From: Caulobacter segnis
GTDB lineage: Bacteria > Pseudomonadota > Alphaproteobacteria > Caulobacterales > Caulobacteraceae
Assembly: GCF_023935105.1 (NCBI RefSeq)
Contig: NZ_CP096040.1
Coordinates: 62,001 to 126,000 of the forward strand
Length of the DNA: 64,000 nucleotides
Reading direction: 5' to 3'
How positions within the stretch are numbered: position 1 is the first letter of the stretch; every line of letters starts with the position of its first letter. The notes under the pieces are model-generated. The model had not been told where the DNA came from, searched no databases, and saw only the letters and a program-made list of their open reading frames with translations. The translations under genes were made by a program, and so were the position numbers. Of the stretch, positions 1 through 64,000 are shown piece by piece.

Positions 1-189
1 GTCAAGAGCGTCCAGAATTTCGGCGCCGGCGACATTCTCGAGATCACCCCTGACCTGGGCGGCCCCACCTGGTACCTGCCGTTCACGCGGGCGGCTGTGC
101 CCGAGGTCAAGATCGGCGAGGGTCTGATCCTGGCCGACCCGCCCGCTCTGGTGGGTGAGCAGGAAGGTCCCGACGAGGACCAGTCCTAA
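1..189 (+). CDS. rimM: RimM, 16S rRNA processing protein (3' end only)
   Basis: The window opens in frame 1 inside a gene and reads 62 residues to a TAA stop at 187-189. The fragment contains the NFGAGDILEI block and a WYLPFTR block that are typical of the C-terminal PRC-barrel domain of RimM, the factor that helps mature the 30S subunit by binding ribosomal protein S19. The 5' part lies outside the window. The acidic tail after the barrel is usual. The NUDIX gene follows after 14 bp on the same strand, so the two may be co-transcribed. Confidence 0.88.
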   Translation, partial: VKSVQNFGAGDILEITPDLGGPTWYLPFTRAAVPEVKIGEGLILADPPALVGEQEGPDEDQS

Positions 190-203
190 GCAAGGAGCGT
201 CGC

Positions 204-767
204 GTGTCGGACGGAAAGTGGCGGGTCACCGCCTCGCGAGTCGTGCATCAAGACCGCTGGATCCATCTGCGCGCCGACGACTGCGTGACCGACGAGGGCG
301 CGGTGATCGCGCCCTACTATGTCCTGGAATATCGGGACTGGATCGAGCTGGTGGCGCTGGACGCCGACAACAACGTGCTGCTGGTCAAGCAGTACCGCCA
401 CGCCCTGGGCGACATCTCGATCGAGCTGCCAGCCGGCGGCATGGACGCCGGAGAGACCGACCCGGTCGAGGCGGCCCGCCGCGAGCTGCTCGAGGAGGCC
501 GGCTGCGCCGGAACCCTGACCCTGCTGGGCGAGACCCGGCCCAACGCCGGCACCCATACCAACCGCATCCACATCATCCTGGCGCGCGATGTGGTGAAGG
601 TCGCCGAGCCGAAGGATGATCCCCACGAGCGGATCGAGACCGTCTGGGTCTCGGCCGCCGAAGCCCTGCGCATGGCCCTGGCCGGTGAGATCACCGTGGG
701 CATGCAGGCCGCCTCGCTGCTGCGAGGCTTGGCCGAGGCCGGCGTGGCCCGGATCGAACTGGCCTAG
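204..767 (+). CDS. NUDIX hydrolase, ADP-ribose pyrophosphatase type
   Basis: This 187-residue protein carries a complete Nudix box, beginning GGMDAGETDPVEAARRELL and ending with the EEAG motif, in the G-x5-E-x7-RE-x2-EE-x-G arrangement that binds Mg2+ and hydrolyses nucleoside diphosphate derivatives. Length and the preceding strand residues (VLLVKQYRHALG) fit the ADP-ribose/ADP-sugar pyrophosphatase group rather than MutT. The start is a GTG at 204, chosen because an AAGGAG Shine-Dalgarno sequence sits at 192-197. It lies directly behind rimM. The exact substrate cannot be read from sequence. Confidence 0.88.
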   Translation: MSDGKWRVTASRVVHQDRWIHLRADDCVTDEGAVIAPYYVLEYRDWIELVALDADNNVLLVKQYRHALGDISIELPAGGMDAGETDPVEAARRELLEEAGCAGTLTLLGETRPNAGTHTNRIHIILARDVVKVAEPKDDPHERIETVWVSAAEALRMALAGEITVGMQAASLLRGLAEAGVARIELA

Positions 768-771
768 GAAG

Positions 772-1626
772 CTACTTCCGCACCCGCATCAGGCATTCCT
801 GGGCCACCGAGGCCAGGAGCTTGCCGTCCTGGCTGAACATCTGGCCGCGCACCAGGCCGCGGCCTTGCGAGGCGCTGGGGCTGTCCTGGGCGAACAGGGT
901 CCAGGCGTTGAAGTTGAACGGATGGTGGAACCACATGGCGTGGTCCAAGCTGGCGCCCTGCAGGCCCGGCGTCGTCCAGATCAGGCCGTGCGGACGCAGG
1001 GCGCTTTCCATGAACGCCATGTCGGAAGCGTAGGCGAGCGCGGCCTGCTGCATCCTGATGTCGTCGCCCAGCGGGGCCTTGGCGCGCATCCAGACTTCCT
1101 TGACGCCCGACTTCTTCACCGGCGCCACCGGGTTCTGCATGTCGACCCAGCGCGTATCGACCGGGCGCGGGCGCTCGGCCAGGGCCAGCATCTTCGGATG
1201 GATCTGGTCGCCCAGGCCGCGCAGGAACTCGGCCTCGGTCGGCAGGCTTTCGGGATCCGGGGCGTCCGGCATCTCCGACTGGTGCTCGAAGCCCTCTTCC
1301 GGCGTCTGGAACGAGCAGGCCAGGTTGAAGATCTGCTCGCCGTGCTGGATGGCGGCCACGCGGCGGGTCGTGAAGGTGCCGCCGTCGCGGGCCCGCTCCA
1401 CCTCGTATAGCACCGGGGCATTCACGTCGCCGGGACGGATGAAATAGGCGTGCAGCGAGTGGCAGACCCGTTCCGGCACGGTCTTGTAGGCCGCCAGCAA
1501 GGCCTGGGCGATCACCAGCCCGCCGAAGATGCGCGGGAAGCCGTCGTTGGGGCTGACGCCCCGGAACAGGTTCACCTCGATCGGCTCGAGGTCGAGGATA
1601 TCGGCGAGGTTTTCGGTCGTCTGCAT
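772..1626 (-). CDS. tesB: Acyl-CoA thioesterase II (TesB family)
   Basis: The protein has two hotdog domains in TesB order. The N-terminal half contains the FGGLVIAQAL motif and HSLHAYFIRPG. The C-terminal half contains SLDHAMWFHHPF with the Asp expected in the Asp-Gln-Thr catalytic set. It hydrolyses acyl-CoA to free fatty acid and CoA. The frame is open from 1671, but the start at 1626 (MQTTENL) gives 284 residues, close to the usual 286 of TesB, and the 15 extra residues have no family character. It converges with the NUDIX gene and diverges from the deacetylase-like gene. Confidence 0.9.
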   Translation of the reverse strand: MQTTENLADILDLEPIEVNLFRGVSPNDGFPRIFGGLVIAQALLAAYKTVPERVCHSLHAYFIRPGDVNAPVLYEVERARDGGTFTTRRVAAIQHGEQIFNLACSFQTPEEGFEHQSEMPDAPDPESLPTEAEFLRGLGDQIHPKMLALAERPRPVDTRWVDMQNPVAPVKKSGVKEVWMRAKAPLGDDIRMQQAALAYASDMAFMESALRPHGLIWTTPGLQGASLDHAMWFHHPFNFNAWTLFAQDSPSASQGRGLVRGQMFSQDGKLLASVAQECLMRVRK

Positions 1627-1707
1627 GGCGCAGTGCGATAGGCTCGCTTCGGCGCCGCCGCAAGCCGTCACCTTGCGTCAGGCCGTCGCGCTCCCCATCG
1701 TGGGGCG

Positions 1708-2622
1708 ATGTCGTCTTCTCCGCCCGTGATCCATCACCCCGCCTTCCGCGCCGAGATGCCGGCAGGGCACCGGTTTCCGATGGACAAGTTCTCGCGTCTG
1801 GCGACCGTGCTGGAAGGCGAGGGCGTTCCGGGTCCGGACGGTTTCGCTCGCCCCGAGTTCATCGATGTCGACACCCTGCGGCTGGCCCATGCGGAGGACT
1901 ATGTCCGGGGGGTGATCGAGCTTTCCTTGCCCGCCGACGTGGTCCGGCGGATCGGCATGCCCAACACCGACAGCGTCGCCACCCGGGCTCGCGCGGCGAC
2001 CGGCGGCACGCTGCTGGCGGCGCGCCTGGCCCTGGAGCACGGGATCGCCTGCAACACGGCCGGCGGCAGCCATCACGCATCGGCCGAGAGCGGCGCGGGG
2101 TTCTGCGTGTTCAACGACGTGGCCGTGGCCGCGCGACGGCTCTTGGCGGAGGGGGCCATCGGCCAGGCCCTGGTCGTCGATCTCGACGTTCACCAGGGCG
2201 ACGGCACGGCGCGGATCTTCGAGGACGATCCCAGCGTCTTCACCTTCTCGATGCATGCGGAAAAGAACTTCCCGCACCGCAAGGCGACCAGCGATCTGGA
2301 TGTCGAGCTGGCCGACGGGACCGATGATCGGACGTATCTGGAAAAGCTGGAAGCGATCCTGCCGGCGCTGCTGGGCAGCGTCCGGCCGGATATCGTCTTC
2401 TTCAATGCGGGGGTGGATCCGCACGCGGACGACAAGCTGGGCCGTCTGTCGCTGACCGATGACGGTCTGGGGCGACGAGAGGCCTATGTCCTGGGCGCTT
2501 GTCTTTCTCTTGAGATCCCCGTGGTCGGGGTTATCGGTGGCGGCTACGACGCGGATATCGATCGTCTGGCGGCGCGCCACGCCATCCTGCATCGGACGGC
2601 CAAGTCTTTGTATTCTCGATAG
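1708..2622 (+). CDS. Histone deacetylase-family (class II-like) deacetylase
   Basis: This 304-residue arginase-deacetylase fold protein shows the usual Zn hydrolase landmarks. They are the tandem histidines in GGSHHAS, the metal-binding DLDVHQGDGTA segment, and FNAGVDPHADDKLG near the C-terminus. It opens with HHPAFRAEMPAGHRFPM, as short bacterial HDAC-like proteins do. Family members remove acetyl groups from polyamines, acetoin-related substrates or proteins, and which one applies here is unknown. The start at 1708 is 82 bp from the divergent tesB start. There is no obvious operon partner. Confidence 0.9.
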   Translation: MSSSPPVIHHPAFRAEMPAGHRFPMDKFSRLATVLEGEGVPGPDGFARPEFIDVDTLRLAHAEDYVRGVIELSLPADVVRRIGMPNTDSVATRARAATGGTLLAARLALEHGIACNTAGGSHHASAESGAGFCVFNDVAVAARRLLAEGAIGQALVVDLDVHQGDGTARIFEDDPSVFTFSMHAEKNFPHRKATSDLDVELADGTDDRTYLEKLEAILPALLGSVRPDIVFFNAGVDPHADDKLGRLSLTDDGLGRREAYVLGACLSLEIPVVGVIGGGYDADIDRLAARHAILHRTAKSLYSR

Positions 2623-2714
2623 TCTCTTCGGGTCTTATTGGGCGATCGGACGATCGCCAACTCCGTCGAGGCGGCTCACGGGGAGCGGCCCGACGGAGGC
2701 TACGCGGCGATCAC

Positions 2715-2813
2715 TTACAGGCTCGAAGCGAGCGAACCGGCGATGACGACGAGCGGCAGAACCGCGAGAACGAGCGAGGCGAGGCCGGCGACGGCGTTGG
2801 TCTTCATGGTCAT
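2715..2813 (-). CDS. Small single-pass membrane protein, 32 aa
   Basis: The reverse strand from ATG at 2811-2813 encodes 32 residues. They are a short MTMKTNAVAG head, a hydrophobic stretch of about 20 residues (LASLVLAVLPLVVIAGSLAS) and a stop directly after it. A second ATG two codons in (2805-2807) could be the true start. The composition is that of a membrane-inserted miniprotein or a bare signal anchor. It occupies the gap between the deacetylase gene and the PaaI genes, with an AT-richer presumed promoter region upstream (about 2860-3030). The family is not recognised and the call rests on composition and codon bias. Confidence 0.5.
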   Translation of the reverse strand: MTMKTNAVAGLASLVLAVLPLVVIAGSLASSL

Positions 2814-3031
2814 GGTCTTGATCCCTGTTTCTTTTGGTCGGCGCCACGTCGGCGTCCGATGAGCAAGGATATAGGCGCTGACTCTCGTTAATGCACGTTA
2901 CCCTTGCTTCATGACGCCGATTTAAGAAACTTTGTCGCACCCAACCGGCATTACAGGGGATTAATGTGGTCGTCTGTAACTGTTTCTCGCGAAACTTTAT
3001 CCTTTGAGACGATCGCCCCGATAAACCATGC

Positions 3032-3451
3032 TCACTCCTCGCTCGGGGCCACCAAAAACAGTCCCCGCATGGTGGCGATCGGGGCCGAACGGGTCTCCTG
3101 CCAGGCCTCGACATGGACGTTGGCGATACGGCGTCCCAGCTTCTTGATGCTGGCGCGGGCATAGGTGGTCAGCGGCCGGCCCGAGCGCAGGTACTCGATC
3201 GAGACGTCGATCGTGCGCGGCTGGCGCTTCATCGGCGCGGCGACCGACAGCTGGGCCAGGGCGGTCATCTCCATGAAGGCCCCCAGCACGCCACCGTGGA
3301 TGGCGGGCAGCATCGGATTGCCGACGATGTGATGGGCGAACGGCAGGATCGCGGTCATCTCGTCCCCGGCCAGCTCGGCCTTCACGCCCAGGAAGCGGGC
3401 GTAGGGGATGGCGTCCAGCATCGAGACCAGGCGGGTGTCGGCGTCGCTCAT
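3032..3451 (-). CDS. PaaI-family hotdog thioesterase (downstream copy)
   Basis: This 139-residue single-hotdog protein has the PaaI signature. HGGVLGAFMEMTALAQ carries the catalytic acid on the hotdog helix, and IEYLRSGRP follows in the next strand. It likely hydrolyses acyl- or aryl-CoA thioesters. Its start codon overlaps the stop codon of the upstream PaaI gene by one base (TGATG), which indicates translational coupling. The two products share layout but only modest sequence, so they may form a heteromeric pair or divide substrates. The physiological substrate is unknown. Confidence 0.85.
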   Translation of the reverse strand: MSDADTRLVSMLDAIPYARFLGVKAELAGDEMTAILPFAHHIVGNPMLPAIHGGVLGAFMEMTALAQLSVAAPMKRQPRTIDVSIEYLRSGRPLTTYARASIKKLGRRIANVHVEAWQETRSAPIATMRGLFLVAPSEE

Positions 3452-3948
3452 CAGTCCACGCTCCCCGTCTTGGCGCGCGGTTCGCGCGAGGGTTTGAGGT
3501 TGGCGCCGGGCTTCTTGCCGGCGCTGCTGTCGAGCATGAAGCTGGCCTGGGCGGTGGCCACCGGGTCCTCCGGGTCGCGGTCGTAGGCCACGGCGCGGAC
3601 GAAGGCGATCGAGCGGGTCAGCTTGTAGCAGTGGGCGCGAGCCATGACGTCCAGGCCCGGTTCGGCCGGTCGCATGTAGTCGATGCGCAGGTCCAGGGTG
3701 GCGATCGAGGTCCAGGTCTCCATGGAGGCGTGCACCGCCTGACCGCTGGCGTGGTCCAGCAATGTGGTGACCACTCCGCCGGCGATCACGCCGGTCTCGG
3801 GATCGCCGACGATCTCGGGGCGGTAGGGGACCTTGAGGATCGCGACCGCGTCGCCGATCTCCAGGGTGGTGAATCCCAGCGCCTTGGCCTGGGGGCTGCC
3901 CTCGTTCATCGCCGTGGCGATCATCCGGCTCTGTTCGTTGTCACTCAT
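3451..3948 (-). CDS. PaaI-family hotdog thioesterase (upstream copy)
   Basis: This 165-residue hotdog-fold protein is the first gene of a two-gene unit with the thioesterase at 3032-3451. The active-site helix reads AGGVVTTLLDHASGQAV, where the Asp is the PaaI catalytic position, followed by LDLRIDYMRPAEPG. A basic, proline-rich tail of about 25 residues extends beyond the usual domain end. The start at 3948 is an ATG. The divergent exonuclease gene begins only 55 bp away, so the two promoters must share this short spacer. Confidence 0.85.
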   Translation of the reverse strand: MSDNEQSRMIATAMNEGSPQAKALGFTTLEIGDAVAILKVPYRPEIVGDPETGVIAGGVVTTLLDHASGQAVHASMETWTSIATLDLRIDYMRPAEPGLDVMARAHCYKLTRSIAFVRAVAYDRDPEDPVATAQASFMLDSSAGKKPGANLKPSREPRAKTGSVD

Positions 3949-4002
3949 GCCTGCTCCCTTGCGGGGATAGGCTTAGCGTCTCTTGCGTTGTCATATCCAG
4001 AC

Positions 4003-5016
4003 GTGATCAAGCCCGAAGATCTTCTGTGTCCCCGTCCGGACGGCCTCTACTGCCCGCCGGGAGACTTCTATATCGACCCGGTCCGCCCCGTGGACCGGGC
4101 CGTGATCACCCATGGCCATGCCGATCACGCCCGCGCCGGGCATGGCGTCGCGGTCGCGACGCCGGAGACCCTGGCGATCATGGCGGTGCGCTACGGCGAA
4201 GACTTCGCCGGGCGCCGCGAGGCCGTGGCTTATGGCCAGACCTTCGTCCGGGATGGCGTCGAGGTGACCCTGGTCCCTGCCGGTCACGTGCTGGGCTCGG
4301 CCCAGGCGGTGGTGCGCTGGAAGGGCCTGACCATGGTGGTGTCGGGCGACTACAAGCGCCGCCGCGACCCGACCTGCGCCCGGTTCGAGCCCGTGCCGTG
4401 CGATGTGTTCATCACCGAGGCGACCTTTGGCCTGCCGGTCTTCCGTCATCCCGACGACGCTGGCGAGATCCGTAGCCTGCTGGCCTCGGTCGAGCAGTTT
4501 CCGGAGCGCTGCCACATCGTCGGGGCTTACGCCTTGGGCAAGGCGCAGCGGGTGATCCGGCTGCTGCGCGAGGGCGGCTGGGACAAGCCGATCTTCGTCC
4601 ACGGGGCGCTGGAGCGGCTGAACGCCCTCTACGAGGCCCACGGGGTCGAACTGGGGCCCCTGGCGCCGGCCACGGCCTCGGGACCGAAGGAGGCCTTCGC
4701 CGGCCAGATCATCATCGCCCCGCCCAGCGCCGTGGCCGATCGCTGGTCGCGGCGCTTCCCCGATCCGGTCGACTGCTTCGCGTCCGGCTGGATGCGGGTG
4801 CGAGCCAGGGCGAGGCAGCGGGGCGTCGAGCTGCCGCTGATCCTCTCGGACCACGCCGACTGGGACGAACTGACCGCGACCCTCTCCGAGCTGCGCCCCG
4901 GCGAGGTCTGGATCACCCACGGCCGCGAGGAGGCCCTGGAGCGCTGGTGCGAGCTGGAAGGCCTGCCGGCGCGGGCGTTGCGGCTGGTCGGTTACGACGA
5001 GGAAGAGGGGGAGTAG
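4003..5016 (+). CDS. Ligase-associated DNA exonuclease (metallo-beta-lactamase/beta-CASP fold)
   Basis: The metallo-beta-lactamase motif THGHADHARAGHG lies near residue 35, and the later Zn and beta-CASP motifs follow (SGDYKRR, ITEATFGLPVF, LSDHADW). The whole matches the exonuclease family usually encoded beside an ATP-dependent DNA ligase. The open frame extends back to 3631, but that stretch is antisense to the PaaI gene. The GTG at 4003 gives 337 residues, the family length, and starts with IKPEDLLCPRPDGLY. No ligase gene follows here, since a palindromic repeat and a broken gene come next. A role in DNA end processing is inferred from the family. Confidence 0.85.
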   Translation: MIKPEDLLCPRPDGLYCPPGDFYIDPVRPVDRAVITHGHADHARAGHGVAVATPETLAIMAVRYGEDFAGRREAVAYGQTFVRDGVEVTLVPAGHVLGSAQAVVRWKGLTMVVSGDYKRRRDPTCARFEPVPCDVFITEATFGLPVFRHPDDAGEIRSLLASVEQFPERCHIVGAYALGKAQRVIRLLREGGWDKPIFVHGALERLNALYEAHGVELGPLAPATASGPKEAFAGQIIIAPPSAVADRWSRRFPDPVDCFASGWMRVRARARQRGVELPLILSDHADWDELTATLSELRPGEVWITHGREEALERWCELEGLPARALRLVGYDEEEGE

Positions 5017-5018
5017 TC

Positions 5019-5116
5019 ACGCGCCCCCTCCGCGCTTCGCGCTCCTCCCCCGAAAGGGGGAAGAAGGTCGCAGCGCATCCTTCCGCCCGCCTTTGGGGCG
5101 GACGACCTGCCTGGCA
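5019..5116. repeat. GC-rich palindromic intergenic repeat, copy A (inverted)
   Basis: A block of roughly 95 bp starts 3 bp after the exonuclease stop. Its reverse complement matches the elements at about 59142-59249 and 63738-63853. Shared parts are the CAGGTCGTCCGCCCC arm, the GGCGGGCGGAAGG segment, and the CTTCTTCCCCC/GGGGGAGGAG hairpin ending in GCGCGAAGCGCGGAGGGGGC. Here its far arm abuts coding sequence of the DUF3857 gene rather than an intergenic gap. Confidence 0.8.
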
Positions 5117-6796
5117 GCCCGAGCGCGACAAGGTCACCCTGCATACGCTGGCGATCATCCGCGACGGCCAGCGCATCGACCTCCTGAAGAACGGCGAGGA
5201 CGTCCTCGTCCTGCGTCGCGAGAAGGATCTCGAGCGGGCCATGCTGGATGGCCGGATGACGGCGACAATCCAGATCAAGGACCTGCGGGTCGGCGACCTG
5301 ATCGACTGGTCGTTCAGCGTCGAACGGCGCGACTCGATCCTGGGACCGCGCGTCAGCGACTTCGAGCGCATGGGCTGGTCGGGCGTGGCCGGGCGCTATC
5401 GCGTACGGATGCTGTGGTCGGGCGGCGTTCCGGTGACCTGGAAGGCCTCCGCCGGTTTCCCCGATCCCAAGATCGGCAAGGTCGACGGTCTGAACGAACT
5501 GTTGGTCGACCAGACGGAAGCGGTCGCTCCCAAGCCGCCGACCGGGGCGCCGATACGTTTCCAGCGGGTCGGCGAGATCCAGGCGACCACCTATCGCGGC
5601 TGGGCCGACGTCGTCGCGCCGATGGCGCCGTTGTACGACGCGGCCACGACGCTGGCGCCGGACTCGCCGCTGAAGGCCGAGATCGCCGCCATCGCCGCCG
5701 CCAGCCCCGACCCCAAGGTCCGCGCCTTCAAGGCTTTGCAACTGGTCGAGGACAAGACCCGCTACCTGCTGCTGGCCATGGGTGACGGCGGCTACAAGCC
5801 GGCCTCGGCCGACGAGACCTGGGCGCGGCGCTTCGGCGACTGCAAGGGCAAGACCGCGCTGCTGCTGGCCCTGCTGAAGGGGCTGAACATCGAGGCCGAA
5901 CCGGTGGTGGTGCTGGCCAATCCCGCCGCCGACGGCATGAACGAGCGCGTGCCCTCGGCCAGCCAGTTCAACAACGTGCTGGTCCGCGCCCACATCGACG
6001 GCAAGGCCTATTGGCTGGACGGCACGCGCACGGGCGACCGAGGCGGCCTCCAGGCCCTGGCCGCGCCGCCGTTCCTGTGGGGCCTGCCGATCAAGGCGTC
6101 CGGCGCGACCCTGGAGCCGATCGTCCAGCAGACGCCGTCGCGGCCCTATATGGACGCGACCATACGCGTGGATGCTTCCTCCGGCCTCGACAAGCCGGCC
6201 AAGTCCAACATGGTCATGACCATGCGCGGCGAGATGGCGCGGGGCATGACGCGCGTGATCGACAACGCGCCGCGCGCCGAGATCGAGCGCGGCTTCCGTC
6301 AGAGTTTCTCGTCCTCCAACAGCTGGCTGAAGATCGAGACCCTGGACTGGTCGGTCGCCGACGATGGCGCGGTCACCCTGACGATCGCCGGGACCGCCGA
6401 CATGGACTGGCGGCTGAACGACGACGTCGGCCTGCTGGAGTGGCGCCTGCCGATGTCGGACTCGGGCAAGGTCGCCCAGTTTCCACGCCGCGAACCCGGC
6501 CCGAACGCCGACGCGCCGTTCGCCACGCCTTTCCCAGCTTCAGGAAGGCCCTGGTCGAGGTGACGCTGCCGAACGGCGGCGCGGGCTACACGGTCAAGGG
6601 GCCGGTCTTCAACGGCCGGATCGCCAACCTGGACATCGCGCGGGCCGCGCAGGTGAAGGACGGTAAGGCCGTGTTCTTCGAATCCGAGCAGAGCGTGGGC
6701 CGGGAACTGCCGTTCGATCAGGCCGAGGAGGCCAACAAGGCGCGACGCCGGCTGGCCGATCAGGCCCTGATCGTCCGCGCGCCGAAGGGTTCGTGA
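5114..6796 (+). pseudogene. DUF3857/transglutaminase-like protein, 5'-truncated and frameshifted
   Basis: Homology begins abruptly at about 5120 (VTLHTLAIIRDG), already inside a DUF3857 domain. No signal peptide and no first part of the domain are present, and the sequence just upstream is the palindromic repeat. A transglutaminase core follows, with the RFGDCKGKTALLLAL Cys motif near 5830-5880. The His and Asp of the triad are plausible in NVLVRAHIDGKAYWLDGTR. The frame ends at 6563, but family-like sequence continues in another frame to 6796 (FRKALVEVTLPNGG onward), so a one-base shift lies near 6525-6545. It probably encoded a periplasmic or secreted protein. A sequencing error could explain the shift but not the lost 5' end. 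Confidence 0.72.
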
Positions 6797-6915
6797 GGCT
6801 CCGTATTAACCGAACCTCGTTCGTGAATCGCACGCAACCCCTTGAAGACTCAGCCGTCGTTGGGCAAAGGTCGCCTCCGCGTCCTTCTCCTCCAAGGGGC
6901 GCGGTGGGGATATCG

Positions 6916-7206
6916 ATGATCAAGTCTGAACTCATCGCCAGGCTCGCGAATGAAAATCCGCACCTGACGCAGAAGGACGTCGAACGCGTGGTCGGCGTGA
7001 TTCTCGAGCGCATGATCGGCGCTCTCGAGGACGGCGGCCGCGTGGAGCTCCGCGGTTTCGGCGCCCTGTCGGTTCGCTCGCGTCCCGCCCGCACCGGCCG
7101 CAATCCCCGCACCGGCGAGGCCGTCGAGGTCCGCGCCAAGCATGTGCCGTTCTTCAAGAGCGGCAAGGAACTGCGCGCCCGCCTGAACGCGGACGGCGAC
7201 GAGTAA
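6916..7206 (+). CDS. ihfB: Integration host factor beta subunit
   Basis: This 96-residue HU/IHF-family DNA-bending protein starts [17 protein letters not shown] and contains the arm motif [15 protein letters not shown]. The proline that intercalates into DNA lies in RNPRTG, and [13 protein letters not shown] is the C-terminal helix. These features match IhfB rather than HU. The frame is open from 6793, but the ATG at 6916 gives the family length. IHF acts as an IhfA-IhfB heterodimer in transcription, recombination and, in Caulobacter, flagellar gene control. ihfA is not in the window. mscL follows on the same strand. Confidence 0.93.
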
Positions 7207-7291
7207 GCCGAGCGCCCGCGCTCCTGAAGCTTGCCCTGACACGCGAATGACGCCAGCCTCCGGCCTCTATCGAGGCAGCGAGGGATTTGTC

Positions 7292-7708
7292 ATGAGCATG
7301 GTCAAGGAGTTCCGCGAGTTCATCGCCCGCGGCAATGTCATCGACCTGGCCGTCGGCGTGATCATCGGCGCGGCGTTCAACGGCATCGTCAAAAGCCTGG
7401 TCGACCAGGTGATCATGCCGCCGATCGGTCTGCTGACCGGTGGTCTCGACTTCTCGAAGCTGGAATGGGTGCTGCGCCCCGAGGATCCGGCGACCGAGGC
7501 GATCGAGAAGGTCTCGGTGCAGTACGGCGCTTTCATCAACACCCTGATCCAGTTCTTCATCGTCGCGATGGTGGTGTTCCTGCTGGTCAAGGTCGTCAAC
7601 GGCATCCGCCGCGCCGACGCCGCCGAACCTGCGCCCGCCGCGCCGCCGGCCCCGACGCCGGAGGAAAAGCTGCTGACCGAGATCCGCGACCTGCTGGCCA
7701 AGACGTAG
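7292..7708 (+). CDS. mscL: Large-conductance mechanosensitive channel
   Basis: This 138-residue protein follows the MscL plan. An amphipathic N-terminal helix ([11 protein letters not shown]) comes first, then TM1 beginning [18 protein letters not shown] with the small-residue pore constriction. A periplasmic loop, TM2 ([19 protein letters not shown]) and a cytoplasmic helix bundle ([15 protein letters not shown]) complete it. It opens as an emergency valve on hypo-osmotic shock. The start at 7292 (MSMVKEF) is preferred over the upstream ATG at 7247 because it gives the family N-terminus and has a GAGGGA sequence about 10 bp upstream. Confidence 0.95.
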
Positions 7709-7711
7709 GGT

Positions 7712-8944
7712 TCAGGCCGTCAGGGCCGCGACCGCCGCCCGCGCCGCGACCTGGCCCGTTTGCCAGGCCCCGTGGGCGGTGGAGAAGAAGTTCGGGCTGC
7801 AGGCCTCGCCGGCGAAGAACAGGCGCTGGTCGACAGGCTCGGCCAGCACTGCCCGCGCGCCGGCGTGACCGGGCAGAGCGTGCGAATACGAGCCGCCGGC
7901 GAAGGGATCGGCGGCCCAGTGAGTCTCGGCCAGGACATGCAGCTTGGCGCGGATATCGCCGCCATAGACCCCGACCAATTCGTCGATCGCGAAGGCCGCC
8001 GCCGCGCCGGGACCCTGGCCCTCCAGCGCGCGGGCATGGGCCCCGCCCAGGAACACCTCGATGATCGGTTTGCCCAGCGGGCGCAGGTGATAGGCCCCAG
8101 TCGCGGTGGTGTGGGGATCTCCGTAGACCTGGGTCTCGGGCGGAAACATCTCCGGCTCCTGCAGGCGCAGGAACACCTTGTCGGCCAGGCCCAGCGGCAG
8201 GCCGGCGGCGGCGTCCAGCTTGTCGGGCAAGGCCGGCATGAAACGCAGCGCTCCAGTGGCCAGGATGGCGGTCGGCGCGCAGACGATCACGGCCCGCGCC
8301 GTGACATCGCCCTGCGGCGTCTCCAGCGTCACCCGAGGTCCGCCGTGGCGGATCATCGTCACCGGGCAGGAAAGGCGCGTCGATAGCCGCCCGCCCAGAC
8401 CCGCGATGGCCGTCCCGTACCCCTCGGCGACCCGCCAATTGACCTCGGTGTCCTCATAGGCGGCGTAGTCGTGCAGCGAGACCTGGTCGAACTCGGCGCC
8501 GTTGTAGAAGGCGCTGAAGGCGTTCAGCAGCGGCGTCCATGGGCTGTCGGGATCCATCAGGTCTGACGCCGGGCGATCGGGGCCCCCGGCGCGGGCGGCG
8601 GCGTCCAGGCGGGCGTCGAGGGCGGTGAAGGCCTCGCCGAACGCGGCGCGCTCGTCGCGGGTGAAGACCGGATTGTCGGCGATGTTGGCCCACGGCGGCG
8701 GGGTCTTGTCGAGGGTCAGGCCCAGGGCCTCGACCCGGGCCACCAGCGGGTTCCGGTCAGCCGAATGCAGCCATTCGCATCCCAGGTCGATCGGGCCGAT
8801 CGCGGTCTGGATCGTGTGGGCCCGACCGCCGAGGCGGTCGCGGGCCTCCAGCACGACGCCCGTCAGGCCGCTGGCGGCCACGATCTCGGCGGCGGCCAGT
8901 CCGGCGGCGCCGGCGCCCACGATCGCGATGTCGACCTCGTCCAT
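7712..8944 (-). CDS. FAD-dependent flavin amine oxidase family protein
   Basis: The 410-residue protein begins with a Rossmann dinucleotide site (DIAIVGAGAAGLAAAEIV), followed by the LEARDRLGGRAHT motif that binds the FAD in amine oxidases. A C-terminal FAD segment (RLFFAGEACSPNFFSTAHGA) closes the fold. No signal peptide or membrane helix is seen. Members oxidise amines or related substrates with release of H2O2, and the substrate here is unknown. It converges with mscL, with 3 bp between the stops, and lies just downstream of the M16 peptidase gene on the same strand. Confidence 0.87.
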   Translation of the reverse strand: MDEVDIAIVGAGAAGLAAAEIVAASGLTGVVLEARDRLGGRAHTIQTAIGPIDLGCEWLHSADRNPLVARVEALGLTLDKTPPPWANIADNPVFTRDERAAFGEAFTALDARLDAAARAGGPDRPASDLMDPDSPWTPLLNAFSAFYNGAEFDQVSLHDYAAYEDTEVNWRVAEGYGTAIAGLGGRLSTRLSCPVTMIRHGGPRVTLETPQGDVTARAVIVCAPTAILATGALRFMPALPDKLDAAAGLPLGLADKVFLRLQEPEMFPPETQVYGDPHTTATGAYHLRPLGKPIIEVFLGGAHARALEGQGPGAAAAFAIDELVGVYGGDIRAKLHVLAETHWAADPFAGGSYSHALPGHAGARAVLAEPVDQRLFFAGEACSPNFFSTAHGAWQTGQVAARAAVAALTA

Positions 8945-8978
8945 GAGACCTCATCGGATCGTGGGACCTAAAGCTGGC

Positions 8979-11831
8979 CTACTTTTGCAGGCTGGCCGCG
9001 TCGAGGTCCAGCTTGTCGGCCGGGATCACCGTGGCGTTCGGCGCGGCCTTGGTCAGATCCGCGCCCATGGCCTTGGCGTCACCGGCGACGATGACGCTCA
9101 TCTGGGCCGGGTCCAGCTTGTCCCTGGCGAAGGCCTGGACCTCGGCCGGGGTCACCGCCTCGACCTTGGCGGCGTAGCTCTGGATCTCGGTCAGCGGCAC
9201 GCCGTAGACGGCCAGGTTGCCCAGGATGTTGGCCAGACCCTCCGAGGTGCCGAGATCGCGGCCGAAGCCGCCGACCAGCACCGACTTGCGGGCCGCCAGC
9301 TCGCCGACCGAGGCCGGCTCGGCGGCCAGGCGGGTCAGCTCGGCGCGGGTCAGGGTGACGACCTCGCCGGCGGACGGGTTCTTGGTCTGCACCCGGGCCG
9401 AGAAGCCGCCGAAGCGGCCCTGAGGCGTCAGGCTGGAGCCGGCGCCGTACGACAGGCCGCGCTTGATGCGGATCTCCTGGTTCAGACGCGAGGAGTAGCC
9501 GACCCCCAGCACCGTGTTGGCGACGACGCCCTGGTAGTAGTTGGGGTCGGCGCGGGTGATGGCCGGCTTGGCCAGCAGCACGGCGGCCTGGCCGGTGCCG
9601 GGCAGGTCGATGATCAGGTTGCGCGGCTGGTAGCCGGTCGGGGCGGCCGGCGGGGCCGGCGGCGGGACGGCTGGCTTCTTCCAGGTCCCGAACGCCTTTT
9701 CGGCCAGGGCGAAGCCGGCTTCGGGGGTCAGGTTGCCGGTCAGCACCAGCACGGCGTTGTCCGGTCGCCAGTAGGCGGCGTGGGTCTTGGCCAGATCCGT
9801 ACGCTTGATCTTCGGCAGCGAGCCCGGCGTGCCGCCGGCCACGTGGCCATAGGCCGAGCCGGCGTACAGCACCGGCGCGGTGGCGAAGCCGGCCAGGCTG
9901 CCCGGGCGCTGGTACGAGACCGACAGGCCGTCCAGGGTCTCGGCGCGGACGCGGTCCAGCTCCTCGGCCGAGAAGGCCGGGTGCTCGGCGACGTCGGCCA
10001 TGATGGCCATGGCCGGGGCGGCGTTGTTGGCCGTGACGCTCAGTGTCAGGGACGCGGCCTCCCAGCCGGAACCGGCCTCCAGATTGGCGCCCAGGGCCTC
10101 GGTCTCGCGGGCGATCTGGGTGGCCGAGCGGCCCGTCGTGCCCTCGGTCAGCAGTTCGGAGGTCAGGCTGGAGGTCCCCGCCAGGCCGGTCGGGTCGGAG
10201 CTGGCGCCGCCCTTGACGGTCAGGTCGGCGGTGATCAGCGGCAGGTCGCTGGACTTGGCGACAATGACGCGCAGGCCGTTGGCCAGGGTCTTCTCGGCCG
10301 GGGTCGGCAGCACGGCGGGCACCGGCGGGGCGACGGCCGGGATCTTCTCGCGGTCGCCCTCGGGCGCCAGGGTCGTGACCGGTCCGTCGTACTTGACGGA
10401 GGCGACCTTGGGGATCGGCGGCGTGGCGTCCTTCTCGCCGGCCGGGCGGTCCTTTTCCGGCAGGTAGCGGATCACGGTGCGACGGTCGTCGGCCAGATAC
10501 TTCCTCGCGACGCGCTGGATGTCGGCGGCGGTGACGGCCTGAAGCTTGGCCAGGCTGGTATTGGCCGTGGCGGCGTCGCCCTCGGTCTCGAGCGCGTAGC
10601 CGATGGCGAAGGCGCGGCCGTCGATCTCCTCGCGCTTGCGGACGGCGTCGGCCAGCAGGCCGGCCTTGGCCTCGGCCAGCTCGGCCGGTGTGACCAGCCC
10701 GTCGCGGACGCGGGCGACCTGGGCGCGGAGCGCGGCCTCGCCCTGGGCCACCGTCTTGCCGCCGGCCATGATCGCCCCGACGTAGAACAGGCCCGGCTGG
10801 GCGTTGTTGGGGGCGCTGGAGAACACCGACTGGGCGATCTTCTGCTCGTAGACCAGGCTGTCATAGAGGCGCGAGGACTTGCCGGCCGACAGCACCGCGT
10901 CCAGCACCGCCAGGGCGGGCGTGTCCTTGTCGGCGGCGGCCGGGGCCAGCCAGGTGATGGCCAGGGCCGGCAGCGGCACGTTGGGGCCGTAGGTGTTGAC
11001 GGTCTTCGGGCCGGTGCGGGCCGGCTCGACCACGGTGACCTTGGGAATCCCGCCCGCCGGCTTGGCGATCGGTGCGAAATACTGGTCGATCATCGCGTCC
11101 AGCTTGGCCTGGTCGAAGTTGCCGACGACGATCAGGGCGGCGTTGTCCGGACGATAATAGGTCTGGTGGAAGGCGCGGACGTCGTCGACCGTGGCCGCGT
11201 CCAGCTCCTCGATCGAACCGATGCCCGGTCGCTGATAGGGATGGTTCGCGTACGACTGCTGCGGGATCGAGAGCGCGAAGAAGCGGCCGTAGGGGTCGGC
11301 CAGCACGCGCTGACGCAGCTCTTCCTTCACGACGTCGCGCTCGGAGGCGAACACGGCGTCATCGATAACCAGCGACTTCAGGCGATCGGCCTCGGCCCAC
11401 AGCAGACGTTCCAGGTGATTGGCCGGCACCACCTCGTAGTAGTTGGTGAAGTCGTCCCAGGTGGAGGCGTTGTTGAAGCCGCCGACATCCTCGGTCAGGC
11501 GGTCCAGCGTCTCGTTGGGCATGTTGCGCGTGGCCTTGAACATGAGGTGTTCGAACAGGTGCGCGAAGCCCGAGCGGCCGTGGGGATCGTCCTTGGAGCC
11601 CACGCCGTACCAGACCTGCACCGACACGTTCGGCGTGGTCGCGTCGCGCGAAGTGTAGACCTTCAGGCCGTTGGCCAGCACGCGCTGCTGGTAGACGATC
11701 GGCGGGACCTTGATGGCGGTCGACGCCGCGACGGCCGGCTTGGCCTTGACCGGAGCCGCCATGGACAGGGGCGACAGCGCCGTCGTGGAAAGGGCCGCCG
11801 CCACGAGGGCGAGCTTGGCGGTGCGGATCAT
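8979..11831 (-). CDS. M16 (pitrilysin-type) zinc metallopeptidase, secreted
   Basis: This 950-residue protein has an N-terminal signal peptide (hydrophobic core ALVAAALSTTALS, cleavage probably after PVKAKPA or nearby). Two M16 halves follow. The first half has the inverted zinc motif HLFEH in GFAHLFEHLMFK, and the third ligand Glu lies in LLWAEADRL. The second half (from about residue 500) lacks HxxEH and is the usual inactive partner. A proline-rich stretch (about residue 740) lies inside the second half. It probably degrades peptides in the periplasm. The antisense strand carries a 1087-codon open frame that is a codon-bias shadow. Confidence 0.92.
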   Translation of the reverse strand: MIRTAKLALVAAALSTTALSPLSMAAPVKAKPAVAASTAIKVPPIVYQQRVLANGLKVYTSRDATTPNVSVQVWYGVGSKDDPHGRSGFAHLFEHLMFKATRNMPNETLDRLTEDVGGFNNASTWDDFTNYYEVVPANHLERLLWAEADRLKSLVIDDAVFASERDVVKEELRQRVLADPYGRFFALSIPQQSYANHPYQRPGIGSIEELDAATVDDVRAFHQTYYRPDNAALIVVGNFDQAKLDAMIDQYFAPIAKPAGGIPKVTVVEPARTGPKTVNTYGPNVPLPALAITWLAPAAADKDTPALAVLDAVLSAGKSSRLYDSLVYEQKIAQSVFSSAPNNAQPGLFYVGAIMAGGKTVAQGEAALRAQVARVRDGLVTPAELAEAKAGLLADAVRKREEIDGRAFAIGYALETEGDAATANTSLAKLQAVTAADIQRVARKYLADDRRTVIRYLPEKDRPAGEKDATPPIPKVASVKYDGPVTTLAPEGDREKIPAVAPPVPAVLPTPAEKTLANGLRVIVAKSSDLPLITADLTVKGGASSDPTGLAGTSSLTSELLTEGTTGRSATQIARETEALGANLEAGSGWEAASLTLSVTANNAAPAMAIMADVAEHPAFSAEELDRVRAETLDGLSVSYQRPGSLAGFATAPVLYAGSAYGHVAGGTPGSLPKIKRTDLAKTHAAYWRPDNAVLVLTGNLTPEAGFALAEKAFGTWKKPAVPPPAPPAAPTGYQPRNLIIDLPGTGQAAVLLAKPAITRADPNYYQGVVANTVLGVGYSSRLNQEIRIKRGLSYGAGSSLTPQGRFGGFSARVQTKNPSAGEVVTLTRAELTRLAAEPASVGELAARKSVLVGGFGRDLGTSEGLANILGNLAVYGVPLTEIQSYAAKVEAVTPAEVQAFARDKLDPAQMSVIVAGDAKAMGADLTKAAPNATVIPADKLDLDAASLQK

Positions 11832-11912
11832 GCGCGAAGGGCTCCTGGAAAGTATGATGCGACCCTAGCACTGCTCGCACGCGGGTAAACCTTACCGAGC
11901 TGTCATATGGGT

Positions 11913-11937
11913 GGAACCAAGCGGTGAGGTCAGTGTT
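11913..11937 (+). promoter_or_regulatory. Candidate EcfG/SigT-type stress promoter for bphO-bphP
   Basis: GGAAC at 11913-11917 and GTT at 11935-11937 are separated by 17 bp. This resembles the alphaproteobacterial general-stress sigma consensus GGAAC-N16/17-CGTT with one deviation (T for the first C). It lies about 55 bp upstream of the heme oxygenase start. Confidence 0.35.
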
Positions 11938-11992
11938 ACACAGGGTCGTCTCGCCCCCCGACGTCTTCGGGTCGGTGACAGTGGGGGTAAGT

Positions 11993-12586
11993 TTGTCCGA
12001 TATCTCGCTCCGTGGCCGCTTACGCGCGGCAACGACAGAAGACCACGCGATGCTGGACGCCACCGTGGACGGGTGGCGTATCGAGACGACCTCGGGCTAT
12101 GGCGCCTTCCTGTCGGCCTCGGCCGCCGCCCTGACACCGCTGGAACTGGCCCTGGAACGGGCCGGCGTCGCCGAGTGGCTCCCGGACTGGGCTCAGCGCG
12201 CCCGTCGCGTCGACCTGGCGCGCGACCTCGCGGTCATGAGACTGGACGCACCGCCGCTCGCCGCCGCTTGGGTTCCCGATCGGGATTTCGCCGCCGGCCT
12301 GCTCTATGTCCTGGAAGGCTCGCGCCTGGGCGCGCGCTTCCTGGCCCGCCAGGTTCGCGCCGCCGACGCCGCCCTGCCCCTAGCCTATCTCACGCATGGC
12401 GAGGACCATGATCTGTGGCGATCGTTCGTGGTCTGGCTTGAAGCGATACCCAAAGTCGGGTTTCGGACAGACGCGGCCGAAGCGGGAGCGCGATATGGGT
12501 TCCAGTATTTCTCGGACGCGTTCGAGAGGTTGGCCCCTTCACCTGGAAACCTGAATGTCCGAGCCGGCCCCCATGTCCGGGTTTGA
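11993..12586 (+). CDS. bphO: Heme oxygenase (biliverdin-producing, BphO type)
   Basis: Residues after the start (LSDISLRGRLRAATTEDHAMLD) match the short bacterial heme oxygenase family, with the proximal heme-ligand His in EDHAMLD. GLLYVLEGSRLGARFLARQV is the distal-helix glycine-rich segment. The enzyme opens heme to biliverdin IX-alpha, the chromophore of the phytochrome encoded immediately downstream. The frame is open from an ATG at 11924. The TTG at 11993 is favoured because GGGGGTAAG lies just upstream and the extra 23 residues look non-native. Its 3' end overlaps bphP by up to 32 bp, which implies coupled translation. Confidence 0.85.
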   Translation: MSDISLRGRLRAATTEDHAMLDATVDGWRIETTSGYGAFLSASAAALTPLELALERAGVAEWLPDWAQRARRVDLARDLAVMRLDAPPLAAAWVPDRDFAAGLLYVLEGSRLGARFLARQVRAADAALPLAYLTHGEDHDLWRSFVVWLEAIPKVGFRTDAAEAGARYGFQYFSDAFERLAPSPGNLNVRAGPHVRV

Positions 12587-15089
12587 GGTCGATCTGACCA
12601 ACTGCGACCGGGAGCCGATCCACATCCTCGGCTCGGTCCAGCCTTTCGGCTTCCTGCTGGCCGTCAATTCGGACTGGGTCGTGGTCCATGCGTCGACGAC
12701 CAGCCTGCGCTATCTGGGCCTGGCCCCGGACGACCTGCTGGGCCGGCCGCTGACCCAGGTGATGAGCGGGCACGCGATCCACAACATCCGCGGCCGCCTG
12801 CAGGTGATGCGCGGGGCCGACGCGGTCGAGCGCATGTTCGGCCAGCCCCTGGTCGACGGCGGCGAGGACTTCGACCTCGCTCTGCACTATTCCGGCCGCC
12901 TGCTGATCGTCGAGGGCGAGCCCAGCCACCCCGACACCCTGATCGAAGCCGCCTCGGCGGTGCGCTCGATGACCACGCGCATCGCCGCACGGCCGACCTT
13001 CGAGGAGTTCTGCCACGAGGCCGCCCGCCAGGTGCGCGCCCTGACCGAGTTCGACCGGGTCATGGTCTATCGCTTCGGGCACGACGGCGCCGGCGAGGTC
13101 ATCGCCGAGTCGGTGCGTCCGGGCATCGGCTCGTTCCTGGGTCAGCGCTATCCGGCCCAGGACATTCCCGTCCAGGCTCGGGCCCTGTACGAGCGCAACT
13201 GGCTGCGGATCATCGCCGACATCGACGCCGAGGTCTCGCCGATCATCCCCGAGGTCAGCCCGTCGGGCGAGCCCGTCGATCTGTCGATGAGCATGCTCCG
13301 GGCCGTCTCGCCGATCCATCTCGAGTACCTGCGCAACATGGGCGTCGCCGCCTCGCTGTCGATCTCCATCCTGCGCGACGGCAAGCTGTGGGGCCTGTTC
13401 GCCTGCCACCACTACGCGCCCAAGCACATCAGCTACGAGCGTCGCACCGCCGCCGAGCTGTTCGGCCAGCTGTTCTCGCTGAACCTCGAGAGCCGCGAGC
13501 GCGAGATCGAGACCCGGCGGATGGCCGAGGCCCGCAACCTGCACGACCGCATGCTGAACGCGGTGGTCAAGTCCACCGCCGGCGCCGAAAGCCTCAGCCC
13601 CTATCTCAACGACCTGTGCCGCCTCGTGCACTGTGACGGCCTGGCCCTGTGGCTGGAGGGCCGGCTGACGCTGCGCGACTCCACGCCCGACGCCAGCGAC
13701 GTCCACACCCTGATCCGGGTGCTGCGCGACAAGGACACCCACTCGGTGTTCTCCACCAACGAGATCAGCACCCTGTTGCCGTCGGCCGCCGCCTGGTCGG
13801 AGAAGGCCGCCGGCATGATGGCCGTGCCGCTGTCGCGGTCGCCGCGCGACTACCTGATCTTCTTCCGCAAGGAGGAGGCCAAGACCGTAGTCTGGGCGGG
13901 CCAGCCCGCCAAGCTGGTCCAGGTGGGGCCGCTGGGCGACCGCCTGACCCCGCGCAAGAGCTTCGAGGCCTGGGAGGAGACCGTGCGCGGCCAGAGCCGC
14001 CCGTGGACCATCGTCGAGCGATCGTTGGCCGAGAGCATGCGCGCCAGCCTGCTGGAGATCGTCTTCCGCCTGACGGACATCGCCGACGAGGAGCGCCAGC
14101 GCGCCAACCAGCGCCAGGAACTGCTGATCGCCGAGCTGAACCACCGCGTACGCAACATCCTGGGCCTGATCCGCGGCCTGATCAGCCAGAGCCGCTCGGG
14201 CGTCTCGACCGTCGAGGAGTTCGCCGAGGTGGTCGGCGGCCGCGTCCAGGCCCTGGCCCGCGCCCACGACCAGATCACCCGCCATCAGTGGGGGCCGGGC
14301 GCGCTCAGCGACCTTATCACCGCCGAGGCCGAAGCCTATCTGTCGGCCAAGGCCCAGCGCGTGCGCCTGACGGGCGAACCCACCGCCCTGGCGCCGGACG
14401 CCTTCTCGATCCTATCGCTGGTCATCCACGAGCTTATGACCAACTCGGCCAAGTACGGAGCCCTGTGCGACCAGCGCGGCCTGGTGGTGATCGACTGGGC
14501 GCGCGACGCCAAGGGCGACCTGATCATCGACTGGCGTGAGCAGGACGGCCCGCCGGTCAAGCCGCCGACCCGCCGGGGCTTCGGCTCGACGATCATCGAG
14601 CACTCGATCCCGCACGACCTGAACGGCGAGGTGGCGCTCGACTACCGGCCCGAGGGCTTCCAGGCGCGCATCCGCATTCCTGGCCGCTATGTCACCACCG
14701 AGGGCATCACCGCCGCGGTGACCCAGCCGCGTCGCACCGACACGCCCGTCCGCGCGCCCGAGCGGATGCTGGTGCTGGAAGACAACATGATCATCGCGCT
14801 GGACCTCGAGGACATGCTGACCCGACTGGGCGTCAAGCAAGTCATCGTGGCCTCCAGCGTCGCCCAGGCCATGGACGCCCTGGCCGAGGGCCTGCCGCCG
14901 TTCGCGATCCTCGACGTCAATCTGGGCCAGGAAACCAGCTTCCCGGTCGCCGAGGTGCTGCAGGCGGCCGGCGTGCCGTTCGCCTTTGGCACCGGCTTCG
15001 GCGACAGCGCCGCCTTCCCCGACCGTTTCCGCGACTGTCCGGTGCTGCAGAAGCCCTACAGCGCCGAGAGCGTGGCGGCGCTGTTCTAG
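12555..15089 (+). CDS. bphP: Bacteriophytochrome hybrid HWE histidine kinase
   Basis: This 844-residue red/far-red photoreceptor runs PAS (about 15-125), GAF (about 145-300), PHY (about 320-500), HWE-type kinase and C-terminal REC. Cys17 in LTNCDREPIH is the expected biliverdin attachment site. The GAF domain has the PAQDIPVQAR chromophore pocket and PHY has the PRKSFEAW tongue motif. His530 in ELNHRVRN is the HWE phosphoacceptor. HELMTNSAKYGAL is the ATP-binding N box, and Asp787 in ILDVNLG is the receiver site. An internal ATG at 12573 is an alternative start that still leaves the Cys. The overlap with bphO ties photoreceptor and chromophore synthesis. The output partner is not visible. Confidence 0.93.
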   Translation: MSEPAPMSGFEVDLTNCDREPIHILGSVQPFGFLLAVNSDWVVVHASTTSLRYLGLAPDDLLGRPLTQVMSGHAIHNIRGRLQVMRGADAVERMFGQPLVDGGEDFDLALHYSGRLLIVEGEPSHPDTLIEAASAVRSMTTRIAARPTFEEFCHEAARQVRALTEFDRVMVYRFGHDGAGEVIAESVRPGIGSFLGQRYPAQDIPVQARALYERNWLRIIADIDAEVSPIIPEVSPSGEPVDLSMSMLRAVSPIHLEYLRNMGVAASLSISILRDGKLWGLFACHHYAPKHISYERRTAAELFGQLFSLNLESREREIETRRMAEARNLHDRMLNAVVKSTAGAESLSPYLNDLCRLVHCDGLALWLEGRLTLRDSTPDASDVHTLIRVLRDKDTHSVFSTNEISTLLPSAAAWSEKAAGMMAVPLSRSPRDYLIFFRKEEAKTVVWAGQPAKLVQVGPLGDRLTPRKSFEAWEETVRGQSRPWTIVERSLAESMRASLLEIVFRLTDIADEERQRANQRQELLIAELNHRVRNILGLIRGLISQSRSGVSTVEEFAEVVGGRVQALARAHDQITRHQWGPGALSDLITAEAEAYLSAKAQRVRLTGEPTALAPDAFSILSLVIHELMTNSAKYGALCDQRGLVVIDWARDAKGDLIIDWREQDGPPVKPPTRRGFGSTIIEHSIPHDLNGEVALDYRPEGFQARIRIPGRYVTTEGITAAVTQPRRTDTPVRAPERMLVLEDNMIIALDLEDMLTRLGVKQVIVASSVAQAMDALAEGLPPFAILDVNLGQETSFPVAEVLQAAGVPFAFGTGFGDSAAFPDRFRDCPVLQKPYSAESVAALF

Positions 15090-15144
15090 GCCCCGGACCT
15101 TGCGCTACAACCGGCGCGGGCGGTTGCCCGCGCTGGGAGAAATC

Positions 15145-16332
15145 GTGCACGCATCCGTCGCCAAGGGTCCGCAGACCTCGATCCTCGTCGCCTGTGTCCT
15201 GATGGTCGGCGGGACGGCGGCTTTCGCCCAGTCGACGCCGGCTCCCACCAACCTGGAGAGCGCCTCCAGCGAGGGCTCGCGCTATTCGGTGCTCTCCGAC
15301 GCGCTGTGGGCCATGGGCTCGGACGCTGTTCCCGAGCCGGTCGAGACCGCGCGCGCGGCCGTCGCGGCCCAACCGAACAGCGCCGAGGCCCACCTGCGAC
15401 TGGGTCTGGCGATCAGCCTGGAAACGCCCCGGGCCGTGGAGCTGGTCAGGCGCGAATACGAAGAAGCCCTGCGGCTGGAGCCCGCGAACCCGCGCGCCTA
15501 TGCCCTGATGGGCGAGTTCTATAGCCACGAGGGCGACGCCGAAGGCGTGGAGCGCACCTACCAGGCCTGGCTGGCGTTGACGCCCAACGACCCCAAGGCC
15601 CGGGTTTCGCACGCCGTGGCGTTGGCGCGTCTCGAGCGCCTGCCGGAGGCCGACGCCGAGCTGGAGCGATCCCTGGCCCTGGGGCCGACACCCGCCGCCT
15701 ACATGGTCAAGGCGATGCGGGGCGGGTCGCCAGACGATGTTCTGGCCAATGTCGACAAGGCGCTGGCGGCGGGCGGCGACGCGGCGCGGATCTATCACTG
15801 GCGCGCCCGGACACGTTGGCAGTGGGGCCAGACCGACCTGGCGCTGGCCGATGTCGCCAAGGGGTTGGAATATGCGCCGAACAGCTTCCGGCTTCGCCAG
15901 CTGCGCGGCGAGATCAACGGCGGCGCGGGACGCTATGGGCTGGCGATCGCGGAGTTCGACGCCCTGGTCGCGCTGCAGCCCGGCCGGCCCGACCTGCTCA
16001 ACGATCGCTGCTGGACGCGGGCGAAGGCGGGCGTGGAGCTGCTGAAGGCGAAGGCCGACTGCGATGCGGTGGTGGCTGGGGACCCGGACCGGCCCGAGGG
16101 CTTGGACAGCCGCGGCCTGGTGAAGCTGCGCCTGGGGGACCTGGCGGGCGCGATCGCGGACTACGACGCGGCGTTGGCCCAGGATCCGGAGATGGCGACG
16201 TCCCTGTTCGGTCGTGGGGTGGCCAAGTCCTGGAAGGGCGACAAGGCCGGCGCCGAAATCGATCTCGACAAGGCGCGCGCTGTCGATCCCGAGGTCGAAA
16301 AGCAGTTCGCCAATTTCGGCGTCGCGCCCTAG
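15145..16332 (+). CDS. Secreted tetratricopeptide-repeat protein
   Basis: From the GTG at 15145 the product is 395 residues. A signal peptide (SILVACVLMVGGTAAFAQ) is followed by about seven TPR-like units with the A/L-x2-G-x3 spacing (AEAHLRLGLAISL, PRAYALMGEFYSHEGD, AARIYHWRARTRWQWGQTDLALADV, PEGLDSRGLVKLRLGDLAGAIADYDAAL). GGGAGA sits about 5 bp before the start. The frame runs back to 14986, but that region is the 3' end of bphP in another frame. TPR domains mediate protein contacts, and the partner is unknown. The gene ends just 4 bp into the convergent DCC-family gene. Confidence 0.82.
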   Translation: MHASVAKGPQTSILVACVLMVGGTAAFAQSTPAPTNLESASSEGSRYSVLSDALWAMGSDAVPEPVETARAAVAAQPNSAEAHLRLGLAISLETPRAVELVRREYEEALRLEPANPRAYALMGEFYSHEGDAEGVERTYQAWLALTPNDPKARVSHAVALARLERLPEADAELERSLALGPTPAAYMVKAMRGGSPDDVLANVDKALAAGGDAARIYHWRARTRWQWGQTDLALADVAKGLEYAPNSFRLRQLRGEINGGAGRYGLAIAEFDALVALQPGRPDLLNDRCWTRAKAGVELLKAKADCDAVVAGDPDRPEGLDSRGLVKLRLGDLAGAIADYDAALAQDPEMATSLFGRGVAKSWKGDKAGAEIDLDKARAVDPEVEKQFANFGVAP

Positions 16333-16751
16333 TCCAGCACGAACCTAGTCCGCTGCGCGGGCGTCGGGACCATGCATTGGTCGTGTCGCCCGAACAGTCG
16401 GTAGCGGCGGCTGGCGATGGCGTCATAGACCGCGTCGGACAGGCGCCGGGGCGCTCGGTCGATCAGCGACAGCCACCGCCAGGGCCGGGGCAGGCGACGC
16501 AGCAGGGCGGCGAAGCCGGCGGCCTTGGCGCGCGGCCGGCCCTGGTCGAAGAACAGGAAACTGGTAGGCGCGTCGGGATTCAGTCCGTGGGCCAGGGCCA
16601 GTCGGCGGCCGTAAGGGGACTGGATCGGCGTGAAGCGGATCGCACCGTCGCGGTCCCAGCCCATCACCGTCCGCACCGTCCCGTAGCACAGATGGCAGAC
16701 ACCATCGAACAGCATCAGACCGTCAGGCGCCAGCGGATCGCGGTCGCTCAT
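16329..16751 (-). CDS. DCC-family (DUF393) thiol-disulfide oxidoreductase-like protein
   Basis: This 140-residue protein has the family-defining DGVCHLCYGTV motif, an Asp followed by a CxxC-like pair. RFTPIQSPYGRRLALAHGL and SFLFFDQG then follow in a thioredoxin-like layout. Family members are predicted disulfide oxidoreductases with no settled biochemistry. The ATG at 16749-16751 overlaps the TGA of the upstream START-like gene by 4 bp, so the pair is likely translated together. The open frame extends upstream to 17240, but only through antisense-like, arginine-rich sequence. Confidence 0.87.
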   Translation of the reverse strand: MSDRDPLAPDGLMLFDGVCHLCYGTVRTVMGWDRDGAIRFTPIQSPYGRRLALAHGLNPDAPTSFLFFDQGRPRAKAAGFAALLRRLPRPWRWLSLIDRAPRRLSDAVYDAIASRRYRLFGRHDQCMVPTPAQRTRFVLD

Positions 16752-17308
16752 CCTCCTTCGCACTCCCGGCGCAGCGCCTTCAGCGACTGGGGCACGTTGC
16801 GACGCATCATGCCGCTGATCAGGCCGGCGGGCATGGCGAAGGGCGCGGTGGCCCAGAGGTCGTAGGTGACGCGGGTGCGCTGTCCGCCGTTCAGCGGCTC
16901 CAGTCGCCAGAACCCCTCGCAGGCGCGGATGTCGCCGCCGATGCAGGTGAAGCGGATCTCGCGGTCGGGCTGCAGGGTCACGCGCGAGATCGAACGCATG
17001 GTCGGCGCCAGGAAGCTCCACTTGACCGCGTGCTCGCGGATCTCGGTGCCGTCGGACGCGCGAGAGACGACGCGGCAGCTCTTGACGCCCGGACTCATAC
17101 GGGCGGCCCGGTCGCAGTCGAGGATGGTCTTGAAGACGACCGCGGGCGGGGCGGCGATGTCGATGCTGGCCCGGACGACGCCCCGGCCGTGGTCGTCGGC
17201 ATGGGCCTCGACCGCCAATCCGCCGTCCTTCACGTCCCACTCGGCCGCCGCCCGCGCCGGACCGGCAAGAGCAAGTAAGGCGAGAAGAGGAACCAGCCGG
17301 CGCATCAT
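16748..17308 (-). CDS. SRPBCC/START-like periplasmic protein
   Basis: This 186-residue protein has an N-terminal signal peptide (LVPLLALLALAGPARAA). A helix-grip START/polyketide-cyclase-like domain follows, recognisable in VRASIDIAAPPAVVFKTI, DCDRAARMSPGVKSCRVV and RVTYDLWATAPFAMPAGLI. Such domains bind hydrophobic ligands in a deep cavity. It is the first gene of a two-gene unit with the DCC protein. Ligand and role are unknown, and export to the periplasm is inferred from the signal peptide. Confidence 0.82.
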   Translation of the reverse strand: MMRRLVPLLALLALAGPARAAAEWDVKDGGLAVEAHADDHGRGVVRASIDIAAPPAVVFKTILDCDRAARMSPGVKSCRVVSRASDGTEIREHAVKWSFLAPTMRSISRVTLQPDREIRFTCIGGDIRACEGFWRLEPLNGGQRTRVTYDLWATAPFAMPAGLISGMMRRNVPQSLKALRRECEGG

Positions 17309-17401
17309 GCTGAAGCTAACGCGCCGGCCCGGATTTCGTCAGGCCCCGGAGCCGCTTTTAAAGCGGCTTCGAACTCAAGCAAGAAGAGGTGCGTGACGGC
17401 G

Positions 17402-19342
<1,941 letters not shown>

Positions 19343-19459
19343 CAGCCGTACTCCCTTATCTCGTTGGTCGCCGGAATAGGCGAAGCCAGCCGTCCGGCGC
19401 AAGAAGACCATTGTGGTTTCTCACGTCGAAGCGACTGGCGATTGTCTCGTGAACTACGA

Positions 19460-20980
19460 TCAGAAGAAGCCGAGCGCCTTTGGGCTGTAGCTGACCAGCA
19501 TGTTCTTGGTCTGCTGATAGTGGTCGAGCATCATCTTGTGGGTCTCGCGGCCCACGCCCGACTGCTTGTAGCCGCCGAAGGCCGCGTGGGCCGGATAGGC
19601 GTGATAGCAGTTGGTCCAGACCCGCCCCGCCTCGATGCCCCGCCCGAAGCGGTAGCAGCGGTTGGCGTCGCGGCTCCAGACACCCGCGCCCAGGCCGAAG
19701 GCCGTGTCGTTGGCGATGGCCAGCGCCTCTTCCTCGTCCTTGAAGGTGGTGACGGCCAGAACCGGGCCGAAGATCTCCTCCTGGAAGATCCGCATCTTGT
19801 TGTGGCCCTCGAACACGGTCGGCTCGACGTAATAGCCGTCCGACAGCTGACCCGGCAGGATCTTGCGCTTGCCGCCGGCCAGCAGCTTGGCGCCTTCGTC
19901 CCGACCGATGTCCATGTAGCCGAGGATCTTGTTCAGTTGCTCCTCGGAGGCCTGGGCGCCGATCATGGTGGCCGGATCCAGTGGGCTGCCCTGGACCACC
20001 GCGTTCACGCGCTTCAGCGCCTTCTCCATGAACCGCTCGTAGATCGACTCCTGGACCAGCGCCCGGCTGGGGCAGGTGCAGACCTCGCCCTGGTTCAGGG
20101 CGAACATGGTGAAACCCTCCAGCGCCTTATCGAGGAAGTCGTCGTCCTCGCGGGCCACGTCGTCGAAGAAGATGTTCGGCGACTTGCCCCCCAGCTCCAG
20201 GGTGACCGGGATCAGGTTCTGGCTGGCGTACTGCATGATCAGCCGGCCGGTGGATGTCTCGCCGGTGAAGGCGATCTTGGCGATGCGCGGGCTGGAGGCC
20301 AACGGCTTGCCCGCCTCGATACCGAAGCCGTTGACGATGTTCAGTACGCCGGCGGGCAGCAGGTCGCCGATCAGCTCGGCCCACACCATGATCGAGGCCG
20401 GGGTCTGCTCGGCGGGCTTCAGCACCACGCAGTTGCCGGCCGCCAGGGCCGGGGCCAGCTTCCAGCAGGCCATCAGCAGCGGGAAGTTCCACGGGATGAT
20501 CTGGCCGACCACGCCCAGCGGCTCGTGGAAGTGGTAGGCGATGGTGTCGTGGTCGATCTCTGAGATCGAGCCTTCCTGGCTGCGCAGGCAGCCGGCGAAA
20601 TAGCGGAAGTGGTCGATGGCCAGCGGGATGTCGGCGGCCAGGGTCTCGCGGATCGGCTTGCCGTTGTCCCAGGTCTCGGCGGTGGCCAGGACCTCGAGGT
20701 TTTCCTCCATGCGGTCGGCGATCTGGAGCAAGATCCGCGAGCGATCCGCGGCGCTGGTCTTGCCCCAGGCCGCCTTGGCGGCATGGGCGGCGTCCAGGGC
20801 GCGCTCGATGTCGACGTCCTGCGAGCGGGCGATCTCGCAGATCTTGCGGCCGTGGATGGGCGAGCTGTTGTCGAAGTAGCGGCCGTCGGCCGGGGCGACC
20901 CACTGGCCGCCGATGAAGTTGTCGTAGCGGGCCTTGAACGGCGGGCGCGACAGGGAGTCGATGAATTCGGGCTTGGTCAT
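19460..20980 (-). CDS. NAD-dependent aldehyde dehydrogenase (acetaldehyde dehydrogenase ExaC/AldA type)
   Basis: This 506-residue ALDH has the catalytic Cys in [14 protein letters not shown] and the general-base Glu in [13 protein letters not shown]. The NAD-binding [19 protein letters not shown] block and [10 protein letters not shown] are also clear. The [18 protein letters not shown]-like C-terminal region is characteristic of the acetaldehyde/chloroacetaldehyde dehydrogenase group. The ATG at 20980 is preferred over that at 20992 because GGAGGAAACC directly precedes it. The upstream GAF/Fis regulator and downstream acsA, all on the minus strand, point to aldehyde or alcohol oxidation into acetyl-CoA. 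Confidence 0.93.
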
Positions 20981-21092
20981 GGTTTCCTCCATGCGCCTGA
21001 CGGCGTCTTGGAGGCAGATTGGCTCGGCCTGGACGCGGCGTGGCCAGAACCGGATCGACCCGGGCCGGCGGTGTCTCAGATCTGAGACAGCT

Positions 21093-22052
21093 TCAGTGGA
21101 ATTCGCGACCGCGCGTCAGGTCAAGGCGCTTGAGCTTGCGGTTCAGGGTGGCGCGCGACAGGCCCAGCAGACCGGCGGCGGCCGAGACGTTGCCACCGGC
21201 CTTGGTCAGGGCACGGCGGACGGCGGCGCGCTCGGCCTTTTCCAGGTCGACGGAGGCCAGGTCGGTCGAACGGTCAGGCGAGGGCAAGCCGCGCTTCAGG
21301 GTTTCGTCGGTCAGCTTCAGGGCCAGACGCGCGGCGCGCGAGGCGCCGATGACCACGTCGTCGCCATCGACGGCCAGCATCGGGACCGAGGCGCGGTCGG
21401 CGCTGGTCTCCGGCAGCAGCACGATGCGGGCCCCGGGGAAGGCCTCGCGGAAAGCGCGGACCTCGATGCGGCGGGCCGCGTCGGTGACGGCGCGCTCGAT
21501 CAGGCCGGTCAGGCCCTCCAGCCCGGGACGGCACGAGGAGACGTCCAGCGCCCCAGCCAGGCGCCCGCTCGCGTCGAACAGCGGCGCGACGGTGCAGGAG
21601 AGGCCGATGTTGCGGGTGTGGAAGTGCTGGTCGCGATGGATGGTCAGCACCCGCTGCTCGGCGATGCAGGTGCCGATGCCGTTGGTGCCCTCGCGGGCCT
21701 CGCTCCACACCGCGCCATTCCACAGCCCCCAGCGGCGGAACACCGGATCGTCGGCGGCCACGCCCCGGCGGTCGACCGGCACGCCCTCGGCGTTGGTCAG
21801 CAGCACGCAGCCGCCGCCTCCGCCCACGGCCTGGAAGAGCGCGTCGAGATTATCCTGAGCGGCGGCCAGAAGCGGCCCCATCCGCTCCTGGGCCTCGCGC
21901 AGTTCGGTCCCCGACAGGGTCTCGGGCGGCTTGCGGTTTTCAGGATCGAGGTGGTGTTGGGTCAGGCTGCGTCGCCAGGAGGCGGCCAGCGGCGTGGCCG
22001 CGCCGTCGCGCAGCACCGACAGAACCCTTTCGGCATGGCCCGGTTCGGCCAT
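21093..22052 (-). CDS. GAF-Fis transcriptional regulator (AcoR-like, no AAA+ domain)
   Basis: This 319-residue protein starts with an AcoR-type N-terminal segment (LAASWRRSL...HHLDPE) and a GAF sensor region (GVLLTNAEG-like stretch, [33 protein letters not shown]). It ends with a Fis-type helix-turn-helix, of which [19 protein letters not shown] is the core. The sigma-54 AAA+ module (GAFTGA, Walker A) that normally sits between these parts is absent. It therefore cannot drive sigma-54 open-complex formation and probably works as a simple activator or repressor. Position upstream of the aldehyde dehydrogenase gene suggests control of that unit. Confidence 0.85.
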
Positions 22053-22197
22053 CGCGTTTCCTCCGCGTCCGGGTCACGCCCGGCCATCGCTGGTCAGCAT
22101 GACGCGACGACAAGCTCGGGTGCAAGTGCGGCATTTTGGGGTCGGCGCATTCCCCGATTGGGCGTAAAGCCTGGGCGTTGTCTTGAAGGAGCGTCCC

Positions 22198-22953
22198 ATG
22201 CTGCTGGCCCTGTCGACCTGGTCCGAGATCGAAACCCGCCTGAAGACCAGCACGAGCGTGGTGGTGCCGATCGGTTCGAACGAGCAGCACGGACCCACGG
22301 GCCTCCTGGGCACCGACTGGCTGTGCCCCGAGATCATCGCCCATGAGGCCAGCAAGCGCGCGGGTGACAGGATCCTGGTGGCTCCGACCTTCAACATCGG
22401 CATGGCCCAGCACCACCTGGCCTTCCCGGGCACCATCTTCCTGCGCCCCTCGACCTTCATCGCCGCGATCGGCGACTGGGTCCGGTCGCTGGGCGCGCAC
22501 GGCTTCACGCGGATCTATTTCCTGAATGGCCACGGCGGCAACGTCGCCTCGATCGAGGCGGCCTTCTCGGAGATCTACGCCGAATACAGCTTCCGCAAAG
22601 AGCGCGCGCCGTTCGCCCTGAAGCTCAAGAACTGGTGGGACCTGGCCGGCGTCAACGCCCTGGCCAACCGCCAATTCCCGACCGGCCACGGAAGCCACGC
22701 CACGCCGTCCGAGATCGCCGTGACCCAGTGGGGCTATCCGGAGACGATCAAGACGACGGCCTACGAGCCGAAGATCGCCCCGTCCGGCCCGATCCGCGAG
22801 GCCCTGGACTTCCGCGCCCGCTACGCCGACGGCCGGATGGGCTCGGACCCGGCCCAGGCCACGCCCGAAAAAGGCGGCGAGCTGGTCGACATGGCCGTGG
22901 GCGCCCTGCTCGAGGACATCGCCGCGTTCGGGGCGGAGAAGGCGCCGGCTTAG
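22198..22953 (+). CDS. Creatininase-family amidohydrolase
   Basis: This 251-residue protein shows the family metal ligands. They are Glu and His in PIGSNEQHGPTG, Asp in LGTDWLCPEI, His in YFLNGHGGN, and a later acidic ligand near GHGSHATPSEIAVT. Family members hydrolyse cyclic amides such as creatinine, or act in cofactor pathways such as the mycofactocin and F420-related routes. No cofactor genes lie nearby, so the substrate is open. The ATG at 22198 is chosen over 22183 because AAGGAG sits 8 bp before it. The regulator gene at 21093-22052 is divergent. Confidence 0.88.
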   Translation: MLLALSTWSEIETRLKTSTSVVVPIGSNEQHGPTGLLGTDWLCPEIIAHEASKRAGDRILVAPTFNIGMAQHHLAFPGTIFLRPSTFIAAIGDWVRSLGAHGFTRIYFLNGHGGNVASIEAAFSEIYAEYSFRKERAPFALKLKNWWDLAGVNALANRQFPTGHGSHATPSEIAVTQWGYPETIKTTAYEPKIAPSGPIREALDFRARYADGRMGSDPAQATPEKGGELVDMAVGALLEDIAAFGAEKAPA

Positions 22954-22991
22954 GACCGACGCCTCGGGGTCAGGCGTCTCCGCTTCGCCGC

Positions 22992-23011
22992 GGCCGGACG
23001 GCTTTCCGGCC
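22992..23011. terminator. Hairpin between convergent creatininase and porin genes
   Basis: GGCCGGA at 22992-22998 and TCCGGCC at 23005-23011 form a perfect 7-bp stem with a 6-base loop in the 57-bp gap between two convergent genes. It has no T-tract and could act on either strand. Confidence 0.45.
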
Positions 23012-24210
23012 TAGAACGCCACGCCGAACCTGAGGATCGCCACCAGGGCATGGCCGACGCCGCCGTCGGCGCCTGGATCCTTCACATATTGCAGGTCGGG
23101 CTGGATCGTGACCGGGCCGATCTTGTCCGAATAGGTCACCTCGATCGCGCTTTCCGAGCGCGTCAGGCGCTGGCCCGCGTCGAAGGCGTTGTCGCGGAAC
23201 TTGCCTGACAGGAACGCCTGATTGATCCCCACCGAGAAGGCGCTGTCGGGGCGGCTCTCGAAGACTCGCTCGACCAGCACCCCCGCCTGCCAGCCACCCT
23301 TGAAGGCGGTGGTGTCGCCGTCCGACACGCCCAGGCGGGCGAAGGCCGTGGTCTTGCGCCCCTCATCCCCGCCGCTCAGCTGGCGCTCCAGCAGGACATA
23401 GGCCCCCTTGGCGGTGCTGTGGACCGGGCCGCCCGTCGGGGTCACGGCGCGGATGTCGTCCTGCTTGTCGGTATAGCGCCAGGTCCCGAAAGCCACCTTG
23501 CCACGGCCCTGCCATCCGGCCTCGGCGATGATCAGCACGCCATTGTCGAACGAGGTATGGACGCCGCCCGGATCGCCCAGCACGCCGGCATTGGCGTTGA
23601 GCACGGCGGCCTGGGCGTAGAGGGTTTCGCTCGGCGTCCAGCGGGCGCGCACGGCCAGGGCCGTCGACGGGAAGATCGACGGGCCGTTCGGCCCCGTGGC
23701 CGCCAGTTCCGAGCCGATGCCGAAAGCCGGGGCGATCAGCAGGCCGGCGCTGTCATTGGCGTAGAATTCGCTGTTGAGGTCGTAGAGGCCGGCGCGGACC
23801 GAGCCCTTGTCGCCGAAGCCCTGCTCGACCCAGGCCTCGAACAGCCGGGCGCGCTGGCGTGTGACCTCGATATTGTCGACGCCCTGCAGCGTGCCGGCGT
23901 CGTCGTTGGGCGCCGCGCCGCTGTTGTTGAGTAGGAGCACGTGGACGGTCGCGCCCTTCCAGCCGACGGCCTTGTCCAGATCCAGGTCGGCGGCGACTTG
24001 CAGATCGTCCAGCACCCGGCCGCGCTTGGCCAGGCCGCCGCTGACCGCGCCCGTCACGTCGGCCGTGTAGCTGACGCCCAGTTGCAGCGCCGGGGCGTCC
24101 TCCGCATGGGCGCGGGCAGCCAGCAGTCCGGCGGCGATGAAGATGGATCCGGCCGCCAGGCGGTAGGCCAGTCGATTGATGTCGGCCCCACGGGCCTTGG
24201 ATTGGCGCAT
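23011..24210 (-). CDS. OprB-family carbohydrate-selective porin
   Basis: This 399-residue outer-membrane protein has an N-terminal signal sequence (LAAGSIFIAAGLLAARAHA, with cleavage likely after AHA). The body is rich in alternating beta-strands and ends in phenylalanine (AILRFGVAF), the usual outer-membrane insertion signal. Blocks such as GLYDLNSEFYANDSAGL and PSTALAVRARW are typical of OprB. It would pass sugars across the outer membrane. It is the last gene before the integrated element, whose left attachment site begins 236 bp upstream of its start codon. No sugar-use genes are adjacent. Confidence 0.88.
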   Translation of the reverse strand: MRQSKARGADINRLAYRLAAGSIFIAAGLLAARAHAEDAPALQLGVSYTADVTGAVSGGLAKRGRVLDDLQVAADLDLDKAVGWKGATVHVLLLNNSGAAPNDDAGTLQGVDNIEVTRQRARLFEAWVEQGFGDKGSVRAGLYDLNSEFYANDSAGLLIAPAFGIGSELAATGPNGPSIFPSTALAVRARWTPSETLYAQAAVLNANAGVLGDPGGVHTSFDNGVLIIAEAGWQGRGKVAFGTWRYTDKQDDIRAVTPTGGPVHSTAKGAYVLLERQLSGGDEGRKTTAFARLGVSDGDTTAFKGGWQAGVLVERVFESRPDSAFSVGINQAFLSGKFRDNAFDAGQRLTRSESAIEVTYSDKIGPVTIQPDLQYVKDPGADGGVGHALVAILRFGVAF

Positions 24211-24445
24211 TCTAGCCCCCGCTATCCCCGACGTTCGATCGGGCGAGGGCTCAGCCTCCCGCCGGGCGGGGCGCCATCCGGTAAACCTCGGCTGTGGCGC
24301 GTCGTCGCAGAAGCGGCCGCGCGCCAGGAATTCGGCGTCCCCGCGACGAGATGACGCTGACCTCCGCCAAAGGGGGCATGAACATGCACGGCCAAGCTTG
24401 CGCGCGGTCAGGCGCGTTCGGCCGGGTCAGGAGATGTCGGAAAGG

Positions 24446-24463
24446 TCCTTGGTGGAGCCGAGG
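24446..24463. repeat. Left attachment repeat (attL core)
   Basis: TCCTTGGTGGAGCCGAGG here is identical to 44310-44327, where it forms the 3' end of tRNA-Ala plus 4 flanking bases. The sequences diverge at once on both sides, as expected for an integrase crossover core. This copy has no tRNA attached and marks the island's left boundary. Confidence 0.88.
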
Positions 24464-24584
24464 ATGATTTGGGGATCTAACCAGGATGTCTCATACTGTC
24501 TCAAAATTCCTGTATCATCATATAGTTGATAGGATCTCCCGTTTCAGTTAGTCTCATTTCGTTCCCTAAAATCCGCATCAAAAG

Positions 24585-24607
24585 TGTGGGGAAAATGAGG
24601 GGAAAAT
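24585..24607. repeat. Candidate integrase arm-type sites, left end
   Basis: Two tandem near-identical units, TGTGGGGAAAA (24585-24595) and TGAGGGGAAAAT (24596-24607), lie between the attL core and the integrase start. Matching units occur just inside the right end at 44238-44258, which fits arm-type binding sites for the integrase. Confidence 0.45.
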
Positions 24608-24635
24608 TGGAGGCTCGAAAACAGGGACTTCTAAC

Positions 24636-25802
24636 TTGTCGCTCACAGCCCTCAAGGTGAAGAACGCGAAAGCCGGTCGCCACTGCGACGGACGTGGTCT
24701 GTATCTCGATGTTCAGCCGAGTGGATCGCGGTCATGGCTTTTCCGCATCCAGTTCCAGGGGGTGCGTCGCGATTTCGGCTTGGGCTCGGTACGGGACGTC
24801 TCCCTCGCCGATGCGCGGATCGCGGCGGCCGAGATGCGCCGTAAGGTCAGGAGCGGGGGCGACCCAGCTGCCGACCGTCGAAGCGCTCGTCGGTCCACCC
24901 CGTCGTTCGAGTCCGCTGCTCGCGCCTGTTACGAGACGTTGAAAGCCGGTTGGAAGGACAGCCGGCAAGCTATTTGGATCGCCAGCTTCGAGCGTCACGT
25001 CTTTCCGATGATTGGCTCCAAGCCCGTGGACAAGGTCGATGCGCTCGTTGTTCGGGATGTTCTGGAGCCGATTTGGCTGACGGTGCCTGATACCGCCAAT
25101 AAGGTGCTTCAGCGGATCAATGCGGTTCTCGACTTCGCTCATATCAAGGGCTGGATTGACAAGGAAGTTTCCCTGCGATCGGTCCGCAAGGGACTTCCGC
25201 GCCAGAACAACACTGGCTCGCACTATGCGGCGATGCCCTATCAGGACGTGCCGGCCTTCCTCCAAGCAGTTGCGGCGATGTCGCCGACCCTTGGTCGGGA
25301 TGCGCTGCAACTGACCGTCTACACGGCTGTACGCTCCAACGAGACGCGGTTTGCGGTCTGGAGCGAATTTGACCTCGACAAGGGCGTCTGGTCGATTCCG
25401 GCCGAGCGTATGAAGATGAAGGTGGCCCATGCCATCCCGCTATCGAGGCCCGCCCTCGCTCTCCTACAGCGGATGCGCGACGCCCGGGTGGACGACGATG
25501 AACTCCTGTTCTCTCCAAATGGGGTCAAACCCATCAGCGACATGACGATGTCCAAGGTGCTCCGCGACATGAAGGTCGAGAATGTGACCGTTCACGGTTT
25601 CCGCAGCGCCTTCACAGACTGGTCGTCGGAAATGACCGACTTCCCCAAGGAAGTCGCCGACAAGGCATTGGCGCACAAGATTCCAGATCGGGTCGAAGCC
25701 GCCTATCGCAGGACTGACTTTTTCGAGAAGCGGCGCAAGCTGATGCAGGCCTGGGCTGACTATCTGGCCACGTCCGCAGAGCCAAAGACCAAGTCAGCTT
25801 AG
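24636..25802 (+). CDS. int: Tyrosine recombinase/integrase (P4-type, DUF4102 arm-binding domain)
   Basis: This 388-residue integrase has three parts. The N-terminal arm-binding domain (LTALKVKNAKAG, DGRGLYLDV, WLFRIQFQGVRRDFGLG) is followed by a core-binding domain at about 85-190 and a catalytic domain. Catalytic residues are R233 (in AVRSNE), K262, H320-x2-R323 (HGFR), H347 (ALAHK) and Y357 (AAYRR). The start is a TTG at 24636 with AGGGA upstream, chosen because family members begin with this motif. It lies about 170 bp from the left attachment core and should carry out insertion and excision at the tRNA-Ala 3' end. Confidence 0.95.
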   Translation: MSLTALKVKNAKAGRHCDGRGLYLDVQPSGSRSWLFRIQFQGVRRDFGLGSVRDVSLADARIAAAEMRRKVRSGGDPAADRRSARRSTPSFESAARACYETLKAGWKDSRQAIWIASFERHVFPMIGSKPVDKVDALVVRDVLEPIWLTVPDTANKVLQRINAVLDFAHIKGWIDKEVSLRSVRKGLPRQNNTGSHYAAMPYQDVPAFLQAVAAMSPTLGRDALQLTVYTAVRSNETRFAVWSEFDLDKGVWSIPAERMKMKVAHAIPLSRPALALLQRMRDARVDDDELLFSPNGVKPISDMTMSKVLRDMKVENVTVHGFRSAFTDWSSEMTDFPKEVADKALAHKIPDRVEAAYRRTDFFEKRRKLMQAWADYLATSAEPKTKSA

Positions 25803-25850
25803 CTATCGATGATCGCGGCGACAGTGCAGCCAGTCTGATTTCCGTGGCGC

Positions 25851-26057
25851 CTATCTTCCCCTTTCATCTGCGCGAAAATTGGCAGGGTCGTTGATCCAGC
25901 GATTGATCGCGGACTCGTGCCATCCCGCACCGTGAACACTAATCGGGATCTGGCGAGGAAAGGTCCCCTCCCCGATCTTCCGATAAAGGGTCGAGCGGCT
26001 CAGCCCCGTGCGCGCTAGCACGGTCTTGAGGCGGACGATGCGGTCGAGGTCGGCCAT
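25851..26057 (-). CDS. alpA: AlpA-family helix-turn-helix regulator/excisionase
   Basis: This 68-residue protein has the winged MerR/excisionase-like fold of AlpA. RLKTVLARTGLSRSTLYRKI is the recognition helix region, followed by EGTFPRQIPI and a WHESAINRWI strand-helix end. In integrative elements such proteins bind near the attachment site and promote excision or activate the integrase. It is transcribed towards the integrase gene, with 48 bp between their convergent stops. It is complete and of normal size. Confidence 0.9.
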   Translation of the reverse strand: MADLDRIVRLKTVLARTGLSRSTLYRKIGEGTFPRQIPISVHGAGWHESAINRWINDPANFRADERGR

Positions 26058-26268
26058 CGTTTAAAGCTCCACAGACTGGGATCTGAAGGCATTCGATGGG
26101 CCAGAATTGGATCGCTCGCCGCTGGCGGCAAGGCCTCGCTGGGCCAGATCGTACTCTGGAAAACAAAGACAGGCCCTAGGCGCCTCTAGCGAAGGTGAGA
26201 ACGTACCGTCATTCGGCTGTCCGCGCTTCGGCACAGCCAAATTCGTCCAAGGCTCCGGGCTGGTTGGG

Positions 26269-26505
26269 CTATTTCTTCAGACGCACACCCGGACCGCCAG
26301 CCTCGTCGGCCGACAAGAACGTCACCCCGGCCTTTTCCAGTGACTGTCGTACTGCATCGACATTCGCGGCGGAACTCCGGCCAGGACCGGCCGAACCCTC
26401 CATGCGCACAATAGTCGGCAGGGAGACGCCTGACGCCGCCACCAGTTGCGGTTGGCTCCAGCCCAAGAGAGCGCGAGCGGCTTTGATCTGCTCCGCCGTA
26501 ATCAT
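26269..26505 (-). CDS. Small XRE-family repressor
   Basis: This 78-residue protein is essentially one Cro/CI helix-turn-helix (EQIKAARALLGWSQPQLVAASGVSLPTIVRME) followed by a short C-terminal strand segment ending GVTFLSADEAGG, a common ending in this family. Its start abuts a perfect CGATAAT/ATTATCG palindrome, and a second related palindrome lies further into the divergent promoter of the four-gene cassette. It is therefore likely an autorepressor that also controls the cassette. No second domain for inducer binding is present. Confidence 0.88.
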   Translation of the reverse strand: MITAEQIKAARALLGWSQPQLVAASGVSLPTIVRMEGSAGPGRSSAANVDAVRQSLEKAGVTFLSADEAGGPGVRLKK

Positions 26506-26509
26506 CGGG

Positions 26510-26526
26510 CGATAATTTTATTATCG
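26510..26526. promoter_or_regulatory. Operator palindrome O1 next to the XRE repressor
   Basis: CGATAATTTTATTATCG has perfect 7-bp arms around TTT and lies 4 bp upstream of the repressor start codon. It is AT-rich against the local background. Confidence 0.6.
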
Positions 26527-26544
26527 TTTGCGATCATTTTATAA

Positions 26545-26576
26545 TTGACCTCATGCTGATTACGGGTGACGATAAA
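26545..26576 (+). promoter_or_regulatory. Candidate promoter of the four-gene cassette
   Basis: TTGACC at 26545-26550 is a fair -35 element. A -10-like GACGAT (26568-26573) or GATAAA (26571-26576) overlaps operator O2, so repressor binding would block polymerase. The assignment is by eye and only moderately supported. Confidence 0.35.
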
Positions 26577-26584
26577 ATCGTCAC
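26566..26584. promoter_or_regulatory. Operator palindrome O2 before the four-gene cassette
   Basis: GTGACGATAAAATCGTCAC has perfect 8-bp arms around AAA and shares the CGATAA core with O1. It lies 22 bp upstream of the first cassette gene. Confidence 0.6.
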
Positions 26585-26606
26585 CTATGATTAGAGAGCA
26601 GAGGCC

Positions 26607-27104
26607 ATGGAGTCACGTCGAAAGGCGGGGCGCGCGCCTGCGCGTGTAGACGAACCGTCCAGGCGAGCAATGATGGTCGGCGGCGCCGTCGCCTGCGGGG
26701 TTTCGGGCATGGCTCCGCTCCAGGTCCGCGCGGCCCCATCTGTCGCCATCTGCTACCGCTGGCTGGCCATCGACGCTGAACAGCGGCGCCTCCAACTCGA
26801 ATGGGGTACGCTGGAAGGCTGGCTGATGACCAAACGCAATTGGTACAAGCTCACGCCGGAACAGCGGGCCGAAATCCCCGAGGGTGCGAGACTCGGTGAG
26901 ATCGACGCGCGGCTCGATGTGCTGGAGGTCGAGGGACACGCCCTCCTGAAGGCGATGCGACCGAAACCGGCGAGGAGCTTTGAGGCCGTCATCGCCAATC
27001 TCTCGGTGGCGGCGCGGCTGATATTCGTTGAAGATCATCCCGAAGCCCACGGTCTTATCACTCGCGCGGCCCGCGACCTTGCCGCGCTCTCGGGTGGAAA
27101 GTGA
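26607..27104 (+). CDS. Cassette protein 1: signal-anchored small protein, paralogue of cassette protein 4
   Basis: This 165-residue protein is of unrecognised family. Residues 18-43 (SRRAMMVGGAVACGVSGM followed by a hydrophobic run) resemble a twin-arginine or anchor-type signal with an SRR motif. The remainder is helical and charged: YRWLAIDAEQRRLQLEWGTLE, then KLTPEQRAEIP and a LARGE-helix tail (IANLSVAARLI). Cassette protein 4 (27896-28393) has the same order, with EWLALDAEIDRLGNRWSDLE and RMTPEERGELLP, so the two are clear paralogues. AGAGG precedes the ATG. Its last 4 bases overlap the next gene. The function is unknown. Confidence 0.72.
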   Translation: MESRRKAGRAPARVDEPSRRAMMVGGAVACGVSGMAPLQVRAAPSVAICYRWLAIDAEQRRLQLEWGTLEGWLMTKRNWYKLTPEQRAEIPEGARLGEIDARLDVLEVEGHALLKAMRPKPARSFEAVIANLSVAARLIFVEDHPEAHGLITRAARDLAALSGGK

Positions 27105-27562
27105 CCCGCCGCGTCGCCCGGCGACGCGATGGCGCCGACCGCCCATTTGCGGCAACGTTCCGCCGTAACGCCGCTGGCTTCCTCGAAGGCGCCGAGGCGG
27201 CGCTGTCGCGACACCCGGAGGCGACGCGCTACTTCCTAGCCATAGCCATCGAACTGGCGTTGAAGGCTTACCTGCTCGACCGAGGGATCAGCGACGACTG
27301 GAACCGCGTCTATCTCCGGCACGATCTCGTCAAGGCGCTCAGGTTCGCGCGACGTGCTGGCTTCGATAGCGCTCCTGCCGGGGTCGCCGAACTGGCCGCG
27401 CTGCTTGGCCGCTATTACCAAATCCATGGCATCTCGCGGATGACGCCGGACGAGATTGCATCTGTGTGCTGGCGTCAGGCCTGCACGACGGTTCGGAAGC
27501 TCATCGCCGCCGTCGCTGAGGCCGCAGGGCCAGACCCTTCTGGTCAGGAGAACGTCGCGTGA
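27101..27562 (+). CDS. Cassette protein 2: HEPN-like helical protein
   Basis: This 153-residue alpha-helical protein has the HEPN-style layout. A helix with AIAIELALKAYLLDRG resembles the AAE-x-x-LKALL-x-x-G block. LRHDLVKALRFARRAGF resembles the HDL helix, and LLGRYYQIHG contains R104-x4-H109, matching the R-x4-6-H motif of HEPN RNases. In some HEPN families the Tyr after Arg would be Asn, Asp or His, so catalytic activity is not certain. It starts at an ATGA overlap with cassette protein 1 and ends in a 4-bp overlap with cassette protein 3. The HEPN assignment is by eye. Confidence 0.62.
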   Translation: MTRRVARRRDGADRPFAATFRRNAAGFLEGAEAALSRHPEATRYFLAIAIELALKAYLLDRGISDDWNRVYLRHDLVKALRFARRAGFDSAPAGVAELAALLGRYYQIHGISRMTPDEIASVCWRQACTTVRKLIAAVAEAAGPDPSGQENVA

Positions 27563-27903
27563 TGATGCGTCTCCGCATGCCTTGGACGCTCGCGGTGAGT
27601 CAGTGGTGGCGCTGGCGATATCCCTATCTCTGGCGCGGCCGGATCTTCGATCCACACGACGCTCAACAGGTCATGTCCTACGCGGTGCTGCGTCTTCGCC
27701 AGGAGACACGGGATGTCTTCCTGCCCAATCACATTCAGGCGCTCGACTACGCTCTGATCGCTCGCCACCTGGGCATCTCCGCCGCCGAAGTCCAGGCGCG
27801 CCTGGCCGATGCGCTTTGCGAGATTTCCCGGACGATCGCTCTGATCGAGCGCGCCCGTCCTCATTCCAACAATCCAGCCAATGCGGAGCATCCCGATGTC
27901 TGA
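27559..27903 (+). CDS. Cassette protein 3: sigma-70 region-4-like helix-turn-helix protein
   Basis: This 114-residue protein has an aromatic- and Arg-rich N-terminus (QWWRWRYPYLWRGRIFDP). A helical region follows (MSYAVLRLRQETRDVFLPNHI) that reads like the start of sigma region 4 (RLRQETRDVFLLHRI-type). The rest, LDYALIARHLGISAAEVQARL, is a convincing helix-turn-helix. No sigma region 2 is present, so it may be a sigma-like adaptor or a degenerate ECF remnant rather than a working sigma factor. It overlaps its neighbours by 4 and 8 bp. The function is unknown. Confidence 0.65.
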   Translation: MMMRLRMPWTLAVSQWWRWRYPYLWRGRIFDPHDAQQVMSYAVLRLRQETRDVFLPNHIQALDYALIARHLGISAAEVQARLADALCEISRTIALIERARPHSNNPANAEHPDV

Positions 27904-28393
27904 CGACAAGGGGCCATTCGCCGTCTCCCGCCGCGTCGTGATCGGCGCTGCGGGCGCCGCGCCCATCGTTGCCAACACCGACGCCGGCGCGGCGATGCAG
28001 GACCAAGCCATCGCCCGCTGCGGCGAATGGCTGGCGCTTGACGCTGAGATCGACCGCTTGGGTAATCGCTGGTCGGATCTAGAGACCGTTCTCGTGCGGC
28101 AGAAGCGGTGGGAGCGCATGACGCCCGAGGAGCGCGGAGAGCTGTTGCCGTCCGAGGAGATGGACGCCATCGACAAGCAGCTCGAACCGCTGTTCGAGCA
28201 GCGCGAGGCATGGCTGGAGGCTCTTCCCACTGTGCGCGCCAACGACATGCTCGGCGTAGTGGCGAAGCTGGAGGTAGCGTTGCGGGTCATGGTCCACCAG
28301 CAGGGTGACGGCTACGACCTCTTCAAGGCGACGATGGACGAGCTGCGCACCGCGCGCTGTCCCAATTGCTGGGCGCCGGTTTGCAAGCGCTAG
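27896..28393 (+). CDS. Cassette protein 4: signal-anchored small protein, paralogue of cassette protein 1
   Basis: This 165-residue protein begins MSDDKGPFAVSRRVVIGAA, a Tat-like SRR followed by a hydrophobic Ala-rich run. A helical charged body parallels cassette protein 1 over most of its length (WLALDAEIDRL, MTPEERGEL, MLGVVAKLEVALRVM). Its C-terminus adds a CPNCWAPVC segment with three Cys that protein 1 lacks, a possible metal or disulfide site. The start at 27896 lies inside the end of gene 3. The last gene of the unit, it is followed by a cloverleaf-forming DNA element. The family is unrecognised. Confidence 0.72.
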   Translation: MSDDKGPFAVSRRVVIGAAGAAPIVANTDAGAAMQDQAIARCGEWLALDAEIDRLGNRWSDLETVLVRQKRWERMTPEERGELLPSEEMDAIDKQLEPLFEQREAWLEALPTVRANDMLGVVAKLEVALRVMVHQQGDGYDLFKATMDELRTARCPNCWAPVCKR

Positions 28394-28507
28394 CCGCGCC
28401 CCTCCCTACAGCCGTCTTGCCCACCCCAACCTGCGGGAGCCAGGACCGGAACGGTCGGTGCTCGCCCTGGAGCGCTTGGACAGCCTCTGCCGGGCGGGAT
28501 GGTGCGG

Positions 28508-28562
28508 GTCAAGGGCGGCTTCGCCGTCGCTCCGCGAGACGCCCGCAGGGCGTCCCCTTGAC
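28508..28562. repeat. Perfect cloverleaf-forming palindromic element
   Basis: GTCAAGGG (28508-28515) pairs with CCCTTGAC (28555-28562). Inside, with no unpaired bases between helices, come CGGC-TTC-GCCG (28516-28526), TCG-CTCCG-CGA (28527-28537) and GACGCCC-GCA-GGGCGTC (28538-28554). All 55 bases are accounted for in a four-way junction. The element lies in the 290-bp gap between convergent genes (28394-28683), where no other gene is seen. It may serve as a two-way terminator or be a small dispersed DNA repeat. Confidence 0.7.
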
Positions 28563-28683
28563 GCGCGCCAACCCGTCCGGCCCTTGTTCCACCAAGCGAT
28601 CCAGGGCGTCTTGTCTCCGAGCGAAGTTGGTCGGCGGCCGCGCGCTCAGTGGTTGGCCGGACAGGCCCAGCCAAGCGGCCCTG

Positions 28684-28932
28684 TCAGCGTACGCGCTTGA
28701 AGCGGACACGGTCCTTGCCGGCGATGAGAAAGGCGTCAAAGCCAGCGTCGCCCCAGGCCTTGCGCTGCACTTGGCTCGTGTAGGGATCAGTGGTGTTGGC
28801 CCACCACTGCTGACGGGCCGCGCTCTTGGGAAGCATGGCGCCAAGGATGCGCTCGATCTCGGCGAAGGTCAGTTCGAGTTCGCCTTGACGCTGGCGACGC
28901 AGATGACCCGACAGGGGATCGTACTTGGACAT
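28684..28932 (-). CDS. Small conserved-looking hypothetical protein, 82 aa
   Basis: The protein starts MSKYDPLSGHLRRQRQGELE, continues TFAEIERILGAMLPKSAARQ, then WWANTTDPYTSQVQRKAWGDAGF and a basic end (FKRVR). This order of a YDPL head, a FAEIE-ILG helix and a WWAN segment recurs in many unrelated bacterial genomes as a small stand-alone family. I know of no established function. The protein is soluble and complete, lacks cysteines, and faces the cassette operon. A role in nucleic-acid binding is only a guess from its charge. Confidence 0.7.
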   Translation of the reverse strand: MSKYDPLSGHLRRQRQGELELTFAEIERILGAMLPKSAARQQWWANTTDPYTSQVQRKAWGDAGFDAFLIAGKDRVRFKRVR

Positions 28933-29090
28933 CCCCCAGCATCGCCGATTGGTCCGGACACGTCGAATCCACGCGCGACTAGCGCGAGTGGAGAACGACC
29001 TTGAAAAGCCACGCTTGCGAGCGTCTTTGCCGCCGTAAGCACTTTCCGGGATCGGCGGCGTTGCCGGCGATCCGACTCATGGAGACTTTC

Positions 29091-29519
29091 GTGACCGATA
29101 CGCCTGAAGCCCGCACGCCGAACGCCGTCGATCTCCACGTCGGCGGCCGCGTTCGTATGCGTCGCAAGATGCTGAACATGAGCCAGGAACACCTCGCCGA
29201 CGCGCTGGGGCTGACCTTTCAACAGGTGCAGAAGTACGAGCGCGGCGCCAACCGGGTCAGCGCCAGCAAGCTCTATGAGATCGCCAAGACGCTTCAGGTC
29301 CCAGTGTCGTTCTTCTTCGATGGTCTCGCTGATCCGGTGACCAATGAAAACGATGATGTCGGCGCCGCCGACCGGATCGTGACCGAGTTCCTCAACACGC
29401 CCGAGGGCATGGAACTGGCTGAGATGTTTCCCAAGATCGGCCGGGGCCGCGTCCGCCGACAGGTTCTCGACCTCGTCCGCGCCATGGCTGAGGAAAGCTC
29501 GCCCCGCGACGCGTCTTAG
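29091..29519 (+). CDS. XRE-family transcriptional regulator with C-terminal extension
   Basis: From the GTG at 29091 the product is 142 residues. A Cro/CI helix-turn-helix (VRMRRKMLNMSQEHLADALG, FQQVQKYERGANRVSASKLYEIA) is followed by VPVSFFFDGL and a helical tail of about 60 residues. GGAG lies 7 bp before the GTG. An ATG at 29079 and an open frame from 29001 are alternatives. The layout is that of the alphaproteobacterial regulators common on plasmids and in phage-derived regions. It converges with the response regulator with a 4-bp overlap of stops. The target is unknown. Confidence 0.85.
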   Translation: MTDTPEARTPNAVDLHVGGRVRMRRKMLNMSQEHLADALGLTFQQVQKYERGANRVSASKLYEIAKTLQVPVSFFFDGLADPVTNENDDVGAADRIVTEFLNTPEGMELAEMFPKIGRGRVRRQVLDLVRAMAEESSPRDAS

Positions 29520-29908
29520 GCTCCAGCGGCCAGCATTTCGCCAATCAGGTCGAGCAGCTCGGACGGCGTATAGGGCTTCTGGATGAACCGGGCTCCAGCC
29601 GGCAAGTCGCTGGCCTGGAGCGCCGCCGCGCCACTGGTGACCAGGATTTTCAACGCTGGCACGCGCATGGCGACCAGGTGCGCCAGGCCCGCGCCGTTGA
29701 TCTCGCCTGGCATGTCGACGTCGGTGAACATCAGGGCGATGTCGGGACGGGCATCGATGAGCGCCAGCGCCTCTTCAGCGTTCACGGCCTCCAGGCAGTG
29801 GAAACCGCCATCAGTAAGGATGTCGCAGGCCAGCATCCGAACCAGTACTTCGTCATCGACGACCAGCAGGATGGGGGCCGCCGGCAGGCTTTCACTATCG
29901 ATTGTCAT
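29516..29908 (-). CDS. Single-domain response regulator (REC only)
   Basis: This 130-residue CheY-like receiver has the acidic pair D18-D19 (VVDDEVLV), phosphoacceptor D63 (FTDVDMPG), a T/S pair at 91-92 (VTSGAA) and K111 (IQKPYT). No output domain is present. The sequence type is the one often paired with HWE/HisKA_2 kinases, and such a kinase is encoded 5.3 kb away inside the same island (35186-36280). The reading frame is open without a stop from the TraD-like region upstream, so a fused product is possible. The ATG at 29908 gives a normal independent receiver. Confidence 0.85.
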   Translation of the reverse strand: MTIDSESLPAAPILLVVDDEVLVRMLACDILTDGGFHCLEAVNAEEALALIDARPDIALMFTDVDMPGEINGAGLAHLVAMRVPALKILVTSGAAALQASDLPAGARFIQKPYTPSELLDLIGEMLAAGA

Positions 29909-30448
29909 GGTCGCGCCCCAACGACGCAACGCCGGGAAATGCCAAGCGCGAGAGTCGCATACCCGACTAACCCGAGACGGGGATTTCTGTTGCACGATTT
30001 CGGCGATTGCCTGGGGTTGTCTCTGAGAAGGCACAACCCGCGCCGGATCAGGGGCTCGATCAGCCGCACCGGACTCGAACGCCCTCCTTCCACCGCGTCG
30101 CCATAACGCCAGGGTGTGCTCGGCGTCGTCGGCTTTGAGCATGGTCGCCAAGAACGTGAACGCGCCGTAGAGGACGGCGCGGTCATCGCGGGTCAGCTCG
30201 ACGAGGCCGGCCTTTTGCACCAGACCGCCCAGCTCGATCAGGTGGCGGGTGCGCTCGCGCCGTTTCACCACCCACGCCCGCGTATCGGTTCTGGCTCGCC
30301 GCGCTTCCAGCCGATGGCGCGCGGCCTTGGCCCGGCGCTCTGCGTCATTGGTCGCCGCCAGCGCTAGGCGCAGGGGCGCTCGACCCGCCGCGAAAGAACC
30401 CCGCGCCGCGCTTCCTCCAGCCCTCCTTGCGCGCGGCGTTCCCGGCAT
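29909..30448 (-). CDS. traD: TraD-like conjugal transfer protein (open frame runs into the response regulator)
   Basis: The segment reading RRERTRHLIELGGLVQKAGL followed by RDDRAVLYGAFTFLATML and ALWRRGGRRAF matches the small TraD of Ti-type transfer regions, which sits next to TraC and the relaxase. The start is unclear: the ATG at 30448 overlaps traC by about 100 bp, and internal GTG codons near 30270 are alternatives. Unusually, no stop occurs before the response regulator ATG at 29908. The last 50 or so residues (PDPARVVPSQRQPQAIAEIV) are not recognised. This is either a readthrough linkage or a TraD that lost its stop. Confidence 0.6.
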
Positions 30449-30611
30449 CGGCCAGATCCAGAAGTCCGCCGGCCAAGGTATCGATGTCGAGTGTGTCGGC
30501 GCCCGTGGCGATCACCAGCTCGCCAAGCTGCTTGATCTTACGATCCTTCAGGGTCTTGGCCTTGTCTTCGAGGCTCTTAAGTTCCGCGTCGAAGTCACGT
30601 GGCTTGCGCAT
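30345..30611 (-). CDS. traC: TraC-like conjugal transfer protein
   Basis: This 88-residue protein starts MRKPRDFDAELKSLEDKAKT and continues KDRKIKQLGELVIATGADTL, then DIDTLAGGLLDLADAG and a basic KEGWRKRGAGFFR end. It is the DUF6437/TraC type found divergent from Ti-like TraA relaxases, where it assists relaxosome formation at oriT. The ATG at 30611 is preferred over the longer frame from 30689, which would run through the oriT spacer. It lies between traD and oriT, with the relaxase gene divergent from it. Confidence 0.82.
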   Translation of the reverse strand: MRKPRDFDAELKSLEDKAKTLKDRKIKQLGELVIATGADTLDIDTLAGGLLDLADAGNAARKEGWRKRGAGFFRGGSSAPAPSAGGDQ

Positions 30612-30726
30612 TCCAAGTCTCCAGGTTTCGATGATGCGCCAATCGTAAATCAGGGCGTCCGGGAATGCTGTAAGGTCGCCGGAACACACTGGGATGGGCC
30701 GGTCCCTCCCGAGATTCTTTCTTGGG

Positions 30727-30754
30727 AGGGCGCGCTTATACGTCGTGCCGACGT
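30727..30754 (+). other. oriT: Putative Q-type (Ti/RSF1010-like) origin of transfer, oriT
   Basis: AGGGCGCGCTTATACGTCG at 30727-30745 matches the RSF1010/Ti nick-region core (AGGGCGCACTTA on this strand) with one difference and then the TTATACGTCG continuation seen in Ti-type oriT regions. ACGTCG-TGC-CGACGT at 30740-30754 forms an adjacent 6-bp hairpin. The site sits in the 172-bp gap between divergent traC and traA, exactly where Ti plasmids carry oriT. The strand of nicking is not determined here. Confidence 0.78.
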
Positions 30755-30783
30755 GCGCTCAGGGTAGTAAGTGGTCTGTCGCC

Positions 30784-33657
30784 ATGGCGATCTACCACTT
30801 CAGCGTCAAAGTCATCAGCCGCGCCACCGGGGCCAGCGCCGTGGCCTCGGCCGCCTATCGCTCCGCCTCGCGGCTGCACGATGAGAGGTTGGACCGCGAC
30901 CACGACTTCACCAACAAGAGCGGCGTCGCCCATTCCGAGATCATGCTGCCGGACGACGCGCCCGAACAGCTCTCCGATCGGGTCTCGCTTTGGAACACCG
31001 TCGAGGCCGGCGAAAAGCGCAAGGACGCCCAGCTCTCCCGCGAGGTCGAGTTCGCCATCCCCCGCGAGATGGACCAGGCGCAAGGCATCGAACTGGCCCG
31101 CGACTTCGTCCAGCGCGAAATGGTCGATCGCGGCATGGTCGCCGATCTCAATGTGCATTGGGACATCGGCCCGGACGGCCTGGCCAAGCCCCACGCCCAC
31201 GTAATGTTGTCGATGCGTGAAGTTGGCGAAGCCGGCTTCGGCGCCAAGGTCCGCGACTGGAACCGCACCGAATTGGTCGAGCATTGGCGCGAGGCCTGGG
31301 CCGACCACGTCAACGAGCGGCTGGCGCAGTTCGACATCGACGCGCGGATCGATCACCGCAGCCTGGAAGACCAGGGCATTGACCTGGAGCCGCAGCACAA
31401 GATCGGCCCAGCGGCTGGACGCATGGCCGGCGAAGGCGTCGAGACCGAGCGGCTCGAAGACCATCACCGCATCGCCCGCGAGAACGGCGAGAAGATTATC
31501 GCCGATCCACGCATCGCCCTGGACGCCATCACCCACCAGCAGGCGACATTCACCCGCTACGACCTGGCGAAGTTCATCCACCGCCATTCGGACGGCAAGG
31601 CGCAGTTCGACCGCGCTATGAGCGCGGTGCAGGCCTCGCCCGAGATGGTGGCGCTGGGCCGTGATGGACGTGGGGACGATCGCTTCACGAGCCGCGAGAT
31701 GATCGCCGTCGAGGACCGGCTGCATCGCGCCAGCGACGTGATGGCGCAGCGCCGAGCGCACGCCGTCAGTGAGTTGGAACAGCGCCGCGCCCTGGCGCGC
31801 GCCGCGCAACGTGGCCTCGTCCTTTCCGGAGAGCAGAAGGCTGCGTTCGAGCACGTCACCGAGGGGCGGGATCTTGGCGTCGTCGTCGGCTATGCCGGTA
31901 CGGGCAAGTCCGCGCTCTTGGGCGTCGCTCGCGAGGCTTGGGAAGACGCGGACTATCGCGTTCAGGGCCTGGCGCTATCGGGCATCGCCGCCGAGAATCT
32001 GGAGGGCGGGTCCGGCATTGCCTCGCGCACCATCGCCAGTCTTGAGCATCAGTGGGCGAAAGACCGCGAGTTACTCCACCCCCGCGACGTACTGGTGATC
32101 GATGAGGCCGGGATGATCGGCTCGCGGCAGATGGAGCGACTGTTGTCGGCCGCCCATAAGGCCGGGGCCAAGGTGGTGCTGGTCGGCGATCCCGAGCAGC
32201 TCCAGGCGATTGAGGCCGGCGCGGCGTTTCGGTCGATCGCCGAGCGCCATTATCACGTCGAGATCAAGGAGGTTCGTCGGCAGCGCGAGGACTGGCAGCG
32301 CGACGCCACGCGGCATCTGGCGACCGGTCGCACGGGCGACGCGCTTGCGGCTTACGAGGCGCGCGGCATGGTTCACGCGGCCGAGACACGCGACCAGGCG
32401 CGCGAGGATCTGGTCGAACGCTGGGACCGCGAGCGCGTGGCCGAGCCGGGCAAGAGCCGGATCATCCTCACCCATACCAATGACGAGGTGCGCGAGCTCA
32501 ATTTGACGGCGCGCGACCGGCTGCGCCAGGCCGGTGCCCTGGGCGAGGACGTGACGGTGAAGGCCGAGCGCGGTGAGCGCTCGTTCGCGACCGGCGATCG
32601 GCTGATGTTCCTGAAGAACGATCGCGGGCTGGGCGTGAAGAACGGCATGCTCGGCGAGATCGAGCAGGTCTCGCCGACGCAGATGACGGTGCGGCTCGAC
32701 GCCGGGCGTCCCGACGCGGAGCGCTCGGTCGTCTTCGACCTCAAGGACTACGCCCAGGTCGATCACGGCTATGCCGCCACCATCCACAAGAGCCAGGGTG
32801 TCACCGTCGATCGCGCCCATGTGCTCGCCACGCCGGGGATGGATCGTCATGGCGCCTATGTCGCCCTCTCGCGTCATCGCGACAGCGTGCAGATCCATTA
32901 CGGCCGCGACGAGTTCGAGGATCTCGGCAAGCTAACCCGCGTCCTGTCGCGTGAGCGGGCCAAGGACATGGCCAGCGACTTCGCCGAGCGGCGCGACATC
33001 CACGTGCCGGCGTCGATGCGGCCGAAGGAGCTACCACAGCGCCAGCGCGGGACGTTCGACGGGTTCAAGCCCGCCACTCCAGCGCGTCAGCCGGCGGCGC
33101 CGGTGCGGGAGGTTGGCCAGTTCGACCAGCACCGCGCGATCGAGCGCCACGCTCGCGCTGCGGCCGACGTCATACGGATGCACGACCGCGGCTTGCCGGT
33201 ACTCGCCCATCAGCGACGGGCGTTGGTGGAAGCGCGCGAGGCCATGGCTGAGGTCAGTCCGCACGCGGCCAAGGATCTGGAGCGGGCTTACGTGCGCGAC
33301 CCGGCCTTGGCCGGCGAGACCGCTTCGGGCCGCACCCAGCGTGCGGTCCGCGTCCTTCAGCTTGAGGCCGAGGTCCGCGCCGATCCGCGTTTGCGCGCCG
33401 ACCGCTTCGTCGAGCGCTGGCAGGGCCTGGAGCGCCAGCGCTCAGCGCTGCATCGCTCCGGCGACATGACCAGCGCCAGGCAGGTCAAGGAAAGCATGGG
33501 CGCCATGGCCAAGAGCCCGGAGCGCGACCCGCAGATGGAGTCGCTGTTGCGCACCCGCAGGCCCGAGCTTGGGCTTCCCGCCGAGATGGGCCGCAGCGTG
33601 GGCCAGGAGCTCTCGGACTACCTCGGCATCGGGCGCGGCCGAGGACTTGGCATCTGA
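30784..33657 (+). CDS. traA: TraA relaxase-helicase (MOBQ, Ti type)
   Basis: This 957-residue protein has an N-terminal MobA/MobL relaxase with Y25 in SAAYRSASRL and the metal-binding histidines H137/H139 in KPHAHVML. A RecD/TraI-like helicase follows, with Walker A GYAGTGKSA near residue 370, DVLVIDEAGMIGSRQME as Walker B, and a later GYAATIHKSQG motif. It nicks oriT, stays bound to the 5' end and unwinds the transferred strand. The ATG at 30784 gives MAIYHFSVKVISR, the family N-terminus. The C-terminal 150 residues are helical and less conserved. The gene is intact, so the island may still be mobilisable. Confidence 0.95.
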   Translation: MAIYHFSVKVISRATGASAVASAAYRSASRLHDERLDRDHDFTNKSGVAHSEIMLPDDAPEQLSDRVSLWNTVEAGEKRKDAQLSREVEFAIPREMDQAQGIELARDFVQREMVDRGMVADLNVHWDIGPDGLAKPHAHVMLSMREVGEAGFGAKVRDWNRTELVEHWREAWADHVNERLAQFDIDARIDHRSLEDQGIDLEPQHKIGPAAGRMAGEGVETERLEDHHRIARENGEKIIADPRIALDAITHQQATFTRYDLAKFIHRHSDGKAQFDRAMSAVQASPEMVALGRDGRGDDRFTSREMIAVEDRLHRASDVMAQRRAHAVSELEQRRALARAAQRGLVLSGEQKAAFEHVTEGRDLGVVVGYAGTGKSALLGVAREAWEDADYRVQGLALSGIAAENLEGGSGIASRTIASLEHQWAKDRELLHPRDVLVIDEAGMIGSRQMERLLSAAHKAGAKVVLVGDPEQLQAIEAGAAFRSIAERHYHVEIKEVRRQREDWQRDATRHLATGRTGDALAAYEARGMVHAAETRDQAREDLVERWDRERVAEPGKSRIILTHTNDEVRELNLTARDRLRQAGALGEDVTVKAERGERSFATGDRLMFLKNDRGLGVKNGMLGEIEQVSPTQMTVRLDAGRPDAERSVVFDLKDYAQVDHGYAATIHKSQGVTVDRAHVLATPGMDRHGAYVALSRHRDSVQIHYGRDEFEDLGKLTRVLSRERAKDMASDFAERRDIHVPASMRPKELPQRQRGTFDGFKPATPARQPAAPVREVGQFDQHRAIERHARAAADVIRMHDRGLPVLAHQRRALVEAREAMAEVSPHAAKDLERAYVRDPALAGETASGRTQRAVRVLQLEAEVRADPRLRADRFVERWQGLERQRSALHRSGDMTSARQVKESMGAMAKSPERDPQMESLLRTRRPELGLPAEMGRSVGQELSDYLGIGRGRGLGI

Positions 33658-33672
33658 AAGCAGGAGGATGGG

Positions 33673-34395
33673 ATGGATCAGGATATCGGCTCGGAAGCTC
33701 CGGGCGATCCGGCGGCGGTGGCGTTCGAGGCATTACGGCGGGAGGTGGCCTTGCTGAACGTCGCTCTGGCGGGGTTAGCCGCCGAACGCGCGTCGGCGCC
33801 AGACTACAGCGAGACGCTGGGGGAGATCGCTCAAGGCGTGAGGCTCGCGGTTGGGCGGATAGGGAAGCTGGCGACGAGTCCAGCGTTGGCGGCTACGCCC
33901 GCTGAGATTGCGCGGCAGATCACTGCGGCCGGTGATGAGGCCCGGCGGCAGGACCGCGCGACGTTGCATCAGGCCCATGAGATGCTTCAACGGGTGGCCG
34001 GCGATCTTCGCGGTTGGGTCGATACGGCGCGTTTGGCCAACGCGCAGAACTGGCGGCTTTTGCAGGCGGCCTTGGCCGGTGTGATCGGCGGCGCGGTTCT
34101 TGGCGCGAGCTTTCCGGTCATCGTTGCGCAGGCTGCTCCAGAGCCGTGGGCTTGGCCGGAGAAGCGGGCGGCGCGGGTGCTGCACCGCGACATGTGGCCG
34201 GCAGGCGAGCGACTGTTGACTGTTGCCGACCCACAGCGTTGGCAGGAAACGCAAGCCGCGCGGCGGATGGTTGAGCAAAACCGCGATGTGCTGGCTCGGT
34301 GTGTAGCGGCAGCTCAGAGGGCTAAGAGCGGCAAGCGCTGCCTGATCAGCGTGGGCTCCCTGAGCGCGTCACGATGCGCATGTTCTCTCCATTGA
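33673..34395 (+). CDS. DUF6118-type protein downstream of TraA, one membrane helix
   Basis: This 240-residue protein follows traA by 15 bp. It begins with a helical, coiled-coil-prone region (FEALRREVALLNVALAGLAAERA) and carries one hydrophobic segment (LLQAALAGVIGGAVLGASFPVIVAQA, about residues 128-153). A charged C-terminal half follows (EKRAARVLHRDMWPAGERLL). Proteins of this layout are regularly encoded after Ti-type relaxases in alphaproteobacterial mobilisable islands. Their role is not established, and membrane anchoring of the relaxosome is a guess. The last residues after RCLISVG look non-native and may reflect a lost original stop. Confidence 0.75.
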   Translation: MDQDIGSEAPGDPAAVAFEALRREVALLNVALAGLAAERASAPDYSETLGEIAQGVRLAVGRIGKLATSPALAATPAEIARQITAAGDEARRQDRATLHQAHEMLQRVAGDLRGWVDTARLANAQNWRLLQAALAGVIGGAVLGASFPVIVAQAAPEPWAWPEKRAARVLHRDMWPAGERLLTVADPQRWQETQAARRMVEQNRDVLARCVAAAQRAKSGKRCLISVGSLSASRCACSLH

Positions 34396-34401
34396 ACGGG
34401 A

Positions 34402-34416
34402 TAGCACTCAGTGCTA
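34402..34416. promoter_or_regulatory. Operator of the toxin-antitoxin operon
   Basis: TAGCACTCAGTGCTA is a perfect 15-bp palindrome (7-bp arms, central C) ending 10 bp before the toxin ATG. A TACATAT stretch overlaps its right edge and could be the -10 element, so binding would repress transcription. Confidence 0.6.
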
Positions 34417-34426
34417 CATATTTCTC

Positions 34427-34810
34427 ATGAGCGAGGCCAAGGAAGTCGCGCGGGTTTTCAAGACGGCTTGGTTCACCAAGGCGGCCAAGAAGGCGCTGAT
34501 CAAGGACAGCGAGCTTTGCGCGGCGGTTGCAGCGGCAATAGCTGGCCAAGCCGATGATCTGGGTGGCGGGGTGTTCAAGAAGCGGCTCGACAAGAACCGT
34601 AGCCGCAGCATCATCTTGGCCAAGGGTCGAAGGTATTGGGTTTACGCCTATCTGTTCGCGAAGAAGGACAGGGCGAATATCGACGACGACGAACTGAAGG
34701 CCTTTCGCAAGCTAGCCGACCTCTACGCCGAAAAGACCGACGTGGAGATCGACAAGGAGCTAGAGGCCAAGGTGATTGTGGAGATCTGTCATGACCAAGC
34801 GCAAGTTTAA
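34427..34810 (+). CDS. RelE/HigB-like type II toxin
   Basis: This 127-residue basic protein shows the RelE-superfamily order. FKTAWFTKAAKKALIKDSEL is the first helix, GGGVFKKRLDKNRSRSIILAKG the strand pair rich in Lys/Arg, and RRYWVYAYLFAKKDRANID the strand before the final helix. This is the RelE/ParE type that often precedes its antitoxin. Such toxins cleave mRNA on the ribosome. The helical C-terminus (LADLYAEKTDVEIDKEL) is longer than in the minimal fold. No Shine-Dalgarno sequence precedes the ATG, so the mRNA may be leaderless. It overlaps the antitoxin gene by 20 bp. Confidence 0.85.
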   Translation: MSEAKEVARVFKTAWFTKAAKKALIKDSELCAAVAAAIAGQADDLGGGVFKKRLDKNRSRSIILAKGRRYWVYAYLFAKKDRANIDDDELKAFRKLADLYAEKTDVEIDKELEAKVIVEICHDQAQV

Positions 34811-35111
34811 GAGCGACGCCTTCGAGGCGATCCATGACAACGTCGCTGGAATGTACCGGGCCGGCACGATCGACAAGGCCACGATGCGCGACTTCGACGC
34901 CACGTGCCTGACCGTGCCGCCGATGATCGAGCCCGCGCAGATTAAGCAGCTCCGGGAGAGCAATCACGTCAGCCAGCCGGTCTTCGCCCGCTATCTCAAC
35001 ACCAGCGAAAGCACGGTGGAGAAGTGGGAGGCCGGAGCCAAGAAGCCCAGCGGCGTGGCGCTCAAGCTGCTGGCAATCGTGCAGAAGCACGGGTTGCAGA
35101 TTCTGGCCTAA
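34791..35111 (+). CDS. HigA-like XRE-family antitoxin
   Basis: This 106-residue protein has an N-terminal toxin-binding region (FEAIHDNVAGMYRAGTIDKA) and a helix-turn-helix (IKQLRESNHVSQPVFARYLN, STVEKWEAGAKKPSGVALKLL). This is the standard layout for antitoxins encoded after a RelE/HigB-type toxin. It neutralises the toxin and, with it, would repress the operon through the palindrome at 34402-34416. The ATG at 34791 lies within the toxin gene's end, so translation is coupled. As on many mobile islands the pair may act as an addiction module that stabilises the element. Confidence 0.88.
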   Translation: MTKRKFKSDAFEAIHDNVAGMYRAGTIDKATMRDFDATCLTVPPMIEPAQIKQLRESNHVSQPVFARYLNTSESTVEKWEAGAKKPSGVALKLLAIVQKHGLQILA

Positions 35112-35185
35112 CCTAGCTCCAGCGGTGAGCCCACACGGCGCCCAGGAACTCGCAGGTATGGCGCGGTGGCGGCAAAAGGTCAGAG

Positions 35186-36280
35186 CTAACCCGCCTCCTC
35201 TTCAACCGACAGGTCGACATCGACGGCGGGCGCGGCGGTTCCGGTGTGGACAATCGAGACCCGAGCGCCTGGCCTCAGGTGCTCAAGGCTCACCCGCGCC
35301 GCCAACTGACGGGCCAACGCCTGGACGATGCTCGTGCCGAGCCCGGAAGGCGACGGCTTCGCGGTGGGCATTCCAACGCCGTCGTCCGAGACCGATAGCG
35401 TCCAGCTCTCCCCCTCGGTCTTGTAGTCGACCGTGATCCCGCCGCCTCGGCCATCGGGGAACGCATGCTTCAGGGCGTTGATGACGAGTTCTGTCGTGAC
35501 GAGCCCCAGGCTGACCGAAACGCCGGCGTCGACCGTGACGTCTTCGGCGACGACATTGAGGGTCAGTTTATGAGGGTCCGGGATCATCGAGGCGGCGATG
35601 GTCGCGCAAAGCCTGGTCAAATAGGCCCGCAACTCGACGGTTCCGGTGGTCGCCCCCGCAAGCTGCTGTTGCAGGTCGGCGATCGACATCACCCGGGCGT
35701 GGGCGTTTTGCAATTGGTGCTTAGCCTCTTCGGACCGCGCCGCGCGCGCGTTCTGCATGAGGACGCTTGCGATGATCTGCAGGCTGTTGGCGACCCGATG
35801 ACGGATTTCCTCCATCAACGCCTTATTCTCGGCGACGAGTTCATCATTGGCCCTGAGCTGATCGCGCGCCGTGCGGGCCGCCGTTCGCATGTCCGTGACA
35901 TCGGCGATTGCGACCAGAAGACGGAGCTTGGCGGGATCGCTATAGGCAAGTTTCTGGGCGCCTATGGCGAGGTAACGGTCGGGCTGGCCAGGTCGCTTGA
36001 GTTCCATCTCGTAGGACTCGATGGCCGCCGCGCCGGCCGCCGTGACCTCAAGCAGCATCCTGAGTTGGGGCGAGCCCCACTCCCCGGCTCCCAGATCGGT
36101 CAGCTGTCGCCCGATAGCGCTTTCGGTCGCGATGCCGAAAGCCCGACCGAAAGAGTCGCTGACGGCGACAATCGACAGGTCGCCGTCAATGAGAAGCAGG
36201 GGCGCAGCCGAAGCCGCGACCATGGCGAGGGCCAGGCTCAAACCTGGGTCGTTCGGATGCAATATATGGTGGGCGGGCAC
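35186..36280 (-). CDS. PAS-HisKA_2 sensor histidine kinase
   Basis: This 364-residue soluble kinase has an N-terminal PAS domain (about 20-130, PLLLIDGDLSIVAVSDSFGRA) and a HisKA_2 dimerisation helix with H161 in EEIRHRVANSLQII. A HATPase domain follows (TTELVINALKHAFPDGRGGG, SDDGVGMP, GLGTSIVQALARQL). The GTG start at 36280 has AGGGG upstream. There is no membrane segment, so the signal is probably internal. Kinases of this group often pair with single-domain receivers, and the island's receiver at 29516-29908 is the natural candidate. The stop is 74 bp from the antitoxin stop (convergent). Confidence 0.9.
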   Translation of the reverse strand: MPAHHILHPNDPGLSLALAMVAASAAPLLLIDGDLSIVAVSDSFGRAFGIATESAIGRQLTDLGAGEWGSPQLRMLLEVTAAGAAAIESYEMELKRPGQPDRYLAIGAQKLAYSDPAKLRLLVAIADVTDMRTAARTARDQLRANDELVAENKALMEEIRHRVANSLQIIASVLMQNARAARSEEAKHQLQNAHARVMSIADLQQQLAGATTGTVELRAYLTRLCATIAASMIPDPHKLTLNVVAEDVTVDAGVSVSLGLVTTELVINALKHAFPDGRGGGITVDYKTEGESWTLSVSDDGVGMPTAKPSPSGLGTSIVQALARQLAARVSLEHLRPGARVSIVHTGTAAPAVDVDLSVEEEAG

Positions 36281-36703
36281 AGTGGCCCCTTCACAACAAC
36301 CAGAGGCTCGCGCAGCGAAAGCCGTACCCGGCGAATAGGCGGCAGCGCTTCGTAGCGCACCTTGTCACACAATAGCACATCGACGCCTGTTCTCCCGTCC
36401 TTCGAGGGGGGCGACATGGGGTGGGTCTGCCTCGCAGCGGACTTGGCGCCGCTCCTGCGGCGATCAACGGCCTTGCGCTCGCTGGTCACGCCGCCGCGTC
36501 GAGCGCGCACTGGGCCTGAGCGGCGGCCTTAGGGGGCGGTCGCGAACAGCGGGTCCGCTTGTCGAGGACAGGCTTTTTGGAGCCGGCGGTTCAAGGTGTT
36601 TGGAGAAGCTGTCGTCGTGCGTTGAAATCGAGGGGTCTTCGGTTGCGGCGTCCGGTTCCGGCGGAAAGGCTGGACGTTCGCGCCCCGACCCGCACCGAGA
36701 ATT
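36281..36703. other. Gap of 423 bp without a supported gene
   Basis: Only short, arginine-rich open frames with no RBS or recognisable content are present (for example a 90-codon minus frame at 36238-36510 and a 122-codon minus frame at 36529-36897). The minus strand presumably holds the kinase promoter near 36290-36400. No hairpin or repeat stands out. Confidence 0.4.
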
Positions 36704-36955
36704 TTAAGCCTGAGCGGAGCCGTGCGCCCTGGCGAACGTCGCGGCGTCGTCGAGTCGACGCTTGATCTGCTGATGCGTGGTCGAATCAACCCCTGGCTTG
36801 CCCGCGTGGGAAAACTCCGTGTCGACCAATATCTCGCGGATGGCTTCCAGTAGCCTTGGCTGTTCGATGGACAGGGCCCGCAGGAGCGCATCAACAATGC
36901 GCTCCTGGGCTAGAAAGCGCGCGTCTTGTGGCGCGTTGATCGGGATCGAGGACAT
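36704..36955 (-). CDS. Small helical hypothetical protein, 83 aa
   Basis: From the ATG at 36955 the protein is 83 residues (start MSSIPINAPQDARFLAQERI). It is almost wholly helical (DALLRALSIEQPRLLEAIRE) with a basic C-terminal region (QQIKRRLDDAATFARAHGSA). The start is well supported by AAAGGAAC about 6 bp upstream. The frame extends to 37045 but without a better start. It has no membrane segment and no cysteine. Its family is not recognised. The divergent neighbour is absent, and the small membrane protein at 37060-37194 lies just upstream on the same strand. Confidence 0.6.
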   Translation of the reverse strand: MSSIPINAPQDARFLAQERIVDALLRALSIEQPRLLEAIREILVDTEFSHAGKPGVDSTTHQQIKRRLDDAATFARAHGSAQA

Positions 36956-37059
36956 GGCGGGTTCCTTTGAGACTTGGTGGAGGGACCTCGCGCGATGGCG
37001 AGCCCGCCTGGCGGCGAGTGTGCAAGATCGCCGGGGCGCGCACATCGCGTGCCGGCGGA

Positions 37060-37194
37060 CTAAGTCGGTGTTCGTGGCGGCTTTTTCCTAGGCCGCGCGG
37101 TTCCGGCCCGAGCCGGAGCAAAGAGCTTGTAAAGCGGCGTCATCAACGCTGCGGCGACGATCAGGCCGACGGAAATTTCGAAGAGCCAGGTCAT
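37060..37194 (-). CDS. Small single-pass membrane protein, 44 aa
   Basis: Reading the minus strand from ATG at 37192-37194 gives MTWLFEISVGLIVAAALMTP, then YKLFAPARAGTARPRKKPPR and a TAG stop at 37060-37062. One hydrophobic helix of about 17 residues is followed by a strongly basic tail, which predicts a membrane protein with its C-terminus in the cytoplasm. GGGAAC lies upstream. It is too short for standard gene finders. It sits 104 bp upstream of the 83-residue protein gene. The family is unrecognised and support comes from composition and start context only. Confidence 0.5.
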   Translation of the reverse strand: MTWLFEISVGLIVAAALMTPLYKLFAPARAGTARPRKKPPRTPT

Positions 37195-37322
37195 TGGCTT
37201 GTTCCCAAGGGGCGCAGCTCACGGCGCGCCGCCTGAAGTGGCGGGCTTGCGCGCCGAGCGGAAAAGCAAAGCGCTTCGGACCACGAGCACACGGTATCTC
37301 GATGCGCTGGCGATCAGGACCT

Positions 37323-38339
37323 TCAATACTTGTCGCGACCATCCACGCTTAGGCTTTCGCTCAGCCCATCGAGCCTGGCGGTGATCACCGCCCTGCCTCG
37401 GGGGCCAAGTTGGCCGTGACGATCGCGCAGCGTCCGCTCCTGGCGCTCGATGGACGCGAGCGTCCGTCTGGCCTGGCTGACTTGAGCCCGACCTAAGCGA
37501 CCATTTCGCGCGCCGCGATCAATCCGTTCCGCCAGGTGCGCCTGACGTTCGTCGATCGTCGGCGCGGCAAAGGTCCCTCGTTGACCATGCCGGCTGACGT
37601 CCACCTGCTCGTCCTGTCCTTGAGTGGCGATCCATAGGCCGCGCGTGTCGTAATAGCCGAACGTTTCGCCACGGACCCAGCGGCCCTTCTCATAGTAGCC
37701 CGGCTGAGGATCGGCGATCCACGCGCCCTTGGCGTCGCGGTGTCCGGCCGTCAGGCCTTCCATCCAATGACCGTCCCTGTCGTATTTGCCTGTGGCTGGG
37801 CCCGAGATCCACTGCCCCGACCGGTCGTAGAAGCCCGACACGGCGGGTATCCAACGGCCTTCCTGGGCATAGTAGCCACTCGCTGACGCCGGAACCCAGA
37901 GCTTGTCGGCATAGTAGCCGCTAGACGAGGCGTCCGTATTGGCCTGCACCCATCGCCCATCGCGTCCATAGTATCCGCGCGGCGGGCCGTCGACCCAGTC
38001 GCCATCGCGATCGAAATAGCCAGTAGCCTCGCCGCGGGTAATGGCTTGGGCATGCCATGCGCCTTGGCTGTCGTAGAAGCCGTAGGCGCGGGCGCAATCG
38101 GGCTCGCCCTTGGCGACCTGGTTGCCGATCAGCGCGCCGACGGCGCCGCCGATCACCGCGCCTGTGCCGCGATCACCGCGTCCCGCTACGGCGCTGCCTG
38201 CGATGGCGCCAATGCCGCCGCCGGCAAGCGTGCTGGCGACGCGACTGCCCTGACGCTGCTGGCAGGTTTGCTGCGCGAGCGCAATGGTGGGGATCAAGGC
38301 CACGGCGCAGGCGCCGGCGACGAGGGTTTGAATGCGCAT
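37323..38339 (-). CDS. Secreted glycine-zipper protein with about ten GYYD-type repeats
   Basis: From the ATG at 38339 the product is 338 residues. It has a signal peptide (TLVAGACAVALIPTIALAQ) and a glycine-zipper two-helix region (ASTLAGGGIGAIAGSAVAG, GTGAVIGGAVGALIGNQVA). About ten units of 14-19 residues follow, with the core G-[YFK]-[YF]-D-x2-G-x-W (for example GYFDRDGDWVDG, GYYGRDGRWV, GKYDRDGHWMEG, GYYDTRGLWI). A C-terminal helical region (about 270-338) is rich in Arg and Gln. The zipper suggests the envelope. The repeats resemble WG/YD-type ligand-binding strands. The function is unknown. CAGGAAC precedes the start. Confidence 0.75.
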   Translation of the reverse strand: MRIQTLVAGACAVALIPTIALAQQTCQQRQGSRVASTLAGGGIGAIAGSAVAGRGDRGTGAVIGGAVGALIGNQVAKGEPDCARAYGFYDSQGAWHAQAITRGEATGYFDRDGDWVDGPPRGYYGRDGRWVQANTDASSSGYYADKLWVPASASGYYAQEGRWIPAVSGFYDRSGQWISGPATGKYDRDGHWMEGLTAGHRDAKGAWIADPQPGYYEKGRWVRGETFGYYDTRGLWIATQGQDEQVDVSRHGQRGTFAAPTIDERQAHLAERIDRGARNGRLGRAQVSQARRTLASIERQERTLRDRHGQLGPRGRAVITARLDGLSESLSVDGRDKY

Positions 38340-38394
38340 TGTCTGAGGGTTCCTGGAGAAAGGACATACCCTCCCCCTTGGTCCATACATGGTG

Positions 38395-38530
38395 CTTTCA
38401 ATGCTGAATTACAATTGTCACGGAATATAAATCAGAAAAAGTCAAAAATTATCAGAACACGTGGGGATATTTTATAGAAAAAGTTTTTGATGGGGTGATT
38501 TATATTATGCGATTGGCCCAATTTAATTGC
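38395..38530. promoter_or_regulatory. AT-rich block upstream of the glycine-zipper gene
   Basis: About 135 bp are strikingly AT-rich (stretches such as GAATATAAATCAGAAAAAG and GATATTTTATAGAAAAAG) within a 65%-GC region. It lies directly upstream of the minus-strand glycine-zipper gene and probably holds its promoter. No clean -35/-10 pair could be fixed. The wider gap 38340-38724 contains no supported gene. Confidence 0.45.
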
Positions 38531-38724
38531 GGAATTTTCAGCTGACGACCCGATTTTTCAAGCCGCCTGGCGGTATCGGTCAGATGGCGAGGCGCCGGCG
38601 GAGCCCCAACTTGGCTTGCATTCGCAACTTGGGGGCGGTTCATTCGAAGTGGACGTCGTAAGATGCACGATCCGTCGGGCGCCGGCCGCGGAAGACCGAC
38701 AATCATGGGTATGGCGCGGATCAG

Positions 38725-38913
38725 CTAGCCGCGAAGTTTCTGAATACAAGCCCGCAGCAAAACTTGGCGCGACGGCGACACGTCTCGCTTGCCGAGCTCA
38801 GTTAGCGCCCCTGCGAGGGGTTCGCCTCGATGGCGGGCTCCAAGGTCCCAGATTTCACGCCGGACGGCGGCTTCGCTCGGCGCAACGCTTCGCAGCCATG
38901 AGAGAAATCTCAT
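38725..38913 (-). CDS. Small 'LLRA' family hypothetical protein, 62 aa (copy 1)
   Basis: The protein begins MRFLSWLRSVAPSEAAVRRE and continues IWDLGARHRGEPLAGALTEL, ending PSRQVLLRACIQKLRG. The same skeleton (VR-x-E, LG-x-RH-x-G, A-x2-EL, P-x-R-x2-LLRA-x-I) recurs in the plus-strand frame at 43244, so this is a two-member family within the island. GAGG lies 8 bp upstream of the ATG. No function is known. The coiled-coil protein gene at 38951-39154 is just upstream on the same strand and is itself duplicated next to the second copy. Confidence 0.55.
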   Translation of the reverse strand: MRFLSWLRSVAPSEAAVRREIWDLGARHRGEPLAGALTELGKRDVSPSRQVLLRACIQKLRG

Positions 38914-38950
38914 CGAACAACCTCACACCAGACTTTTCCTCGCCGCGCCA

Positions 38951-39154
38951 TCAACCGTCCTGTCCGCCGGATAGCGGATTGGGCGTGCTCCAGCGCGCCC
39001 TGTGATGATCCAACTGCTCAGCGAGCCGAGTAACTTGGCTGTTGAGATTATCGACGTCGCCTTGAAGCTGAGCGCAACGTTGTTTCAGATAGCTGTTTTC
39101 GCGCAGCACGCGTTCAAGTTCAGGGTCCATTTGGAGAGCCTCGAGCGTGGCCAA
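38951..39154 (-). CDS. Small coiled-coil protein, 67 aa (copy 1)
   Basis: The protein has a head (MATLEALQMDPELERVLREN), then a heptad-rich helix (SYLKQRCAQLQGDVDNLNSQ, VTRLAEQLDHHRAR) and a short tail ending NPLSGGQDG. The helix is a good coiled coil. An ATG at 39130 (MDPELERVL) is an alternative start. The same ENxYLKxRxxQLxxDV motif and a NPLATGQ-type tail appear in the damaged copy at 43464-43641. It lies 37 bp upstream of the LLRA protein gene, which suggests a small operon. The function is unknown. Confidence 0.6.
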   Translation of the reverse strand: MATLEALQMDPELERVLRENSYLKQRCAQLQGDVDNLNSQVTRLAEQLDHHRARWSTPNPLSGGQDG

Positions 39155-39638
39155 GCCAGAGCGGTTCGACCGCGACGCGGTTCACTCTCGACGGTCACGT
39201 CCTTCATGTGGGGAGACCGACCGCCGTTTCATAGCGCCGTTGAAAATAGCTCGGGGGAGGGACGGCTTTTCGACGAGTGTTTCCGAGGCTCCCCAGCGAA
39301 TAACCGCGCTTGAGGTCTCCATGAAGCCGCCGCTGAAGCGCGGCGGAATCTCAGACGCGCCTGGTAGCGTTGGGATAGCCGCGCCGGCGGTGCTGCTCGG
39401 CCAAAAGAGCGCCTTTCACCTGAACACGGAAAATCAAACGCTTGAGTGAGTGGGCGTTTGACAAAGAGACGAGCGGGGCGATGGATCGGTCGGCTGATGT
39501 TTCAACGTATCGGGTCTATTCGGACGCCTCGCCCGCCGGACCCGCGATGCGGAGATGAGGCGATTTCACCGAGGATGACGACCGGCGAAGATTGGGATCG
39601 GCGCCGATAGAACACCACCCAACCATCCGGAGCCTCGC
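39155..39638. other. Gap of about 480 bp with only doubtful short frames
   Basis: A 100-codon plus frame (39147-39449) and a 25-codon plus frame starting at 39481 behind GAGCGGGGCG are open, but neither shows recognisable family sequence. The last 100 bp contain the presumed promoter and the GGAG ribosome site of the NRAMP-like gene. Confidence 0.4.
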
Positions 39639-40910
39639 TTGAAAGCCGTCGTTCGTGTTCTGCGCCGTGCTAGCATCTTCAAGAGCCTCGGGCCCGGCTT
39701 GATCACGGGCGCGGCCGACGACGATCCCAGCGGTATCGCAACCTATTCTCAGGCCGGCGCCCAGTCCGGCGTCAATATGCTTTGGACGATGGTCTTCACC
39801 TATCCGCTGATGGCGGCGGTCCAGATGATCAGCGCCCGCATCGGCCGGGTCACGGGCCTGGGCCTGGCCGCCAATATGGAGCGCGTCTTCCCGCGTGGCG
39901 TGGTGACCCTGCTCGTCATGCTTCTGTTCGTCGCCAACACCGTCAATATCGGCGCGGACCTCGCGGCGATGGGGGCCGCGGCCAAGCTCACCCTGGGATG
40001 GGGCCAGCACCTCTTCACCTGGCTGTTCGCGGCTATCTCGCTGGCTCTCCAGATCCTGGTCCCGTACCATCGCTATGTACGCTATCTAAAATGGCTGACC
40101 CTTGCGCTGTTCGCCTATGTCGCCGTGGTCTTCACCGTCCACATCGACTGGGCCGAGGTCGCGCTGCGCACGATCCTTCCGAAGATCGAGCTGACAGGCG
40201 CCATGGTCACCCTGGTGGTTGCGATCTTCGGCACGACGATCAGCCCGTACCTGTTCTTCTGGCAGGCGTCCGAGGAGGTCGAGGACCAGGAGGCGGATCC
40301 CGCCGCCGGTTCGCTGCTCGCCAACCCCGAACAGGCCCCCGCGCAGTTGCGGCGGATCCGCTGGGATACGTTGCTGGGCATGGGGTTTTCCAACCTCATC
40401 GCCTTCTTCATCATCCTGACGACCGCCGTCACCCTTCACCTCGCCGGCAAGACCGACATCCAGACTTCGGCTCAGGCGGCAGAAGCCCTGCGCCCCATCG
40501 CTGGAGAGTTCGCCTTCTTCCTGTTTAGCCTGGGCATCATCGGCACGGGCCTCCTGGCGGTGCCGGTCCTCGCCGGCTCGGCCGCCTACGCCATCAGCGA
40601 ATCTCGTGGCTGGAAGACCGGCCTGGAGCGTCCGGCCAGCCAGGCGATCGGCTTCTACAGCGTCATCGGTCTGGCCACGGTTCTGGGCATCGCCATCGAC
40701 TATTCGCCGATCGACCCGATCAAGGCCCTGTTCTGGAGCGCGGTTCTCAACGGTGTGATCTCGGTGCCCATGATGGCGGCCATGATGGTGGTGGCCTCGC
40801 GCCGACACGAGATGGGGCCGTTCATCGCTAGCTTGCCGCAACGTATCTTCGGTTGGGCGGCCACCGGGGTCATGGCCGCCGCCACGGTGGCGATGTTCTT
40901 GCTGCGCTAG
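39639..40910 (+). CDS. NRAMP-family metal transporter, atypical DPSG clade
   Basis: This 423-residue integral membrane protein has about 11 helices. TM1 contains ITGAADDDPSGIATYSQAG, where canonical NRAMP/MntH proteins have DPGN. TM6 contains IFGTTISPYLFFWQASEEV, where canonical proteins have a MPHN-type metal site. The fold and length are NRAMP, but the metal-site residues place it in a divergent branch, some members of which carry Mg2+ or Mn2+ or lack a known substrate. The start is a TTG at 39639 with GGAG 8 bp upstream. As island cargo it could affect metal uptake. The substrate is unknown. Confidence 0.82.
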   Translation: MKAVVRVLRRASIFKSLGPGLITGAADDDPSGIATYSQAGAQSGVNMLWTMVFTYPLMAAVQMISARIGRVTGLGLAANMERVFPRGVVTLLVMLLFVANTVNIGADLAAMGAAAKLTLGWGQHLFTWLFAAISLALQILVPYHRYVRYLKWLTLALFAYVAVVFTVHIDWAEVALRTILPKIELTGAMVTLVVAIFGTTISPYLFFWQASEEVEDQEADPAAGSLLANPEQAPAQLRRIRWDTLLGMGFSNLIAFFIILTTAVTLHLAGKTDIQTSAQAAEALRPIAGEFAFFLFSLGIIGTGLLAVPVLAGSAAYAISESRGWKTGLERPASQAIGFYSVIGLATVLGIAIDYSPIDPIKALFWSAVLNGVISVPMMAAMMVVASRRHEMGPFIASLPQRIFGWAATGVMAAATVAMFLLR

Positions 40911-41272
40911 CGGTCAAGCACCAACCCTTTTTTGAGAGCCTCGCGCGGCGGATCCCACCATTGAAACCTTCAAGATCGATATTTTGCCTCATTACCTGAT
41001 GGCCGGGGAAGCAGCCCAGCGATAACGCACTTTAGGCTTGAACGAGCGCTTCGAAGAGCCGGTGTTCTGATCGGTGGAGAACGGACATGAGATCAAGTTA
41101 GGCCATGGCGGCGAGGTCCGACTAGGTTCGGAATTCACCGTTGGCGCCAGGCGGCCAATGTCCGGTTCCCGCAGCTAAGCCAAGTTCCGGTTATGGCGCT
41201 ACGCGGCCACTCCGCTGGTGAGAGCGCGCCTTCTCTACGACTTGGCGACGTCGGTCGTAGGTAAGCGCTTCG
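40911..41272. other. Gap of 362 bp, no gene seen
   Basis: Between the NRAMP-like gene and the small membrane protein gene no open frame with plausible start and composition exists on either strand. Composition is more mixed than in the coding parts. No repeat or strong hairpin was noticed. Confidence 0.4.
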
Positions 41273-41656
41273 TTAGGCAGGCAAGTCAGCATCTCTGCGC
41301 CAGGAGCGGGTCAACGCGAAGCCCGCCCAGAGCGCCGCCAGGATCGCCGAGACGGCGAGCAGGGTGTTGAAGCCGCGTTCGAGAACCAGGCGCGAGTCCA
41401 CCGCCGCTATGGCGGGCCGGACAAGGCAGCCTTCAGTCCCACCCACCGGCGCCGGACGCCGCAGCACCGCCTGGCGGGCCAGACGTTCGCTGGTGGCGCG
41501 AAGTTCGACGCACCGCGTCCAGTCGCCGCCCGGAACGATGACGTAGGTCTTCAAGGGCGGATCGCGCAGGAGATCGGCTACGGAAAAGCCGAGGGCGCCC
41601 ACATACGCCGTCGCGCACAGCGCCATCACGAGATTGCGGCTGATCGGATCAGTCAC
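41273..41656 (-). CDS. Two-helix membrane hypothetical protein, 127 aa
   Basis: Helix 1 (LVMALCATAYVGALGFSVADLL, about residues 9-30) and helix 2 (FNTLLAVSAILAALWAGFAL, about residues 96-115) flank a middle region. That region contains a Trp-Thr-Arg-Cys stretch and a later Cys (GGDWTRCVELRATSERLARQ, GTEGCLVRPAIAAVDSR), and it could form a disulfide if periplasmic. The C-terminus is basic (RSWRRDADLPA). The gene lies 14 bp downstream of the GT14-like gene on the same strand and may be co-expressed. The family is not recognised. Confidence 0.65.
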   Translation of the reverse strand: MTDPISRNLVMALCATAYVGALGFSVADLLRDPPLKTYVIVPGGDWTRCVELRATSERLARQAVLRRPAPVGGTEGCLVRPAIAAVDSRLVLERGFNTLLAVSAILAALWAGFALTRSWRRDADLPA

Positions 41657-41670
41657 CCACGATCTCCACT

Positions 41671-42585
41671 CTACGCCACCAGCATCGCGAGCGACTCGGC
41701 GACCGTGGGTGAGCGCTCGCTGGCGACGACCTGGGTCCGCAAATTGGCTTCCAGGATATCGAGGATCTCCGCATCGACCTCGGCGTCGAACTTGCGCGCG
41801 AAGAGGTCCGAGCAGGACGTCAGCATGTTCGCATCGGCTTTGGTGAAGGTGCGAGGACGAAGCTTGATATCCCCATCGGGAACCCAGTCGATCATCCGCT
41901 TGTCGTCGTTGACGATCTCGCCGTGCGCGGCGGTGTTCATTATCACGGTCTGGAAGAAGCCCTCATCGGCGATGAAGGTGTTGCGGTAGAAGGCCTTGTA
42001 GCGATCGACCGACGGGTCGTGGCAGACGAACTGGCAGAACGCCCGACTGACGATCTTCCACTGGTTGCCAATATAGGGCGTGACGTCCTTCAGGAAGAGC
42101 CGGGTGACCAGGCTGTCGACGATGCGGCCGCCCTGTTCAACCACGTGCCGCAGCACCCGGCCCATGGTCTCGGGTCGGATGACGGCCTGGTCGAGCACCC
42201 GGATGAACTCCCGGCCTCGGTTGGCGTCGAGGAAAGCCCGGATGCGCTCCTGGGTCGCCAGGGGAAAGTCCTGGCCGCTCAGATTGATGAAGTAGTCCCA
42301 CCGCGCGTCCATCTCGAGCAGCTTGGTCATGCCGCGCAGCTCGGCGTCGACCAGGCTGTAGCCGCCCCACAGGGCGCGCTTGCTCTCCAGGACGGCGGCG
42401 TTGGGATAGGCGGCGAGAAACCCGCGCAGGTCGCTTTCCAGCGCCGGGCCGGCGTTCTTGTCGACATGGACAAGGTAGTGGTTGGCCGGGTCATGGATCG
42501 CCTTGAACAGCCGCTTGAACTGCTCGGGATAGCGGTGGACCAGGACCAGATAGGCGATAGTCGGCGGCTCGCGGCGCTTGATCAA
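41671..42585 (-). CDS. Core-2/I-branching-type (GT14) glycosyltransferase
   Basis: This 304-residue soluble protein matches the beta-xylosyltransferase/core-2 GlcNAc-transferase superfamily. Landmarks are AYLVLVHRYPEQFKRLFKAI, NHYLVHVDKNAG, the WGGYSLVDAELRGM segment, DYFINLSGQDFPL, and IADEGFFQTVIMNT with the catalytic Glu. Bacterial members decorate polysaccharides. The start is a TTG at 42585. The product has no membrane anchor. It is cargo of the island and may alter surface glycans. No donor or acceptor can be named from sequence. Confidence 0.85.
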   Translation of the reverse strand: MIKRREPPTIAYLVLVHRYPEQFKRLFKAIHDPANHYLVHVDKNAGPALESDLRGFLAAYPNAAVLESKRALWGGYSLVDAELRGMTKLLEMDARWDYFINLSGQDFPLATQERIRAFLDANRGREFIRVLDQAVIRPETMGRVLRHVVEQGGRIVDSLVTRLFLKDVTPYIGNQWKIVSRAFCQFVCHDPSVDRYKAFYRNTFIADEGFFQTVIMNTAAHGEIVNDDKRMIDWVPDGDIKLRPRTFTKADANMLTSCSDLFARKFDAEVDAEILDILEANLRTQVVASERSPTVAESLAMLVA

Positions 42586-42781
42586 GACTTCGTGCCTCGC
42601 AGGGCGTCCGGGTCGATCGGTCGAGGCCTGGGGGGCTGGCTTCCGGTCGACCGAGGATCGTTCAGGCCCTTGGGACCTGAGGGGCGTGTTCCAGGATAGG
42701 TCTTCATCGTTCGGCCTTTCGTCGAGCGCGCCGGTCCGCGGCGCTCGGTCTGCTCAGGCCGGGTCTTCCTGGGCCTGGCCG

Positions 42782-42889
42782 CTATTTCTTGCGCGGCGCC
42801 AGGGTCTGCGAGAGCGTCGAAGGCGCGGCAGCGATCACCTTGGGCTTGATCGCCTTGGGCTTGCGGACTCCACGATTGCCTTTGGACAT
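42782..42889 (-). CDS. Very small Lys/Pro-rich basic protein, 35 aa
   Basis: The 35-residue product starts MSKGNRGVRKPKAIKPKVIA and ends TLAPRKK. Such short basic MSKGNR-type proteins with a Lys/Pro-rich core occur widely in alphaproteobacteria, often as single small genes, and have no established function. The start at 42889 has AAAGGAAC about 6 bp upstream. The frame extends to 43066 but that part has no good start. A stand-alone transcript is likely. The spacers on each side, 42586-42781 and 42890-43243, hold no supported gene. Confidence 0.65.
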   Translation of the reverse strand: MSKGNRGVRKPKAIKPKVIAAAPSTLSQTLAPRKK

Positions 42890-43243
42890 GGGGTGTTCCT
42901 TTTGAAGAGGCGGACGTCGGCCATCGGCGCGGAGCGGGCCAAGCCCGCCCCGATGCGGTCGGCTTTTGATCTTGCGATAGCAGGGTGTCCCGGCTTCGGG
43001 ACCTAGGGACCTTCCGCTTGGCGGACCGGTCCGTATGGCGTGACTGCGCGCCTCAAGGAAGACCATAGCACGGACAGCCGCGCGGCGGTGAAATGATTAC
43101 GGTGTGGGAGCTATCGCCCGCGGACCGCGCTATCCTGTTCAAGCAACGGATTATCCCGCGCCATGCTGACTCGTCGGCACGAAAGGACGCCATGTCCGCC
43201 CCCTCGAACAGCCAGTCCAACCGCCAACGCGCAGCGTGTTTCA

Positions 43244-43588
43244 ATGAGCCCGTGGGGCGCCGTGCTGGTGATTTTCTGCGTGCGCCGAGTCTCGATCCGG
43301 GCAGTGCGGGCCGAGGCCCTTTTCCTTGGTGGCCGGCACAAGGGCAAGATCCGCGAAGACGCGCGGAAGGAGTTGCTGGCCCCCGGTCTCGATCCCGAGC
43401 GCGCCGCCCTCCTGCGAGCGGTCATTCGCACGACGCCGCCGTCTACTGCGTGTCAGCGCGCCCATGACCGACGAAGACGCCTAGGCGATGCGTCGCGAGA
43501 ACGATTATCTCAAGCGCCGGAAGACCCAATTGTCGGACGATGTCACCAGTCTCGGCGGCCAGATCCTGCGCATGCAGCCAGCGCCTGA
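43244..43588 (+). CDS. Small 'LLRA' family protein (copy 2), C-terminus probably disturbed
   Basis: The first 62 residues (to about 43429) carry the LLRA family skeleton also seen at 38725-38913. AVRAEALFLGGRHKGKIRED is followed by ARKELLAPGLD and PERAALLRAVIR. The frame then continues to 43588 through arginine-rich sequence that does not fit the family, so the original stop has probably been lost or the frame shifted. The ATG at 43244 precedes a hydrophobic WGAVLVIFCV stretch. The open frame begins at 43163. The damaged coiled-coil gene overlaps its distal part. Confidence 0.45.
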   Translation: MSPWGAVLVIFCVRRVSIRAVRAEALFLGGRHKGKIREDARKELLAPGLDPERAALLRAVIRTTPPSTACQRAHDRRRRLGDASRERLSQAPEDPIVGRCHQSRRPDPAHAASA

Positions 43589-43641
43589 GCGGTCGCCATC
43601 CAGATCAGGCGCCAAACCCGCTGGCGACCGGACAATCGTGA
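43464..43641 (+). pseudogene. Damaged coiled-coil small protein gene (copy 2)
   Basis: Reading from ATG at 43464 gives MTDEDA, an amber TAG at 43482-43484, then MRRENDYLKRRKTQLSDDVT in the same frame, which matches the coiled-coil protein at 38951-39154. Its family-typical tail (APNPLATGQS and stop at 43639-43641) lies in the +1 frame, so a shift occurred near 43530-43600. Two independent lesions argue for decay rather than a sequencing artefact, though a shorter product starting at 43488 could still be made. Confidence 0.55.
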
Positions 43642-44309
43642 CGCTGACGCGCGGCCCTGCAGAATCTGGCGCGAAAAATCCGATGAGAAAGTCGACTGGA
43701 TCAACATCAGCGATGCCCGTGTGCCTACCGACCACGGCTTGGCCGGGAGGACCGGCGGGGGCTGGGTCATCACCCCAGCAGGCGCGGCTGCGCTCGCCTC
43801 CTCGGGGATGAATAACCATCAAAGGATGGGTCTCGTGTAGCGGCGGCCTGCTTGTCAAACTCGGGACGCAGCCGAAGGTCCGCGTTCCAGCAAGATGCGA
43901 ACGGCAGCACTTGGCGCAGGATGGTCGCGGTGAGCGGTCAATCTAAGGCGAACGCTAACTTCTCCCGTTGCGGTCTATCCTCGTCATTTGAGGGCCAGAA
44001 TCACTGGCTCTGTCCGGATGCGACGTTAGGCCGCGCGACGACGTACTCTGGGCCCCATCACGGCAAATTATTGCTCAGAATGGTTCGGCGTAAACATGCG
44101 CCCCCCGGGCCTGTCGGCTTTGCCGGATGCCAGCTCATAAAGCGCTGGCCGGTTCTGCTGTCCGCCGACTGTAAAAAGGGGGATATCCCAGCCCGCACCA
44201 CGCTAGCGCAGACGGTGTCATTGAAGCGCGAAAAAAGTGAGGGGAAATCCGTGGGGACGCCTGCGAGCCTATTGCAGTTTCTCGAACGAAAACAGTTATT
44301 TAACAGAGA
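43642..44309. other. Decayed right end of the island, about 670 bp
   Basis: No intact gene is seen. From about 43670 to 43840 one frame reads DEKVDWINISDARVPTDHGL and then GGGWVITPAGAAAL before a stop. This looks like the C-terminus of a winged-helix protein whose N-terminal part is broken by shifts. From 43850 to 44230 nothing is recognisable. The last 70 bp hold the candidate integrase arm sites. Confidence 0.5.
44238..44258. repeat. Candidate integrase arm-type sites, right end
   Basis: TGAGGGGAAAT (44238-44248) and GTGGGGAC (44251-44258) repeat the units found at 24585-24607 inside the left end. They sit about 50-70 bp from the right attachment core. Confidence 0.4.
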
Positions 44310-44327
44310 TCCTTGGTGGAGCCGAGG
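44310..44327. repeat. Right attachment repeat (attR core) within tRNA-Ala
   Basis: TCCTTGGTGGAGCCGAGG is identical to 24446-24463. Read on the minus strand it covers the tRNA 3' end (part of the T arm, acceptor strand, discriminator and CCA) plus four bases beyond. Confidence 0.88.
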
Positions 44328-44389
44328 GGAATCGAACCCCTGACCTCCTCATTGCGAACGAGGCGCTCTACCATCTGAGCTACGGCCCC
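44314..44389 (-). tRNA. tRNA-Ala (anticodon CGC)
   Basis: The minus strand folds into a complete 76-base tRNA with an encoded CCA. The acceptor GGGGCCG pairs with CGGCTCC (one G-U), the D arm is GCTC/GAGC, and the T arm ends GGTTCGATTCCCC. The anticodon arm CCTCG-TTCGCAA-TGAGG has C34-G35-C36, which reads GCG alanine codons. It is the insertion target of the island and remains intact at the right junction, since the 18-bp crossover repeat regenerates its 3' end. Confidence 0.95.
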
Positions 44390-44502
44390 AAGGAGCGGCG
44401 GAGATACGGCCCTTGAGGCCTCTCGTCAAGCGGGGTTCTCAACCCGCCTTGCCAGCACTCTCCAGGCACGGCAAGAAGCTCTGGCGTCCGGACGGAAAAC
44501 TC

Positions 44503-44817
44503 ATGGCCCCGATCATCAATCTCGTCTTCTTCATCCTCAACGCCCTGTTGAACCTGCTCTGGTGGGCCATCATCATCTCGGCGATCCTGAGCTGGCTGTT
44601 CGCGTTCGACGTGATCAACCGCCGCAACCAGTTCGTCTACAACGTGGCGACCTTCCTGGATCGCGTCACGGACCCGATTCTAGCGCCCTTCCGCCGCATC
44701 ATTCCGTCGATCGGCGGCGTCGACATCAGCCCGATCATCGTCCTGCTGCTGCTGCGGGGCATCCAGATCTTCATCCTGCCGGCGCTGCAGAACACCCTTC
44801 TGAACGTTCTGGGCTGA
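44503..44817 (+). CDS. yggT: YggT family membrane protein
   Basis: This 104-residue protein has an N-terminal helix (IINLVFFILNALLNLLWWAI running into IISAILSWLFAF), the conserved loop RVTDPILAPFRRIIPSIGGVDISP and a second helix (IIVLLLLRGIQIFILPAL). That pattern defines YggT/CcmB3-like proteins. These are linked to osmotic tolerance or to cell-division-related ylmG functions. The ATG at 44503 is chosen because the 30 codons upstream (from 44413) are not family-like. The DUF167 gene follows after 4 bp, a widespread pairing. Confidence 0.92.
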   Translation: MAPIINLVFFILNALLNLLWWAIIISAILSWLFAFDVINRRNQFVYNVATFLDRVTDPILAPFRRIIPSIGGVDISPIIVLLLLRGIQIFILPALQNTLLNVLG

Positions 44818-44821
44818 GGTT

Positions 44822-45106
44822 TTGGTTGAAATTCTGGCCGTCCGACTGACGCCGCGTGGCGGCCGCGACGCGATCGACGGCTGGGCGGCGGACGCGGACG
44901 GCCGCCCCTATCTGAAGGTGCGGGTGGCCTGCCCGCCCGTCGACGGGGCCGCCAACGCCGCGTTGCTGGCGTTCCTGGCCAAGACCCTGAAAATCCCCCG
45001 CTCGGCCGTCCGCCTCGCCTCTGGCGACACCGCCCGCCTGAAGCGCCTCGAGCTGGATGGCGTCACCGCCGACGACCTGGCGCGCGCCTTCGGCGCCCGC
45101 CCCTAG
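44822..45106 (+). CDS. DUF167/YggU family protein
   Basis: This 94-residue protein matches the YggU fold: VRLTPRGGRDAIDGW, then YLKVRVACPPVDGAANAALLAFLAK and IPRSAVRLASGDTARLKRLEL. It has a small alpha/beta structure and unknown function. The family sits with yggT across many Gram-negatives, and here the gap is only 4 bp. The start is a TTG at 44822. No better ATG or GTG occurs before the VEILAV strand. Confidence 0.9.
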   Translation: MVEILAVRLTPRGGRDAIDGWAADADGRPYLKVRVACPPVDGAANAALLAFLAKTLKIPRSAVRLASGDTARLKRLELDGVTADDLARAFGARP

Positions 45107-45231
45107 GCGTCACGCCGGGGCAAATCCTTGCCGATTCGATCCGTTGCGAAGCTTCGTACGCACGATCCTGCCCGCCACAAATCCAGCCAAGCCATTGACG
45201 TGACGGCGTTCTTTTACTTCCCTGTAGCCGT

Positions 45232-45252
45232 TTACGACTAGCCTGGTCGTAA
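45232..45252. promoter_or_regulatory. Inverted repeat upstream of the hybrid kinase gene
   Basis: TTACGAC (45232-45238) and GTCGTAA (45246-45252) are perfect 7-bp arms with a 7-base spacer, 36 bp before the kinase ATG. This could be an operator or an mRNA leader hairpin. Confidence 0.4.
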
Positions 45253-45287
45253 GCGGGGACCGGGGGGTCTCGGGGGCAAGGGCGTCC

Positions 45288-47054
<1,767 letters not shown>

Positions 47055-47457
47055 TCCAGCACCGCGCGCAGGCGCGCCGTCAGCGCCGCCTCATCCTTGA
47101 AATCGCATTCCCACACCACCTCGACCCGCCAGCCGGCGGCCAGGAGGGCCGTCGTCGAGCGTTCGTCCCGCGCGACGTTGCGGGCGACCTTGGCCAACCA
47201 GTAGTCGCGATTGGCCTTGGGAACCCGCGCGCCGCGGGCGCAGTCATGGCCGTGCCAGAAGCAGCCGTGGACGAAGAAAGCCAGCTTGCGACCCGCCATC
47301 ACCACGTCGGGATTACCGGGCAGGTCCTTGCGGTGCAGGCGATAGCGCGCGCCAAGCCCCGTCAGGATCCGCCGCAGCGCCTTCTCCGGCGTGGTGTCCT
47401 TGCTCTTGACCCGGGCCATGACGGCCGAGCGCTTCGCCTTGTCGTAGACGTCGGTGC

Positions 47458-48657
47458 TCATGGCCGCGTCTCCGGCGGAAAACGGCCCAGGCGCAGCGTC
47501 CCCGTCAGCAGCAGCACGCCCAGCGGCTTGAGGCCCGGCCAGCGCGACATCGGGGTGAAGAACCAGTCTCGCATCAAGGGCCAGAACGCGCCGTGGGCCT
47601 GGAACAGCGGCGTCAGCGCCTTGGACGCCAACTGATAGAGGCCGGTATGACGCCGTCGATCCGCCTGCCAGGCGCGGACGGTGACGGCGGTCGGGCGCAG
47701 GTCGCGGTCCAGGCGCGCCGCCAGCTCGACGGCGTCGACCAAGGCCAGGTTCGCGCCCTGACCCAGTTGCGGGCTGGTGCCGTGGGCGGCGTCGCCGATC
47801 AGGACGCAGGCCTGGCGGTTCCAGCGTCCAACGGAAACGTCGCGATAGACGGCCCGCGAGAAGCCTTGCCAGCCAGCGCGATCGGCCAGCAGAGCCGCGG
47901 CCTCGGGCCAAAGCGGCGCCAGGCGCGTGTCCCGCCAGGCGGCGAAGTCGCTGGCCAGGAAGGCGTCCATCTGGCCGACCGGTAGCGACCAGAACAGGCT
48001 GACCTGACCGGTCTCGCCATCTGGGCCCCGCCCCACCGGCAGGACGCCGGTCATCACCTCGGCCCGGTGGTAGACCTGCCGCAGGGCGCCGGCGAAGCGT
48101 CCATCCGGATCGGTTGCATTGGTCCAGACGGCGCCCCAGGGATAGACCGGAGCCCGCGCTCCCGGCCGGATCGCCGTCCGCAGGGTCGAGGCCGAGCCGT
48201 CGCCGACGATGGCCAGGTCGAACGGCCCGAAGATCCGTCCGTGCTGGTCATGCAGGACGGGGCGGGCGGGATCCTCGACGCGGACGATCCGCGCGTCGGT
48301 GACGATTTCGACGCCCGCCGGGGCCAATTGATCGTGCAGCGTGTCGAACAGCACGGCGCGGTGGATGCCTACCCCGTGCGCGCCGGGTCGCCAGTCGCCG
48401 TAGTTCAGATCCATGACCTGGCGGCCGCGCGTGTCCTTGCCTTCCAGCCGCTCGACACGGGCGCCGGCGGCGCGGATGGCCTCTTCCAGGCGCAGGGCGC
48501 GCAAAGCCGCCAAGCCCGTCGGCTGCAACAGCAGCCCCGAGCCCAGCGGACGCGGCTGGGCGAAGGCTTCCAGAAGCGTGACCGCATGGCCTCGGCGCGC
48601 CAGGGCCAGCGCGGCGGCCATGCCGCCGACGCCGCACCCGACGACGCCGATGCGCAA
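47458..48657 (-). CDS. FAD-dependent aromatic-type monooxygenase (PHBH fold)
   Basis: This 399-residue protein has the three FAD motifs of class A monooxygenases: GxGxxG (VVGCGVGGMAAALALARRG), the DG motif (LAIVGDGSASTLRTAI) and GD (CVLIGDAAHGTSPQLGQGAN). The family hydroxylates or otherwise oxidises aromatic or polycyclic substrates with NAD(P)H and O2. No pathway neighbours indicate the substrate. It lies 5 bp downstream of cysK and overlaps vsr by 4 bp, so the three may form one transcript. No signal peptide or membrane segment is present. Confidence 0.87.
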   Translation of the reverse strand: MRIGVVGCGVGGMAAALALARRGHAVTLLEAFAQPRPLGSGLLLQPTGLAALRALRLEEAIRAAGARVERLEGKDTRGRQVMDLNYGDWRPGAHGVGIHRAVLFDTLHDQLAPAGVEIVTDARIVRVEDPARPVLHDQHGRIFGPFDLAIVGDGSASTLRTAIRPGARAPVYPWGAVWTNATDPDGRFAGALRQVYHRAEVMTGVLPVGRGPDGETGQVSLFWSLPVGQMDAFLASDFAAWRDTRLAPLWPEAAALLADRAGWQGFSRAVYRDVSVGRWNRQACVLIGDAAHGTSPQLGQGANLALVDAVELAARLDRDLRPTAVTVRAWQADRRRHTGLYQLASKALTPLFQAHGAFWPLMRDWFFTPMSRWPGLKPLGVLLLTGTLRLGRFPPETRP

Positions 48658-48662
48658 CGGGC

Positions 48663-49649
<987 letters not shown>

Positions 49650-49721
49650 CGGAGCACCCTGGAGCCTTAGGTTGCGGAAAGCGGCGGCACCCTAGACCCG
49701 CAAATCCCACCTGTCAGGAGG

Positions 49722-50861
49722 TCATTCAGCGGCGAGGCTTGCAGTTTTGCTATCGAGCAGGGGCTCCAGCAGGCTTTCCGCCAGCCAGCGAACGGCCGGA
49801 ACCGCGACGCCATCGCCGATCACCTGCAGGCCGGCTGTCTGGGAGCGCGGCAGCCGATAGCTGTCTGGCAGGCCCATCAGGCGCGCGCCCTCGCGCGGCG
49901 TGACCAGGCGCGAGCGGACCTGACCGTTCTCGATGACCAACAGGGTCTGGCGCGAGGAGCCGCCGCGCGGCGTGCGCAGACATCCGGCCAGACCGTCGAA
50001 CCGGACTTCGGCCCGCTGGTCGCCGCCGCGCATGCGCCGGAACACCGCCCCGACCGCGCGCTCGCCCGACTTGATCCGCAGTTCGACCGCCTCGCGGTGG
50101 CTGTCGGCCATCAGGGCCAGCAGGGCCTCGGTGCGGTCCTGGGGGTTCCAGGCCACGGCGTCGTCGGGCTCGAGCACGACGGCCAGGTCGGTGTTGCGGG
50201 CCGGCGGTGACGGGACACCCCACCAGATCCAGCGTTCTTTCAGGTCATCGGGCAGGCGGGCGGCGGCCTCGCGCACCGCGCGGGTGTGGAAAGCGCTGGA
50301 GCCCTCCAGCTCGACCGCCGGCAGGCGCGTGGCGACCACGAAGACACGGGGCCGCGACTGCGGGACGAAGGCGCTGGCGTCGATCTCGATCGCCCCGAAG
50401 CGATAGCCCTCCTCCGAAAGCGCGCCGCACAGGGCGGTGAAGTCATCGCCATGGTGCGAGGTCAGGAGGCCGACCACGTTCTCGATCACGATCACCGGCG
50501 GGGCGCGATCCTGCGCCGACATCGCCTTCATCAGCGTCCAGAAACCGAAGAAGGCCGAGGACTTGCCGCCCGCCAGGCCCGCCCGCGCGCCCGCCAGGCT
50601 GAAGTCCTGGCAGGGGCTGGAGGCCCAAGCCAGGTCGGCGCTCGGGATCTGGTCGGCAGTCAGGGCGAAGACGTCGCCGGCGTGGAAGTGCCCCTCACCC
50701 TGGGAAGAGCCGGCGTCCGCGAAGTTGGCCCGGTAGGTCTGCGCCTTCACCGCATCGAAGTCGTTGGCGAAGGCGCAGGTCCAGCGCTCGCCCAGACCGA
50801 TGCGGGCCATGCCGCCGCCGGCGAAGAATTCGAGGAAGGAGGGGGAGGCGTTCCGATTCAT
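49722..50861 (-). CDS. C5 cytosine DNA methyltransferase
   Basis: This 379-residue enzyme has the ordered C5-methylase motifs. Motif I is FLEFFAGGGMARIGLG, motif IV is ASSPCQDFSLAG with the catalytic Cys, motif VI is IVIENVVGLL, motif VIII is QSRPRVFVVATR and motif X is LQVIGDGVAVPAVRWLAESLL. The target-recognition region (about 185-300) cannot be decoded by eye. The start at 50861 (MNRNASPSF) removes 14 upstream codons of non-family sequence. No restriction enzyme gene is adjacent, so it is probably an orphan methylase, with the vsr product repairing its deamination products. The recognition site is unknown. Confidence 0.93.
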   Translation of the reverse strand: MNRNASPSFLEFFAGGGMARIGLGERWTCAFANDFDAVKAQTYRANFADAGSSQGEGHFHAGDVFALTADQIPSADLAWASSPCQDFSLAGARAGLAGGKSSAFFGFWTLMKAMSAQDRAPPVIVIENVVGLLTSHHGDDFTALCGALSEEGYRFGAIEIDASAFVPQSRPRVFVVATRLPAVELEGSSAFHTRAVREAAARLPDDLKERWIWWGVPSPPARNTDLAVVLEPDDAVAWNPQDRTEALLALMADSHREAVELRIKSGERAVGAVFRRMRGGDQRAEVRFDGLAGCLRTPRGGSSRQTLLVIENGQVRSRLVTPREGARLMGLPDSYRLPRSQTAGLQVIGDGVAVPAVRWLAESLLEPLLDSKTASLAAE

Positions 50862-50905
50862 CGCCCCGGAGTCTAGTCGCACCCGCCGCCCGGCCCAAGC
50901 CATCG

Positions 50906-52183
50906 CTAGTCGCCTTTTGGCCCCAGATAGTCCTTGCCGTAGACCGCCTCTCGGAAGTCGTGGTGCAGCGTGCCGTCGAACGGATAGGTCTGGACGAAGA
51001 ACACCGCCGTCAGGTTGTTGACCGGGTCGACCCAGAACAGGGTGGTCTCGCGGCCGTCCCAGAAGAATTCGCCGACCGCGCCGCGGTTCTCGGCCGCCGT
51101 CTGGGGCTGGCTCTTGCGGACCGTGAAGTCGAGGCCGAACCCGACCGTGCCCTTGCTGGGCAGCCAGCGACGCTGGGTGACGCGGGCGTCCAGGTGGTCG
51201 GTGGCCATCAGGCGCACGGTCGAGGGCTTGAGGATCCGCACCCCGTCCAGCTCGCCGCCGTTCAGCAGCATGCGCGAGAAGCGGGCGTAGTCGTCGATCG
51301 GGGCCACGATGCCGGCCCCGCCCATGGTCAGGCGACGGGCGGGGTTGAAGTTCAGCCTTCGGGTCTCGGCGTCATCCTGACGCGCCAGCTTGCCGTCGGG
51401 ACCCTTGTTGTAGGTCGCCGCCAGACGGGCGAAGGCGGTCTCCGGCTGGGTCCAGGCGGCTTCCTTCATGCCCAGCGGGTCCAGGACATGAGCCTTCACA
51501 TAGGCCTCGAACGGCTGGCCAGTCAGCGTTTCGACCAGCAGGGCCTGAACGTCGACGGCGGCGCTGTAGCTCCATTCCTCGCCGGGATCGAACAGCAGCG
51601 GCGCCTTGGCGATGCGATGGCCGAACTCGGTCAGGTCGTTGCCGATGTTCATCGGGTCGAGGGCCGAGAACGCCGCGTCGGCCGGCGTCGCCGCGCCGCC
51701 GTACGAGAAGCCTGCCGTGTGGCGGAGGATGTCGCGGATCAGGATCGGGCGGCTGGCGGGACGCGTCTGGCCCTGGGCGTCCATCACCTTCATGTCGGCG
51801 AATTCGGGCAGGTAACGCGACAGCGGATCGTCCAGACCGAACTTGCCCTGCTCCCACAGCTGCATCAAAGCCACGCCCGTGATCGGCTTGGTCATCGAGA
51901 AGATCTGCACCAGGGTGTCGCGACGCATCGGCTTGCCGCCTTCGCGGTCGGCCATGCCGGCGGTCCCGAAATAGCGCTCCTGGCCGTCCTGCCAGACCAG
52001 GGCCGAGACCCCGACGGCTCGGCCGCTGTCGACCATGGCTTTCAGGGCCGCGTCGATGCGTTTCTTGTCGATCTTGACCGGAGCGACAGCCTGGGCGGCC
52101 GGCGTCGGACGCGCGAGAGCGGGCGCGGCCGGAGCGGCCAGCAGCGTCGCCGCGACGGCGGCGAGGATGAACTTCTTGGACAC
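50906..52183 (-). CDS. Class C beta-lactamase-family serine hydrolase, exported
   Basis: This 425-residue protein has a signal peptide (FILAAVAATLLAAPAAPALA) and the serine beta-lactamase/esterase fold. The SxxK motif is SMTK in VQIFSMTKPITGVALMQ and a Tyr-x-Ala/Asn element is EWSYSAAVD. The late motif near GGAGIVAPIDDYARFSRML is typical of the esterase/D-aminopeptidase branch. It probably acts in the periplasm on an ester or peptide. True beta-lactamase activity is not implied. It sits between the methylase and the rfbA gene, with no functional neighbours. Confidence 0.87.
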   Translation of the reverse strand: MSKKFILAAVAATLLAAPAAPALARPTPAAQAVAPVKIDKKRIDAALKAMVDSGRAVGVSALVWQDGQERYFGTAGMADREGGKPMRRDTLVQIFSMTKPITGVALMQLWEQGKFGLDDPLSRYLPEFADMKVMDAQGQTRPASRPILIRDILRHTAGFSYGGAATPADAAFSALDPMNIGNDLTEFGHRIAKAPLLFDPGEEWSYSAAVDVQALLVETLTGQPFEAYVKAHVLDPLGMKEAAWTQPETAFARLAATYNKGPDGKLARQDDAETRRLNFNPARRLTMGGAGIVAPIDDYARFSRMLLNGGELDGVRILKPSTVRLMATDHLDARVTQRRWLPSKGTVGFGLDFTVRKSQPQTAAENRGAVGEFFWDGRETTLFWVDPVNNLTAVFFVQTYPFDGTLHHDFREAVYGKDYLGPKGD

Positions 52184-52270
52184 GCGGCCTCCCCGACGCT
52201 TCTTATGACGGCGTCGGGACTGTCGCCGAGGGCGCGTGGCTTTTCCAGCCCGTCGTGGTCGTAGACGCGA

Positions 52271-53152
52271 TCAGGACCGGTCGGGCTGGGAGGCGACCAT
52301 CTTGAGGTAGACGCCGTAGGGCGACTTGGCCAGGTCGTGGGCCAGGCCCAGCAGCTGCTCGGTCGAGATCCAGCCGTTCTGGTAGGCGACCTCCTCGACG
52401 CAGCCGATCTTCAGGCCCTGGCGGTGCTCCAGGGTCCGAACGAACTCGGAGGCCTCCAGCAGGCTGTCGTGGGTGCCGGTGTCCAGCCAGGCGAAGCCCC
52501 GGCCCATGCGCTCGACCGACAGCGCGCCGGCCTCCAGGTAGAGGCGGTTGATGTCGGTGATCTCCAGCTCGCCGCGCGCGCTGGGCTTGAGATCGCGGGC
52601 GAAGTCGACGACGCGGTTGTCGTACATGTAGAGACCGGTGACCGCCCAGTTCGAGCGCGGCTTTTCCGGCTTTTCCTCGATCGACACAGCCTTGCCCGAG
52701 GCGTCGAACTCGACGACGCCGTAGCGCTGCGGATCGTTGACGAAGTAGGCGAAGACGCTGGCCCCACTCTTCGACCGCTCCTTGGCGCCGTGCAGGATGC
52801 GGCCAAGGCCCGCGCCGTAGAACAGGTTGTCACCCAGGACCAGCACGCTGGGCTCGTTCCCCACGAAGTCGGCCCCGATCCGGTAGGCCTCGGCCAGGCC
52901 GTTCGGATTGGCCTGCTTGGCGTAGGTGATGTTGATCCCCCAGCGCGCGCCGTCGCCCAGGAGGCCTTCGAACAGCGGCAGGTCGCGGGGCGTGGAGATG
53001 ATCAGCACGTCGCGCACGCCGGCCATCATGAGCACCGACAGCGGATAGTAGATCATCGGCTTGTCGAAGACCGGCAGCAGCTGCTTGCTGATCGCCATGG
53101 TCACGGGATGGAGGCGAGTGCCCGATCCGCCCGCGAGGATGATGCCCTTCAT
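52271..53152 (-). CDS. rfbA: Glucose-1-phosphate thymidylyltransferase
   Basis: This 293-residue nucleotidyltransferase has the N-terminal signature [16 protein letters not shown] and the [15 protein letters not shown] loop. [12 protein letters not shown] contains the metal Asp, followed by [20 protein letters not shown] and [15 protein letters not shown]. It makes dTDP-glucose, the first step to dTDP-L-rhamnose. The ATG at 53152 is preferred over the frame start at 53239. The gene lies downstream of rfbD and rfbB on the same strand, with a 123-bp gap after rfbD. The set is likely one locus for O-antigen or other rhamnose-containing polysaccharide. Confidence 0.95.
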
Positions 53153-53275
53153 TACGTCTTCTTTTTCAGTCTTGACGGTCGAGCCTAGAGCGGAATTCAC
53201 GGCAGCGTGAGCGCTTTTGGTCCGGGGCCGGCGTTTCAACGCGATGATTTGGAAGAAAATTTGGCGACGTCGGCC

Positions 53276-54154
53276 TCAGGTGTGGCCCTTGGCCGCCAGA
53301 TAACGATCCAGCGCCTGCGTCCAGTGCGGCATCGGCCGTCCGATCGCCGCCTCCAGCTTGGCGTTCGACAGGGCGCTGTACGGCGGCCGGCGCGCCGGCG
53401 TCGGGAACTGGCTGGTCGGGATCGGCGCCACCTCGGCGGCGACGCCATCCTTGGTGACCTTGGCCTTCTCGATGATCGCCGTCGCGAAATCGCACCAGCT
53501 GGCCACGCCGGAATTGACCACGTGATAGGTCCCCGCCGGCGCCTGGGCTCCGATCAGGTCCAGGATCGCCTCGCCGGCGTCCCACGAAGCGGTCGGCGAC
53601 ATCACCTGGTCATCAACCACGGTCAGGCGGCCCCGCTCTCTGCCGAAGCGGATCATCGTCTCGACGAAGTTGCCGCCCTTGCCGCTGGCCCCGGCCACGC
53701 CGAACAGAGAGGCGACGCGGGCGACGATGACGTCGTCGTGTTCCAGCCGGGCCAGGTCCTCGCCCAGGGCCTTGGTCGCGCCATAGACATTGACCGGTGC
53801 GCGACCGATGTCCTCCGACAAGGGCTGGCGCTGGTCCTGGCCGCCATAGACGTAGTCGGTCGAGACCTGCACCAGCCGCGCGCCCCGAGCCGCGCAGGCC
53901 TTGGCCAGGCGGCCGGCGAAGTGGGCGTTGATCGCCACGGCCGGCGCGGGATCCTTCTCGCAGTCGTCGACGCGGGTGACGGCCACGCAGTTGATGGCGA
54001 CGTCGAAGTCCAGGTCGCCGAGGCCCGCCGCCGGATCGGCCGCGTCGAGCTGGGCGCGGGTCACCGGCGCGAGGTCGAGACCGCGCCGGGCGGCCAGCGT
54101 CGTCAGGTCCGACCCCAGCTGACCGTTGGCGCCGAAAAGGGCGATGCGGACCAT
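53276..54154 (-). CDS. rfbD: dTDP-4-dehydrorhamnose reductase
   Basis: This 292-residue SDR enzyme has the NAD(P) site [17 protein letters not shown], the YxxxK catalytic pair in VYGATKALGE, and VSTDYVYGG upstream of it. It reduces dTDP-4-keto-L-rhamnose to dTDP-L-rhamnose. Its start codon overlaps the stop of rfbB by one base (position 54154), so the two are translationally coupled. The start at 54154 is chosen because upstream codons are inside rfbB. It is complete and of normal size. Confidence 0.94.
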   Translation of the reverse strand: MVRIALFGANGQLGSDLTTLAARRGLDLAPVTRAQLDAADPAAGLGDLDFDVAINCVAVTRVDDCEKDPAPAVAINAHFAGRLAKACAARGARLVQVSTDYVYGGQDQRQPLSEDIGRAPVNVYGATKALGEDLARLEHDDVIVARVASLFGVAGASGKGGNFVETMIRFGRERGRLTVVDDQVMSPTASWDAGEAILDLIGAQAPAGTYHVVNSGVASWCDFATAIIEKAKVTKDGVAAEVAPIPTSQFPTPARRPPYSALSNAKLEAAIGRPMPHWTQALDRYLAAKGHT

Positions 54155-55221
54155 CAGGCGCTCTTCAGCCCCAGGCGCTGGCCGGCGTAGCGTTCGCGCA
54201 GCGGCGCCCACCAGGCCTCGTTGTCCAGATACCACTGGATGGTCTTGCGCAGGCCGGTGTCGAAGGTCTCTTGCGCCTTCCAGCCCAACTCGGTCTCCAG
54301 CTTGGTGGCGTCGATGGCGTAGCGGGCGTCATGGCCCGGACGGTCGGCGACGAAGGTGATCAGGTCGCGGCGCTTCAGCCCCGCAACCGGGCGCAGCGCG
54401 TCCAGCACGTCGCAGATCGCCTCGACCACCTGCAGGTTGGTGCGCTCGTTGCGGCCGCCGACATTGTAGCTCTCGCCCGGCACGCCCTTGGTGGCGATCA
54501 GGTGCAGGGCGCGGGCGTGGTCTTCGACGTGCAGCCAGTCGCGGACGTTGTCGCCCTTGCCGTAGACCGGCAGCGGCTTGCCCTCCAGGGCGTTCAGCGT
54601 GACCAGCGGGATCAGCTTCTCGGGGAAGTGATAGGGCCCGTAGTTGTTCGAGCAGTTCGAGACGACGACCGGCAGGCCATAGGTGTGATGCCAGGCCCGC
54701 GCCAGGTGGTCGGACGAGGCCTTGGACGCCGAATAGGGCGAGCGCGGGTCGTAGGGCGTGGTCTCGCTGAACAGGCCCTCGGCGCCCAGGCTGCCGAACA
54801 CCTCGTCGGTCGAGATGTGGTGGAAGCGGAACGCGTCCTTCTCGGCACCCTCCAGGCCCTGCCAGTGCTCCAGGGCCGCTTGCAGCATCACGTAGGTGCC
54901 GACGATGTTTGTCTGGATGAAGTCGCCGGGACCGGTGATCGAGCGGTCGACATGGCTCTCGGCGGCCAGGTGCATGACGACATTGGGCCGAAAGCCCTTG
55001 ACCGCGGCGGACACCGCCGCGGCGTCGGCGACGTCACCCTGGGCGAACCGGTAGTCGGCCTTGCCTTCGAGCATCGCCAGGCTGGCCGGCGAGGCGGCGT
55101 AGGTCAGCTTGTCGTAGTTGAGGATCGCGACGTCGTTCTGGCCGGCCAGGTGGCGGCACACGGCCGAGCCGATGAAGCCCGACCCGCCGGTCACCATCAC
55201 ACGGAGATTCTGCTGCGACAT
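54154..55221 (-). CDS. rfbB: dTDP-glucose 4,6-dehydratase
   Basis: This 355-residue SDR enzyme has the NAD site [16 protein letters not shown], the TDE substrate motif in [14 protein letters not shown], and the catalytic YxxxK in [27 protein letters not shown] lies near the C-terminus. It converts dTDP-glucose to dTDP-4-keto-6-deoxyglucose. It is the first gene of the minus-strand rfbB-rfbD-rfbA unit. The epimerase step is encoded separately at 58573-59130 on the other strand, so the pathway is complete but split in this window. Confidence 0.95.
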
Positions 55222-55302
55222 TCGCTGGAAAACTCTCGGCTTCTCAAGACGAAGCCCCGTACTCCAGTTTTTAGTGTACGCGCAACAGGCGAGACCCGAA
55301 CG

Positions 55303-56145
55303 TCAGTCGGTGAACACCACGGTCTTGCGGCCGTTCAGCAGCACGCGATCCTCGAGGCGGTAGCGCAGGGCGCGGGCCAGCACGCGGCGCTCGATGTCGC
55401 GTCCCTTGCGGACCAGGTCCTCCGGCGTGTCGCGGTGGCTGATGCGCTCGACGTCCTGCTCGATGATCGGGCCTTCGTCGAGATCGCCGGTCACGTAGTG
55501 GGCCGAGGCGCCGATCAGCTTCACGCCGCGCGCGTGAGCCTGGTGGTAGGGCTTGGCGCCCTTGAAGCCCGGCAGGAACGAGTGGTGGATGTTGATGCAG
55601 CGACCCTGCAGCTTGGCCGACAGGCCGTCCGACAGCACCTGCATGTAGCGGGCCAAGACGACGATGTCGGTCTTGGTCTCCTGGATCAGCTTCCAAAGTT
55701 CGGCTTCCTGCTCGAACTTGGTCTCCTTGGTCACCGGCAGGTGATGGAAGGGCAAGTCCTTCAGGTCGATGTGGGCATAGGTCTGCGCCGGGTGGTTGGA
55801 GACCACGCCGGTGATGTCCATCGGCAGCTCGCCGATGCGCCAGCGATAGACGAGGTCGGCCAGGCAGTGGTCGAACTTGCTGGCCAGCAGCAGCACGCGA
55901 TAGCGCTCGGCGCGGTCGCGCAGGGTCCACTTCATCTTCAGGCCGTCGGCCAGGGTCCCGAAGTCACCACGCAGAGCCGCGCGGTCGGCGCCGTCGGCAT
56001 CGAACACCACTCGCATGAAGAACTGGCCGGTCTCCTGGTCGTCGAACTGCTGGGCGTCGAGGATGTTGCAGCCGCGCTCGTAGAGGAAGGCGGAGACCTT
56101 GGCGACGATGCCGCGCTGGTCGGGGCAGGAGAGGGTCAGGATCAT
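55303..56145 (-). CDS. purU: Formyltetrahydrofolate deformylase
   Basis: This 280-residue protein has an N-terminal ACT domain ([20 protein letters not shown]) and a C-terminal formyl-transferase/hydrolase domain. The catalytic residues are Asn/His in [18 protein letters not shown] and Asp in [12 protein letters not shown]. It hydrolyses 10-formyl-THF to THF and formate. It lies 81 bp upstream of rfbB on the same strand and diverges from argE. The ACT domain usually senses an amino acid (glycine or methionine in E. coli). The gene is complete. Confidence 0.93.
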
Positions 56146-56334
56146 GGTCCGCTCCCTCTAGAGAACTGCACCGCCGAAGAAAAGCCCGCGCCCCGACGAC
56201 AGAGGGATGAATTCGCTCGCCTCGGGTCAGGCGGGGCGGCTTCTCGGCATGTCCATGCCCCGCCAGCGACCACTGATCACGAAGCGACCCGCCCCGGGTA
56301 GGCGGCGCGGTGAGAACGGGTCTAGGCTCCGACC

Positions 56335-57513
56335 ATGGTTTCCTCATCCGAAGTCTTGTCCGATCGCGCGATCGATCTGCTGGCCAAGCTGGTGGCGTTC
56401 GACACCACCTCGCGCCGCTCGAACCTGGAGCTGATCGAATGGGTCGAGGGCTATCTGGCCCATCTCGACATCCCGTCGCGCCGGGTGCCCAACGCCGACG
56501 GGACCAAGTCCAACCTGATGGCCACCATTGGCCCGGCGGTCGAGGGCGGGGTGGTGCTGTCGGGCCATACCGACGTCGTGCCGGTCGACGGCCAGCCGTG
56601 GTCCAGCGATCCCTGGGTGCTGACCGAGCGCGACGGGCGGCTCTACGGGCGCGGGACCTGCGACATGAAGGGTTTCCTGGCCCTGGCCCTGGCCGCCGCG
56701 CCGGACCTGGCCCAGGCCACGCTCTCGAAGCCCGTGCACCTCGCCTTCTCCTATGACGAGGAGGTCGGCTGCCTGGGCGCGCCGGACATGATCGAGGTGA
56801 TCGCCACCGATCTGCCCCGCCCCGCCCTGGTGGTGGTCGGCGAGCCCACCGACATGGTCGCCGTACGCGGCCACAAGGGCATCGCCACCTTCACCGTCAC
56901 CGTCACCGGTCGCGAAGCCCATTCCAGCCTCACCCACCTGGGCGTCTCGGCCAACACGGTCGCGATCAAGTTGATGGCGATGCTGGTCGCGCTGTCGGAA
57001 AGGCTGGAGCGCGAGGCCGATCCCAACTCGCCGTTCACGCCCAAGGGCGCGACCCTGACCGTCGGCATGGTCCATGGCGGCACGGCCGGCAATATCCTGG
57101 CTCGCGAGTGCAAGTTCCTGTTCGACCTGCGCACCCCGGCCGGCCAGGACCCGATGGCGCTGCTGAGCGACTTCTTCGCGGCCGCCGAGGCCATGGACGC
57201 CGAGATCAAGGCCAAGGCCCCGGAAGGCGGCGTCAAGGTCGAGCGCCGCTCGCTGACCCCGGCCTTCGCGCCCGAGGAAGACGGCGTCGCCGAGGCCTTC
57301 GCCCGCAGGTTGGCCGGCGACAACGGCCCGGCCCGCGTGGTGCCCTACGCCGCCGAAGCCGGGCAGTTCCAGGGCGCGGGCTTCTCGACCGTGATCTGCG
57401 GCCCCGGCTCGATCGACCAGGCCCACCAGCCCGACGAATATGTCGAGATCAGCCAGATGCAGCGCGGCGCGGCCTTCATGCGGCGGCTGATCGAGGACCT
57501 GACGGCCTCCTAG
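56335..57513 (+). CDS. argE: Acetylornithine deacetylase
   Basis: This 392-residue M20 dinuclear-zinc peptidase-family enzyme has the metal-binding SGHTDVVPVDGQPW, GRGTCDMKGFLALAL and SYDEEVGCLGA (general-base Glu). GREAHSSLTHLG is the dimerisation-domain His motif. It deacetylates N-acetylornithine in arginine synthesis. The fold also includes succinyl-diaminopimelate desuccinylases, but the length and the order match ArgE. The ATG at 56335 gives MVSSSEVLSDRAIDLLAKLV. It diverges from purU and converges with the GT2 gene, overlapping by 4 bp. Confidence 0.9.
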   Translation: MVSSSEVLSDRAIDLLAKLVAFDTTSRRSNLELIEWVEGYLAHLDIPSRRVPNADGTKSNLMATIGPAVEGGVVLSGHTDVVPVDGQPWSSDPWVLTERDGRLYGRGTCDMKGFLALALAAAPDLAQATLSKPVHLAFSYDEEVGCLGAPDMIEVIATDLPRPALVVVGEPTDMVAVRGHKGIATFTVTVTGREAHSSLTHLGVSANTVAIKLMAMLVALSERLEREADPNSPFTPKGATLTVGMVHGGTAGNILARECKFLFDLRTPAGQDPMALLSDFFAAAEAMDAEIKAKAPEGGVKVERRSLTPAFAPEEDGVAEAFARRLAGDNGPARVVPYAAEAGQFQGAGFSTVICGPGSIDQAHQPDEYVEISQMQRGAAFMRRLIEDLTAS

Positions 57514-58535
57514 AGCCCCCGGGCCTTCCGGATCACGAACCGCCGGCCAACGAACGCCGCCGGATCGATCGACATCACCCGCAGGATCGCGCCGGGCGAG
57601 ACCTTGCGCTTGGCCTGGATCGCGCGGCGGTCGGCCAGCACCGCGTTCAAGTCCTCGCGCTTCAGCGCCGCCTTGATGCCCCGGATGGCCGGCGCGACGT
57701 CGCCGCGCCGCCAGTGCAGCAGCAGCAGGCCCCCCGTCACGGCCACGTGCAGCGGCAAGGTCACCGGAAACAGCCAGCCCGGCGTGTTCTTGACGAAGGT
57801 CCAGACGCGGTTGCGCGAGCCGTGGAAGATCGAGAAGTCCGAGCGCACGCCCGTACTGGCCGAGCCGACGTGGGCGACCTTGGCCTCGGGCAAGAGCAGG
57901 GTCGGCTGGCCGTAGAGGCGCAGGCGATACCCGAGGTCGACATCCTCGCAGTAGCAGAAGTAGCGCTCGTCGAAGCCGCCGACGTCCAGGAACAGCTGGC
58001 GATCGATCAGCATGGCCGCGCCGCAGGCCGAGAACACCTCGCCCTCGGGCAGGACCGCCGGGATCTTGCGGCCATACCCGCCGCGGAACGGTATGCCCGC
58101 GCTGGTGACGTTGTCGCCGGCCCCGTCCAGCAGGCCCGGCCGATCGGCCGACAGCTGCAGCGAGGCGAAGCTCTTAACGGTCGGATGACGCTCGACCCCG
58201 GCCATCAACTCTTCCAGCCACGCCGGCTCGGCATAGGCGTCGGGATTGAGCAGGACCAGCCAGCGCCCCTTGGCCCGCCGGGCGGCCAGGTTGTTGCCGG
58301 CCGCGAAGCCCAGGTTCGCGCCGGCCTCGACGAAGTCGACCCACGGATGGGCCTTGGCCGCCGCCTGCGGCGCCCCGTCGGTCGAGGCGTTGTCGATCAG
58401 GATCGTCTCGAAGTCGCGGAAGGTCTGGGCCGCCAGCCGCGCCAGGCACGGATCCAGGGTCGGACCGCTCTGGTAGGAGACGATGATCACGCTGACCAGC
58501 GGGCCGCTCTTGTGTTCGGTCGTTTCAGGCGGCAT
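57510..58535 (-). CDS. GT2-family glycosyltransferase (rhamnosyltransferase-like)
   Basis: This 341-residue GT-A protein has VSVIIVSYQSGPTLDPCL, the nucleotide-binding ILIDNASTDGA and NPDAYAEP, the DxD-equivalent site. YFCYCEDVDLGYRLRLYG carries the catalytic Asp, and one or two hydrophobic segments near residues 255-280 may anchor it to the membrane. It begins 37 bp from the divergent rfbC start, which suggests a dTDP-rhamnose donor. The donor is inferred from context, not proved by sequence. It overlaps argE by 4 bp at its 3' end. Confidence 0.87.
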   Translation of the reverse strand: MPPETTEHKSGPLVSVIIVSYQSGPTLDPCLARLAAQTFRDFETILIDNASTDGAPQAAAKAHPWVDFVEAGANLGFAAGNNLAARRAKGRWLVLLNPDAYAEPAWLEELMAGVERHPTVKSFASLQLSADRPGLLDGAGDNVTSAGIPFRGGYGRKIPAVLPEGEVFSACGAAMLIDRQLFLDVGGFDERYFCYCEDVDLGYRLRLYGQPTLLLPEAKVAHVGSASTGVRSDFSIFHGSRNRVWTFVKNTPGWLFPVTLPLHVAVTGGLLLLHWRRGDVAPAIRGIKAALKREDLNAVLADRRAIQAKRKVSPGAILRVMSIDPAAFVGRRFVIRKARGL

Positions 58536-58572
58536 CGGTGGCCGGTTCGTTTCTCAAATCAAAGTACGCGTC

Positions 58573-59130
58573 ATGAAGATCACGCCGCTGGCGATCCCCG
58601 AAGTGCTGCTTATCACGCCCGCGCGCCATGGCGATGAGCGGGGTTGGTTTTCCGAGACCTTCCGCCAGTCGGCGCTGGAGGAAGCGGGATTTAAGTCGAC
58701 CTTCGTCCAGGACAACCACGTGCGCTCGACGACGCGCGGCATCCAGCGCGGCCTGCACTACCAGAAGCCGCCGCACGCTCAGGACAAGCTGCTGCGCTGC
58801 GTGGTCGGGGCGATCTTCGACGTGGCCGTCGATATCCGGAAGGGCTCGCCGACCTATGGCCAGTGGGTCGGGGCCGAACTGTCGGCCGAGAACCGCCAGC
58901 AGCTCTTGGTCCCCAAGGGCTTCGCCCACGGCTACGTCACCCTGACCGACGCCTGCGAGGTGCTCTACAAGGTCACCGACTACTACGCGCCCGCCGCCGA
59001 GGGCGCGGTGCGCTGGAGCGATCCGGCCATCGGCATCGATTGGCCGATCTCGCTCGCCGAGATCACCGCCAACGACCGCGACAACTCAGCCCCGCTGCTG
59101 GACGAGATCGAGACGCCGTTCGAGTACTGA
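58573..59130 (+). CDS. rfbC: dTDP-4-dehydrorhamnose 3,5-epimerase
   Basis: This 185-residue cupin-fold enzyme has the catalytic His in RGIQRGLHYQKPPHAQDKL and the GxW and YK segments of the family (GQWVGAELSAENRQQLLVPK, CEVLYKVTDYYAP). It ends with the TDP-binding DPAIGIDWP. It epimerises C3 and C5 of dTDP-4-keto-6-deoxyglucose. The ATG at 58573 is used, and the frame open to 58483 lies in the promoter spacer. Together with rfbB, rfbD and rfbA it completes dTDP-L-rhamnose synthesis. Confidence 0.95.
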   Translation: MKITPLAIPEVLLITPARHGDERGWFSETFRQSALEEAGFKSTFVQDNHVRSTTRGIQRGLHYQKPPHAQDKLLRCVVGAIFDVAVDIRKGSPTYGQWVGAELSAENRQQLLVPKGFAHGYVTLTDACEVLYKVTDYYAPAAEGAVRWSDPAIGIDWPISLAEITANDRDNSAPLLDEIETPFEY

Positions 59131-59141
59131 AGCGCCGCAGG

Positions 59142-59249
59142 CCCCCACCTGACCGCTTCGCGGTCGTCCGCCCCCGGAATGGGCAGACGGTTATCCGCGA
59201 TCCATCTTCCCCCTTTGGGGGAGGAGCGCGAAGCGCGGAGGGGGCGAGT
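59142..59249. repeat. GC-rich palindromic intergenic repeat, copy B
   Basis: It starts 12 bp after rfbC and ends just before the GGAGAAGGA ribosome site of the hydrolase gene. It contains the GGTCGTCCGCCCCC arm and the CTTCCCCCTTTGGGGGAGGAG hairpin followed by GCGCGAAGCGCGGAGGGGGC, shared with copies A and C. It likely forms a strong RNA or DNA hairpin and may act as a terminator for rfbC. Confidence 0.8.
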
Positions 59250-59267
59250 GAGGAGAAGGAACACGAG

Positions 59268-60182
59268 ATGAGCCAGTTCACCGACTTCTTCTGGACCTCG
59301 CACGAAGGCCTGCCGCTGCACGCCCGCGACTACGCCCCAAAGGGCGTTTCTGGCGGCGAGGCTCAGAAGCTGCCGGTGATCTGCATTCACGGCCTGACCC
59401 GCAACGCCCGCGACTTCGAGGATCTGGCGCCGCGCATCGCCGCCACGGGCCGCCGGGTGCTGGCGGTCGACGTGCGCGGCCGGGGCCTGTCGGCCCGCGA
59501 CCCCAACCCGATGAACTACCACCCGGGGACCTACGCCGCCGACGTCGTCTCGCTACTGGCGGCGGCCGGCATCGACCAGGCGGTGTTCGTCGGCACCAGC
59601 ATGGGCGGTCTGATCACCCTCGTTCTGGCCTCGTTCAAGCCCGAGGCGATCGCGGCGGCGGTGCTGAACGACGTCGGGCCCGAGGTCTCGCCGGTCGGCC
59701 TGGCCCGGATCGCCGGTTACACCGGTCGGGTCGGGCGTTTCGAAGCCTGGGACGACGCGGTCGCCTATGTGCGCGACATCAACCAGGCCGCCTTCCCCGC
59801 CTATGATCCGGACGACTGGGAGCGCGCCGCCCGACGGACCTTCGACAGCCAGGATGGCGGCTTCGTCGCGGCTTACGACCCCGACATCGCCGTCCCGATC
59901 CGGGCGGCGGCGGAAGCGGCCGCCAAGGTCCAGGCGGAGACGGGGCAGGCGCCGCCGCCGCCGGACATGTATCCGCTGTTCCGGGCCTTGGCCAAGGATC
60001 GCCCGCTACTGCTGGTGCGCGGCGGAATCTCGGACCTGATCGACCCGGCCATCGCCGAACGGATGCGCGCCGCCGCGCCCCATATGGCCTATGCCGAGGT
60101 TCCCGGCGTCGGCCACGCGCCCATGCTGACCGAGCCGGAAGCCTGGGCGGCGATAGAAAAGCTCCTCCAAGCCGCGCCTTAA
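59268..60182 (+). CDS. Alpha/beta hydrolase
   Basis: This 304-residue protein has the oxyanion-hole segment CIHGLTRNARDFEDL, the nucleophile elbow GTSMGGLI with the catalytic Ser, an acid in the LLVRGGISDLIDP region, and the final His in VPGVGHAPML. It belongs to the epoxide-hydrolase/esterase-like branch. The substrate is unknown. The ATG at 59268 gives MSQFTDFFWTSHEGLPLHAR and has GGAGAAGG upstream. The longer frame from 58863 runs through rfbC and the repeat and is not used. It lies between the repeat and ilvA. Confidence 0.88.
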   Translation: MSQFTDFFWTSHEGLPLHARDYAPKGVSGGEAQKLPVICIHGLTRNARDFEDLAPRIAATGRRVLAVDVRGRGLSARDPNPMNYHPGTYAADVVSLLAAAGIDQAVFVGTSMGGLITLVLASFKPEAIAAAVLNDVGPEVSPVGLARIAGYTGRVGRFEAWDDAVAYVRDINQAAFPAYDPDDWERAARRTFDSQDGGFVAAYDPDIAVPIRAAAEAAAKVQAETGQAPPPPDMYPLFRALAKDRPLLLVRGGISDLIDPAIAERMRAAAPHMAYAEVPGVGHAPMLTEPEAWAAIEKLLQAAP

Positions 60183-60258
60183 AGGGGTGTGCCCGGATGG
60201 TCCGGCCGTGCTAGACGCCCGGCCACGGCTCGTTTCTCGCCGCGCAGAGTGCTGACCG

Positions 60259-61461
60259 ATGACCCTCGACCTCGCCGCCATCCAAGCCGCCGCCGGCCGC
60301 CTGAAGGGTCAGATCGAGCGCACGCCCTGCCGCCACTCCAAGACCCTGTCGAAGATCACCGGCGCCGAGGTCTGGGTGAAGTTCGAGAACCTGCAGTTCA
60401 CCGCCGCCTACAAGGAACGCGGCGCGCTGAACAAGCTGATGCTGCTGTCGGAAGCCGAGAAGTCCAAGGGCGTCATCGCCGCCAGCGCCGGCAACCACGC
60501 CCAGGGCCTGGCCTATCACGGCGCCCGCCTGGGCGTGCCGGTCACCATCGTCATGCCCAAGACCACGCCCTTCGTGAAGGTGCAGCACACCCGCGACTTC
60601 GGCGCGACGGTGGTCATCGAGGGCGAGACCTATGACGACGCCAACGCCCACGCCCGCAAGCTGCGCGACGAGCAGGGCCTGACCTTCGTCCACCCGTTCG
60701 ACGACTACGACATCATGGCCGGCCAGGGCACGATCGCCCTGGAGATGCTGGAGGACGCGCCGGACCTGGAGATCCTGCCCGTGCCGATCGGCGGCGGCGG
60801 CCTGATCAGCGGCGTGGCCACGGCGGCCAAGGCCCTGAAGCCCGACATCCGCATCGTCGGCTGCGAGCCGGCCATGTATCCGTCGTTCACCGCCCGCATG
60901 CGCGGCGTCGCGGCCCACTGCGGCGGCCAGACCATCGCCGAAGGCGTGGCGGTCAAGCAGGTCGGCGACCTGACCTATGGCGTCGTGCGCCCGCTGATCG
61001 ACGACGTGCTGCTGCTGGAAGAGCCGCACCTGGAACAGGCCGTCTCGCTATACTGCAACGTCGAGAAGACCATCGCCGAAGGCGCCGGCGCGGCCTCGCT
61101 GGCGGCGCTGCTGGCCTATCCGGAACGCTTCCGGGGCAAGAAGTGCGGCCTGATCCTGTGCGGCGGCAACATCGACACCCGCCTGTTGGCCTCGGTGCTG
61201 ACCCGCGAGCTGGTCCGCGCCCAGCGCCTGGCCTCCCTGCGGATCATCGGCGACGACCGCCCGGGCCTGCTGTCGACCGTGGCCTCGGTGATCGGGACCA
61301 TGGGCGCCAACATCATCGAGGTGAACCACAACCGCCTGGCCCTGGACGTCCCGGCCAAGGGCGCGGAGTTCGACATCACCATCGAGACCCGCGACGCCCA
61401 GCACACCCAGGATGTCATGCAGGCCCTGCGCGAAAGCGGCTACCCCCCGCGGGTGGTCTGA
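60259..61461 (+). CDS. ilvA: Threonine ammonia-lyase (catabolic size, ACT domain)
   Basis: This 400-residue PLP enzyme has the catalytic Lys in FTAAYKERGALNKL, the ASAGNHAQGLAYH cofactor loop and the glycine-rich phosphate loop PIGGGGLISGV. A C-terminal ACT-like domain (LRIIGDDRPGLLSTVASVIG) is about 75 residues. It deaminates threonine to 2-oxobutyrate. The length fits the short ilvA/tdcB form rather than the 510-residue biosynthetic enzyme, and a single ACT domain suggests one regulatory site. No isoleucine genes are adjacent. The start has GCTGACCG upstream and no strong Shine-Dalgarno sequence. Confidence 0.9.
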   Translation: MTLDLAAIQAAAGRLKGQIERTPCRHSKTLSKITGAEVWVKFENLQFTAAYKERGALNKLMLLSEAEKSKGVIAASAGNHAQGLAYHGARLGVPVTIVMPKTTPFVKVQHTRDFGATVVIEGETYDDANAHARKLRDEQGLTFVHPFDDYDIMAGQGTIALEMLEDAPDLEILPVPIGGGGLISGVATAAKALKPDIRIVGCEPAMYPSFTARMRGVAAHCGGQTIAEGVAVKQVGDLTYGVVRPLIDDVLLLEEPHLEQAVSLYCNVEKTIAEGAGAASLAALLAYPERFRGKKCGLILCGGNIDTRLLASVLTRELVRAQRLASLRIIGDDRPGLLSTVASVIGTMGANIIEVNHNRLALDVPAKGAEFDITIETRDAQHTQDVMQALRESGYPPRVV

Positions 61462-61529
61462 TCCTTCGGTGACCGCCCGCCCTTCCGACGCCCCTTGCGA
61501 AGGCGCGTCGCTCGGGAGAGCATGGATGT

Positions 61530-61772
61530 ATGACAGCATCCGAGGACGATGAGCGCGGCGTGCCGTCCGACGCGTTTCGCGAAGGGCGTGACGTCTACAT
61601 CATCTACAGCTGGGAAGACGTCGCCTTCCATTGGGTGCAGGCGTCGGGACGGGTGCTGCGCCGTTTCAAGGGAACGCGCCGCGAGAGCGAGACCGACCAC
61701 TCCAACCGATTGTTCATGGACGCCAAGATGGGCGGGCGATTGGCCACGCGGGAAGAGTATGACCACTACTGA
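61530..61772 (+). CDS. Small hypothetical protein, 80 aa
   Basis: The protein runs MTASEDDERGVPSDAFREGR, DVYIIYSWEDVAFHWVQASG and RVLRRFKGTRRESETDHSNR to an MDAKMGGRLATREEYDHY end. It is a small mixed alpha/beta protein with an acidic N-terminus. It overlaps the start of the HD-domain gene by 14 bp, so the pair is co-translated. GGGAGAGC lies upstream of the ATG. No family could be recognised, and a role with the HD protein is only suggested by coupling. Confidence 0.65.
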   Translation: MTASEDDERGVPSDAFREGRDVYIIYSWEDVAFHWVQASGRVLRRFKGTRRESETDHSNRLFMDAKMGGRLATREEYDHY

Positions 61773-62196
61773 TCCGAACCTGCTGGACGAGGCGATCATC
61801 CTGGCCACCGACGCGCATCGCGGCCAGGTCGACAAGGCCGGCGCGCCCTACATCCTGCACCCGCTGCGGGTGATGCTGGCCCAGACCGACGATGTCCGGC
61901 GGATCGCCGCCGTGCTGCACGACGTGGTCGAGGACTGCGGCGTCACGCCGGACACGCTCCGCGCCCGCTTCGGCGACGCCGTGGCCGATGCGGTCATGGC
62001 CCTGACCCGGGGCGACGACGAAGACTATGACGCCTTCATCGCCCGGTGCGCCGCCAACCCGGTCGCGCGCGACGTGAAACGCGCCGACATCGGAGACAAT
62101 CTGGACCTGTCGCGCCTTGCGACCGTCACCGATCGTGACCGCGAGCGCGCCGCCAAGTACCAGCGCGCCCTGGCCCAACTCGATCGGGCGTCTTGA
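61759..62196 (+). CDS. HD-domain phosphohydrolase (RelA/SpoT hydrolase-like)
   Basis: This 145-residue protein has the first His in ATDAHRGQVDKAGAPYILHPL and the HD pair in IAAVLHDVVEDCGVTPD. ADIGDNLDLSRL carries the later metal ligand. That is the (p)ppGpp-hydrolase-like HD pattern in a small stand-alone version (SpoT-like HD, MESH1-type). No synthetase domain is present. It may hydrolyse (p)ppGpp or a related nucleotide. The ATG at 61759 overlaps the preceding small gene. The upstream frame to 61549 is a shadow of that gene. Confidence 0.85.
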   Translation: MTTTDPNLLDEAIILATDAHRGQVDKAGAPYILHPLRVMLAQTDDVRRIAAVLHDVVEDCGVTPDTLRARFGDAVADAVMALTRGDDEDYDAFIARCAANPVARDVKRADIGDNLDLSRLATVTDRDRERAAKYQRALAQLDRAS

Positions 62197-62199
62197 GCC

Positions 62200-62697
62200 C
62201 TACTGTTTGGGCTTGCCCGGCCCGATCCGGTTCACATCCAGCAGTTCGATGCGGAAGATCATCACGCTGTTGGCCGGGATGGGGCCCTTGTCCTGGTCGC
62301 CGTAGCCCAGGGCCGGCGGCACATACAGGATCCATTCGTCGCCGGCCTTCATCCGCTGCAGGGCGATGATCCAGGCCGGCACCAAGCCGTCCAGCGGGAA
62401 CACCGCCGGCACGCCGCGCTCGTAGCTCGAGTCGAACACCGTGCCGTCCAGCAGCTTGCCTTCGTAGTGGACCTTGACCTCGTCGGCCTGGGTGGGGTGC
62501 AGGCCGCCTTGCGGGCCTTCGCGCACGACTTTGTATTGCAGGCCCTGAGGCAGGGTGACGACGCCCGGCTCCTTGGCGTTCTTGGCCATGAAGGCGTCGG
62601 CGGCGGTCAGGTTCTCCCGCGCCTTCTTGCTGGGACCACAGGCGGCCAGGGTGAGGCCGGCGGCGGCAAGGGTGAAGAGCAGGGCGCGGCGATGCAT
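62200..62697 (-). CDS. FKBP-type peptidyl-prolyl isomerase lipoprotein
   Basis: This 165-residue protein has a lipoprotein signal with lipobox LAAC at about residues 17-20 (LLFTLAAAGLTLAACGPS), so Cys20 is likely lipidated. A single FKBP domain follows (VKVHYEGKLLDGTVFDSSY, PLDGLVPAWIIALQRMKAGD, YVPPALGYGDQDKGPIPANS). It assists folding of exported proteins. It converges with the HD gene, with 3 bp between the stops, and diverges from galU. No chaperone partner is visible. Confidence 0.9.
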   Translation of the reverse strand: MHRRALLFTLAAAGLTLAACGPSKKARENLTAADAFMAKNAKEPGVVTLPQGLQYKVVREGPQGGLHPTQADEVKVHYEGKLLDGTVFDSSYERGVPAVFPLDGLVPAWIIALQRMKAGDEWILYVPPALGYGDQDKGPIPANSVMIFRIELLDVNRIGPGKPKQ

Positions 62698-62812
62698 GGA
62701 AGAACCTCGAACAATCAGACCGCTCAGCTAGCACGGACCGCTCGGGATTCCATCTCAGGACGAACACGCCGGCGCGGCCGAACAATTTTCACGGAACAGT
62801 GGTGGCTTTGTT

Positions 62813-62827
62813 TGGAAACGTTTTCTA
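62813..62827. promoter_or_regulatory. LacI-like palindrome upstream of galU
   Basis: TGGAAACGTTTTCTA is a near-palindrome centred on CG, similar to LacI-family operators, 33 bp before the galU ATG. The binding protein is unknown. Confidence 0.35.
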
Positions 62828-62860
62828 GAAACGACCACCCAATACTCAGGCGAGACGCCC

Positions 62861-63736
62861 ATGAAACCCGTTCGTAAAGCCGTCCTTCCCGTCGCCGGTC
62901 TCGGCACCCGTGTGCTGCCGGGCACCAAGACCACGCCGAAGGAACTGCTGAACGTCGTCGACCGACCGATCCTGTCCTACATCGTCGAGGAAGGCCGCAA
63001 GGCGGGCATCGAGCACTTCGTCTTCGTCACCGGCCGCAGCAAGGGCGCGATCGAGGACTATTTCGATCACCAGGTCGAGCTGGAAGCCCAGCTGGAGGCC
63101 AAGGGCAAGACCGATATCCTGAAGCAGCTGCGCGACGAGCTGCCCAAGCCGGGCGAGATGAGCTTCGTGCGCCAGATGGCCCCGCTGGGCCTGGGCCACG
63201 CCGTCTGGTGCGCCCGCGACATCATCGGCGACGAGCCGTTCGCGGTCATGCTGCCCGACGTCATCGTCGACGCCGATCCCTCGGCCCTGGGCCAGCTGAT
63301 CGAAGTCTACGACAAGGTCGGCGGCGGCAACGTCATCGGCGTCGAGGAAGTGCCCGAGAGCGAGACCCACAAGTACGGCATCGTCGCCCCGGGCGAAGTG
63401 AACGGCCGCCTGGCCACCATGACCGGCATGGTCGAGAAGCCGGCCAAGGGCACGGCCCCCTCGAACTGGTCGATCGCCGGCCGCTACATCCTGCAGCCCG
63501 AGATCTTCGAGCTGCTGGCCAGCCAGGAGAAGGGCGCGGGCAACGAGATCCAGCTGACGGACTCGATGGCCAAGCTGATGGCCCAGCAGAAATTCCACGC
63601 CTATGTCTACGAAGGCGCCACCCACGACTGCGGCGACAAGATCGGCCTGCTGAAGGCCAATGTCGCCCTGGCCCTGAAGCGCCCTGACCTGGGCGCCGCG
63701 GCGCGGACGGCGGTGGAAGCGGCGCTGAAGGCGTAA
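62861..63736 (+). CDS. galU: UTP-glucose-1-phosphate uridylyltransferase
   Basis: This 291-residue nucleotidyltransferase has the N-terminal signature VLPVAGLGTRVLPGTKTTPK and FVTGRSKGAIEDYFD, followed by MLPDVIVDADPSALGQLI with the metal-binding acidic site. GMVEKPAKGTAPSNWSIAGRYI comes near the middle. It makes UDP-glucose for polysaccharide and membrane glycolipid synthesis, complementing the rfb genes 5-10 kb upstream. It starts at ATG 62861 with CGAGACG upstream. A palindromic repeat follows the stop and may end the transcript. Confidence 0.96.
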   Translation: MKPVRKAVLPVAGLGTRVLPGTKTTPKELLNVVDRPILSYIVEEGRKAGIEHFVFVTGRSKGAIEDYFDHQVELEAQLEAKGKTDILKQLRDELPKPGEMSFVRQMAPLGLGHAVWCARDIIGDEPFAVMLPDVIVDADPSALGQLIEVYDKVGGGNVIGVEEVPESETHKYGIVAPGEVNGRLATMTGMVEKPAKGTAPSNWSIAGRYILQPEIFELLASQEKGAGNEIQLTDSMAKLMAQQKFHAYVYEGATHDCGDKIGLLKANVALALKRPDLGAAARTAVEAALKA

Positions 63737-63737
63737 C

Positions 63738-63853
63738 TCCCCCCACCTGACCTGCTTCGCAGGTCGTCCGCCCCCCAAAGGCGGGCGGAAGGAAAAAGCG
63801 GCCTTCTTCCCCCCCTCTGGGGGAGGAGGGCCGTCAGGCCCGGAGGGGGCAGG
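63738..63853. repeat. GC-rich palindromic intergenic repeat, copy C
   Basis: It occupies the whole space between the galU stop and the queG stop. It shows the complete element: CACCTGACCTGCTTCGCAGG hairpin arm, GTCGTCCGCCC, GGCGGGCGGAAGG, and the CTTCCCCCCCTCTGGGGGAGGAGGG hairpin in 20-base-limited parts, with a CCGTCAGGCCCGGAGGGGGC end. It lies between convergent genes and probably acts as a two-way terminator. Confidence 0.8.
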
Positions 63854-64000
63854 TCAGGCCCACTCCGCCAAAACATTCTCATCACCCTCCGCGCCCTTCA
63901 GCGCCAGCGCCGCCTCCCCGACCAACCGCCGCGCGGCCCACACCGCCGCGCCGCGCACCACCGGCGCGGGGTCCGCCAGCAGCGGCTCGACCACCGTCAT
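63854..64000 (-). CDS. queG: Epoxyqueuosine reductase QueG (C-terminal end only)
   Basis: The minus strand from the window edge reads 48 residues to a TGA at 63854-63856. LLADPAPVVRGAAVWAARRL is a HEAT-like repeat of the kind found at the C-terminus of QueG, followed by a short acidic tail ending AEWA. QueG reduces epoxyqueuosine to queuosine in tRNA using cobalamin and Fe-S clusters. The catalytic parts lie outside the window, so the call depends on the HEAT segment alone. Another HEAT-repeat protein is possible. Confidence 0.6.
   Translation of the reverse strand: MTVVEPLLADPAPVVRGAAVWAARRLVGEAALALKGAEGDENVLAEWA

Follow-up and report, generated by a model that had tools for sequence, protein, structure and literature searches.

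A long DNA palindrome with a cloverleaf tip in islands of Caulobacter, possibly kept as a hairpin-forming element

The window, by which we mean the whole 64,000-nucleotide stretch of the Caulobacter segnis chromosome analysed here (C1:62001-126000), includes a mobile island in which two genes converge across a palindromic element of 172 bp (28437-28608, + strand). The upstream neighbour of the element in this island type is c0 (27881-28393, + strand, 170 aa), and on the other side lies a gene for a DUF7662 protein (28684-28932, - strand). The c0 product has no Pfam match above cut-off and no NCBIfam match at E<=0.01, neither PADLOC nor NCBIfam gives a name to c0 or to the DUF7662 gene, and a search of IMG/VR gave no relatives of c0. 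Four tightly packed genes at 26607-28393 encode two c0-like proteins (one family of ~170 aa without a Pfam name), a HEPN-like protein (below the Pfam cut-off) and a small sigma-region-4 protein (just below the cut-off), and this set is kept together in many islands of the same group (group A, see below). Further along, a single open frame at 29516-30448 (- strand) gives matches to TraD as well as to a response-regulator receiver domain, and represents either a fused gene or two genes read through as one. A CTCCC/GGGAG inverted repeat followed by GGCGCGCTTATACGTCG stands at about 30706-30754, in the interval separating traD from traA; we take it to be the likely MOBQ-type oriT of the island, the motif being known from rhizobial plasmids.

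The original prediction described the 55 bases at 28508-28562 as a gap-free cloverleaf, and this description is borne out. Written as GTCAAGGG / CGGC-TTC-GCCG / TCGC-TCC-GCGA / GACGCCC-GCA-GGGCGTC / CCCTTGAC, the apex accounts for 55 of 55 bases, and the minimum-energy fold of the 55-mer is exactly this cloverleaf both as DNA (-21.4 kcal/mol) and as RNA (-31.8 kcal/mol), with 0 of 200 shuffles folding as well in the DNA case and 1 of 200 in the RNA case. Its stems measure 8, 4, 4 and 7 bp; the outer stem and two of the three hairpins (4 and 7 bp) had been given correctly, and the middle hairpin has 4 bp, not the 3 bp predicted. That such perfection is unlikely by chance also holds up: a scan of the window for three, and only three, perfect hairpins standing side by side (stems 3-8, loops 3-4) within an 8-bp closing stem gave one instance, against none in 100 dinucleotide shuffles of the window. 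The limits drawn around the cloverleaf were too narrow, because it is the tip of the 172-bp palindrome, in which inverted arms (28489-28515/28555-28581 and 28463-28479/28592-28608) and a 5' hairpin extend the element to 28437-28608.

These outer limits were set by aligning 25 copies of what we call the type-1 element, just outside which the flanks of different subfamilies diverge. Read on the + strand, the element opens with a 5' hairpin, after which come an outer arm, an internal loop and an inner arm that leads up to the cloverleaf apex. The 5' hairpin (GAGC..GACCG/CGGTC..GCTC, 28437-28463) comprises helices 1-2, and one of its pairs shows a two-sided change in 7 of the 25 copies. It is followed by the 5' side of the outer arm (28464-28479; helix 3, with 95.5% of cells paired), the 5' side of the internal loop (28480-28488), whose AGCCTCT core is nearly invariant by column counts, and the 5' side of the inner arm (28489-28507), which ends in a G that never varies and that forms half of a G:G mismatch present in 25 of 25 copies. 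The apex begins with the 5' side of its closing stem, GTCAAGGG (28508-28515), which is invariant in 25 of 25 copies that were found partly through that very sequence, and continues with hairpin 1 (28516-28526) and hairpin 2 (28527-28537), each with a 4-bp stem, hairpin 3 (28538-28554, 7-bp stem here) and the 3' side of the closing stem, CCCTTGAC (28555-28562). Hairpin 3, which is helix 7, varies among type-1 copies both in sequence and in length (from about 7 to 12 bp), with two-sided changes in all four of its counted pairs and 99% of counted cells paired. The way back runs through the 3' side of the inner arm (28563-28581), whose first base is the second G of the mismatch, the 3' side of the internal loop (28582-28591; CC.T.GTTCCA, nearly invariant by column counts) and the 3' side of the outer arm (28592-28608). 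The internal loop is asymmetric, and the 216-bp region around the element has a DNA fold z-score of -7.2. At gathering score, the sole Rfam match in the window is a tRNA and none falls on the element, for which the best sub-threshold match is MIR1858 (27.5 bits against a threshold of 137).

The fold is conserved through compensatory change. In the alignment of 25 distinct copies (truncated copies L048 and L127 were excluded, and identical copies, 10 of 39 in the first alignment and 2 more later, were counted once), 97.2% of the 1550 cells in 62 pairs are paired, and pairing falls to 32-42% when the partner is slid by 1-3 columns. Two-sided changes occur in 12 pairs (8.4 in shuffles) and in 63 cells (16.4 in shuffles), and the covariation score of the alignment was matched by none of 500 shuffles; further pair types make a weaker case, numbering 25 where shuffles give 22.6 and where 72 of 500 shuffles reach 25. 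The element also recurs. This genome has three full copies (C1:90508, 509155 and 1473088) and a decayed one at C1:5038065 outside a recognisable island of this sort. Within the genus, 39 of 75 genomes have a BLAST match at E<=1e-3, many of the weak matches spanning the apex region only, and the pattern GTCAAGGG N20-50 CCCTTGAC is present in 21 of the 75, while its reversed control is present in 6; across the class, 12 of 289 genomes carry the pattern and 2 carry the control, and most of the class-wide instances look unlike this cloverleaf. The original prediction was to stand or fall on the existence of a second copy and of covariation, and both were found. Among plasmids, the collection searched gave only nine Streptomyces matches, all in annotated HTH regulator genes, which we take as chance, and phage records gave no match to the element. 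A search of IMG/VR with the exact 23-base pattern returned one contig, which by its translations carries the same island as locus L234, and there is therefore no sign of phage origin. Among the papers listed from the open literature searched, none describes this palindrome family.

Comparison of the surroundings, which rests on heuristic gene calls, places the element in three kinds of island. Group A (15 loci, L214-L228), to which the window belongs, has a TraA relaxase in 15 of 15, a TraD-like protein in 15, a sigma-like protein in 14, a HEPN-like protein in 13 and an XRE protein in 9, with c0 upstream of the element; the DUF7662 gene (cluster c13) was called in 4 of the 15. The tyrosine integrase cluster of the window type comprises five loci, the assignment being a candidate one in the four group-A loci other than the window's. 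In group B (9 loci, L229-L237), a recombinase, a c0-like gene, a divergent XRE gene and the element are followed by variable DNA; a serine recombinase or tyrosine integrase, named by eye, is present in 9 of 9, the XRE gene was called in 6, and the variable DNA includes, by eye, Vsr/methylase and HipA-like genes along with a Panacea-like one. Group C combines the element with an XRE gene, c0 and a serine recombinase-like gene, and in 8 of 10 loci the distance from the element to the c0 start is 482-493 bp. Group C (L387-L399) also shows another long hairpin (GCGGTTTAAGCCG...CGGCTTAACCGC), which lies between the XRE gene and the element, on the downstream side of XRE.

Every one of the 21 c0 loci at or above 57% identity to the window's c0 carries the element no more than 1 kb away, three of them (G024, G026 (1532161) and G070 (C664)) in a diverged and partial form. 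Of 20 c0 loci at greater distance, 12 show a match to the model at E<=0.02 (including L392, where it is 1.4 kb away with other flanks, and L397, where it is partial) and 8 have none at E<=0.6, and among the six most distant loci of a further set (L379-L384) only L380 matches at E<=0.02. In that further set of thirty, L371-L374 and L377 were omitted and larger regions around them were scanned instead, and the c0 rows scanned singly exclude the second c0 gene of group-A islands and a few others. Since several distant c0 loci lack model matches, the element is not obligatory beside c0. In L226, L229 and L232, the neighbour gene and the element are set apart by extra DNA with a gene call; in L218 and L221 the extra DNA follows directly after the element, with a recombinase gene in the former and no called gene in the latter. 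From such arrangements, the element tends to mark the edge between a recombinase/regulator module and variable DNA. Those full type-1 copies whose surroundings were read occupy one fixed place in their islands, and a diverged element holds the same place in L240/L241, so the element is apparently inherited with the island. The idea that it is itself a mobile element fares unevenly: the location in a mobile island agrees with it, and the constant place of type-1 copies looks instead like inheritance with the island.

Type-1 elements are part of a wider family. Palindromes of a second kind, type 3, are dispersed in 43 of the 75 genus genomes, with up to 14 matches per genome. By eye, they share with type 1 the GCCGGGC...GTCCGGC arm and the apex plan, and differ in the internal loop; their stems covary freely. 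Their gene context shows no clear bias among 29 classified loci, with 10 at contig edges and with gene calls that were poor throughout. A covariance model, R1, built from 21 type-1 arms, finds members at E<=0.01 in at least 51 of 299 genomes of the order and at least 13 of 54 genera, with at least 9 matches in G411, at least 13 in G466 and at least 10 in G420, all of these counts being lower bounds as 14 candidates were scored per genome. At E<=0.001, in a class sample of 387 genomes that includes few from the order, R1 matches two genomes, one of which is this one. The 20-bp inner arms of 20 copies from G411 and G466 change in sequence yet stay almost perfectly paired: leaving aside the junction base (G:G in 16 of 20), only 6 of 380 cells are imperfect (2 G-U, 2 A-C and 2 G-G). 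These cells are not independent, the copies being related and coming from two genomes. Outside the order, a cloverleaf tip of the same kind is also seen in the actinobacterium Pseudonocardia bannensis (L058 1752-1838; 52 bits with the model), where it matches at 32 of 33 bases, an identity that partly reflects selection, the locus having been fetched by an exact 19-base match; by eye, an integrase remnant and a tRNA-like sequence lie near it. Another kind of cloverleaf (GTCAAGGGCGGCC...) occurs at L183, L192, L193, L200, L203 and L250-L253. In the four fetched examples (L250-L253), it is 3' of a traF-like gene in 4 of 4 and 0.9-1.5 kb from a VirD2-like relaxase gene, both genes being named by eye.

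The apex is found in opposite orientations relative to its surroundings. In the G411/G466 copies, closely similar apexes stand within an outer context of one orientation in 13 copies and of the opposite orientation in 6, with one of the 20 (L331) left unassigned. In group B, the element shares its strand with the adjacent XRE gene in all 6 loci with that gene called; in group C, the apex model scores better on the strand opposite the XRE gene in 7 of 7 such loci, by margins of 2.7 to about 10 bits, and L397 matches on the opposite strand only. The arm motif GCCGGGC...GTCCGGC of group C nevertheless keeps its orientation relative to the XRE gene, by eye, and by eye a type-3 copy, L263, gives the impression of a flip as well. 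For the type-1 alignment, BLAST collected copies in a single orientation only, and an apex flip is therefore invisible in it. Judged from these sequences, apex inversion would be expected from DNA recombination or hairpin processing, and not from RNA function alone.

An RNA role is the main alternative, and one that we regard as possible but rather unlikely: the element would be a strong 3'-end hairpin or a two-way insulator that stops or protects transcripts arriving from the c0 or XRE gene and from the cargo side. Its place agrees with this, since in groups A and B the type-1 element is 3' of c0 or the XRE gene on the same strand, a few bases from the XRE stop codon in L230, L231, L235 and L237, and in this window it lies between convergent genes. 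The RNAalifold energy is also better for the + strand (-99.2) than for the - strand (-83.2); this and the 3' position on the gene's strand also weigh against a DNA-level reading. The conserved single-stranded loops could bind protein or RNA. The mispairs outside two columns speak against RNA. A hairpin selected as RNA should favour G-U pairs, in clear excess over many columns. Type-1 copies have 42 G-U cells, of which 36 lie in two columns (60/152 and 69/143), and 9 A-C cells; outside these two columns there are 6 G-U against 9 A-C cells, and counted by columns G-U and A-C amount to 8 and 7. The type-3 stems have 29 G-U against 21 A-C, and column 60/152 supplies 19 of the 29. At this column, G-U is fixed in 24 of 25 type-1 copies and G-T or T-G is found in 19 of 40 type-3 copies, which could mean RNA. 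Published REPs are likewise mostly downstream of genes (PMC3733652). On the other hand, a test for a GC-rich hairpin with a T-run found no terminator-like site on either strand at 27800-29100, which removes an intrinsic terminator from consideration; a terminator would have no need of such long arms, of conserved loops or of a cloverleaf, and in group C the apex stands inverted with respect to the gene. Of the earlier interpretation, recurrence in this and related genomes, stem covariation, the location in a mobile island and a greater likeness to dispersed palindromes than to a simple terminator are upheld, the last by the missing terminator-like site; the suggestion of a recognition site for a structure-specific enzyme is conjectural.

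Another alternative, which we consider unlikely, is movement by a transposase acting in trans: the element would be of REP or MITE type, mobile but non-autonomous, and the island copies would be hitchhikers. The many dispersed copies of related palindromes in the genus and the order would suit such an element, as would the polymorphic occupancy of the mutM-echA gap, where among 20 regions fetched from the 75 genomes searched a family palindrome is clear in 4 and weak in 1 more. The flanks adjoin in G073, and the gap is hypervariable across the genus (L411-L430), with no clean empty-site boundary or target duplication readable by eye or by BLAST. Nor was a target-site duplication seen by eye in 20 multi-copy examples. 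Terminal inverted repeats, a target-site duplication and a parent transposon are the hallmarks of MITEs. MITEs and RIME/ERIC-type repeats (PMC2229807, PMC10969869) resemble the family in being 100-200 bp long, highly paired and dispersed; the family would differ from MITEs if the lack of a visible target duplication, and of a parent transposon among the sequences looked at, holds generally. The constant island position of type-1 copies, including the diverged L240/L241 copy, also argues against movement in trans. The extragenic palindromes known as GTAG REPs, REPINs and RAYT systems (PMC3733652) are thought to be moved as DNA hairpins, and GTAG REPs are short hairpins with an unpaired GTAG-type tag on one end and a cognate Y1 tyrosine transposase. 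The element shares with them its extragenic palindromic nature; it has no GTAG on either strand, and this genome has no match to the Y1 transposase (PF01797; IS200/REP-type), which 22 of the 75 genus genomes have, so that by these features it is not one of them.

In kind, the family resembles two repeat classes already described in alphaproteobacteria, and it falls outside the definition of each. The CIR elements of Caulobacter were reportedly the subject of work by Chen and Shapiro in 2003. The CcrM-associated intergenic repeats CIR1-CIR4 are intergenic palindromes of about 110 bp in Caulobacter and other alphaproteobacteria, with a conserved fold, and are defined by a GANTC methylation site at a loop and two arms joined by a linker (PMC2229807, PMC10969869). 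Our element is alike in being an intergenic palindrome of these bacteria with a conserved fold. It differs in that GANTC occurs in 1 of 25 type-1 and 0 of 40 type-3 copies, and not in this one, and in its plan, a short 5' hairpin beside a single long arm whose tip bears three hairpins; the missing GANTC loop site and two-arm-plus-linker plan rule out identity. CGTC-tagged REPs (Di Nocera 2013, PMC3733652) are abundant in alphaproteobacteria including C. crescentus, have no known dedicated transposase, and consist of one hairpin each, with a stem of 8-9 bp, a loop of 4-5 bases and a terminal tag left unpaired. The abundance and the absence of a known dedicated transposase are common to both. 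The element is, in contrast, a multi-branch structure of 172 bp with CGTC internal only and none at an end, and without a terminal unpaired CGTC and with a different architecture it is not a CGTC REP.

Two further alternatives assign the element to its neighbours or to the island. It could be a binding site or structured operator for the adjacent XRE regulator or c0, a very improbable reading in our judgement: co-occurrence with c0 and XRE genes and the nearly invariant internal loops are in keeping with it, while the adjacent regulators differ between groups and the dispersed type-3 relatives that were fetched adjoin other genes, by eye. A function as the island's transfer origin, its attachment site or a packaging site, which the position in islands with a relaxase or recombinase might suggest, is barely credible, since the MOBQ-like oriT candidate lies elsewhere, beside traA, the element is whole and internal and not split as an att site would be, and phage records hold no match to suggest packaging. 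Integron attC sites carry the core sequences GTTRRRY and RYYYAAC at their ends; neither is present on either strand of the element, and an attC identity is rejected.

We favour, tentatively and as something short of an even prospect, the reading that this is a family of long interrupted DNA palindromes of the Caulobacterales, kept for a hairpin or cruciform that either strand can form, processed as such, and used or tolerated at island boundaries. A DNA-level reading is preferred because changes are compensated, mispairs are balanced outside two columns, there is no T-run, and the apex is inverted in several lineages. In single-stranded or supercoiled DNA, as in replication, excision or conjugative transfer, the palindrome would extrude as an arm with a cloverleaf tip, and enzymes of the cell or the island that act on such structures could process the extruded arm. 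One arm may then be copied from the other, which would keep the arms complementary, and the tip may sometimes be re-joined inverted. With less certainty, the element might act as a structural boundary at which single genes or cargo are gained or swapped with the module undamaged, and it may perhaps also slow transcription entering from either side. A useful analogy, with no implication of homology, is the inverted terminal repeat of AAV, a branched-tip palindrome whose inner part occurs in flip and flop orientations. The element likewise has a branched tip and an inner part in two orientations, but it is chromosomal and internal, without a known replication protein or nicking site.

A bolder form of this DNA-level reading is that a flip/flop palindrome with a branched tip, kept by hairpin-acting enzymes, is used by unrelated islands as a common exchange boundary between recombinase module and cargo. 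We think this quite doubtful; if true, it would be a case of bacterial, non-integron gene swapping at a folded DNA site. The maintenance and role of the common small palindromic repeats are mostly open questions, for which this family may provide a concrete and testable system: it combines a large branched architecture with near-complete pairing, has its tip in both orientations, and holds a fixed place across integrase types. With such a system, one can ask whether cells process DNA hairpins and whether cargo, defence genes for example, is acquired under the guidance of such sites.
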